From positions 1 to 40,881 of the forward strand of contig JANXMS010000274.1 in NCBI GenBank assembly GCA_025354525.1: a stretch of DNA of 40,881 nt, read 5' to 3'. A program made the position numbers and the translations under genes. Positions 1-40,881 of this stretch are shown here, one piece after another; positions within the stretch are counted from its first letter, which is position 1; every line of letters begins with the position of its first letter. The stretch comes from Acidobacteriota bacterium (lineage in GTDB: Bacteria; Acidobacteriota; Terriglobia; Bryobacterales; Bryobacteraceae). The notes beneath the pieces are model-generated. The model was not told the DNA's origin and did not search any database. It saw only the letters and a program-made list of their open reading frames with translations.

Positions 1-126
1 TGGAGAATCTGACTGAAAATGCTGGATACTCGTGACAGGGGGTGTAGCCTCGTTGAGGTAGGATCGTTCTTGCTGGAACTCCTTTCTACCCTAACAGGGC
101 TTTACCCCCCAAGCACTTGACCTAAT

Positions 127-329
127 TTGGACACGAGTGAGTGGGACTCGCGGATGGATCGGATCAACTTTCTAAAGCATGGAATCAACTTTGAACCGGC
201 GCAACTTGTCTTCGATGCCCTTGCTGGATGTCTTTCGCCGAGCGAGACCTGGACGGCGAGGAACAAGTAATCCGAATCGGCTCGGCACGAAAGGCAACCC
301 CATCAGAACGGAGACGTTATGCCAACTAG
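127..329 (+). pseudogene. BrnT-like toxin relic (frameshifted, internally deleted)
   Basis: Two pieces of a BrnT-family ribonuclease toxin lie in different frames. The first (127-270) reads WDSRMDRINFLKHGINFE followed by a VFDALAG segment, matching the family start (WDexKxxxNxxKHGvsFeeA, vFDDPla). The second (about 234-329) reads RDLDGEEQ and then IRIGSARKATPSERRRYAN with a stop at 327, matching the family C-terminus (IRIISARxAtxxERxxYe). The central strands of the fold are missing, so the gene has both a frameshift and an internal deletion and should make no active toxin. Its end overlaps the antitoxin start at 319 by 11 bases, the usual arrangement of such pairs. The family assignment rests on the two end motifs only. 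No clear ribosome binding site or ATG is seen; TTG at 127 is a possible start. Confidence 0.62.
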
Positions 330-575
330 GAATCAGAGGAAAGAACTGGAAGCTCTCGCGGCGAAACCGGATGGCGAGATCGGCCAGAGCGACATTCCCG
401 AAATCACGGACGAGCTATCGGTGGGTGCGCTTCGCGGCGTGTTCGCGAGGTCGGCGACGCGGCATATCTCGACTTGCGGATCGCCAATAAACTTGCCGCC
501 GCCAAGGGGCTTCCCGATCAGACATACAGTAAGAGTCTGCTGCATGAATCGCTTATGAAGGACAATTCTAAGTGA
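319..575 (+). pseudogene. BrnA/CopG-type antitoxin relic (frameshifted)
   Basis: This is the partner of the preceding toxin relic. The first 40 codons from ATG 319 contain EIGQSDIPEITDE, which resembles the acidic leader (DeeIDtSDIPEitD) of BrnA-like antitoxins. The continuation in that frame becomes nonsense. A frame change near 445-460 recovers AYLDLRIANKLAAAKGLPDQ and then a TYSKSLLHESLMKD segment ending at TGA 573. The recovered part resembles the DNA-binding and dimerisation tail of CopG-type antitoxins (KGLPYQTYIKSLLHEAL). One frameshift therefore separates an N-terminal toxin-binding region from the ribbon-helix-helix tail. Which antitoxin subfamily it belonged to is uncertain. Together with the toxin relic it forms the first of three inactivated toxin-antitoxin loci in the window. 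Confidence 0.58.
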
Positions 576-603
576 ACAGGCGATGTTGCCTTGTAATCTG
601 GCC

Positions 604-1947
604 ATGAACGATCTTACCCAAGGCTCCATTCCAAAGCACCTGCTGAAGTTGGCGGGTTTCATCGCCGTCACCATGACGTTTCAGACGCTCTACTACTTGG
701 TAGACCTGTATTTCGTCGCCGGGTTGGGAGAGGCGAGCGTAGCGGGAGTGAGCCTGTGCGGCAATCTGGCCATCGCCGTGCTGGCGTTGACGCAGATGCT
801 GGGGGTCGGCACTTCGAGCCTGATCGCGCGGGCGGCGGGGCGGAAGGATCAGCACTCCGCGCAGCTGGTTTTTAATCAATCCTTCGTTCTCTCGCTCTTG
901 GTGGGGGGACTGGTGCTAGTGCTGGGCTTCGGCTTTCGGATGCCCTACCTGTGGGCGCTCAGTTCGGATGCGGCGACGATTCGCGAGGGCGGCGCGTACC
1001 TGCGTTGGTTTGCGCCGGCCCTGGCGCTGCAGTTCGCTTTTGTGTCGATGGGTTCGGCGCTACGCGGTACGGGCATCGCGAAGCCAACGATGGTGGTGCA
1101 GGTGATCACGGTGGTCTTGAATTGTTTGCTGGCACCGGTGCTGATTGCGGGCTGGGGCACGGGGCGGCCGATGGGTGCTGGGGGAGCGGGAATGGCCACC
1201 TTGATCGCCTTGGCGGTGGGTGTGGTGGCGATGACGGTGTATTTCATCCGGCTCGAGACCTTCGTTTCTTTTGACTTGTCGCTGTGGAGACCCGACTTCG
1301 CGGTGTGGGGTAAATTGCTGAATATTGGCGTTCCGTCGGGCGGTGAGTTCCTGATCATGGCGATGAATATGGTGACGATATATTGGATCATTCGCGACTT
1401 CGGGCCGAGCGCACAAGCGGGCTATGGGATCGGCAGCCGGGTGATGCAGGCGATTTTTCTTCCGGTGATGGCGATCAGCTTTGCGGTGGCACCGCTGGCC
1501 GGGCAGAATTTCGGGGCAGGTTTGGGACCGCGCGTTCGGCTGACGCTACGGTCGGCGGCATTGATGGGATCGGCGCTGATGGCGACGGTGACGTTGCTGT
1601 GCCAGATATCACCGGGCAGCTTGATCCGGATCTTTTCGACGGACGCCGTGGTGGTGAGCGCAGGGGCGGACTATCTGCGGACGATCGCTTTGACGTTTGT
1701 GAGCGGGGGCTTGGTGTTCACCTTTTCCGGCATGTTCCAGGCGCTGGGAAACACTTGGCCGGCGCTCGTCAGTTCCTTCGCCCGGTTCTTTGTATTCGCG
1801 ATCCCGGCCGTATTCTTGGCGCGGGCACCGGGATTCCAACTGATTCACCTTTGGTACTTGGGCGTCGTTACGAGCGTGGTGCACGCCTTGGTATCTTTCC
1901 TTCTGCTGCGGCAAGAAATGAATCGCAAGTTGGAGGGGATGGGCTAA
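604..1947 (+). CDS. MATE family multidrug/sodium exporter
   Basis: The 447-residue integral membrane protein has the two-bundle, 12-helix layout of MATE transporters, which export cationic drugs or metabolites using a Na+ or H+ gradient. Family signs are the start MNDLTQGSIPKHLLKLA, the conserved LYFVAGLGEASVAGVSL segment of helix 1-2, MLGVGTSSLIARAAG in the first bundle, and the pseudo-symmetric QAGYGIGSRVMQ and APLAGQNFGAG in the second. An upstream in-frame ATG at 583 adds seven residues, but family proteins normally begin at the DLTQGSI segment, so ATG 604 is preferred. Neither start has a strong ribosome binding site. It follows the broken toxin-antitoxin relic and precedes the DUF423 gene by about 170 bases, with no evident co-transcription signal. 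The substrate cannot be told from sequence. Confidence 0.9.
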   Translation: MNDLTQGSIPKHLLKLAGFIAVTMTFQTLYYLVDLYFVAGLGEASVAGVSLCGNLAIAVLALTQMLGVGTSSLIARAAGRKDQHSAQLVFNQSFVLSLLVGGLVLVLGFGFRMPYLWALSSDAATIREGGAYLRWFAPALALQFAFVSMGSALRGTGIAKPTMVVQVITVVLNCLLAPVLIAGWGTGRPMGAGGAGMATLIALAVGVVAMTVYFIRLETFVSFDLSLWRPDFAVWGKLLNIGVPSGGEFLIMAMNMVTIYWIIRDFGPSAQAGYGIGSRVMQAIFLPVMAISFAVAPLAGQNFGAGLGPRVRLTLRSAALMGSALMATVTLLCQISPGSLIRIFSTDAVVVSAGADYLRTIALTFVSGGLVFTFSGMFQALGNTWPALVSSFARFFVFAIPAVFLARAPGFQLIHLWYLGVVTSVVHALVSFLLLRQEMNRKLEGMG

Positions 1948-2116
1948 GCCCAGGCTGGCCGCAGGGGGTTATAGGAGAAGCGGAACTGGCGGTTGTAGAG
2001 AACGGAGGGGGAGGAGGACGATGGGGGTTTGTGGACCTTTGGGCCCTGACGGCGCGGACTCAGGGCGATGCGAGGATGAACTTTGCGAGCGCTACGGGTT
2101 GCTATGCTGGAGGCGC

Positions 2117-2497
2117 ATGATGAATTGGAGTTCAGTAGCGGCGGTGATGATGGCGTTGGCGGTGGGGTTGGGGGCGTTTGGGGCGCATGGGCTGCGCGAC
2201 CGGCTGGACGCTTACTCGCTAGGCATCTACGAGAAGGCCGTTTTTTATCATTTTGTGCATGCGCTGGGACTGTTGTTGGTGTCGGTGCTGGCGCGGGTGG
2301 GGGCGCTGACGGAGAGCGCGGCGGGGCGAGTGGGCTGGCTGCTGTTTGTGGGGATACTCGTGTTTTCTGGGTCGCTGTATCTGCTGGCCGTGACGGGGGT
2401 GCGGACGCTGGGGGCGATTACGCCGCTGGGCGGGGTCGCGTTCATCGGGGCATGGCTATTGCTTGCGTTTTCGGTGTCGCGGCGGGGGCGGGGCTAG
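2117..2497 (+). CDS. DUF423 small membrane protein
   Basis: The 126-residue protein has four hydrophobic stretches and the conserved DUF423 (YgdD/YwdK-like) motifs: LGAFGAHGLRDRLDAYSLGI near the N-terminus, EKAVFYHFVHALGLLL in helix 2, FSGSLYLLAVTGVRTLG in helix 3, and ITPLGGVAFIGAWLLLA in helix 4. The function of the family is unknown; it sits in the inner membrane. The start at 2117 is chosen because GGAGG lies just upstream (2109-2113) and because family members are about 120-130 residues. A second ATG follows directly at 2120. An ATG at 2021 also has a purine-rich leader, but it would add 32 residues unlike the family. The gene ends five bases before the 3' end of the convergent cyclophilin gene. 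Confidence 0.88.
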   Translation: MMNWSSVAAVMMALAVGLGAFGAHGLRDRLDAYSLGIYEKAVFYHFVHALGLLLVSVLARVGALTESAAGRVGWLLFVGILVFSGSLYLLAVTGVRTLGAITPLGGVAFIGAWLLLAFSVSRRGRG

Positions 2498-2501
2498 TCC
2501 G

Positions 2502-4010
2502 CTACTGCACGCGGAGCGCGCCGAGGACTTGCCAGCCGGAGTTGGCATTGGCGGTGGTTTGGGTGCCGCCGAAGAGGACGCGGCGACCGATGAAACTACT
2601 CTTGAACTCGAGTTGGAGGGTCAAGGTGAGCGTATTGCCGACGTCGGCGAAGGTGGAACCGGCGGCGAGGAGGCGGCATTGGCTGTTCTCGATAGAGGCG
2701 GCTCCTCCAGCGGCACCATTGAGACGGACGGGGGTGGTTTGGAGGACGCCCGAGTCTCCGATGATGTACATGAGATTGTTCGTGGGATTGAAGCCGAAGT
2801 AACAGGCGTTGTTGCCGTCAAGGGCGGAGTTGATGAGGACTTGGACGGTCTGGAGGTTGGTGGACGCGCTGGCGTCGCGGTATTGGACGGCGAGGGAATA
2901 GGTGGTGTTGGCCGGGACGGCGGCGGTGCTGAGGGTAGGTCGGAGGGGGAGGGGGTTGGTCGAGGGTGTGGAGACGCTGTGAGTTCCGGCGGGGCTCCAG
3001 CCGGAGTTGCCGCCGTTGCGGTCGCGGCCGGCGACGTAGACGATATGGGAGCCGCCGAAGGCGCTGGTGAAGGTGTAGGGGATCGTCAGATTTAGATTGT
3101 TACCGGATTTGACGGCGGAGAAGCCAGCGCCGGAGATGGTGCACTGGCCGTTGCTGAGGGTGGCCGGGGACGGCAGGGAGAGAACGGAGGCGTCGACACC
3201 GGCGTTGTCGAGGAGGACGAGGAGGTTGTTGACGCTGTCGTAGCCGATGTAGCAGGCGGTGCGGCCGTCGAGGGCGCGGTTGATGAGAACGTTGACGACG
3301 CCTAGGTCGTCGGCACCGTTGGGGTCTGTGAAGACGAAGGTGCGCGTGGCGGTGGGTCCGCTCGAATTTTCTGTGTTCGTGGTGCTGGTGGAGGGCGGCT
3401 CAAGAAGGAGCGTCGCGGAGGTGATGAAGATGGGGTTGGCGGCGGTGACGGGCTGTCCTCCGATGTAGTTGCGGAGGGGAACATCCGTGAGCACGTCGCC
3501 GTTAAGGCGGAAGACGGGCACGGCGGCGATTTGGTCCATGATGTCGAGGCCGCGGAGGATGCGACCGAAGACGGTGAAGCCGCCATTCTGATTGTTGAGA
3601 TTGGTCGAGTTGTCGCCGAGATTAAAGAACCATTGGTTGGTGGCGCTGTTGGGATTGTTGCCGAGTTTGGCCATGGCGAGGGTGCCGCGCGTGTTCGAGA
3701 CGCGAAATTCGTTGCGGACGGGCGGATCGGCGGCGAGACTAGAAAACGTATTGCCAGAGAAGCCGACGCCTCCGCCCTGGATGATGAAGCCGGGGACGGA
3801 GCGGTGAATGATGGAGTTATTGTAGGCTCCGCGGCGAACGTAGTTCAGGAAATTTTCGACGGTGGCGGGGGCGGCGTCGCGGAAAAGTTGGACGTCGATA
3901 TCGCCGAGAGTAGTGCTCATGCGGACGGTTGGTCCGGAGTTTGTTTGGCCGGGGAGGAGGGTGGCGGAAAGAAGTCCCCAGAGGATGGCCGCGAAAGTCC
4001 GATTGTTCAT
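2502..4010 (-). CDS. Exported cyclophilin-type peptidyl-prolyl isomerase with two C-terminal repeat modules
   Basis: The 502-residue protein starts with a signal peptide (about residues 1-22, ending LLPGQ). A cyclophilin domain follows at about 29-200: the active-site strand HRSVPGFIIQGG supplies R70, F75 and Q78, and QWFFNLGDN matches the family QFFINxxDN. It would catalyse proline cis-trans isomerisation outside the cytoplasm, probably helping exported proteins fold. The C-terminal half is not cyclophilin. It holds two homologous modules (about 213-346 and 356-502), each with VLINxALDGxxACYxG, NNL, a Gly/Asn-rich QC strand, and a closing NSGW motif. I have seen similar modules as hitchhiking domains in secreted acidobacterial proteins, but I know no assigned function. 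The gene lies 87 bases downstream of a TonB receptor gene on the same strand. Confidence 0.9.
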   Translation of the reverse strand: MNNRTFAAILWGLLSATLLPGQTNSGPTVRMSTTLGDIDVQLFRDAAPATVENFLNYVRRGAYNNSIIHRSVPGFIIQGGGVGFSGNTFSSLAADPPVRNEFRVSNTRGTLAMAKLGNNPNSATNQWFFNLGDNSTNLNNQNGGFTVFGRILRGLDIMDQIAAVPVFRLNGDVLTDVPLRNYIGGQPVTAANPIFITSATLLLEPPSTSTTNTENSSGPTATRTFVFTDPNGADDLGVVNVLINRALDGRTACYIGYDSVNNLLVLLDNAGVDASVLSLPSPATLSNGQCTISGAGFSAVKSGNNLNLTIPYTFTSAFGGSHIVYVAGRDRNGGNSGWSPAGTHSVSTPSTNPLPLRPTLSTAAVPANTTYSLAVQYRDASASTNLQTVQVLINSALDGNNACYFGFNPTNNLMYIIGDSGVLQTTPVRLNGAAGGAASIENSQCRLLAAGSTFADVGNTLTLTLQLEFKSSFIGRRVLFGGTQTTANANSGWQVLGALRVQ

Positions 4011-4048
4011 TCGGCTCAGGTTAGCATTTTTTGATGCCAGTAGCGACA

Positions 4049-4082
4049 GACCGGCCGGCCCCCGCGAAGGGGCCAGCCGGTC
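4049..4082 (-). terminator. Strong GC hairpin between receptor and cyclophilin genes
   Basis: An inverted repeat forms a 14-base-pair stem with one mismatch. The 4049-4062 arm begins GACCGGCC and the 4069-4082 arm ends AGCCGGTC, around a six-base loop. It lies 16 bases past the stop codon of the receptor gene and before the cyclophilin start. No U-tract follows it directly on the minus strand, so it is not a textbook intrinsic terminator. It may attenuate read-through or stabilise the 3' end of the receptor message. Confidence 0.4.
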
Positions 4083-4097
4083 GACGGGCGGTTCCAG

Positions 4098-7000
4098 TTA
4101 CCAAAGCAGTTTGAGTGCAAACTGGGTTTGGCGGGGCGCATTTGCGGTGCCGGTGACCCGGCCGAACTGCGCGTTGCCCACGGTCGTGTTCGGCGAACCG
4201 AACACGGGATGGTTCAATGCGTTGAAGCTCTCGCCGCGCAATTCGAGAGCGACGCGTTCTCCGACGATGTTGAAGCGCTTGAACACGGACATATCCAGCA
4301 TTTCGACGAAGTCGCTGCGGAGGTTGGGATGCATGCGGCCCATGTTGCCGAAGGTGTACTGAGCCGGAAGCTTGAAGGCACCGGTGTCGAACCAACGGTC
4401 GAGGGTCGGGTTATCGAGGCGGGCGTCTTGGCCTGTGGAATCCGGCCGTTGTCCGCCGCCGAAGGAGAAGCTGGTGTTCCCCGTCGTGAGCATCTGGAGG
4501 GGTGAGCCGCTGCTAAGCGTTAGGACTCCGTTCACTTGCCACTGGCCGAGGGCGGCGTTGACGAAGCGGTTCCACTGGGCGCCGAACTGTTTGCCTTTGC
4601 CGAAGGGTAGTTCGTAGGTGGACGTCATCACAAGCCGATGGGGGTAGTGGTAGGGCGAGATGGAGCGTTCGCACGCTCGGCAGTTGAAGTTCCGGAAGCC
4701 TGAGGAATCCCAGGCGTTGTCGCCGCCATCGGCGATCAACTTGGACCAGGTATAAGCCGCGACAATTGTTCCGCCCTGCGAGAAGCGTTTTTTGAAGGTG
4801 GCCTGCAAGCTGTGGAAGTTTGAGTTTCCCCAGGAGGTGCCGGCGAAGGAGACGCCCGGGTACTGGGGGTAGGGCGTTAGGAGTTCACCGCGCTGAATGG
4901 TGCGGGTGGAAAGCGGACCGACGGGAATGATTCCGAAGAACGGATTCGGAACCGTTTCCAAGAGGCCGGCGTCGGGCCGGATTTGCGAGTCCGCAAGTTG
5001 GTCCATCTGCCAGGGAAGGGGCAGGTGGGTGCCTTTGTTGCCCGCGTAGGCGAGGTCGAGAACCATGCCTTTTCCGAGATCCTGGCCGATGGAGAAGTTC
5101 CACTGGGAGTTATAGGGAGTGGTCATCGTGGAGGGGATGGGCGAACCGACGCCTTGCCCCAATGCGGCATTGAGCCCATTGACGGAGCCTTCTGGTTGCA
5201 GGACGCCGTTGGGGAACGGGTTCCGCAGGAGGTCGGTGGGGGTAACTCCGTCGATGGTGGGCACCCAGGGGGTGGCGGCCGAAAATGGGGCCGTTGGATA
5301 GTGGTTTGCTCCATAAGTGGCCATGGTGTAGAAGATCCCAGCACCGACTCGGATCACGGTATTGGGTCGCAGTTGATAAGCGATGCCGATGCGCGGCGCG
5401 ATTTTGCCCCACTCGATGTTTTTGAGTGTTCTGCCTCGGTCACCTTTGTTCGCGAACGTCCAACCGCCCTTTAGATTTAGGCCGGTCTGTTGGCTGAGCG
5501 GGTTCACCGCGGCCGTATCAAACACCGCGTAGCGATCATAGCGCTCGGTCAACCCGGTCTCGAAGTCCCACCGCAAGCCCAGGTTCAAGGTCAGCTTCCG
5601 GTTCACTTTCCAGTCGTCCTGCAGATAGTAGCCGAAGCTCCTGCTTTCGAGGGCAGGTCGGATGCTATGTACTTCTCGACCGCTCGCGCCGGTGCCCAGC
5701 AAGAACGAGGCGAACCCGAATCCACCGTTGGCCGAGACGGCGCGCGGGTCTGGGCCTTGCGTCATCGCGCGGTTGAAGGAAAAGGTCAACTGCCACGGTT
5801 GCTGCATGTGGTTGATCAAATTCTTTCGCATTTCCGTACCGATCTTTAGCGAATGGCTACCGTAAACCTTGGAAAGCGTTCCCACGAACGTGTGGGACTG
5901 ATTCGCGGAGCGGAAGTTCCAGTGGTGGAGCAATCCAGGCATGGTCATTTCTTCCACGCCGAATTCTGGGAACAGGAGCAAATCTGCTCCGGTCTCGGTG
6001 CTTGCGGGCAGACCAAGAGAAGAGGGTTTGAAGCCCTTGAACCAACTGCCGCGATCCAGGATCGACCGGGCGAAACCGTAGCGGAGGCTGAGGAGGGTGG
6101 TGGGATTGATAGTCCAGCTATAGTCGAGGGCGGCGTTCTGCATGCGTTCATAGTTGGAGTAGCAGCCCCCGTCCGGACAGCCCGGACCGGGCCACAACTC
6201 GGGCTGCGAGTTCTCGTTTTGGAAGATGGAGTAGCGGAAGAAGATGCGTTGATTTTCGTTGAAATTGTGGTCGATTTTGGAGGTAGCACGGTTGACGTTC
6301 GTGGGTGCCTTGCCTTGGAAGAAGAAGTTGTTCTGCCCGGTGTTGGCTTGTCCGGGCAGGTTGGGCCTAGGACCGAAGAACTTCAATACGTTGGCCGAAA
6401 CCGGGTCGATACGATTCGCCGGAATGCGGTTTCCAGGAAAGACGGTTCGCGTGAACTGGCCAGGGCGGGCGGGGTCGGGGGCGGTGGAGAAGGGATCGTA
6501 GATGTTCCGGAGTTGGCCGGCGGCGGTAAGCGTCTTTGAAAAGTCGCCGCCCATTTGGTCGTCGGTCGGCAGGGTGAAGAAGCGGGTTGAGGCGGACCGT
6601 TGCCGACGGCCTTCATAAACGGCGAACCAGAAGGTTTTGTTACGCCCGTCATAGACTTTCGGGATGACGAGCGGTCCGCCGGAGCTAGCGCCGAATTCGT
6701 TGCGCTGGAAGGTCGCCAGTTTTTGTCCGCTGGCGTTGGCGAACCAGTTATTGGCGTCCATTTTGCTATTCCGGACGAACTCGAACAGGCTGCCGTGGAG
6801 GGTGTTGGTTCCGGACTTGGTGGCGATGGTGAGCACGCCGCCGCCGCTGCGGCCATACTCGGCGCTGTAGGAGTTCGTTTGGATGCGGAACTCTTCGACG
6901 CCTTCGACGGAGGGCACGGCGCTGTTGGCGTTCATATTCGCGGTATTCGAATTCATCGTGACCGGGACGCCATCCATGAGGATTGCGTTGGACGAATCGC

Positions 7001-7586
7001 GTCCGCCGTTGACGGTGAAGATGCCGATGGAATGGAACCCTTCGTTGGCGCTGCCGGCGGCGGGGCGCTGCGGGAAGACACCAGCCGTGGCCCATGCCAG
7101 CGAGTAAATGTTGCGCCCGTTTAAGGGTAGGTCGATGATGCGTTTGTTCTCGACGACTCCGCTGAGGGTCGCGCTGGTAGTATCCACGAGCTGGGCACCG
7201 CTGGTTACCGTGACGCTTTCCGAGACCGCACCGACCTGGAGGGAGATGTTGGCTTCTGCTTTCTGCTGGGTTGCAATCGGAATGAGTTCAATCACGTGGG
7301 CGCGGAATCCGGCTTTTTCGGCGCGGAGTTTGTAGCGACCAGGCGGCAGGGGCGAAACGAGAAAGAACCCGCTTTCGTTTGAAGTCGAGCGCATGTTTAC
7401 GTTGCGGTCGATATCGGTGACGACCAAGTTAGCGCCGGCAATGGCGGCACCCGAGGGGTCGGTGATCAGGCCCGATAGCTGGCCGGCGACGGTCTGCGCA
7501 GGCAGGTTGGGGACTAGGAAATTTGGAGCAAAAAGCGCCAAGGCGATCGGCAAGGCCAACCGGAAAACAGACGAACAGAGTCTCAT
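4098..7586 (-). CDS. TonB-dependent receptor, Oar-like, with CarboxypepD-regulatory-like N-domain
   Basis: The 1162-residue outer membrane protein is predicted to import or sense large substrates using TonB energy. After a signal peptide (about 1-32) comes a carboxypeptidase-regulatory-like beta-sandwich (about 35-115: GLITDPSGAAIAGANL, GFFLVSPLPPGRYKL). A plug domain (about 120-245) carries the SuSD/Oar-style LPLNGRNIYSL and EYGRSGGGVLTIATKSGTN. A long beta-barrel ends in an aromatic residue (FALKLLW), as outer membrane barrels do. The start at 7586 is supported by a GGAGGG ribosome binding site (minus strand, 7592-7597) at proper distance; an upstream in-frame ATG at 7664 would put 26 non-signal residues before the signal peptide. 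It follows a second receptor gene by 98 bases and precedes the exported cyclophilin, so the three may be co-transcribed. The substrate is unknown. Confidence 0.9.
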   Translation of the reverse strand: MRLCSSVFRLALPIALALFAPNFLVPNLPAQTVAGQLSGLITDPSGAAIAGANLVVTDIDRNVNMRSTSNESGFFLVSPLPPGRYKLRAEKAGFRAHVIELIPIATQQKAEANISLQVGAVSESVTVTSGAQLVDTTSATLSGVVENKRIIDLPLNGRNIYSLAWATAGVFPQRPAAGSANEGFHSIGIFTVNGGRDSSNAILMDGVPVTMNSNTANMNANSAVPSVEGVEEFRIQTNSYSAEYGRSGGGVLTIATKSGTNTLHGSLFEFVRNSKMDANNWFANASGQKLATFQRNEFGASSGGPLVIPKVYDGRNKTFWFAVYEGRRQRSASTRFFTLPTDDQMGGDFSKTLTAAGQLRNIYDPFSTAPDPARPGQFTRTVFPGNRIPANRIDPVSANVLKFFGPRPNLPGQANTGQNNFFFQGKAPTNVNRATSKIDHNFNENQRIFFRYSIFQNENSQPELWPGPGCPDGGCYSNYERMQNAALDYSWTINPTTLLSLRYGFARSILDRGSWFKGFKPSSLGLPASTETGADLLLFPEFGVEEMTMPGLLHHWNFRSANQSHTFVGTLSKVYGSHSLKIGTEMRKNLINHMQQPWQLTFSFNRAMTQGPDPRAVSANGGFGFASFLLGTGASGREVHSIRPALESRSFGYYLQDDWKVNRKLTLNLGLRWDFETGLTERYDRYAVFDTAAVNPLSQQTGLNLKGGWTFANKGDRGRTLKNIEWGKIAPRIGIAYQLRPNTVIRVGAGIFYTMATYGANHYPTAPFSAATPWVPTIDGVTPTDLLRNPFPNGVLQPEGSVNGLNAALGQGVGSPIPSTMTTPYNSQWNFSIGQDLGKGMVLDLAYAGNKGTHLPLPWQMDQLADSQIRPDAGLLETVPNPFFGIIPVGPLSTRTIQRGELLTPYPQYPGVSFAGTSWGNSNFHSLQATFKKRFSQGGTIVAAYTWSKLIADGGDNAWDSSGFRNFNCRACERSISPYHYPHRLVMTSTYELPFGKGKQFGAQWNRFVNAALGQWQVNGVLTLSSGSPLQMLTTGNTSFSFGGGQRPDSTGQDARLDNPTLDRWFDTGAFKLPAQYTFGNMGRMHPNLRSDFVEMLDMSVFKRFNIVGERVALELRGESFNALNHPVFGSPNTTVGNAQFGRVTGTANAPRQTQFALKLLW

Positions 7587-7684
7587 AAACACCCTCCAGA
7601 GTTTGAAGCTCGAAAGCAACTGGAAGAATTTTATTCGATCCCTTGGGAAAGCGCAAGCTTTCAAGCGCTCAAGCGCCTAGATAT

Positions 7685-10600
7685 TTAAAAGCTGAGGCGG
7701 AGCCCGACTTGGACGACGCGCGAATTGGAGGCTCCGGTGATGGCTCCGAAGTTGGTGGCGGTGACGCTGCCTTGGGGGGCGCCGAATTGGGGCTTGTTGA
7801 GGGCGTTGAAAAGTTCGGCGCGAAACTGAACATTCACCCGCTCGCCGATCGGTTGGGAACGGCTGATGTTGAGGTCGAAGGTATTGAGGCCGGGGATGCG
7901 GAGTTTGGGTTGCGTGCGGGAATCGTTGCCGAGGGAGTAAGTCGGCGCCGGGAGGAAGGCGGTGGTATCGAAGTAGCGGTCGAGGGTGCGCTGGCCGTCG
8001 GGGAGGACGGGATCTTTCAAACGCACAGCGGCGGCGCCAACGCCGGGGAGGCGGGTATTGTTGGGGCCGGTGATGACCATGGGGAGGCCACGGCTGAAGG
8101 TGGTGACGCCGCTGAACTGCCAGCGGCCGAGCAGGCGGCTGCCGATGCCGGAGTTGAGCCATTTGCGACCCTTGCCAAAAGGGAGTTCGTAGATGTAGTT
8201 GGTGATGAAGTGCTGGGGGCGATCTTCTTCGCTCGTGGAGCGGGAGAGGCTGAGATTGTTCGGATCGAGGAAGCCGGAGCGGCCGCCGAAGCGTTCGCCG
8301 ACGTTGTCGATCTGCTTGCCGGCCGTGAAGGCGGCTTGGAAGCTGAGGCCGTGGCTGAATTGTTTGTCGATGCGAAGGGTGAAGCCGTGATAGATGGAAT
8401 CGCCGACGGGATCGCGGAAGCGGGTGATACCGGTGTAGTGGTTGAAGGGTTGGAGGAGTTGGCTGCGGCGGACCTGAGCGACGCTGAGGGCACCGGCGGG
8501 GATGACGCCGAAGTAGGGGTTGGCCACGAGATCGTCGAGGGCGGAGCCGAGGGCGAGGTTGCTGGCATCGACGGCGGTGCGGCTGCGATTGATCCAGATG
8601 CGTTGGCCGCGATTCCCAACGTAGGCGGCTTCGATGAGTAGGGTGGAGGAGAGGGCGTGTTGGAAGTTGAGGTTCCACTGGTGATTGAAGGGGGTGACCC
8701 AGGGGCGGAAGGCGGTGCCGATGCTGGAGCCGACGCCGGTGTTGGGAGCGTCGAAGAAGCCGGCTTCGAAGGAGCGGGCGAGGGTGGCACCGACGGGAGG
8801 GGTGTTCGGCGCGGCGGGGGGAGCGCCGAGAAAGACGGGGGTTTGAGCAAGAAAGCCGCTGCCGAGGTCGCTGGCACCGGCCCCAACGCCGCCGCTGCCG
8901 GGGAAGTAGAACAGGCCATAGCCGGCGCGAAGAACGGTGCGCTTGGGAAGTTGCCAGGCGAGGCCGATGCGGGGGGCGATGTTGTTGCGATCAGCGTCGG
9001 TTTGGTGGCGCGGGTTGCCGTCGCGACCGGTGAAGCGAAGGACGCCGGGGCGTTTGGTGAGCGGGTCGATCGCCGTGGGGTCGAAGAAACCGAGTTGGTT
9101 GAAGCGGTCGGTCCAGGGGGCTTGGTATTCCCAGCGGACGCCGAGGTTGACGGTGAGTTTGCGGGAGACCTTCCAATCGTCCTGGAGATAGGAGGCATAG
9201 TAGAGCTGCGAAGCGGAGAGGGCGGGATCGTCACTGAAGGAGCCACCGGTGGGAGCACCGAGGAGCATGGTGGCGAGGCCGTGGCCGGCGGTGGCGCTGG
9301 AGGTGGTGGGATTGGGGCCCTGGGTGAACGCGCGGCCGAAATCGTAGACGCCGGAGGGGCGTTCCGGGCGGAAGACATTGAAGTACTGGAACATGTAATC
9401 GTAGCCAGCTTTGAAGGAATGGTTGCCGCGAAGGAAAGTGAAGTGAGCCTGGCCTTCGTAGTTGCCTTCGGCATCAACGAAGTAGGACGCGCGATCGGCC
9501 CCGAGGGGAGCGAGGTCGGCGGGGGCGAAGCGGGGAAAAATCAGGGTTTTGGCGCGGGCTTTAAGGGAGGCGGGGAAGCCGAGTTGAGTGAAGTCGAAGC
9601 CTTTGCTGCGGAGTTCGGTTTCGATGACGCGACGAGTTGCACTGACGCGGAACTGGCCGATGAAGGAGGGGGAGAAGGTAACGGTATCGGAGAGGACGGT
9701 GGAGATGGCTTTGCTCTTCACCTGGCCCTGTTCGCCATTGACGCCTTCGCCGGGGAAGGCGATGTTAATGCCAGGAGAGAACTGGCTGTTGCCTTGGACG
9801 CCGAAGGTCAGGAAAAGACGATGGCGGGCACCGATGGACTGATCGAAGCGGAAGAACTGGCGGTCAGTATCGTTGGCGCGGGTATTGTTTTGGGCGAAGT
9901 TTTGGACAACGGTGTCGCGGTTGGCGATGGGGTAGTATTCGAGGACTCGGCGCGAGATGGGATCGATGCGGCTGGCCGGGATGCGGTTATCGGGGAACTG
10001 TTGGCGGATGAATTGGCCGGGGGCGGCGGGGTTGGGGACGGTGGTGGTGGGGTCGAAAATCCGGATCTGCTGGCCGGCGGCGGTAACGGTTCGGGAGAAA
10101 TCACCCGTGCGTTCGAGGGCGGTGGGGACGGTGAGGAGAAGGCTGTCCGGCGAGCGTTGGGGGATCCACTCGAGATTGGTAAAGAAGAAGGTTCGATTGC
10201 GGCCATCGTAGAGGCGGGGGATGACGACAGGTCCGCCGATGGCGAAGCCGTATTCGTTCCGACGGAAGGAGTTTCGGGGGAGCCCGGCGCGATTGCTGGC
10301 CCACGTGTTGGCGTTGAGTTTATCGTTGCGGAGAAACTCGTAGGCGGCACCGTGGAGTTGGTTGGTACCGGAGCGGGTGGCGACGGTGAGGACGCCTCCG
10401 CCGGAGCGACCGAATTCGCTGGAGAAGGAGTTGGTCATGACCTTGAACTCCTGGACCGTTTCAAGGGGCGGGGTGTAGGCGATGTCGTTGGTGGTGCTGT
10501 TGCGGGTTTCGGCTCCGTCGAGGAGAATTTCGCTGGTATTGGAGCGGCCGCCGTTGATGATGGGGCCGGAGCCGGCACTGCCGCGGGGAAGGACGCCGGG

Positions 10601-11068
10601 GGCGAGGAGGACGAGGCTGTAAGGGTTGCGACCGAGAAGCGGCAGTTCGATCATTTGCTTAGCGCCGACGACGTTGCCGAGAGTGGCCGACTGCTGTTCG
10701 AGCTGAACTGCTGAGGCGGTGACCGTGACTTCCTGTTGAACGGTGCCGGTGCGGAGCTTGAGGTTGACGGTGGCGGTGAGGCCGACGGTGAGGCGGATCC
10801 CGGTGACGCGGCTGGCATCGAAACCGGCTTTGGTGACTTTGAGGTCGTACTCGCCGGCGGAGAGGAAGGGGAGGCGATAGCTGCCGGCGGGATTGGTTTC
10901 GGTCTCGGCGTTAACCTTGGTGGCGCGGTTGGTCAAGACTACGGCGGCCCCGGGGACCAAGGCCCCGGAGTCATCGGTGACGACGCCGGTAAGGTTGGCT
11001 TGCTCTATTTGGGCGGAGAGAACCGAGGCGAGGAAGAGAGAGAGGATTGCCGCGCGCACTGATTGCAT
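7685..11068 (-). CDS. TonB-dependent receptor, Oar-like, with CarboxypepD-regulatory-like N-domain
   Basis: The 1127-residue protein has the same architecture as its downstream neighbour. It has a signal peptide (about 1-19, ending VLSAQ) and a carboxypeptidase-regulatory-like domain (about 22-105: GVVTDDSGALVPGAAV, PFLSAGEYDLKVTKAGF). A plug follows, with IELPLLGRNPYSLVLLAPGV and EFGRSGGGVLTVATRSGTNQ, and then a barrel ending VQVGLRLSF. Similar segments in the two receptors (plug motif, NRTFFFTNLEW against KTFWFAVYEG, PFGKGRKW against PFGKGKQF) show they are paralogues, but diverged ones. No obvious ribosome binding site precedes ATG 11068. The final stop is followed on the minus strand by a small stem with a GCAA/TTGC loop (7647-7662). 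Such receptors are multiplied in Bryobacterales, and the substrate cannot be inferred from sequence. Confidence 0.9.
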   Translation of the reverse strand: MQSVRAAILSLFLASVLSAQIEQANLTGVVTDDSGALVPGAAVVLTNRATKVNAETETNPAGSYRLPFLSAGEYDLKVTKAGFDASRVTGIRLTVGLTATVNLKLRTGTVQQEVTVTASAVQLEQQSATLGNVVGAKQMIELPLLGRNPYSLVLLAPGVLPRGSAGSGPIINGGRSNTSEILLDGAETRNSTTNDIAYTPPLETVQEFKVMTNSFSSEFGRSGGGVLTVATRSGTNQLHGAAYEFLRNDKLNANTWASNRAGLPRNSFRRNEYGFAIGGPVVIPRLYDGRNRTFFFTNLEWIPQRSPDSLLLTVPTALERTGDFSRTVTAAGQQIRIFDPTTTVPNPAAPGQFIRQQFPDNRIPASRIDPISRRVLEYYPIANRDTVVQNFAQNNTRANDTDRQFFRFDQSIGARHRLFLTFGVQGNSQFSPGINIAFPGEGVNGEQGQVKSKAISTVLSDTVTFSPSFIGQFRVSATRRVIETELRSKGFDFTQLGFPASLKARAKTLIFPRFAPADLAPLGADRASYFVDAEGNYEGQAHFTFLRGNHSFKAGYDYMFQYFNVFRPERPSGVYDFGRAFTQGPNPTTSSATAGHGLATMLLGAPTGGSFSDDPALSASQLYYASYLQDDWKVSRKLTVNLGVRWEYQAPWTDRFNQLGFFDPTAIDPLTKRPGVLRFTGRDGNPRHQTDADRNNIAPRIGLAWQLPKRTVLRAGYGLFYFPGSGGVGAGASDLGSGFLAQTPVFLGAPPAAPNTPPVGATLARSFEAGFFDAPNTGVGSSIGTAFRPWVTPFNHQWNLNFQHALSSTLLIEAAYVGNRGQRIWINRSRTAVDASNLALGSALDDLVANPYFGVIPAGALSVAQVRRSQLLQPFNHYTGITRFRDPVGDSIYHGFTLRIDKQFSHGLSFQAAFTAGKQIDNVGERFGGRSGFLDPNNLSLSRSTSEEDRPQHFITNYIYELPFGKGRKWLNSGIGSRLLGRWQFSGVTTFSRGLPMVITGPNNTRLPGVGAAAVRLKDPVLPDGQRTLDRYFDTTAFLPAPTYSLGNDSRTQPKLRIPGLNTFDLNISRSQPIGERVNVQFRAELFNALNKPQFGAPQGSVTATNFGAITGASNSRVVQVGLRLSF

Positions 11069-11205
11069 TAAGGAACTTTATCACGAACACGTACACTTCC
11101 CAGCTTTCAATTGGGTTATCCGACGGATGTACTTCCGCGTCTGGATGGGGGAAACAAATCGGCGGCGGAGCATAAAACCGAGGCACCCCAGCCTTAGCAA
11201 AGGGG

Positions 11206-12063
11206 CTAGTTCGGGGGAGCGGCGGGCGGTGCTTCTTTCGGCGTGAGAGGGGTTAGCACGGTGTAACCCGCGGCGTTCGTCCGCAGGGCGAAGCCGGTTA
11301 CCATTTTCGAGCCTTCCGCGACGACCACGCGAACGGTTCCGCTTTTGACCTCTTTGAAAGCGTCGTTGAGGACGACGACTCGAAGGTTGCCGGGCTTCAA
11401 GACGAGGGTTCCGTTTCCGACGGTTTTTCCTTGGCGATCAAGCATCGAGATGGCGACGCTGCTGTCTTCTTCGAGGGCGGAATTTAGGAGGACGAGGCCG
11501 GTTGAATTGGCGGCGGAGTCCAGGAAGAGGACGGAGAAAGTTGGCTCCGATTCCGGATGGAGAGTGGTGACGAATTCCCGAACTGCTCCAGCGGCGGTGG
11601 TGTTGCGGACGATGGCGTAGCCGGAGAAGCGGTCTGTGCGCGGCTCGGAGGAACAGTAGGCCCAGGCAGTCGTGAGAGCGGTGGCGGTGCTGACGGTGCT
11701 GAAGGATTCCGTGGCGAATTTGGAGATGGTGGAGGTGGTGAAGGCGGTGGGGTCTTGGGTGCCTGAGAAGCTAAATTTGATGGGTTTCGCTTCGCCGCCC
11801 GTGCCGACAAATTCGCAGCCGACGGTGATCTCGCGATCTTCGAGGTTGGTGAGATAGAAGGTGGTGGTCCAGGTGCCGCTCGATAGGAAGTAGGGGAAGA
11901 CGTGGTCAACGTCTGGGGCGACGAAGAGTTGGCGGTTAACGCCGGGCTTGTGCGCCGCTTCCCGGGTTCGGAGGGAGCGGGTGGTGGACGACGAGTCGGT
12001 TTGGCCGAGCATGGAGCATGCGGTTGCGATGAGTAGGATTGGGAGGACGTTTGGTTGTTTCAT
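11206..12063 (-). CDS. Secreted protein of unknown function
   Basis: The 285-residue protein has a signal peptide with a possible lipobox-like stretch (ATACSMLGQ, cysteine at residue 16). The rest is rich in Ser, Thr and Val, with alternating hydrophobic residues that suggest beta-sandwich folding: HVFPYFLSSGTWTTTFYLTN, FSVLFLDSAANSTGLVLLNS, and a C-terminal proline-rich end. I do not recognise a named family, though the pattern resembles export-associated proteins seen near acidobacterial surface genes. The start lies 19 bases after the stop of the giant RHS/SBBP gene on the same strand, so translation or transcription may be linked, and a role on or with the RHS protein is possible. An immunity-protein role is unlikely for an exported protein but cannot be excluded. 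Confidence 0.72.
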   Translation of the reverse strand: MKQPNVLPILLIATACSMLGQTDSSSTTRSLRTREAAHKPGVNRQLFVAPDVDHVFPYFLSSGTWTTTFYLTNLEDREITVGCEFVGTGGEAKPIKFSFSGTQDPTAFTTSTISKFATESFSTVSTATALTTAWAYCSSEPRTDRFSGYAIVRNTTAAGAVREFVTTLHPESEPTFSVLFLDSAANSTGLVLLNSALEEDSSVAISMLDRQGKTVGNGTLVLKPGNLRVVVLNDAFKEVKSGTVRVVVAEGSKMVTGFALRTNAAGYTVLTPLTPKEAPPAAPPN

Positions 12064-12082
12064 TGTATTGTCTTGGTTGGAA

Positions 12083-15000
12083 TTAGTTTGGTCGGAAGAT
12101 TGCAGCTTTGTTGCCGATGAGCGACCCGCCGTCGTTGCCGATCAGCGACCCGCCGTCGTTACCGATCAGCGACCCGCCATCGTTGCCGATCAGCGACCCG
12201 CCGTCGTTACCGATCAGCGACCCGCCGTCGTTGCCGATGAGCGACCCGCCATTCGGGGCTAGCAATATCTGAGGCACGGAGACCGAGCCGATGAGTCCGG
12301 CCTTAGGCAACCCTGAGAGGGAAATCAGCATGCTGTTTCCCTTTGCATCGCAAACGAAACTGAGGCCGCAGATGCCGATCGGTTGCCGGTTGGCCAACTC
12401 CAGTGCGCGGGCGGCGGCGAGCGTCGCGATTGCCTCGCTCTGCTGGTTTGCAAGGTGGGTGAAATACTGCTGCCTGACCTTCTGCCTGATCGTTTTGAAG
12501 TTCTCTCCGGTAAATGCTTCGAGCGCGAGAAGGAAGGAGTCTGCATTGTTTGCGCGCTCTAGCGTAGTGATATCGCCCAGAACATTCCCGGCGATGACGA
12601 TCAGAAACAGGGGCAGACGACTGAAGGCCGCCTGGGCAGATAAACCCCTTGGATCCGAATAGTTCACGGGATTAGCCAGAGCGTATTGATACGGATTGAT
12701 GGCCCTCGGTGAAGGATTTACTTCCCGATCTCGCGAGAGGAACCGCCCGCTGGTCGCATCGTAGAAGCGGAACCCCATGAGAAAGAGCCCGGCTTGGTCC
12801 TGTTGCATCACGCCCCAGGCACCAAGGAACGTGAACGGATTGTCAGAAGTTCCGCGGCGCCCCAGCGTTTCGCCGTAGGGGGTTATCTCGTAGGAGTCGG
12901 TCACGGCACCGTCGTCACCGGTGAGGAAGGTGGTGGAGCCGCGTCCATCGAAATGGTAGAAGCGGCGGGCGTTCGAGGAGGCGTCGATGCTGTACAAGAG
13001 CTTCCCATTCGGCAAATGGATGTAGTAGCGAAGATCGGCGTCAGCGAGACGCTCGGCCGCGATCGTCGGTTGACCGGTGGCGTAATTGACGACGTACGAG
13101 GTGGCCCCGCCGGGTGCGCTGCGAGCGATGACGTGGCCGCGAGCATCGTAGTCGAGCGTGACCGGCGAATCTCCGGAGGTGAAGCCGACAAGTCGGGAGG
13201 TGATGTCCCACGAATAGGCCCGACGGGCATCCGTTTTGACGCGACCAGCGGCGTCATAGGTGGCGCTCGTCAACTGCGAGGCGGCATCGTAGGCGAACTC
13301 TTCAGTGCCTGTCCCAACCTCAGCAATCGCCGGGTTGTCGCGTTCCTCGCTGATCACGCGATTGGCCTTGTCATAGCCCAAGCTGATCCGGCCAATCGTT
13401 TCGTCCTTCTTTTCCTCAATGGAGGTGAGGCGGTTATCAGCGTCATAGTTGAACGAGGTGACCACGGCGTTCGGCCGTCTGATGGCGGTCATGGCCCCCG
13501 CTAAGTCGTAGCTGAACTCGGTTTCGGCACCAAGCCAATCGGTGATTTTTGTTACTTCGCCTCGTTTGTTGTACGCGTAGCGAACGACCTTGTCCGGACT
13601 GTACTTCATCGCCGCGATGCGTCCCAGCGGATCACGATCAATCACGAGGCCGTTTGAACCAGTGATCCGGCCGTTGGCGTCGTAAGTCAAGGCGATGCCT
13701 TTAGCTTCGAGCAGGCGGCCCTTGTCGTCTCGATTGAACCTTAACTCGGAACCGTCGGAATGCCGGGTCGACAGCAGGCTGCCTGCCGAATCGTAGGTGT
13801 GGGCCACACTGCCGAGACCTTGCGGCAGTTTGACTTCAGCGACCCTACCGCGCTTGTCGTACGCAAGACTGGACGAGCGGTTCAGCGGATCCTGCAGAGA
13901 CAGCGTGCGGCCAGCCTCGTCGTACTGGTTGGCCCATACGGAGCCAGCAGCGTCTGTCAGGGTAGCGATGCGACCAAGGTCGTTGCGGGTAAGCGCGGTT
14001 TTGAGGCCGCCGGGAGCCACGATGGAGGCGATTTCGCCGCGCGCATCATACGCGAACGTAGTCTTTTCGCCCATGCCATTGGCAATACTGGTTACCCGTC
14101 CGACCGCATCGAACTCCTGCGACATCTCGACACCAAGCGGACTAGTCGATTTGGTAATCAGACCAAGCTTGTTACTCTCTTTCTTCCAAACCCGGCCATT
14201 GCCGTCGGTAGTGGTGGTCGGCACCCCTTCCTTGTTGTAGGCAAGTTCAGCGCGAGTGCCGATCCCATCTTTTATCGCAGTCATTCGGCTCAACGAGTCG
14301 TAAGTGAGTTCGACCTCGTCGCCCAAGGCGTCGGTAAACTTAGTGACCAGGTTGTTTCGGTTGTACGCAAAGGTCGTTTTGTTGCCGAGGCGATCCGTCG
14401 ATTGGAGCGGGAGAAGGCTAGGGTTGTAGATCCAGGACTCGGTGGCTCCCAGTTCATCCGTTCGGGAAGCGATCTGGTTATTCTGGTTCCTCGCGTACTT
14501 GACGGACTTTCCATTTTCGTCGGTCTGTTGGGTGATCCCGTCGCCCGCGTCATAGGCGAACAGGCGTGAGGTTCCGTCGGGATGGGTGATCTTCGTAACG
14601 CGTCCGAGGTTGTCCCGCTCATAGGTGGTCGCGTTCCCGGTGGCGGTTGTCACCGACGCGTTGGTGCCGTTGGCGTTGTACGTCCACTTGGATACGGCAC
14701 CGCCAGGAGACGTCAACGTCAGCGGTAAGCCTTGGGCGTTGTAGGTGTATTTCCAGGACTTTCCGGCGCGGTCGATGATCGTGAGCGGGTTGCCCCGCGA
14801 ATCGAATTCGTAGGCGATGGATGAGCCGTCGCCGTGCTCGATCTTCGTGACGTTGAAGAAGGTGAAACTAGCTTGGGTCTGGCCAGCGTAAGTGGCGGTC
14901 AGTTTGTTGCCCTGCGCGTCGGTGACGGTTTGGAGCATGCCGGTGGGGGCATGGTAGGTTAAGCTGGTCGAATTCCCGAGGCGATCCTTTATGCTGGTGC

Positions 15001-18000
15001 GTCGATGGGCGGGGTCGTAGGTTATTTCGGTCACCGAGCCGGTGGGGTCAGTGACGCGGACGAGGTCGCCGGCCACGTCGTGGGTGTGGCGGTTGACGGC
15101 GTTCAAGGGATCGGTGATCGCGGTGACCCCGGCGGCTTCGAAGGCGACTTTTGTGGGGCGGCCTTCGGCGTCGGACTGCTCGGCAACTCGGCCGGCGGGG
15201 TCGTAGACGTTGGTGTAGGCGGGGGTGCCGGCAGGGAGCAAGTGCTTGGTCAAGCGGCCGGAGGCAGCGTATTCATAACGGGCGGCGCGGCCGTAGACAT
15301 CGGTGACTGCGCTTAAGTTTTCGCCGCGATAGGCGAACTGGATCGTGCGACCGGTATGGTCCCGAACCTCGGTGAGGAACCCGCCGGCGTAGGTGAACTT
15401 CAGCGAGCGGCCGAGGCCGTCGTTGACTTCGGTCGGGCCGCCAGCGGCAGGCGTCACTTGAAGGGCGTTGCCGTTGCGGTCTTCGATGCGGGTGAGCTGG
15501 CCACGTCGATTAAAGGTGACGATTCGCGACTGGGCGATGTCGCCGAGCTTGTAGTCGTTCGCGGATTCGAGGAGCCGGTATTCGGACTTCTGCTGAGGCT
15601 GCATCTGCCAGGCACCGGAGACGAGCCGGAACGTGACCTTCACCCCGCCCTCGAGGGTGACGATGGCGGCGCCGGATGTATTGGCCAGAGAGAGGTCGAA
15701 GTTGTGCGCCCAGTTGAGCCCGAGGCCGCTGGCAATTTCGTTGCTTAAAAGCGCACTGCTGTAATAGCGTTTGAACTGCAGAAGCATAACCCCGCCGAGC
15801 GAGAGATCGTTGAATTCGTCGGTGTGTTCCCCGGTGGCGGTGGAAAAGGGGTCGCCGGCGGAACCGCTGGACTTGTACTGGGTCATCGGCCGGATAGCGG
15901 GCAGGGGCGGATCCTGCGGGGCGGAGTTGCTGCCGGAGACACCGACGAACATTTCGGCGTGTCCGGTGCTGGCGCGTTCAGAAGAGGCCATGCGGACGGG
16001 TCCGCCTTTGCCGGGGAGAGCGAGCCACTGGGGGGCGTTGCAATCGTCGGTAGCACGCGCCCAGCCGATGGCGAGGGAGCGGGTTGCACCGTGACTGAGG
16101 GCGACGATGCGACTGCCGCCGCCCATGCAGGCACTACTGATGGTTTGGATGCCGAGTTCGCGGCTGAGGTCGTCGGAGAAAGCGTACATGCGGGCGGGTT
16201 CGTTCGGAAAAGAGGTTCCGTTGACGGCGACGAGGATGGTTCCTTCGACGCGGACGGCAATGGCGTCGGCGCTGTCTTCCCCGTTGCCGCCGAGGTACGA
16301 GGCCGCGAGGACTTGGCTGCCGTTGGCGGAAAGCTGAAGGAGAAAGCCGTCGGTGGGGCCGCCCAGAAACTGCCGATTGAGCACGCTGCCGCCCATCGGG
16401 AGATTGCGGGAGGCGGTGACGCCGGAGACGAAGGCGGTGCCGTTGGCCGACACGGCGAGGGCGAGGACTTGGTCGTCGGCGCTGCCCCCGATGAAGGTGG
16501 AGTAGGCGAGGGCGGAGCCGGCGGGGTTGAGTTTGGCGACGAAGCCGTCGGTGCCGCCGAGGCTGGCGGCGGCGAGGACGCCGGGGGTGGTGGGAAAGTT
16601 GGTGGAGGCGGTGGTGCCGGCGACATAGACGTTGCCGACAGCGTCAAGGCCGACGCGTTGGATGCTGTCCGCGGCGGTTCCGCCGAGGAGGGTGGAATAG
16701 ATGGCAATCGGGTCGCCGGGGTTGAGCTTCACGAGGAAGCCGTCGGTGGCTCCATTGTGTTTGTCCTGGACGGCGCCGGGGCGGGTGGGGAAGTTAGTGG
16801 AGGCGGTGACGCCTGCGGCGTAGATGACACCCGCTGCGTCAACAGCCACGCTTCGGACGGCATCGTCAGCGGAGCCGCCGAGATAGGTGGAATAGAGCAG
16901 GCGTTCGCCCTTGGCGTTCAGACGGGCGACGAAGCCGTCGGCGGTGCCGCCGCCGTAGGTGCGTTGGAGAGCATCGGGGGTGACGGGGAAGTTTTGGCTG
17001 GTGGTGGTGCCGCTAATGGTGACGATGCCTTGGCGGTCAACCGAGATGCCGCCGGCCGAGTCGGCTCCGTTGCCGCCGAGATAGGTGACCCAGACGAGTG
17101 ATTTCGTATTGTTGCTCAGCTTCATGACAAAGACGTCGGTGGCACCGCCGGCGTTGGTCGGCTGGACGGGGCGGAGGACGCCGGGCATGTCGGTGGAGTT
17201 GGTGGTGCCGACGACATAAAGGAAGCCTTGGGAGTCTTCGACGGCTGCGGTGGGGACGTCGTCGCCGGAGCCACCGGCGAGGGTGAAATCGCCGAAGACG
17301 GGGTCGATGACAAGGGGGAGCGAGGGGTCGAATTTGCCGATGCGGAAGCCGACGGTGCCGCCAGCGAGGGAGTAGGAGCCGGTGACGGGCCGTTTGACGC
17401 CGTTGACCTCTTGATGGAGAACCGGCTTTTGGAAGAGGACGGTTTGGCCGCTGGCCTGCATAACGAGATCGCCGTTTGGAGCGATGGCGAGTTGGGTTGC
17501 GCCGGGGAGCTGGAAGCGGATTTTGGTAGGGTCGGCGCCGGGATTGACGATGAGATCGTATTCGAGTTGCTGGGGATTGCCGTAGTAGACGATGTCGACT
17601 CCGGGGAAGAGGTCTTTGTAATGGATGCGGGCAAAGTGGGGGACGCCGGTGCGCCATTTGCGGGCGTCGGAACCGGTGAGGTAGTTGGTGGTGGAGGCCT
17701 GTGGCTGTTGGCCGAAGGGGCGGGCGGCGGGGTTGGCTCCGAGCCATTCCAGGCGGACGGAGGCACCAGGGAGCGCGAAGAGAGCTTCCTGGGCGGAGAC
17801 GGCGACGCTGAAGTTGCCTCGGCGGGCTAGGAATTGGTAGCGGGAGTCGATTTGGCCTTGGTTGGCTTCGAAGCTGAGGGCTACGGCCGATGGGGCCCCG
17901 GCCCGTTCGCGCTTTACGATGTTACCGGCAGCATCGTAGGTATAAGAAATGGAGCGGCCGTCGCCGTAGTCGACTTTCGTTAGGCGCCCGGCGGCGTCGT

Positions 18001-18076
18001 AGGAATAGCGGATGGAGCTGGCGGAGAGGGTGGTGGACAGGAGAATTAGGGCGAATAGGGGGTTCAGTTTGTTCAT
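12083..18076 (-). CDS. Giant exported SBBP beta-propeller / RHS-repeat protein
   Basis: The 1997-residue protein starts with a signal peptide and two YD repeats (IRYSYDAAGRLTKVDYGDG, YTYDAAGNIVKRE). A DUF7948-like domain follows (about 65-265; GVDIVYYGNPQQLEYDLIV). SBBP beta-propeller repeats run from about 270 to 640, with recurring LAYSTFIGGSADD, GFVAKLN and VYVAGTT. A DUF6531-type entry segment (about 740-820; DPFSTATGEHTDEF) leads into many RHS/YD repeats to about 1700. The RHS core domain lies at about 1745-1810 (MGFRFYDATSGRFLSRD, NPYQYALANPVNYSDPRG). The last 190 residues after the DPRG motif form a tip with a hydrophobic stretch (LPLFLIVIAGNVLGDI) and six GGSLIGND repeats. RHS shells enclose or present a C-terminal tip, often a toxin, but no toxin family is recognisable here. 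A surface adhesin role is equally possible. Confidence 0.88.
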   Translation of the reverse strand: MNKLNPLFALILLSTTLSASSIRYSYDAAGRLTKVDYGDGRSISYTYDAAGNIVKRERAGAPSAVALSFEANQGQIDSRYQFLARRGNFSVAVSAQEALFALPGASVRLEWLGANPAARPFGQQPQASTTNYLTGSDARKWRTGVPHFARIHYKDLFPGVDIVYYGNPQQLEYDLIVNPGADPTKIRFQLPGATQLAIAPNGDLVMQASGQTVLFQKPVLHQEVNGVKRPVTGSYSLAGGTVGFRIGKFDPSLPLVIDPVFGDFTLAGGSGDDVPTAAVEDSQGFLYVVGTTNSTDMPGVLRPVQPTNAGGATDVFVMKLSNNTKSLVWVTYLGGNGADSAGGISVDRQGIVTISGTTTSQNFPVTPDALQRTYGGGTADGFVARLNAKGERLLYSTYLGGSADDAVRSVAVDAAGVIYAAGVTASTNFPTRPGAVQDKHNGATDGFLVKLNPGDPIAIYSTLLGGTAADSIQRVGLDAVGNVYVAGTTASTNFPTTPGVLAAASLGGTDGFVAKLNPAGSALAYSTFIGGSADDQVLALAVSANGTAFVSGVTASRNLPMGGSVLNRQFLGGPTDGFLLQLSANGSQVLAASYLGGNGEDSADAIAVRVEGTILVAVNGTSFPNEPARMYAFSDDLSRELGIQTISSACMGGGSRIVALSHGATRSLAIGWARATDDCNAPQWLALPGKGGPVRMASSERASTGHAEMFVGVSGSNSAPQDPPLPAIRPMTQYKSSGSAGDPFSTATGEHTDEFNDLSLGGVMLLQFKRYYSSALLSNEIASGLGLNWAHNFDLSLANTSGAAIVTLEGGVKVTFRLVSGAWQMQPQQKSEYRLLESANDYKLGDIAQSRIVTFNRRGQLTRIEDRNGNALQVTPAAGGPTEVNDGLGRSLKFTYAGGFLTEVRDHTGRTIQFAYRGENLSAVTDVYGRAARYEYAASGRLTKHLLPAGTPAYTNVYDPAGRVAEQSDAEGRPTKVAFEAAGVTAITDPLNAVNRHTHDVAGDLVRVTDPTGSVTEITYDPAHRRTSIKDRLGNSTSLTYHAPTGMLQTVTDAQGNKLTATYAGQTQASFTFFNVTKIEHGDGSSIAYEFDSRGNPLTIIDRAGKSWKYTYNAQGLPLTLTSPGGAVSKWTYNANGTNASVTTATGNATTYERDNLGRVTKITHPDGTSRLFAYDAGDGITQQTDENGKSVKYARNQNNQIASRTDELGATESWIYNPSLLPLQSTDRLGNKTTFAYNRNNLVTKFTDALGDEVELTYDSLSRMTAIKDGIGTRAELAYNKEGVPTTTTDGNGRVWKKESNKLGLITKSTSPLGVEMSQEFDAVGRVTSIANGMGEKTTFAYDARGEIASIVAPGGLKTALTRNDLGRIATLTDAAGSVWANQYDEAGRTLSLQDPLNRSSSLAYDKRGRVAEVKLPQGLGSVAHTYDSAGSLLSTRHSDGSELRFNRDDKGRLLEAKGIALTYDANGRITGSNGLVIDRDPLGRIAAMKYSPDKVVRYAYNKRGEVTKITDWLGAETEFSYDLAGAMTAIRRPNAVVTSFNYDADNRLTSIEEKKDETIGRISLGYDKANRVISEERDNPAIAEVGTGTEEFAYDAASQLTSATYDAAGRVKTDARRAYSWDITSRLVGFTSGDSPVTLDYDARGHVIARSAPGGATSYVVNYATGQPTIAAERLADADLRYYIHLPNGKLLYSIDASSNARRFYHFDGRGSTTFLTGDDGAVTDSYEITPYGETLGRRGTSDNPFTFLGAWGVMQQDQAGLFLMGFRFYDATSGRFLSRDREVNPSPRAINPYQYALANPVNYSDPRGLSAQAAFSRLPLFLIVIAGNVLGDITTLERANNADSFLLALEAFTGENFKTIRQKVRQQYFTHLANQQSEAIATLAAARALELANRQPIGICGLSFVCDAKGNSMLISLSGLPKAGLIGSVSVPQILLAPNGGSLIGNDGGSLIGNDGGSLIGNDGGSLIGNDGGSLIGNDGGSLIGNKAAIFRPN
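12110..12250 (-). repeat. Six 24-bp tandem repeats encoding GGSLIGND
   Basis: Six near-identical 24-base units (the last is 21 bases) start at 12110, 12134, 12158, 12182, 12206 and 12230. They lie at the 3' end of the RHS gene and encode GGSLIGN(D/K) in frame. The units alternate between gttgcc and gttacc at their start (copies 2-3 and 4-5), suggesting a 48-base duplication step. The near identity at the DNA level implies recent expansion or ongoing slippage. Confidence 0.95.
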
Positions 18077-18287
18077 GTTTGCTCTGAGGCGAGACGGCTC
18101 TGGAGGGGAAGTCGGGACGGGGGGGCTGTTTGTGACGGGCGAAGGAAAACTTTTTTGGATTCGGAGATTCAGAAGAATTTGAAGGGCACCAAAAAGCTGC
18201 TAAATGGTAACGATTTGTTTAGAACTGCTCTCTGTTAAGGAGGGCGCTCCGGTTGGGCGTTAGCCTGTAATTTCTAAGGAGTTCGAT

Positions 18288-19181
18288 ATGCGATTTCATT
18301 TGAAAATAGTAGGCGCGCTTGCGGTGGCCTTATCAATTTCGCCATCATTCGCCGAGAAGCCAAAAGGCTACACTTATCTCGCATTGGGCGATTCGATTCC
18401 ATATGGATTCGATCCGATACAATTTACTGCGGGTCTGCCGCCGTTGCAATTTATCGGGTATCCGGAGATCGTAGCCCGAGTGAAGCGGCTTCGACATGTA
18501 AACGCTGCCTGCCCCGGAGAGACCAGCGGTAGTTTCATATCTGGCGTAATGGACTTTGGTTGTAACGATGCTAGTTTGGAACGGCCGATCGCGTTTAAGC
18601 CAAACAATTTGTTACATACAAACTATTCCGTTCCCCAACTGGCTTTTGCCCTCGGTCAGCTGCGGGCCAATAAGAGAATCGACTTGATCACGCTGAGCCT
18701 AGGCGGGAACGATTTATCGTTGCTGCAAGCTGGATGCGCGGTAGACCCTGCAACGTTCTCTGACTGTGTGCGAGATCGCCTTCCAACTGTGCTGGGCTAT
18801 TATGCCGGAAATCTGGCCCGCATCCTTGGGGACTTGCGTAATCAAGAGAGCTACAAAGGGAAGTTGGTATTGGTCACGAACTACTCGCCAAGTGCAAATC
18901 CACTAGTCACCGAGGCTATTTTTGCGTTGAACCAGACCATGATCGCAGTCGGCAGAAACTTTGAAGTGACTGTAGCAGAAGGGTTTGGGGCATTCCAATT
19001 GGCGTCGGCGTCGTTTGGAGGTGATCCGTGCAAAGCGGGCTTGCTCGTTCCCCTGTCATTTTCAGGAAGCACGCCCGCCGTTTGCGACATTCATCCTTCA
19101 GAATATGGCCAAAATTTGCTGGCGGCCACTATACTCTTCGCGGCCGATAAGAAGAGCAAGATTAAGGATAACGACGATTAG
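18288..19181 (+). CDS. Exported GDSL/SGNH-family hydrolase
   Basis: The 297-residue protein has a signal peptide (about 1-22) and the SGNH esterase/lipase blocks. The nucleophile block is YLALGDSIPYG (Ser36). Block III is LITLSLGGNDLSL (Gly140, Asn141). Block V is CDIHPSEYGQNLLA (Asp267, His269), whose DxxH-type spacing is shortened to DxH by HPSEYG; the charge relay is otherwise complete. It would hydrolyse ester bonds in lipids or acetylated sugars outside the cytoplasm. ATG 18288 is preceded by AAGGAG (18276-18281). The 211-base gap to the divergent RHS gene must hold promoters for both; I could not pick a convincing one. The gene and its upstream gap are visibly poorer in G+C than the neighbours, which may mean acquisition by transfer. 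Confidence 0.87.
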   Translation: MRFHLKIVGALAVALSISPSFAEKPKGYTYLALGDSIPYGFDPIQFTAGLPPLQFIGYPEIVARVKRLRHVNAACPGETSGSFISGVMDFGCNDASLERPIAFKPNNLLHTNYSVPQLAFALGQLRANKRIDLITLSLGGNDLSLLQAGCAVDPATFSDCVRDRLPTVLGYYAGNLARILGDLRNQESYKGKLVLVTNYSPSANPLVTEAIFALNQTMIAVGRNFEVTVAEGFGAFQLASASFGGDPCKAGLLVPLSFSGSTPAVCDIHPSEYGQNLLAATILFAADKKSKIKDNDD

Positions 19182-19204
19182 TGGCAAGCCGAACGGATCC
19201 GGCT

Positions 19205-19660
19205 ATGCAAGTTAACAGTTATGGTGCCAAATGCCAGTTTTCCAACCTGATTGAACGCGCATTATAGCAAGTCTTGACTTAGCAGAGGGCAAATCCGCGA
19301 CGTCTGAAGAGATCCGGAGCAATGTCGGGAGAGAGGAAGGGAAATAGAGCCTCGGCGAGATCGACGACAAGCGAATGCATTGACGGGGCCATGAACTGGG
19401 ACAAACTTAGTTTGCAGTCCGCCCAATACGGGGCCGGTAGTTCGGGTTTCCAGAACGCCTCCATTAAGGCGGGTATCGCTCTAGGGGGGTGAGGAAATCG
19501 TTATCGCCAAAGCCGGCAAGCCAATGGTAAGACTTACTCCGATACGTCAATCGTTAAATCGGGTGTTGGGCGGAGCGAAGGGGCGCTACAATCTGCCCGA
19601 CGGCTGGAAGCGGCCGATGTCCGAAGCGCAATATGAGGGGTTTACGAACGGGGGCTTGCT
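19205..19660 (+). pseudogene. Phd/YefM-type antitoxin gene split by a mobile element
   Basis: ATG 19205 opens MQVNSYGAKCQFSNLIERA, the N-terminal ribbon of Phd/YefM antitoxins (MqVnvyEAKtqLSkLlerv). It is cut at 19263 by a 221-base repeat. After the repeat the family sequence resumes: GEEIVIAKAGKPMVRLTP, then RQSLNRVLGGAKGRYNLPDG and a toxin-binding tail. Removing the repeat plus one TA joins ERAL to GGEEI, but a run of six G at 19484-19489 leaves the frame one base off. There is therefore also a one-base slip, or a sequencing error. The end at about 19660 is estimated, because the downstream frame runs into the toxin gene. Phd antitoxins bind DNA and neutralise a PIN-domain toxin; this copy cannot do so as it stands. 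Confidence 0.8.
19263..19483 (+). mobile_element. MITE-like element, copy 1 (inside phd antitoxin)
   Basis: This is the first of three copies of a 219-bp element plus a duplicated TA. Its left end reads TATAGCAAGTCTTGACTTA and its right end GGCGGGTATCGCTCTA. The ends are short imperfect inverted repeats (TATAGCAAG against TAGAGCGAT). The insertion sits at a TA within the phd antitoxin. It differs from copy 2 at about 10 positions and from copy 3 at about 16, including one indel. On its minus strand an ORF of 61 codons (19279-19464) starts MEAFWKPELPAPYWADCKL; copy 2 keeps it intact and copy 3 breaks it. TA target duplication is characteristic of IS630/Tc1-mariner transposases; none is encoded in this window. 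Confidence 0.85.
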
Positions 19661-19663
19661 GGC

Positions 19664-20044
19664 AAGCTGCTGCTCGATACGCACGTGTTGGTATGGGCGG
19701 TGTCGGCTCCAGACAGGCTCTCTATTATGGCGAGGGAGGCGATTCTGAATGGGGAGAACGAGTTGTTTGCCAGCCACGTTTCGCTTTGGGAACTAGCGAT
19801 CAAGGCGCAGACGCAACCGGATTCGATTCCCGATTTGGCGGGCATCGAAGTAAACATCGAGCGACGAGGAGTTCGCATCCGGGTGCCGATTTAACCATCG
19901 CACATTTTCGGGATTGTCGGTCTGTCGCAACTCCATCGCGATCCTTTTGATCGGCTACTCATCGTGCAAGCGCGAAGCGAAGGATTTGCGCTGGTCACGC
20001 GGGATACGGAGATTCAGAAATACCCGGTTAGCACGCTCTGGTAG
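19664..20044 (+). pseudogene. VapC-type PIN toxin with in-frame stop
   Basis: The frame reads KLLLDTHVLVWAVSAPDRLS, the PIN-domain start (first catalytic Asp in LLDTH). SHVSLWELAIKAQ follows, supplying the conserved Glu. After a TAA at 19892 the same frame continues with LSQLHRDPFDRLLIVQARSE (the HRDPFDRLL acidic motif) and FALVTRDTEI, ending at TAG 20042. Everything needed for an RNase PIN fold is present except for the single nonsense codon, which could be a CAA-to-TAA change. No ATG, GTG or TTG is visible at the expected start, so initiation may also be lost. It is the partner of the element-split antitoxin upstream and is presumed inactive. Confidence 0.8.
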
Positions 20045-20079
20045 GACTTGATCGGGCCTAGCTATGCTTTAATCGCAAG

Positions 20080-22425
20080 ATGAAGGCTGTCGGTGGGTTC
20101 CTTTTCGTTTTCGTGATGATGCCGAGTTCGGCGTTATTCGGCCAGAGCCCGGTGGATGAGGTCCGGCAGAGCTATGCCAAACTTTGTTCGGGATGCCACG
20201 GGGCGGACGCTCGGGGTTCGCAGCAAGGGCCGGGGCTGGCTGGGAACTTGCGCCTTCGACGGCGGTCGGCGCAAAATCTACGCAACGTGATTTCCAGGGG
20301 AATTCCGGCGGCGGGGATGCCGGGGTTCAAGCTGCCCGAGGCGACGCTGGATGGGCTGGTGGCTCTGGTGGTTTCGATGAACTCGTCAGCAGCGGACGCG
20401 AAAGTACCCGGCGATCCGACGGCCGGGAGCGCGTTCTTTTTCGGCAAGGGGCAGTGCGGCTCGTGCCATATGGTGACGGGCAACGGGACAGCAGTGGGGC
20501 CTGACCTTTCGAACGTGGCGCGGGAACTTACGGTGGACCAGCTTCGGGATGCTTTGCTGAACCCGGGCCTGCGGATCGCCCCGGGCTATGGACTCGTCTC
20601 GGTGGCACTGAAGAATGGCACCAGTTTGCGCGGATTCGCCCGGAATCGAACGGGGTTCGAAATTGCGGTGCAGGATCTGAAGGGCGGCCTACACCCGCTG
20701 TCGCTGGCGGCGGTGACGCAGGTGACAGAAGAAAAGGCTTCGTTGATGCCGGCAGTGAAGGCCTCCGAGGAAGAGGTGCAGAATTTGGTGGCGTATTTGA
20801 GCGCGCTGACGGGAGTGAAGCCCGGGGCGGTGGTGGCGGCGGCAGAGAGGCCGGGAGGGATCGACTTCGCGCGGATCGTAAACCCGAAGCCGGGGGACTG
20901 GCTGACCTACAACGGGAACTTGAGCGGGAACCGGTATAGCTCGCTCGATCAGGTGAACCGAGCCAACGTCAGTAAGCTCGCGCTGCAATGGAGTTTTACG
21001 ATTCCGCTGTGGACCCAGTTTTTGCCGGATACGCCCTATTACCACGAGAATATGCGGTATTTCGGGCTGGAGACGGTGCCGCTGGTGGCGGATGGAATCA
21101 TGTACGTCACCGGGCCTAACCAAGTGTTCGCGTTAGGCGCGGCGACGGGCCAGCCGATTTGGCAGTACTCGCGACCGAGGACGAAAGGGCTGGTTTCGGA
21201 CCCGTCGCTGGGAACCAACCGCGGAGTTGCGATTCTCGGCGAGAACGTCTTCTTCGTGACGGATGACGCCCACTTGCTGGCGCTGAACCGAACCACCGGG
21301 CGCCTCGTATGGGAGACGGTGCTTTGGGACGAGCCGCAGAAGTACGGCGGGACCATTGCGCCGTTGATTGTGAAGGACATGGTGGTGGCCGGCGTGGCCG
21401 GGGGCGACTGGGGAATTCGGGGGTTCGTGGCGGCGTACAAGGCCGCGACTGGCGAACGGGTATGGCGGCAGTGGACCGTGCCAGCCGCGGGCGAGGCGGG
21501 GATCGAGACGTGGCAGGGAGGAGGGCACAAGTTGGGCGGCGGGTCGACGTGGCTCACCGGTTCGTATGACCCTTCCACGGATACGCTCTACTGGGCGACG
21601 GGTAACCCCTGGCCGAACTCCGACGATCGCGAGCGGGGCGGGGACAACTTGTATACGGACAGCGTCCTGGCCCTCGAATCGGGGACCGGCAAGATGAAGT
21701 GGTATTACCAGTTCACCCCGCATGATACGCATGACTGGGATGCGACGGAGCCGAACGTGTTAGTGGATGTGGTGTATCAGGGTAAGCCGCGGAAGTTGAT
21801 GTTACATGCGGATCGGAACGGCTTTTTCTATGTGTTCGACCGGACCGACGGGAAACTACTCCTGGCCAAGTCGTTTCTGCACAAGATGACTTGGGCGAGC
21901 GGGGTGGGAAGCGACGGGCGGCCGGTGCGGCTGCCGCCAAGCGAATTGGGCTGCCCGGACCACGCGACGAACTGGAACGGCACGGCATTCAGTCCGGTGA
22001 CGAAGCTTTATTACGTAATTGCGATTGAGAAGTGTACGGTGAATCTGACGCCGGGCAGTTGGAAGAACGCACGACCGGCCGAGGACCCGGGGAAGAAGTA
22101 TCTGCGGGCCCTCGATATTGAGACGGGCAACATCGCCTGGGAGGTCGGCCTCGAAGGGCCAGTCGACGGCAAGCGCGTCGCGGGCATTTTGGGTACCGCC
22201 GGGGGTCTGCTCTTCTATGGCGATCCCAGCGGTTACTTCGTGGCGGCGGACGATCGGAACGGGAAAACGCTCTGGCGCGTGCCGCTTCATGCGACGATCA
22301 AGACCTCGCCGATGACTTACACGGTTGACGGCAAGCAATACGTTACTTTGGCGGTGGGTTCGAATGTGATGACGTTTGCGCTGGATCGGCAGTCAATGTC
22401 TCCGCTTACCGCACCCCGCAAGTAA
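20080..22425 (+). CDS. PQQ-dependent dehydrogenase with two N-terminal cytochrome c domains
   Basis: The 781-residue periplasmic protein has a signal peptide (about 1-22). Two heme-c sites follow: CSGCH (Cys36, Cys39, His40) and CGSCH (Cys126, Cys129, His130). A quinoprotein eight-bladed propeller occupies about 262-780 (PGDWLTYNGNLSGNRYSSL, WSFTIPLWTQFLPDT, YWATGNPWPNSDD, PHDTHDWDATEPNVLVDV). The HDWD aspartate is the likely catalytic base of PQQ alcohol-type dehydrogenases. It would oxidise an alcohol or sugar and pass electrons through its own hemes toward the respiratory chain. In classical quinohemoprotein alcohol dehydrogenases the cytochrome is single and C-terminal, so the double N-terminal arrangement differs. 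No vicinal Cys-Cys pair is seen. No PQQ synthesis genes lie in this window. The gene starts 35 bases after the vapC relic. Confidence 0.87.
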   Translation: MKAVGGFLFVFVMMPSSALFGQSPVDEVRQSYAKLCSGCHGADARGSQQGPGLAGNLRLRRRSAQNLRNVISRGIPAAGMPGFKLPEATLDGLVALVVSMNSSAADAKVPGDPTAGSAFFFGKGQCGSCHMVTGNGTAVGPDLSNVARELTVDQLRDALLNPGLRIAPGYGLVSVALKNGTSLRGFARNRTGFEIAVQDLKGGLHPLSLAAVTQVTEEKASLMPAVKASEEEVQNLVAYLSALTGVKPGAVVAAAERPGGIDFARIVNPKPGDWLTYNGNLSGNRYSSLDQVNRANVSKLALQWSFTIPLWTQFLPDTPYYHENMRYFGLETVPLVADGIMYVTGPNQVFALGAATGQPIWQYSRPRTKGLVSDPSLGTNRGVAILGENVFFVTDDAHLLALNRTTGRLVWETVLWDEPQKYGGTIAPLIVKDMVVAGVAGGDWGIRGFVAAYKAATGERVWRQWTVPAAGEAGIETWQGGGHKLGGGSTWLTGSYDPSTDTLYWATGNPWPNSDDRERGGDNLYTDSVLALESGTGKMKWYYQFTPHDTHDWDATEPNVLVDVVYQGKPRKLMLHADRNGFFYVFDRTDGKLLLAKSFLHKMTWASGVGSDGRPVRLPPSELGCPDHATNWNGTAFSPVTKLYYVIAIEKCTVNLTPGSWKNARPAEDPGKKYLRALDIETGNIAWEVGLEGPVDGKRVAGILGTAGGLLFYGDPSGYFVAADDRNGKTLWRVPLHATIKTSPMTYTVDGKQYVTLAVGSNVMTFALDRQSMSPLTAPRK

Positions 22426-22613
22426 AGGTAATCGTCGTTGCGTACTTGATTAGCGGGTTTCGGGATCATTCGCCGCCAGATCTTTGCCAGTTTCCTAGCG
22501 TTTTGGAAGTTTGTGTCGCAAAGGGCCCCTCGAAATCACGCCACAGGCTCGCGCGATGCTACGGAAACCATTGAATCTATTGGGTCGGAGGCCGCTAATC
22601 AATTACGTCGTTG

Positions 22614-24161
22614 CTATCGACACTCTATAAGTGAAACCCGCGAGATTCGTAATCGGAGCACTCGCCGTTGTTCCTCCGCCGGTAATCGCGGTTCAGACGA
22701 TGTCCTTAAATGCCTGACCAGGTTGTTCCAAACTATCGGCTTGACCAACCCGTCGACGGCCATTTGAGATCTCTGTGGACCCGCCAAAGTCGGGTCATAA
22801 CGGAAGCTGACCATATGCCATTGCCCGTCAGCCGGTAGGGTAGCAACCGTCGTTGTCCATTGCATTGTCTTCGAGTCCTTCACGCGGCCATTGTGACAAG
22901 CAGTGCCAGTTTCGTCGCCGCGTTCGCCGTCCGGCAGTTCTGCCCCTCCGTCAGTCCGAACCAGAATCCACCGTTATCATTCACTTTTTCAACTAACGGC
23001 TGGTCCATGCAGTTTTGCCCGGTATTGGTCCAACGAATCCAGATACATTTCCGGAAAACGCCCCCGTTCCGAAGTTCAAGCTGGCGCTCGAAGGCACCGT
23101 CAAGTAGTTACTCGCCGCCAAGGTTTGAGATAGGTAGGCCCCAACCATGCCTCCGGCCACCGGGAGCGAAGTGCTGACCACGGTTCCCGCGTTCCCGCTT
23201 AAAGACCGGTCCGCTGTTGCCTCCGAGTCCAAATCGAAGGACCACCAGCCCACCATCCCCGCCGGGGCGCTCGTGCATTGCGGCGGAGTCTGGCAGGTTC
23301 CCGCGCTATCGGCGGCCACCAGTTTGCACTGACGTGCCGAAAATCGTGCCCAGCCCCGCAATATTGCCCACCAGAAGCGTAGCATCAGCGCTCACGCTAC
23401 TCCGGGTCGCTGCCAACCGTCACCACGGTATCCGCCGTTCCGTTCCAATAAAAAGCAGGCGCCGTCAGCTGTGGCACAGTCACAGCCACATTCACCCATT
23501 CATTAACCGGCACACTCTTAGTGCCGGTGTACGTCGCAGTCGCGTCATTGCTTGTCAGCGTCAATTCAAGACGCTCCCCAGGCACCGTCCGCGCGCGGAA
23601 ACCGTATGCGGGACGCGGAATCATTTCATTGATCGCACTGCCCTCCAGCTTCTGCAGAATCGGGCGCCCGTTCGTTAATGATCCGTGCAGCTTAATCCAG
23701 AACTCCAACGAAAAACCATTGGTTCGAAGTCCGGTCCAGCGGCGTCGGCCCGCCAGTCACGGCGGTGAACGTAAGGTGAGCGACCGGGGTAAGCACCCGG
23801 TCTTCTTCGAGCCTCCCGGACACCACCGTCCGACCATCTAACGGCATTCACTCCGACAGATCGAGGCGCCTTCCCAAGGCCGCGGTTCCTTCGGTCCCCG
23901 GATCGCGGTCACGTCCTGGCTTGCCGTCCAGGCTGCTGCGAATATCCAACGTTAAGCGCACCGCCATACCCACCGGCAATTCGCGCAACCTTGCACGAAT
24001 AGTTATTACTCTGCCGCTTCCGGCACCACGACGATAAATCCGCCGTTTCCGTCCATCCGAGCAACATGACTCGACTTCCCCGTCAGTAACCCCAGTAGGC
24101 AAACGCCCCCCAGCCAGGAAGCCCGGCCGACACAAATTGAAACGAAACAGTTATTCAACAT
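22614..24161 (-). pseudogene. Decayed secreted LamG-fold protein
   Basis: The minus strand holds scattered in-order pieces of one exported protein. At ATG 24161 is a signal-like start (WLGGVCLLGLLTGK). Next comes a LamG/concanavalin-like module with LEFWIKLHGSLTNG, PAYGFRARTV and VNEWVNVAVTV. A second module has GMVGWWSFDLDSEATADRS, SLNFGTGAFS, then in another frame CIWIRWTNTGQNCMDQPLVE, NDNGGFWFGLTEGQNC, and again shifted ADGQWHMVSFRYD and MAVDGLVKP, ending near 22614. At least five frame changes or stops separate the pieces, so the gene is dead. LamG modules bind carbohydrate or protein, which fits an extracellular binding role once held. The bases 22426-22613 and 24162-24309 hold nothing I can identify. 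Confidence 0.75.
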
Positions 24162-24309
24162 CACAACCAGAAGTGCGCGGTCCTGGAAGTGGCCGGGCCA
24201 TTAATGCGTGCTAATTTGATCCAGAAAACAAGATAGCGATATGCTGAATGGACTGCATTCCCATGAATCAGCCTTGCCGAATCCATAGACCTCTCCGTCG
24301 GGGCCAACC

Positions 24310-24870
24310 GTGACCGACGTTTCCGGGTTATTGGACCGTGCCGCGCAGGGAGACGCCGCCGCCAACCCGGCCCTCTTCGCCGCCCTCCACGCCGAACTGC
24401 ATACCCTAGCCCGGTCGGCAATGCGGAGTGAACGCAACGACCACACGCTCCAGCCCACGGCCTTGGTAAACGAAGCGTTCCTCCGCCTCGTCAAGACTCC
24501 CGTCAGTTGGTCAAGCCGGGCGCACTTTTTCTCTGCCTCCGCCCGCGTCATGCGCCGCATCCTCATTGAACATGCCCGTGCCAACCACGCCGAAAAGCGC
24601 CAGGGCGATCGTCAAAAGTTGGAGTTCAAGGAACCGATGGTACTCGTCGAGTCTGATCCGGAGCAGCTCCTGTCGATCGACGCTGCACTCGTCCGATTTG
24701 CGGCCATTGATCCCCGCGCCGCTCACGTCGTCGAACTTCGTTTTTTTGTCGGCATGAGCGTCGAAGAGACCGCGAAGATCCTGGAACTCTCCGAAAGAAC
24801 AGTGAAGCGAGATTGGGACTTCGCCCGTGTCTGGCTAGAGCGCGAACTGCGGACGCTGAGGCCCGGATGA
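24310..24870 (+). CDS. ECF-type RNA polymerase sigma factor (Sig-70_X6-like)
   Basis: The 186-residue protein matches the TIGR02999-type ECF sigma subgroup. An N-terminal sigma-2 region contains HTLQPTALVNEAFLRLV (residues 45-61), a linker has ARVMRRILIEHARANHAEKR, and a C-terminal sigma-4 helix-turn-helix reads MSVEETAKILELSERTVKRDWDFARVWL. It directs RNA polymerase to a special promoter set in the cytoplasm. The start is GTG 24310; the next in-frame ATG would remove most of region 2. Its stop overlaps the start of the following kinase gene (ATGA), so the two are translationally coupled. In Acidobacteria and Planctomycetes this subgroup is often paired with such kinases, which are thought to control it in place of an anti-sigma factor. 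Confidence 0.92.
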   Translation: MTDVSGLLDRAAQGDAAANPALFAALHAELHTLARSAMRSERNDHTLQPTALVNEAFLRLVKTPVSWSSRAHFFSASARVMRRILIEHARANHAEKRQGDRQKLEFKEPMVLVESDPEQLLSIDAALVRFAAIDPRAAHVVELRFFVGMSVEETAKILELSERTVKRDWDFARVWLERELRTLRPG

Positions 24871-27800
24871 TCCCGAGCGTAAACAGAGACGATCAAGCGC
24901 GCTGGCTCTGCATAAAGGATATCTTTTCGGAGGCCTTAGAGGCCGAGCCGGAAGCACGCGAAGTCATCCTCGCCGCGCGCTGTGGTGCTGACTCTGGACT
25001 GGACGCGGAAGTGCGTTCGCTGCTCCGGTTGAGCGAAGAGAACGGCCTTTCGGTCGACCGCGCAACGCCTTCCGGAGTCACCCCACTGGAGAGCGGCCCG
25101 CCACCTCGCCACAATTGCGGGGAGGTGCTGGCCGGCCGTTACCAAATCGACCACTTTCTGTGCGCGGGCGGCATGGGCGAGGTTTACGCCGCGGTGGATT
25201 TAAAGAGCGGCGAAAGCGTGGCCCTGAAGTTTATGCACGCGTTTCCAACCGGACGGACCCAGGCCCTGTCGCGCTTCCGCCGGGAGGTCGATCTGGCAAA
25301 ATCAATTCAACACCCCAACGTCTGCCGCACCATCGATCTGGCCGGCCCCGCGGACGAGCCATTCTTCGTCATGGAGTTGCTGCAAGGGGAAACGCTCGCC
25401 GTGCGCCTAGCCAATGGGGGCCCCATGGCTCCCCAGGACGCCTTGCCCCTCGCGCTTCAAATGTGCGACGGACTCACTGCGGCCCATACCTCTGGAGTGC
25501 TCCATCGCGATCTGAAGCCGGGCAACGTCTTTCTCGTAGGTGGACGAGCGGTCATCATTGATTTCGGATTGGCCTCGGCCATGGACCACAGCGGTTCGCT
25601 TACCTCGGCCGGTGCCGTCGTTGGTACGTTGGCCTACATGGCACCGGAACAGTTGGACGGTGGAACCGCCACCACCGCCACCGACGTGTACGCGTTGGGG
25701 GTGATTCTTCACGAAATGCTGGCCGGAACGAAGCCCTTTGCGGCGAAATCGCCGCTGCGGTTGGCCGCGCAAAAGGCGAGACAGTCTGGCGAAAGCACCC
25801 GGCTGCAAGGCGTGCCGGCGGTTTGGGAAGAGGTGATTGGACGCTGCCTGCACGGCAACCCGGCCAAACGATTCCAAACTCCCGCGGCGGTGCGCTCGGC
25901 GTTGGAGCGCGGCAAACCAAGCCTTGGGTTCCTGCTGAAAAAGCCGCGGACGCTGTGGCCCTTGCTTGCGGCGGCCAGCCTGTTGACCGGCTGGCTGGCT
26001 TGGTCGATGTCGAATCGGGACTATCAGCCGGAGGCCGAAGCCGTCGCGCTGTTCGCGGAAGCGCAGCAGGCCATGGCACAGTCTTCTCCCTGGCGCGGGG
26101 TGCAATTGCTCGAGCGGGCCGTCGCCCGCGATCCGCAATTTTTGCAGGCGCGATCTCTGTTGGCTGTCAGTTATGCGGTTAGCGACCAACTCGACAAGGC
26201 CCGCGACATGATGCTGGAAACGACGGCGGCCGCGGATCGCCGGTGGCAAATGGGGCGGCTGGAGCGGCTGAGTCTCGCGGCGGCGCGTGCCGAAGTGATC
26301 CGTGACTTCCCCTCGGCAATCGGCGCGTATCGATCACTGGTTGAATCTTCTCGGGGTGCCGAGCGAAACAACGCCCTGCTGTCCCTGGCTCGCACTTCGG
26401 CTCAGCATGGCAAACCGGATGAAGGCATTCAGGCGCTCACTGAGTTGTTGAACGGCGATCGCACCAACACGGCCGCGCGCGTGCTGCGAGCCGGACTTCT
26501 CGCCCGCCAGCGCCAATCGCAAAAAGCGATGGACGAGTTTGCCGCGGCGGAGGCGGAATACGAGAGGACGGAAAACAAGGAAGGGTTGTCCGACGTACTC
26601 CTCGCTCGCTCCGGGACGCAGTTGAAAGAGTCTAGAGAGAAGACTCGCCAGGATGCGTTGCGCGTTCTGGATCTGAGCGGAAAAACAGGAAACCGTTTTC
26701 ACCATTTGATGGCGAAGTTTCGTTTGGCGGCCACGGAGCAGAGTGAGGGGCATTTTGACGAGGCGATGCTGTTAGCCCGCGAGGCTGCGGGGCAGGCGGA
26801 GCGGGAAGGAATGCTCGGCTTGGCCGCGATGGCGATGGGCGAATTTGGCTACGGCTTTCTTTCGCTCCGGCGCTATGAACCGGCGGCGGAAGCGTTGCGG
26901 GAGTCGGTGGCAATGGCGGAACGCTCGAAAAGCTATGGCGTTTTGGCGACAAACCGGCTTCGGCTGGGGGAAGTCTTGTCCACTCTGCACCGCAATGAGG
27001 AAGCCCTTGCCGTCATGCGTCCTGCCGTTGACTGGTTCCGGAAGGGCGGCCACGACATGACGTTGCCGCTTGTCCTGATTAAATGGGGCACATCGAACGC
27101 GAATATCGATCCTCCTGAAGCCGAGCGCTCGTTCCTGGAAGCGCTGAAGGTGGCGGAGCGAAATGGCGATGAGATGGTTCAATCGATGGCGTTGCAGCGG
27201 TTGGGCGGTTTTTATGCGCTCCGTGATCTGCGGAAAGCAACTGAGTACAACGAGCGTGCCATTCCGCTTATTCGGAGGGTGCGGAATACGGGTGTCTTCT
27301 TTCAGGCGGCTGCGGTCGCGATCTCTCGGGGGCAGTTCCAGATAGCGGAAGATTGGATCACGGAAGGCGAGCGGCAGACCACTGGGTACCCTGACATTCT
27401 GAATCGTGTCTTCCTCTCAGAGAGTGCTCACATAGCACGGGCGGTGTTGCTCTATTCACGGGGCCAGTGTTCGTCGGCATCAGAGAAGTGGGCCCAAGTT
27501 CGGAACAAGGACAATTTGCGGTCGATGGGAGTGTCTTATGAGTTGCGTTCTCGCCGGATAGACGTGTGTGTGTCTCCTCAGAGAGCGACAGGGCACTTGC
27601 GTTGGGCAAACGACCAACTGCACGCGAACCCGCGAATGTCGGAAGTACTCAAAGTCCAAATGAACATCGCCGTCGGCGAGTTCGCCCTTCGTACTGGCAA
27701 ATGGGAGATGGCGAAGCGATCCGCCGAAATGGGCCTCGCAGCGAGCAGCAGATCCGGATTGCGAGTTCTGGATTTCGAGAATCTTCTCATTCTGCGCGCC

Positions 27801-27998
27801 GCCGAGATGCGTCTCGGGAACCGCGAACGAGGGCTCGCCGTGACCCAACAGATTCAGCAGTTGGCACCCGAAATCGGGATCGCAGCTTCCCCGGATTTTG
27901 CCGGCCGCTACGATTTGAAACTTTTTTGGCAACTCGCCGAAGAACCCACGACGAAGCCATCCGGGGCCGTGGACGTCAAAATAGTGGATCGCGATTAG
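24867..27998 (+). CDS. Membrane-anchored Ser/Thr protein kinase with TPR-rich sensor region
   Basis: The 1043-residue protein starts with an 85-residue helical leader (WLCIKDIFSEALEAEPEA, EVRSLLRL). A complete Hanks-type kinase follows: glycine loop CAGGMGEVYAAV (99-110), catalytic Lys121, HRDLKPGN (213-220, Asp215), DFG (232-234) and APE (259-261). One membrane helix (about 363-379, WPLLAAASLLTGWLAW) leads to a long C-terminal region of degenerate TPR helices reaching the end. The kinase thus faces the cytoplasm and the TPR part the periplasm. ATG 24867 is chosen because it overlaps the sigma factor stop; a frame-open start at 24813 would lie inside the sigma gene. The sigma-kinase pair probably forms one signalling unit. 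The signal and targets are not evident. Confidence 0.92.
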   Translation: MIPSVNRDDQARWLCIKDIFSEALEAEPEAREVILAARCGADSGLDAEVRSLLRLSEENGLSVDRATPSGVTPLESGPPPRHNCGEVLAGRYQIDHFLCAGGMGEVYAAVDLKSGESVALKFMHAFPTGRTQALSRFRREVDLAKSIQHPNVCRTIDLAGPADEPFFVMELLQGETLAVRLANGGPMAPQDALPLALQMCDGLTAAHTSGVLHRDLKPGNVFLVGGRAVIIDFGLASAMDHSGSLTSAGAVVGTLAYMAPEQLDGGTATTATDVYALGVILHEMLAGTKPFAAKSPLRLAAQKARQSGESTRLQGVPAVWEEVIGRCLHGNPAKRFQTPAAVRSALERGKPSLGFLLKKPRTLWPLLAAASLLTGWLAWSMSNRDYQPEAEAVALFAEAQQAMAQSSPWRGVQLLERAVARDPQFLQARSLLAVSYAVSDQLDKARDMMLETTAAADRRWQMGRLERLSLAAARAEVIRDFPSAIGAYRSLVESSRGAERNNALLSLARTSAQHGKPDEGIQALTELLNGDRTNTAARVLRAGLLARQRQSQKAMDEFAAAEAEYERTENKEGLSDVLLARSGTQLKESREKTRQDALRVLDLSGKTGNRFHHLMAKFRLAATEQSEGHFDEAMLLAREAAGQAEREGMLGLAAMAMGEFGYGFLSLRRYEPAAEALRESVAMAERSKSYGVLATNRLRLGEVLSTLHRNEEALAVMRPAVDWFRKGGHDMTLPLVLIKWGTSNANIDPPEAERSFLEALKVAERNGDEMVQSMALQRLGGFYALRDLRKATEYNERAIPLIRRVRNTGVFFQAAAVAISRGQFQIAEDWITEGERQTTGYPDILNRVFLSESAHIARAVLLYSRGQCSSASEKWAQVRNKDNLRSMGVSYELRSRRIDVCVSPQRATGHLRWANDQLHANPRMSEVLKVQMNIAVGEFALRTGKWEMAKRSAEMGLAASSRSGLRVLDFENLLILRAAEMRLGNRERGLAVTQQIQQLAPEIGIAASPDFAGRYDLKLFWQLAEEPTTKPSGAVDVKIVDRD

Positions 27999-28009
27999 GA
28001 GGCGAAATA

Positions 28010-28032
28010 GTATAACCAGGAGGGTTTTATAC
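28010..28032 (+). promoter_or_regulatory. Inverted repeat overlapping the vapB ribosome binding site
   Basis: GTATAACC (28010-28017) faces GGTTTTATAC (28023-28032), an imperfect inverted repeat around the AGGAGGG ribosome binding site (28018-28024) of vapB. VapBC-type operons are usually autoregulated by the complex binding palindromes at their own promoter, so this is a candidate operator. It could equally be a weak hairpin hiding the ribosome binding site. Confidence 0.35.
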
Positions 28033-28033
28033 C

Positions 28034-28282
28034 ATGGGTTTGAACATCAAGAATCTTGAGGTTGAGGCGCTGGCCGCCGAGGTTTCCGCGATGACGGGGG
28101 AGACGAAGACGGAGGCGATTCGCCAAGCTTTGCTCGCCCGGAAGCAGAGTTTGACTGTGCCGAAGCGGCAACGGATGGATGGGATTCAGGAGTGGCTGGA
28201 GCGTGATGTGTGGCCGAAAATCAAGCCCGGATTCCGCGGCAAGCCTGTGACGAAAGCTGAGATGGATGCTTACTGGGACTAG
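28034..28282 (+). CDS. vapB: VapB antitoxin, Rv0623-like
   Basis: The 82-residue protein begins MGLNIKNLEVEALAAEVSAM and continues TGETKTEAIRQALLAR, the ribbon-helix-helix DNA-binding start of the Rv0623-like VapB family. A C-terminal tail (GIQEWLERDVWPKIKPG, MDAYWD) would wrap the toxin. A strong AGGAGGG ribosome binding site lies nine bases before the ATG. It normally neutralises the downstream PIN ribonuclease and represses the operon. Here the antitoxin is intact while its toxin gene is split by two mobile elements. The antitoxin would be orphaned unless it interacts with other toxins. The toxin frame probably opens inside its last codons. Confidence 0.88.
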   Translation: MGLNIKNLEVEALAAEVSAMTGETKTEAIRQALLARKQSLTVPKRQRMDGIQEWLERDVWPKIKPGFRGKPVTKAEMDAYWD

Positions 28283-28302
28283 TCGAGCCTCGGCGTTGGC
28301 AC

Positions 28303-28523
28303 TAGAGCGATACCCGCCTTAATGGAGGCGTTCTGGAAACCCAAACTACCGGCCCCGTATTGGGCGGACTGCAAACTACGTTTGTCCCAGCTCAGGGCCC
28401 CGTCAATGCATGCGCTTGTCGTCGATCTCGCCGAGGCTCTATCCCCCTTCCTCTCTCCCGACATTGCTCCGGATCTCTTCAGACGTCGCGGATTTGCCCG
28501 CTGTTAAGTCAAGACTTTCTATA
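28303..28523 (-). mobile_element. MITE-like element, copy 2 (at the vapC start)
   Basis: This copy lies in the opposite orientation to copies 1 and 3, spanning TAGAGCGATACCCGCC to AGTCAAGACTTTCTATA. It is inserted at a TA directly after the first codons of vapC. Its 61-codon internal ORF (28322-28507, plus strand, MEAFWKPKLPAPYWADCKL) is intact and ends in TAA. About 10 differences separate it from copy 1. A second frame through its right end is open into vapC, creating a chimeric ORF (28410-28802) with an ATG inside the element. Confidence 0.85.
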
Positions 28524-28797
28524 GACTCATCCATCATCGTGGCAATTCTCGGTGAAGAGGATGGTTTTGATGAATATGCGTCAATTCTCAATGATGCGAA
28601 AGAACTGCTGATAGGTGCGCCAACACTGGCGGAGGTCGGAATCGTCCTGCAGAGTCGCATGGGTGCGGATGGCCTTGTGGAACTACTTTTGCTGCTGGAG
28701 CGCTGGGAAATTCGCGTCGTTGAATTCACTCGAGTTCACTCCCTTGAAGCGATTGAGGCCCATCGACGTTACGGAAAGGGAAATCATCCCGCCGGAC

Positions 28798-29017
28798 TAT
28801 AGCAAGTCTTGACTTAACAGAGGGCACATCCGCGACGTCTGAAGACATCAGGAGCAATGTCGGGAGAGAGGAAGGGGAGAGAGCCTCGGCGAGATCGACG
28901 ACAAGCGCGTGCATGGACGGGGCCCTGAGCTGGGACAAACGTAGTTTGCCGTCCGCCCAATACGGGGCCGGTGGTTCGGGTTTCCAGAACGTCTCCATTA
29001 AGGCGGGTATCGCTCTA
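28798..29017 (+). mobile_element. MITE-like element, copy 3 (inside vapC)
   Basis: This copy is in the same orientation as copy 1: left end TATAGCAAGTCTTGACTTA, right end GGCGGGTATCGCTCTA. It is inserted at the TA of a leucine codon in the HPAGLNFGGC segment of VapC. It is one base shorter than the other copies through a deletion in a G/A run near 28877, which shifts the internal ORF out of frame. It faces copy 2 across 274 bases of vapC, so the two form a large inverted repeat. Confidence 0.85.
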
Positions 29018-29177
29018 AACTTTGGCGGCTGTAACTCGTATGCCACGGCCAAAGTGGCGGGCGTAGCGCTGGTTTACAAGGGCAACGACTTTGCGCTGAC
29101 CGACCTTCCCAAGCTTTGAGCGAGGGCGGTGTTTGACGCACGTCCGGTCAATTGTATACACTTTCGATGGGTTTTGC

Positions 29178-31553
29178 ATGCGTCTGATTGCCGTCCTCCT
29201 TTTCGTTTCGTCCGGGCTGGCTTCGGCCCAGAGCGACGTCCAGTTTTTTGAGAAGAAGATCCGTCCTGTTCTGGCGGCCCAATGTTGGAGCTGCCATTCG
29301 ACGAAGGCAAAGGTTTCTTTCGCGAACCTACTACTCGATTCGAAAGCGGGGCTGGCGAAGGGTTCCGATGGCGGGGGCGTTGTCGTCGCGGGTCAGCCCG
29401 AGGCAAGCCGGTTGTATGCGGCGCTGCTCTATAAGGGCTCGACGAAGATGCCCCCGACTGGCATGTTATCGGCGGCGGTGATCGAAGACTTCCGAAGCTG
29501 GATCAGCGCCGGGGCGGTGTGGCCAGAGGAGGCAACCGTGGCCGTGGCGGCGAGTGGCGCGAAGAAGGCGAACCTGGACCATTGGGCCTGGAAACCGGTG
29601 AACAAACCGAAGGTGCCTACGGTGAAGGACGGGCAGTGGGCCCGAGACGAGATCGACCGATTTGTACTGGCGCGCTTGGAAGCGAAAGGGCTGTCGCCGG
29701 TGGCGGATGCGACAGCGGAACTTTGGTTGCGGCGCGTCTCGCTGGACCTGACCGGGTTGCCGCCGACGGTGGCGGAGCAGGACGAGTTTTTGCGCGAGCG
29801 GAGCTATGAGAAGACAGTGGATCGGTTACTTGCTTCGCCGGGCTTTGGGCAACGATGGGGCCGGCATTGGCTCGACCAGACTTACTACGCAGACAACATC
29901 GAAATTGGCCGGCGGGTCCCGGCGCGCCATGCGTGGCGGTATCGGGACTACGTGATTGATTCGATCAATCGTGACGTACCGTATCCGCGATTCATTCTGG
30001 AGCAGTTGGCCGGGGACCAGTTGCCGTGGACGAAGCCGGAGGAGCGGCGGAACAACTTGGTGGCGACGGGATTTCTGGCGTTGGGACCGTGGCCGCTCGT
30101 GAACGCGGACAAGGTTCAGTTACAGATGGACGTGGTGGACTTGCAAGTGGACATGGTGGGCCGGTCGTTTCTGGGGCTGACGATGGGGTGTTCGCGATGT
30201 CACGACCATAAGTTCGACCCGATCACGTTGGCGGATTATTACGGCATGGCGGGGATTTTGGCGAGCACGAAGACGTTGACCGGGCGGCTGTATTTGACGG
30301 TGTTCAGCAACGTGAATTCGGTGGTGCTGCCGGAGTTGCCGGAGGAGCTAGCGAAGCGGGCGGAGGAGACGCGGGAGTATTGGAGTCGGCTGACGGCGGC
30401 GCGGGAGGAGTTGACGGCGCTGCGGGCGAAGCGCAAGCCGCTGGAGAAAGACAGCGAGGCGGCCAAGGCTGCGGACAAAGAAATTGCGAAGGCGAACCAG
30501 GCGGTGAAGCTACTGGAGTATTTGCCAGTGCTGCCGCCGACGGCCCATGCGGTGCAGGACGGAGACATGCCGGCGGATTGCCGGGTGAACGTGCGGGGAA
30601 ACGCACATCAACTCGGCACGGAGATGCCGCGGAGCGGGGTGGTGATTGGAGGCATCGATGGGAAGCTGGACATCGCGGACTTCACGAGCGGCCGGAAAGA
30701 ATTGGCGGAGTGGATTGGGCGGAAGGAGAATCCGCTGACGGCGCGGGTGATGGTGAATCGGGTTTGGCACCATTTGTTCGGGGCTGGGATTGCGCCGTCG
30801 ATTGACAATTTGGGGACCCGGGGTACGGCTCCGAGCCATCCGGAGTTGCTGGACTATCTGGCGGCGGAGTTTGTGGACGGCGGTTGGTCGCTTAAGAAGC
30901 TCGTTCGGCGGATTGCGCTGAGCCGGGTCTATCAGCTTAGCGGGGAGAGCTTGGCGGCGGGGATGGAGCTGGACCCGGAGAATCGGCTGTTGTGGCGGAT
31001 GAGCCGAAGGCGGCTGGAAGCGGAGACGATTCGGGACGCGATGTTGGTGGCAAGCGGGACGATGCAGCCGGGAGTCGGCGGGCCGGCGATTCCATTTGAA
31101 GTGCCCGGGAATGTGAACTTGGCCGAGCCCGAATTCTTGAATGAAGAGGCGAAGTTGGATCCGGCGACGCGGCTGCGGCGGTCGGTGTATCTGCCCGTGC
31201 TGCGGAAGAGCCAGTTGCCGGAGTTGGACATTTTGAACCTGTTCAACTTTCCGGATGCAAACCAGATTACGGGGCCTCGGCAAGCGACGACGATTCCGAC
31301 GCAGTCGTTGTATTTGATGAACGCGCCGTTTGTGCAGGAGCAGGCAGCGGCATTGGCGGAGTCGTTGTTGGCGATGAGCACGACGGACGAAGGGCGGATT
31401 CGTACGTTGGCGCGGCGGGTGTATGGACGGGAGATTCGGGACGGCGAAGGGGAGCGGTGGTTGGCGTTTGTGCGGTCTTTTAGTGCGGCGGACGCGTGGA
31501 AGCGCCTTTGCCATGCGCTGCTGATTTCGAACGAATTCTTGTATCGAGGCTGA
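29178..31553 (+). CDS. DUF1549/DUF1553 cytochrome c-domain protein (PSCyt1-PSCyt2-PSD1)
   Basis: The 791-residue exported protein has a signal peptide (about 1-18) and a PSCyt1 heme-binding domain with CWSCH (Cys36, Cys39, His40). A DUF1549 domain follows (IDRFVLARLEAKGLSPV, SLDLTGLPPT, LLASPGFGQRWGRHWLDQ), carrying a second CxxCH (GCSRCHDHKFDPI, about 338-342). The C-terminal DUF1553 domain has NPLTARVMVNRVWHHLFGAGI, NLGTRGTAPSHPELLDYLAAEF and RQATTIPTQSLYLMN. The family is abundant in Planctomycetes and Solibacter-type Acidobacteria, sits in the periplasm, and is thought to take part in oxidation linked to polysaccharide breakdown; no enzyme activity is firmly established. ATG 29178 is chosen because the signal peptide starts there rather than at an upstream ATG (29133). 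Its stop overlaps the next gene's start (TGATG). Confidence 0.9.
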   Translation: MRLIAVLLFVSSGLASAQSDVQFFEKKIRPVLAAQCWSCHSTKAKVSFANLLLDSKAGLAKGSDGGGVVVAGQPEASRLYAALLYKGSTKMPPTGMLSAAVIEDFRSWISAGAVWPEEATVAVAASGAKKANLDHWAWKPVNKPKVPTVKDGQWARDEIDRFVLARLEAKGLSPVADATAELWLRRVSLDLTGLPPTVAEQDEFLRERSYEKTVDRLLASPGFGQRWGRHWLDQTYYADNIEIGRRVPARHAWRYRDYVIDSINRDVPYPRFILEQLAGDQLPWTKPEERRNNLVATGFLALGPWPLVNADKVQLQMDVVDLQVDMVGRSFLGLTMGCSRCHDHKFDPITLADYYGMAGILASTKTLTGRLYLTVFSNVNSVVLPELPEELAKRAEETREYWSRLTAAREELTALRAKRKPLEKDSEAAKAADKEIAKANQAVKLLEYLPVLPPTAHAVQDGDMPADCRVNVRGNAHQLGTEMPRSGVVIGGIDGKLDIADFTSGRKELAEWIGRKENPLTARVMVNRVWHHLFGAGIAPSIDNLGTRGTAPSHPELLDYLAAEFVDGGWSLKKLVRRIALSRVYQLSGESLAAGMELDPENRLLWRMSRRRLEAETIRDAMLVASGTMQPGVGGPAIPFEVPGNVNLAEPEFLNEEAKLDPATRLRRSVYLPVLRKSQLPELDILNLFNFPDANQITGPRQATTIPTQSLYLMNAPFVQEQAAALAESLLAMSTTDEGRIRTLARRVYGREIRDGEGERWLAFVRSFSAADAWKRLCHALLISNEFLYRG

Positions 31554-32980
31554 TGATGAATCGACACTTTCCTTTGATGCCGGGTTCTCGGCGAGAGTTT
31601 TTGCGGCGGGCGGCTTGCGGGTTCGGGTCGGTGGCGCTGGAGGGGTTGCTGGCGGCGGAGAACTTGCAAGTGAGGACGCCGCATCACAAGGCGCGGGCCA
31701 AGCGGGTGATCTTTCTGTTTATGCAGGGGGGGCCATCGCAGATCGATTTGTTCGAATATAAGCCGGAGCTGGAGAAGCGGAACGGGCAGCCGTTGACGTT
31801 CAAATTGCCGAAGAACTACGAGGCGCCGGGGATAAGGGATTCACGGATTTTTGGCCCGATGGGAAAGTTTGTGCGGCGGGGACAACGGGGGATGTTGCTG
31901 TCCGAGATGTTGCCGCATATCGGCGGAGTGGTGGACGATTTGTGTTTCCTGCACGGGATGCATGCCGATAGCGAAGCGCATGCGCCGGCGATTCGGCAGT
32001 TGCATACGGGGCAGAGCATCCAGGTTCGTCCGTCGATGGGGGCTTGGACACTCTATGGGTTGGGAACCGAGAACCAGAACCTGCCGGGGTTTGTGACGAT
32101 TTGCCCGGTGCTGGGGGGAGATAGTGGGTCGCCCCAACTGTTTGGCAGCGCTTTTTTGCCGGCGATTTATCAGGGGACTCCGATTGGGAAGGCGGGTGAG
32201 GCGAAGAACGCGCGGATCGATTATTTGAGCGATGAGAGCGTGACGACGGCGGAGCAGCGGAAGCAGTTGGATTTCTTGGCGGATGTGAATCGGCGGCATA
32301 TCGAACGCAGCGGGGTGGAGGCGGAGCTTGAGGGCCGGGCCGCGGCATTTGAGCTAGCGTTTCGGATGCAGATGGAGGCACCGAAGGTATTGGACCTTTC
32401 GACGGAGTCGGCAGCTACTTTGGCGTTGTACGGGATTGGCGAGAAGGAGACGGACGACTTTGGGCGGCAGTGTTTGATGGCACGGCGGATGGCTGAGGCG
32501 GGGGTTCGATTTGTGCAAGCGAGCGACACGAGTTGGGACCATCATGCGAAGCTACGGCAGACTTTGCCGGTCCGATGCAAAGCGGTGGACAAGCCGATTG
32601 CAGGGTTGATCACGGATTTGAAGCAACGAGGTTTGCTGGATGATACGTTGGTTTTATGGGGCGGTGAGTTTGGCCGGACCCCGTTTGATCAGGATTTGAC
32701 GCAGGGCAAAGCGCCGATGTCGGAACGTGGGCGGGAACACAATCCGCGGGGATTCACGATGTTTATGGCGGGTGGCGGGGTGAAGCCCGGGATCGCCCAC
32801 GGCGAGACGGACGAGTTCGGTTGGGAAGCGGTGCAGGGCAAAGTGCACATCAACGACTTACACGCGACGATGCTTCACTTACTCGGTATTGACCACGAAA
32901 GACTGACCTATCGCTACACGGGGCGGGACTTCCGGCTGACCGATGTGGCTGGGCGTGTGGTGCGGGAAATTTTGGCTTGA
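31553..32980 (+). CDS. DUF1501 protein with Tat signal
   Basis: The 475-residue protein carries a twin-arginine leader (SRREFLRRAACGFGSVALEG) and the DUF1501 signature segments VIFLFMQGGPSQIDLFEYKP, LVLWGGEFGRTPF, NPRGFTMFMAGGGVKPG and TDEFGWEAV. DUF1501 has an alkaline-phosphatase/sulfatase-like fold and is the standard partner of DUF1549/DUF1553 proteins. The pair is presumed to act together in the periplasm after folding in the cytoplasm. The start overlaps the previous stop as TGATG, with a second ATG three bases later; both are coupled to translation of the upstream gene. At its end TTG 32977 of a GntR regulator overlaps the stop by four bases. This makes a compact three-gene operon. Confidence 0.92.
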   Translation: MMNRHFPLMPGSRREFLRRAACGFGSVALEGLLAAENLQVRTPHHKARAKRVIFLFMQGGPSQIDLFEYKPELEKRNGQPLTFKLPKNYEAPGIRDSRIFGPMGKFVRRGQRGMLLSEMLPHIGGVVDDLCFLHGMHADSEAHAPAIRQLHTGQSIQVRPSMGAWTLYGLGTENQNLPGFVTICPVLGGDSGSPQLFGSAFLPAIYQGTPIGKAGEAKNARIDYLSDESVTTAEQRKQLDFLADVNRRHIERSGVEAELEGRAAAFELAFRMQMEAPKVLDLSTESAATLALYGIGEKETDDFGRQCLMARRMAEAGVRFVQASDTSWDHHAKLRQTLPVRCKAVDKPIAGLITDLKQRGLLDDTLVLWGGEFGRTPFDQDLTQGKAPMSERGREHNPRGFTMFMAGGGVKPGIAHGETDEFGWEAVQGKVHINDLHATMLHLLGIDHERLTYRYTGRDFRLTDVAGRVVREILA

Positions 32981-33663
32981 AGCCGACGAAAGCGCCGTTG
33001 CGCGACGACGTGGCGAAACGGAAGATTTATGAGGCGGTGCTGCAACGAATTTTGAACGGCGAGTTGAAGCCTGGAGTTCGGCTGGTAGAAAACCAACTGG
33101 CAGAGCAGTACACGGTGAGCCGGACGATTATCCGGGAGGTGCTGTTTACGCTGCTCCGGGACAACTTGGTGGAGCGGAATCACAACCGTGGGACGCAAGT
33201 AGTTTCGTTCACTCCGGACTGCGTGGAGGATCTGTACGAGATCCGAAAGAGCTTGGAGTTGCTCGCGTTAAAAACGGCGATCAACGCGATGCCACTCGAG
33301 CCGTTGTTGGCGTTTGAGCAGCGTTTCCGCGAGTTGGCGAGTGAAGCGGTGCAAGTAGCGGCTCCGCAGCATGTAGAGGTAGACTTGGCGTTTCATGCGT
33401 TTGTGTTTGAGCACTGCCAGAACAAGCGGCTGGTGGCGTACCTGGAAAACGTGTCGCAGTTAATCCATTCGCTTCGGCTGCTGGGGTACGAGTTGGAAGA
33501 CGTCGTACGGGAGACAGGGGAGCAGCACTTGGCGCTGGTGCAGGCGTTTATCCGGCGAGATTTAGCGACGGCCGAGCGGCTGCTGAGCGACCACATTGAC
33601 TGGAGCAAGCGGAACGCGCTGCGGATGCTTATATTGCGGCGGGGAATTGCGCCGGTGCCCTAA
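32977..33663 (+). CDS. GntR family regulator (FCD-type)
   Basis: The 228-residue DNA-binding protein has a winged-helix N-domain (about 15-78: YEAVLQRILNGELKPGVRLV, LAEQYTVSRTIIREVLFTLL) and a helical FCD effector domain (about 85-215: DLYEIRKSLELLALKTA, DLAFHAFVFEHCQNKRLVAY, EQHLALVQAFIRRDLATAE). FCD regulators sense carboxylates or sugar acids. The Asp and the conserved His residues of the metal-binding pocket are visible (DLAFH; H in GEQHLAL; H in SDHIDW). It starts at TTG 32977, overlapping the DUF1501 stop by four bases. The regulator is therefore made from the same mRNA and probably controls this operon in response to a breakdown product. It ends convergent with a sulfatase relic, overlapping it by four bases. 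Confidence 0.88.
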   Translation: MKPTKAPLRDDVAKRKIYEAVLQRILNGELKPGVRLVENQLAEQYTVSRTIIREVLFTLLRDNLVERNHNRGTQVVSFTPDCVEDLYEIRKSLELLALKTAINAMPLEPLLAFEQRFRELASEAVQVAAPQHVEVDLAFHAFVFEHCQNKRLVAYLENVSQLIHSLRLLGYELEDVVRETGEQHLALVQAFIRRDLATAERLLSDHIDWSKRNALRMLILRRGIAPVP

Positions 33664-34357
33664 CTGGCAGCGGCGCGGAGGGTGGACCAGTGTCTTTTTG
33701 TGGTCCGGGTTGGCGACGAGGTTCTGACGTTCCTCGGAATCGGCTTGGCGGTCGAAGAGTTGCTCGCATACGGGCTTCTGCGTCGTGCGGGAGGCAGGAA
33801 CGGCTTCGCTCGGAGGAATGGGGAGGCTGATGGGGGCGAGGTCGATGTTGCACGCATGGAGCCACGGTGTTTTGGTCGCGGCCGGATTGGCCAAGGTCCC
33901 CGTTTTCGGTGCCGTTCAGCGATTTACGGAGGAACGTGGGGAGGCCCTCGAAGGCTTGGCGGGGTAGCTATTGGGGGGGCTTGACGGAGGCGTCTTCGTA
34001 GCGGCTGGGGCGGTCGGGATCCATGTGGTTTCAGGGTGGAGGCCAGGGAAGCCGTGCCAGTAGCGGAACTCGGCTTCTGGCAGTGCAAGGCTTTGCCACG
34101 ACCGGTGGGACTGCCGATGGCATAGGAGGACAGCGGGGTAGGGCGCGCGGCTACAGCAGCAGATGGCGATGGTGACGAAGTGGTTGCGGAAGAGAATCCC
34201 GTCTTTGACGAGTTGATCGATGTGGGGCGTTTTGATGACAGGGTTGCCGTAGCAGCCGAGGTCGTCGAAGCGCTGGTCATCGGCTTGGATGAACACGATG
34301 TTTGGGCTGTTGGGTTGAGCGGAGAGGAGAGGTTTGACAACGGGGCATACGTTCCAT
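33660..34357 (-). pseudogene. Sulfatase pseudogene (frameshifts and large internal deletion)
   Basis: The N-terminal sulfatase segment is clear on the minus strand: PNIVFIQADDQRFDDLGCYG, then PHIDQLVKDGILFRNHFVT and the formylglycine-site region ICCCSRA (family C/SxSRA). Further pieces appear in shifting frames: FRYWHGFPG, DRPSRYEDASVKPP, LPTFLRKS, CNIDLAPISL (family DIAPTLL), LFDRQADSEERQNLVANPDH (family LYDLxxDPxExxNLA) and an end at 33660. The total of about 700 bases is roughly half a normal sulfatase gene, so a central deletion accompanies at least three frameshifts. Sulfatases commonly accompany DUF1501/DUF1552 modules, where they remove sulfate from complex polysaccharides. This one is no longer functional. 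It diverges from the DUF1552 gene. Confidence 0.82.
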
Positions 34358-34372
34358 AACGTGTAAGAAGCT

Positions 34373-35662
34373 ATGTCCTCGATTGTTACCCGTCGTTCGT
34401 TATCTCGCCGCAGCGTTTTGCGCGGCGGGGGCGTTGCACTCGCCTTGCCGTTACTCGATTCGATGACGCCGGCGTTCGCGCAGAAGGTTGGAAAGCCGCG
34501 GCGGATGATTGGCATTTGCAACAACCTTGGCCTGCTGGCGGATCAGTTTTTCCCGCAGGAGCCGGGGCGGGATTATGCTTTGTCTCCAAGCTTGCAGCCG
34601 CTACAGGCTCATCGCAACGATTTCACGGTTTTCTCTGGGGTTTCACACCCGAACGTGGACGGCGGCCATCCGGCGGACGTTTGCTTTTTGACGGCGGCCC
34701 CGCATCCGGGCAGCGGGTCGTTTCGGAATTCGATTTCGCTGGATCAGCATATCGCTGAGCAGATCGGCACGTTGACGCGGTTCCCGTCGTTGACGCTAGC
34801 CGTGAACACCCGAGTGAAAAGCTTGTCGTGGACCGGGACGGGTGTAGCGATTCCTCCGGAAGACAAGGCGGCGGCGGTGTTTCAAGAGCTGTTTTTCCAG
34901 GGCAGCCCCGAGCAGGTTGAGGCGCAGATTCGCAAGCTCGATACTGGACGGAGCATTCTCGATACTGTCGCCGGACAGTCCAAGGATCTGGAGCGGGGCT
35001 TGGGGGCGCGAGACAAGGATCGGTTGGACCAGTACTACACGAGCGTTCGCGATTTGGAGAACCGGCTGCAGGCATCGCGTGGTTGGGAGCGGAAGCCGAA
35101 GCCGGTGGTGAAGAGCGCGCCTCCGGTAGACCTGGCGAACCCGGCGGCGTACATGGAAAAGGTGAAGGTAATGTACGACCTGGCCCGGCTGGCGATCGAG
35201 ATGGATTCGACGCGGTCGATCACGCTGATGCTCGAAGGGGTGAGCACGCCGGTGATGGACATCGCGGATGCGAAGATCACGGACGGTTATCACAACCTGT
35301 CGCACCACGGGAAGTCGGAGGAGAAGCGCGGGCAGTTGAAGGTGATCGACCAGTGGCATATGAAGATGCTGGGGCATCTGCTAGCGAGCCTGAAGGGCGT
35401 ACGTGAAGGTGAGGACTCGTTGCTGGATCGGACGATGGTGCTGTACGGATCCAACTTCGGGGACGCCAACGCCCATACCTGTTTCAACATGCCGATGATC
35501 CTGGCGGGCGGCGGCTTCCAGCATGGACAGCACTTGGCGTTTGATCGGAAGAGCAACTACCCGCTGCCGAACCTGTATGTTTCGATGCTGCAACGGATGG
35601 GGATTGAGACGGACCGCTTTGCCTCTTCCACCGGCACGATGCGGGGCCTGGAGCTTACGTAG
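34373..35662 (+). CDS. DUF1552 protein with Tat-like signal
   Basis: The 429-residue exported protein has a twin-arginine leader ([20 protein letters not shown]). The DUF1552 body has [70 protein letters not shown] and the C-terminal [20 protein letters not shown]. The family is related in fold to DUF1501 and is almost always paired with DUF1592-type cytochrome proteins, as here. The stop is directly followed by the partner's ATG. Its function is unproven; a periplasmic hydrolytic or scaffolding role in organic matter degradation is inferred. It diverges from a sulfatase relic that probably belonged to the same degradative cluster. Confidence 0.9.
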
Positions 35663-38113
35663 ATGAGCGTGCGTCTGGCTGCGTTGTTCAGTGTTGCGGC
35701 GCTGGTATGGGGGGCTCCGCCGGATCGGGACTTTCTGCAGAAGCACTGCTCGACGTGCCACAACGCGACCGTGAAGCAGGGCGGGTTGGACTTGACGCAG
35801 CCGGTTGGCTTCGAGCAGAGGGTAAAGGTTCACGATCGGCTTAAGGCAGGGGAGATGCCGCCGAAGCAGATGACGAAACGACCGGACGCGGTGGCGACGA
35901 GAGTGTTTCTTGACGGGCTGGCGGCGGAATTGCAGGCGCATGAATTGAGCGATAGCCGGGCGCTCGACCGGCGGCTGAATCGGATGGAGTACGAGAACGC
36001 GCTGCGCGATCTGTTACAGGCTCCTTGGCTCCAGATTAAGGGCCAATTCCCGGAGGATGGTGAAGCGTTCCGGTTCAACAAGGGCGGCGAGGCGCTGGAC
36101 ATTTCGCATGTCCATTTGGCTCGCTACCTTTCAGCGGCGGACTACGCGATCCGCCAAGTGATAAGCGTGCAGTCTAAGCAACCGCCGACCAAGACGACCC
36201 GCTACTACGCTCGGGATCAGAGAGAGCTGACGAACAAGATCAACCATTCGAACCAGCGGGGCGACCGGCAGGCTTATCCGGTTTTGGGTTGGAAGGGTCA
36301 GCCGGAGATCTACAACAAGACGGCACCGTTTTCGGATCCGAAGACGCGCGAGCAGGAGGCGATGGCCTGGGTTTCGAGCAACTATGTGACGGGCTTCCGC
36401 TATAGTTGGGACGGCTTTCGGGCACCGGTGGCGGGCCGCTACAAGGTGCGCTTCAGCGGGTATTCGATTTGGGTGGCGCCGCTCGAAGGCGACCGGAAGC
36501 ACCTGCCGGATTTTGAGAAGGTAACGACGGGACGGCGATATGAGCCGGTGACTGTTTATACGCGAAACGGGGTGATGAATCGGCGGGTAGGCGAGTTCGA
36601 TTTGACGCCGGAGCCGAGGGTTCATGAGGTTGGTGAGGTATGGCTAGTGGGAGGCGAGACGTTGGTGCCCGATGCTTCGCGGCTGTATCGATCGCGCCCA
36701 AACAACTTCCGGAATCCGTTGATGCAGGCCGACGGCGCGCCGGGCGTAGCGTTCCGATGGATGGAGGTGGAAGGGCCACTCTATGACCAGACGACGACGG
36801 CTGGCTATCGCCTGCTTTTTGGCGATCTGCCGCTGAAGGAGGACCCGGAACCGCTGCTGCGGAACTTTCTGAAGCAGGCTTATCGCCGGCCTGTGGTCGA
36901 AGCAGACGTGAAGCGATTCCTGGACTTGATCGAAGGGCAGCGGGCGAAGGGCGTGTCGTTTGCAGAGGCGATGATCACCGGCTATACGGCGGTGCTGGCT
37001 TCGCCTGGATTCGTTTTTGTAAAGGAGAAGGCGGGTCCGCTGGACGACTATGGGCTGGCGACGCGGCTGGCGCTGTTCCTATCGAACTCGCTGCCGGACG
37101 AGACGCTCCGCAGCCGGGCGGCGCGGGGAGAGTTGCGTCGGCCTGATGTACTGCGGGCAGAGACCGAGCGGCTATTGGTTCAAGATAGCTCCCGGCGCTT
37201 CGTCGATGCGTTCCTCGACTATTGGCTTGATCTGCGGAAGATTGAGGATTCGACGCCGTCGGTCAGCTTGTACAACGACTACTATTTGGACGATGCCTTG
37301 ACCGAGGCTTCGATGGCCGAGAGCCAGCTTTTCTTTGCGGATATGGTGAAGCGGAATCTGGCGGCCCGGTCTGTCGTGAACTCCGATTTCACCTTCTTGA
37401 ATGACCGGCTGGCGGCTCACTACGGGATCCCCGACGTGACCGGGATTGCCATGCGTCGGGTTCCGATTCCGCCGGATAGCCCGCGCGGCGGATTTATGAC
37501 GCACGCGAGTGTCTTGAAGCTTACGGCTAACGGGACGACGACCTCACCGGTTCTGCGGGGCAAGTGGATCATGGAGCGGATTCTGGGCTATGAGATTCCT
37601 CCACCACCGCCGGTGGCCGCCGTTGAGCCGGACATTCGCGGGGCGGTGACGATTCGGCAACAGCTCGACAAGCATCGGGCCGACCAGAGTTGCGCGTCGT
37701 GCCACGACAAGATCGACCCGGCGGGGTTTGCGCTCGAAAGCTTCGACATCATGGGCGGTTGGCGGGATCGGTATAGGGCTGTGGATGAGAAGGTGGCTGC
37801 GGAGAAGGGCCGGGGCAAGAACGGCCAGCCGTTTGAGTTTCACTACGCGCTTCCGGTTGATTCCAGCGGCGTGCTGCCAGATGGTCGGTCGTTCCAGAAC
37901 ATCTACGACTTCAAGCGGCTACTGCGTGGCGAGGACGAGACGATTGCTCGGAATTTAGCGAGGCAACTGACGGTGTTTGCGACCGGCGCACCGATACGGT
38001 TTAGTGACCGGCCGAAGATTGATCTGATGCTGAGCCGGACGAAGGCGCAGGAGTACGGGCTGCGGAGCTTGATCCACGAGGTGGTGCAGAGCGAGTTGTT
38101 TCGGAACAAGTGA
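35663..38113 (+). CDS. DUF1587/1595/1592/1588/1585 cytochrome c-domain protein
   Basis: The 816-residue periplasmic protein has a signal peptide (about 1-18), a heme-c site CSTCH (Cys29, Cys32, His33), and DUF1587 (ALDRRLNRMEYENALRDLL). A DUF1595 helical linker (FLKQAYRRPVVEADVKRFL) and DUF1592 (YGLATRLALFLSNSLPDETL) follow. DUF1588 has FTFLNDRLAAHYGI, MTHASVLKLTANGTTTSPV and a second CxxCH at about 677-681 (CASCHDKIDPAGFALESFD). The protein ends with DUF1585 (DLARQLTVFATG-type segment NLARQLTVFATGAPIRF). It directly follows DUF1552, its usual partner. The pair parallels the DUF1549/DUF1501 pair encoded upstream. Electron transfer through the two hemes is expected; the substrate is unknown. 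Its last 130 bases are partly copied into the downstream repeat patch. Confidence 0.9.
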   Translation: MSVRLAALFSVAALVWGAPPDRDFLQKHCSTCHNATVKQGGLDLTQPVGFEQRVKVHDRLKAGEMPPKQMTKRPDAVATRVFLDGLAAELQAHELSDSRALDRRLNRMEYENALRDLLQAPWLQIKGQFPEDGEAFRFNKGGEALDISHVHLARYLSAADYAIRQVISVQSKQPPTKTTRYYARDQRELTNKINHSNQRGDRQAYPVLGWKGQPEIYNKTAPFSDPKTREQEAMAWVSSNYVTGFRYSWDGFRAPVAGRYKVRFSGYSIWVAPLEGDRKHLPDFEKVTTGRRYEPVTVYTRNGVMNRRVGEFDLTPEPRVHEVGEVWLVGGETLVPDASRLYRSRPNNFRNPLMQADGAPGVAFRWMEVEGPLYDQTTTAGYRLLFGDLPLKEDPEPLLRNFLKQAYRRPVVEADVKRFLDLIEGQRAKGVSFAEAMITGYTAVLASPGFVFVKEKAGPLDDYGLATRLALFLSNSLPDETLRSRAARGELRRPDVLRAETERLLVQDSSRRFVDAFLDYWLDLRKIEDSTPSVSLYNDYYLDDALTEASMAESQLFFADMVKRNLAARSVVNSDFTFLNDRLAAHYGIPDVTGIAMRRVPIPPDSPRGGFMTHASVLKLTANGTTTSPVLRGKWIMERILGYEIPPPPPVAAVEPDIRGAVTIRQQLDKHRADQSCASCHDKIDPAGFALESFDIMGGWRDRYRAVDEKVAAEKGRGKNGQPFEFHYALPVDSSGVLPDGRSFQNIYDFKRLLRGEDETIARNLARQLTVFATGAPIRFSDRPKIDLMLSRTKAQEYGLRSLIHEVVQSELFRNK

Positions 38114-38352
38114 GGCTTAGCCGGCTAGGCCGATCATGCGGCCTTCGGGGCCGATGTCGACGTGGAGCGCGGCGATCGGCGCACCGGTCGGGTTTAGTGA
38201 CCGGCCGAAGATTGAGCTGATGCTGAGCTGGGCGAAGGCTTAGTCGTCGGGGCCGATGTCGAGGTGTAGCGCGACAACTCGAAAGCTGAGTTGATGCTGA
38301 GCCGGACGAGGGCGCAGGACTGCGGGATTGCGGAGCTTGGCACAAGTGAGGC
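38114..38352 (+). repeat. Patchwork duplication of two convergent gene ends
   Basis: The spacer between the DUF1592-type gene and fhs is built of copies of their 3' ends. 38114-38172 repeats the fhs end (38350-38408), including a stop and its last residues GRMIGL. About 38171-38239 repeats 37981-38047 of the DUF1592-type gene (ttagtgaccggccgaagatt). 38239-38273 is a shorter fhs-end copy. 38282-38350 is a second copy of the DUF1592-type end (gatgctgagccggacga, ggagcttg, acaagtgaggc). The order A-B-A'-B'-A''-B'' indicates a segment spanning the original junction that was tandemly triplicated and then decayed. Confidence 0.85.
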
Positions 38353-39906
38353 TTAGCCGTCCAGGCCGATCATGCGGCCGTCGGGGTCGATGTCAAGGTG
38401 GAGCGCGGCTGGGGTTTTGCCGAGCCCGGGCATCAGCGACATGCTGCCGGCGACGGCGGTAACGAATCCGGCTCCGCCTCGGAGGTAGGCGTCGCTGACG
38501 GTGAACTCGAAGCCCTCCGGTGCGCCGCCGAGCTTTGGGTTGTCGGAGAACGAGTACTGCGTTTTCGCCATGCAGATGGGGAGGTGGCCAAAGCCGGCGG
38601 CTTGGAGTTTCGCGAGTTTTTTGGCCGCGCCCGAGTCGATGGTGACCGTTCCAGCGCGGTAGATCCGGGTGGCCACGGTGCGTATCTTTTCGGTCAGCTC
38701 CATCTCTGCCGGGTAGAGCGAGACGGCGGACCCGCCGGAGCTAGCGGCGACCTTTTCGGCGAGCTCGACACCTCCCGCTCCGCCCTTGCCGTAGAGGTCG
38801 CTGACGGCGCAGGCGACGCCGAGGGTGTCGGTGCAGTAGCCTCGCAGCAGCTCCAGCTCGGCGTCCGTATCGGTCGGGAAGCGATTGATGGTGACGACGA
38901 CGGGCACCCCAAACAGGCGGACGTTTTCGATGTGGCGCGCCAGGTTGTCCAAGCCGTTGGCGGCGACGGCGCGGACAGTGGCGACCATGACCGCCACGTC
39001 GGGGCGGAGGCCGGAGGCGGGCATGACAATATCGAAGAACTTCTCGGCTCCGAGGTCGGCGGCAAAGCCGGTTTCATTGACGACGAAGTCGGCGAGGCCG
39101 AGAGCCATGCGGATGGAGGCGACACTCGCCGTACCATGGGCGATGTTGGCAAAAGGGCCGGCGTGGACGAAGGCGGGTGTGCCGTCCGTGGTCTGCACCA
39201 GATTCGGATGGAGCGCGTCGGCCAGCAGCATGACGAGGGAACCGGTAATGCCCATCTCGCTGACTCGTGTCGAGCCGATGACGATGTTTCCGATGCGGGT
39301 TCGCAGGTCCTCGAGCGATTCGGCCAGTGCCAAGATTGCCATCATTTCGCAGGCGGCCGTGATGACGAATCCGGTTTCGCGGGGGCGGCCATTTAACCGA
39401 CCGCCGAGGCCGGTAATGACGGAGCGAAGGGAACGGTCATTGACATCGACGGCGCGGGGCCAGTCGATCGAGAAGGGGTCGACGTTGAGGAGGCCGTGGT
39501 GTTGGAAGGAGTCGATGAGAGCGGCGAGGGTATTCTGGGCGGCGGCGACGGCGTGGAAATCGCCGGTGAAATGGACGTTGATGCGGTCGTGAGGCAGGAC
39601 CTGCGACAGGCCGCCGCCGGTGGCTCCGCCTTTCTGGCCGAAGACGGGACCGAGCGAGGGTTGGCGCAATGTGGCGACCGCTTTTTTCCCAATGTGGGCC
39701 AGTGCTTGGGTGAGGCCGATGGTGGTGACGGTCTTCCCTTCCCCGTGGAGGGTTGGGGTGATGCCGGTGATGAGGACGAGTTTGCCGCGGCGCGGCGGCA
39801 GCTGATCGAGCAGGCCCAGTTGGACTTTGGCCATGTGCGGCCCATACGAATGGAGGAACTCGGCTGGAATCCCCAACGACTGGGCTACGGCGGTGATTGG
39901 CTTCAT
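38353..39906 (-). CDS. fhs: Formate-tetrahydrofolate ligase
   Basis: The 517-residue cytoplasmic enzyme joins formate and tetrahydrofolate to 10-formyl-THF with ATP. It shows the family nucleotide loop PTLHGEGKTVTTIGL (GEGKT at 55-59), the signature PSLGPVFGQKGGATGGG (84-99), VHFTGDFHAVAAAQN (111-125), FVHAGPFANIAHG, and VVTINRFPTDTDAE. It is somewhat shorter than many family members, which have about 555 residues, but no motif seems missing. It starts six bases after an aldose-epimerase-like gene on the same strand, and the two are likely one transcript. The enzyme feeds purine and formyl-Met synthesis or serine metabolism. Remnants of its 3' end recur in the downstream spacer. Confidence 0.95.
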   Translation of the reverse strand: MKPITAVAQSLGIPAEFLHSYGPHMAKVQLGLLDQLPPRRGKLVLITGITPTLHGEGKTVTTIGLTQALAHIGKKAVATLRQPSLGPVFGQKGGATGGGLSQVLPHDRINVHFTGDFHAVAAAQNTLAALIDSFQHHGLLNVDPFSIDWPRAVDVNDRSLRSVITGLGGRLNGRPRETGFVITAACEMMAILALAESLEDLRTRIGNIVIGSTRVSEMGITGSLVMLLADALHPNLVQTTDGTPAFVHAGPFANIAHGTASVASIRMALGLADFVVNETGFAADLGAEKFFDIVMPASGLRPDVAVMVATVRAVAANGLDNLARHIENVRLFGVPVVVTINRFPTDTDAELELLRGYCTDTLGVACAVSDLYGKGGAGGVELAEKVAASSGGSAVSLYPAEMELTEKIRTVATRIYRAGTVTIDSGAAKKLAKLQAAGFGHLPICMAKTQYSFSDNPKLGGAPEGFEFTVSDAYLRGGAGFVTAVAGSMSLMPGLGKTPAALHLDIDPDGRMIGLDG

Positions 39907-39912
39907 GTGGTA

Positions 39913-40785
39913 CTAGTTTACGAACTCGACGGTGATGACCCATTCCCAGTCTTTACCGGGCTCCAGGCGGACTAAGCCTTGTTGGAGGCGGTGACCATCT
40001 TGCAGCCCGACGATTGGCTCGGGGCAGAAGTAGCCTTTGGTTGGATCGCCCCACATATTGAAGCGGACGACGGGTTCGGACGGGACGGAGGTGGCGGAGT
40101 GAGAGATCCGTACGGCGAGTCCGCCGGGGTCGCGGAGTTCGGCGTACGGGTCGGCTGCATAGCCGCCGAGGGAGACGGCGACGCGGGCGTCGAAATCTTT
40201 GAGGGTGATGGGCTGGGCAAGCGAGCGGGGTACTTTTTCGCCGGTGGGGGAACCATCAAGCTTTTTGTACTCGATGGTGGAAGGGGTGCGGAGGGTCAAG
40301 GCGTCGGCGGGTCCGCCGGGAAGCAAGGGGGCGCGAAAGGAGATATGGTTGCCGACGGCGAAGGGCATGGTGGCGGTGTTGGCGGATGAGGCGGTGGCCT
40401 TGAACCGGATGACGAGCTTCTTTCCGACGGCGCGGTAGTTTGCTTGGAGCGCGAAGCCGTAGGGGTAGGTCTGGCGGGTCGTGGGACTGTCAGAAACGGT
40501 GACGGTGACGGCGTCCTTCGATTGCAGGGTGGTTTGCCAAGGCATGTCGCGGACGAAGCCGTGGAAGGGCACGGGGGATGCTTTCCCAATAGCGGGCCAC
40601 ATCCAATGGGCTCGCCCGGTCCATGTTCCTGTAGGGCCGGTGTCGGACGAGTACAGCGTTTCGACCCACTGGCCCTTATGTTGGACCTTCAAACTGCAGA
40701 GCTCGCCGCCTCGCTCGGGGCAGACGGCTGCCTGCAAGGACGGCGAGCTGAACACGATTTGAGCGACCAGGAGAAAGGGAGTCAT
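39913..40785 (-). CDS. Aldose-1-epimerase-like protein with signal peptide
   Basis: The 290-residue protein has a short signal peptide (about 1-18). The galactose mutarotase-like fold has FHGFVRD (His75), FAVGNHISF (His147) and CPEPIVGLQDG (Glu256), in the positions of the two catalytic His and the general-base Glu of aldose 1-epimerases. It would interconvert sugar anomers, here probably in the periplasm. Conserved sequence is otherwise weak, so a different carbohydrate-binding role is possible. It lies directly upstream of fhs with a six-base gap. No functional link to folate metabolism is known to me, and co-transcription may be incidental. Confidence 0.8.
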   Translation of the reverse strand: MTPFLLVAQIVFSSPSLQAAVCPERGGELCSLKVQHKGQWVETLYSSDTGPTGTWTGRAHWMWPAIGKASPVPFHGFVRDMPWQTTLQSKDAVTVTVSDSPTTRQTYPYGFALQANYRAVGKKLVIRFKATASSANTATMPFAVGNHISFRAPLLPGGPADALTLRTPSTIEYKKLDGSPTGEKVPRSLAQPITLKDFDARVAVSLGGYAADPYAELRDPGGLAVRISHSATSVPSEPVVRFNMWGDPTKGYFCPEPIVGLQDGHRLQQGLVRLEPGKDWEWVITVEFVN

Positions 40786-40794
40786 ACCCGCTAA

Positions 40795-40881
40795 TCAGAT
40801 CACATTTGGGTGTTTCTTGGGCAGTTTGGGAAGCAGCGCCGTGAGGAGTCCGATGGCGGGGAGGTAGGCGCAGAGCTGGTA
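40795..40881 (-). CDS. C-terminus of an MFS-type transporter (partial)
   Basis: The last 28 codons of a gene enter from the window edge: a hydrophobic end YQLCAYLPAIGLLTALLPKL followed by PKKHPNVI and a stop. The final helix and the LP(L/A)IGLL...LPKL ending resemble C-terminal helix 12 of major facilitator transporters such as fosmidomycin-resistance-type exporters. The assignment rests on this short piece only. It lies just upstream of the epimerase-like gene on the same strand. Confidence 0.5.
   Translation of the reverse strand, partial: YQLCAYLPAIGLLTALLPKLPKKHPNVI

Follow-up and report, generated by a model that had tools for sequence, protein, structure and literature searches.

How did the ends of two convergent genes come to alternate three times across some 430 bases of a bacterial contig, and what has become of the extra copies? 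The window, by which we mean the whole stretch of 40,881 nucleotides analysed here, comes from an Acidobacteriota bacterium of the family Bryobacteraceae and carries a DUF1592-family gene facing fhs, the gene for formate--tetrahydrofolate ligase. The original prediction, made from the letters alone, held that the outer copies are the functional gene ends, that the inner copies are non-coding debris, and that an ancestral tight convergent junction had been amplified by slippage or unequal exchange. The explanation that we favour, with a probability of about 0.88, is a tandem duplication of the 195-bp junction at a 2 bp microhomology, with later growth to three units and neutral decay. The kind of event is itself already known, namely tandem duplication with decay.

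Layout of the repeated junction

Writing D for the end of the DUF1592 gene and F for the reversed end of fhs, the 431 bp from 37979 to 38409 read D1-F1-D2-F2-D3-F3, which is three tandem units of one convergent junction with remaining lengths of about 195, 104 and 136 bp (Table 1). D2 matches D1 at 61 of 68 positions and F3 matches F1 at 54 of 60. The local alignment scores for D1/D2, F1/F3, D1/D3 and F2/F3 (101, 90, 68 and 43) lie far above the maxima of 28, 29, 27 and 29 obtained from 1000 dinucleotide shuffles each, so the predicted threefold alternation holds, and the head-to-tail copying of one stretch of DNA that defines a tandem duplication is seen here above chance. D2, F2 and D3 are partial copies; the alignment of the first ~12 bases of unit 3 is doubtful. 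Within the window's own genome (G000) the locus has one match.

The outer copies are the working gene ends, as had been proposed: the C-terminal domain of the DUF1592 protein (DUF1585/PSD2) covers its full profile (positions 1-74 of 74), and Fhs follows the FTHFS profile as far as position 555 of 556, its working stop lying at 38353-38355. In unit 1 the stop of the DUF1592 gene (TGA, 38111-38113) is followed by GGC and then by the reverse stop TTA (38117-38119), which confirms that the two stops are 3 bp apart in the first copy. The closest named locus for the DUF1592 protein is in a Bryobacteraceae MAG at 76% identity, a search from which records of the window's own genome may have been left out.

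Table 1. Features of the repeated junction in the window, followed by three junction-straddling duplications found in the genus scan
Feature	Position	Strand or orientation	Remarks
DUF1592-family gene, 816 aa	35663-38113	+	PSD3, PSD5, PSD4, PSCyt3 and PSD2 domains; working end in unit 1
fhs, formate--tetrahydrofolate ligase, 517 aa	38353-39906	-	Working end in unit 3
Unit 1	37979-38173		Working DUF1592-gene end, and an unused, unbroken fhs-end copy (38114-38173)
Unit 2	about 38172-38275		Decayed, 91 of 195 positions gone; final bases overlap the doubtful start of unit 3
Unit 3	about 38274-38409		Decayed DUF1592-end copy, and working fhs end from 38353
D1	37979-38113		
F1	38114-38173		
D2	38172-38239		
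F2	about 38236-38275		~40 bp
D3	about 38274-38347		
F3	38350-38409		
Unit 1/unit 2 joint	38172-38173		2-bp microhomology GC, by eye
Spacer between the working genes, 239 bp	38114-38352		No terminator-like site or Rfam match
G017 L243	2489-2935	convergent	PHO4 phosphate-transporter gene and YfhO-like gene, 209-bp spacer
G009 L270	13545-13719	convergent	AhpC/TSA and SMC genes, 108-bp spacer, mapped ancestral overlap 4 bp
G000 L155	18890-19518	co-directional	Joint at an 11-bp repeat, by eye

Integrative elements can leave duplicates of gene ends, and the locus could in principle be the scar of such an element, the gene ends having been rebuilt at insertion and the element later lost. Here, however, the repeated unit covers the ends of both genes, and gene-end copies explain the 431 bp save for the ~12 doubtful bases at the start of unit 3; with those bases set aside, alignment of the 431 bp revealed no foreign DNA between the copies. 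We regard a scar as extremely improbable.

A single-copy relative and the decay of the inner units

A single-copy junction was looked for in related genomes and is present in one of them. Genome G006, of the same genus, has on contig C363 the same gene pair with the junction occurring once; its 195-bp unit aligns to unit 1 without a gap, and its stops (TGA-GGC-TCA) are 3 bp apart, the same spacing as in unit 1, in agreement with the predicted tight convergent ancestor. The G006 contig matches window positions 34322-38173 and 38344-39908 in one piece each at 85-87% identity, and the encoded proteins agree at 698 of 812 positions for the DUF1592 gene and 475 of 517 for Fhs. A lack of any similarity between spacer and gene ends in relatives, named beforehand as the outcome that would tell against the prediction, did not arise. 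Matches to the DUF1592 protein at E <= 1e-80 were found in 17 of the 19 genomes of the genus and matches to Fhs in 26 of 61 genomes (the window's own included in both counts). The ancestral state is read from one relative, because among the fetched loci only G006, besides G000, has both genes together. Of 237 genomes of the family searched at the DNA level with positions 37950-38480, scoring two candidates in each, 30 gave matches; apart from those in G000 and G006, they fell on one gene end or the other, with a few additional short, weak matches of about 42-44 bits, some of them within the spacer.

The three units have a history in common. At 12 columns (9 when the doubtful start of unit 3 is excluded) all three share a state that differs from G006, and no column joins unit 2 or unit 3 to G006 against both other units. 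Judged from these shared states, the copying most likely followed the split between the lineages of G000 and G006. At five further columns (37994, 38023, 38124, 38144 and 38161) unit 1 deviates and every other unit that has a letter there agrees with G006; we read these as changes in unit 1, three of the five having letters in two units only. The differences between units (11/104, 20/134 and 15/75) are all below those between G000 and G006 at 4-fold sites of the two genes (141/371 and 101/303).

The inner copies of the DUF1592 end, D2 and D3, are no longer under coding constraint. By a hand tally, their private changes fall at codon positions 1, 2 and 3 in the numbers 8, 5 and 4, whereas a comparison of the whole gene in G000 and G006 gives 86, 54 and 252 (Fisher p = 0.0013); when the doubtful start of unit 3 is excluded the tally is 5, 3 and 2 (p = 0.0063). 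Frame-breaking indels accompany this relaxed pattern: the loss in unit 2 is made up of 70 + 21 positions, and unit 3 lacks about 28-29 + 32 and has gained 1 inserted base. The description of the inner copies as non-coding debris thus stands for D2 and D3 and needs refinement for F1, which is still an unbroken fhs-like tail without an indel.

It is likely, then, that the 195-bp junction of two tightly convergent genes was duplicated in tandem by illegitimate recombination or replication misalignment, with 2 bp of microhomology at the first duplication. The joint between units 1 and 2 has the little or no homology that characterises short-homology duplications (2 bp by eye). With so little homology, the first copy does not seem to be a product of homologous exchange, so the slippage or unequal exchange originally put forward would fit the growth from two units to three and not the initial step. 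The fhs base at which each inner joint stops is the same or almost so, as would be expected if the third unit was added to an existing pair through slippage or exchange; a deletion blurs the second joint, and this two-to-three-unit step is read from short alignments. The unconstrained inner copies have dropped about 150 bp net by deletion and taken on substitutions, turning a 3-bp gap between the genes into the 239-bp spacer. As each gene retains an outer copy of its own end, the duplication would have been harmless to either protein and thus able to persist.

The spacer and similar loci in the genus

We found no terminator-like site in 37900-38500 and no Rfam match at the curated threshold anywhere in the window, and a terminator or RNA element was set aside on these grounds. 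Two sigma-70-like promoter matches lie on the minus strand (9/12 and 10/12; shuffle mean 0.1, sd 0.3). Each falls in a copy of one fhs coding stretch; we took the two as a single chance match counted twice and rejected them as promoters. The plus strand of the spacer folds as RNA better than most shuffles (z -2.84, with 2 of 200 as good), while the minus strand is ordinary (z -1.01). The plus-strand value stands against a wholly featureless spacer; because the DNA is decaying we do not count it as a sign of an element.

About 1.6 Mb of the genus was scanned for similar loci: 589,853 bp of G000 (60 pieces, the window included), 224,910 bp of G006, 400,000 bp of G017 and 390,630 bp of G009. Self-blastn missed the index locus, and in its place we used an offset-identity scan (offsets from 40 to 999 bp, at least 41 of 50 positions identical) to pick out imperfect tandem copies; applied to five shuffled versions of the window, it produced no hits. 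Tandem loci not inside one ORF numbered 21, 4, 2 and 7 in G000, G006, G017 and G009, of which 12, 4, 2 and 5 were over 300 bp away from the end of a piece, giving 20, 18, 5 and 13 per Mb. These densities are rough, because the G000 and G006 pieces are mostly in contig-number order from a fragmented assembly. A non-random comparison set from other taxa, 79 loci surrounding relatives of the DUF1592 gene (826,160 bp), held 5 such loci, or 6 per Mb, so G017 is no higher. Four pairs of the repeat loci share sequence with each other, and some of the loci are therefore dispersed repeats.

Three further duplications straddle a gene junction with the anatomy of the index locus (Table 1), and in the two convergent cases the ancestral gene ends overlapped. 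At the PHO4/YfhO-like junction of G017 (the YfhO-like gene scoring 25.2 bits, under the Pfam cut-off of 28.5), the same pair in G001 and G009 overlaps by 29 and 38 bp without a repeat; in G010, G015 and G000 the match coordinates overlap, which points to one copy there as well. The AhpC/SMC duplication of G009 is also present in G017 and G001, with spacers of 149 and 142 bp, while G015 and G010 may, from their match coordinates, have a third copy. Judged by match coordinates, the co-directional junction of G000 (L155) occurs once in G001, G006, G009, G016 and G017, and its counterpart loci in G006 and G001 have no repeat. Five other loci (G009 L268 and L251, G017 L249, G006 L222 and G000 L168) were convergent by the ORF heuristic; both gene ends do not lie clearly in the repeat, and the same anatomy is not claimed for them.

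Orientation assigned from ORFs is crude. An initial count of 9 convergent loci among the 21 classified loci away from piece ends (Fisher p = 0.0084; 0.020 without the index locus) was overturned by L155, the one locus reclassified: with more flank its second gene proved to be on the plus strand (codon-position differences 22/11/78), which makes it co-directional. With the index locus left out, the scan now gives 7 loci in 173 convergent pairs against 13 in 764 others (p = 0.074), or p = 0.054 for convergent against co-directional pairs. Neither value is significant and we claim no enrichment at convergent junctions.

These loci also bear on whether the repeat could be a product of assembly, junction variants of co-occurring strains having been concatenated. 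The G000 assembly is in 633 contigs, and 9 of its 21 tandem-repeat loci not inside one ORF sit at contig ends. However, the index repeat is interior to a 40.9-kb contig with no N, its inner units are no closer to G006 and have the deletions and relaxed codon-position pattern described above, and a junction duplication also occurs in G017, an assembly of about 40 contigs, and one is common to G009, G017 and G001. An artefact is thus very unlikely.

Somewhat less remote, though still improbable, is that the duplication was kept by selection because separating abutting convergent genes relieved transcriptional interference or antisense overlap. The gene ends of the three convergent junctions originally abutted or overlapped (a 3-bp gap here, overlaps of 29 and 38 bp in the PHO4/YfhO-like relatives, an inferred 4 bp for AhpC/SMC) and are now 108-239 bp apart, and the plus-strand fold and promoter-like pair of the present spacer could be counted in its favour. 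Yet tight ancestral spacing is in part a detection bias, as short units hold both gene ends only if these are close. A co-directional junction shows such an event too, the inner copies are eroding by deletion, the minus-strand fold is ordinary, the promoter-like pair is two copies of one fhs coding stretch, and terminator-like sites and Rfam matches are missing from the regions searched. Tandem duplication with neutral decay remains the better account.

Comparison with known systems

Close direct repeats that arise by tandem duplication and are eroded by deletion and substitution are a known class. The present locus resembles them in its nearby imperfect direct copies with deletions, and differs in that two gene ends are joined in each unit and that the outer copies still serve their genes. 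It is mildly interesting for its recurrence and for the separation of overlapping or abutting genes. With variable-number tandem repeats it has in common tandem units of which the number may change, and the match coordinates at the AhpC/SMC junction suggest two and three copies across species of the genus; at the index locus, in contrast, the comparison is between species, G000 having three decayed units and G006 one. Among the open-licence PMC articles listed in our literature searches, no title or abstract opening described a junction duplication that separates convergent genes.

What the locus offers is a clean, polarised case of the birth of bacterial intergenic DNA, from 3 bp to 239 bp, with the proteins unharmed and the decay still readable. 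It is also a reminder for annotation that spacer fragments of gene ends are not necessarily genes. If the recurrence seen over ~1.6 Mb holds genome-wide, it would be a testable way out of gene overlap. We put forward only tentatively, as rather doubtful, the broader idea that junction duplication is in this genus a recurrent separator of overlapping or abutting convergent genes and a source of new intergenic DNA, above the rate of other bacteria and with convergent transcription, or selection against it, as a possible driver. In E. coli, a table of mutation-accumulation results has no tandem duplication for 67 wild-type lines and 1 for 37 mutS-deleted lines (PMC10292909), so that a real excess in the genus would merit a proper count.

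The nearest likeness is to bacterial tandem duplication at a short-homology junction, where likewise a stretch is copied in situ and every extra copy brings one novel joint. Salmonella cultures were found to contain spontaneous duplications with short microhomology at their junctions, amounting to more than 10 bp at the confirmed ones (PMC3411829). Compared with the duplications described there, the one studied here has 2 bp, is old, and survives as three decayed units spanning the ends of two convergent genes.

Junction duplications at other convergent genes

The tandem duplication at the convergent AhpC/TSA-SMC junction is common to three species of the genus, and match coordinates suggest a third copy at this junction in two further congeneric genomes, G015 and G010. 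Between the convergent PHO4 and YfhO-like genes of G017, a junction duplication keeps the two genes apart; in two relatives they overlap by 29 and 38 bp.

Junction duplications in genomes of the same genus (coordinates local to each locus)
Junction	Genome	Locus	Coordinates
AhpC/TSA-SMC	G009	L270	13545-13719
AhpC/TSA-SMC	G017	L278	2032-2268
AhpC/TSA-SMC	G001	L279	2039-2257
PHO4/YfhO-like	G017	L243	2489-2935

Distribution and surroundings of fhs

The distribution of fhs is patchy, with matches in 26 of the 61 genomes searched and, within the genus, in 12 of 19 (the genome of the window, G000, counted). In the congeneric G006, a tandem array with offsets of 93, 72 and 165 lies between fhs and the neighbouring gene (L003 3042-3325; the locus sequence includes 26 N) and is akin to an array on a second contig (L214 432-745; 85% over 177 bp). 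In the window, no array of this kind came up in the tandem-copy scan.

Other repeats in G000

A very long ORF in the window (12083-18076, minus strand) includes a tandem array of 24-bp periodicity at 12110-12250, and repeats with a period of 195 bp occur within 16379-17292. Contig ends of G000 hold arrays with a unit of about 155–157 bp (L153 1-370, L154 1-897), whose sequence is common to different contigs (90% over 362 bp). These arrays form a dispersed tandem-repeat family, which may cause assembly breaks.
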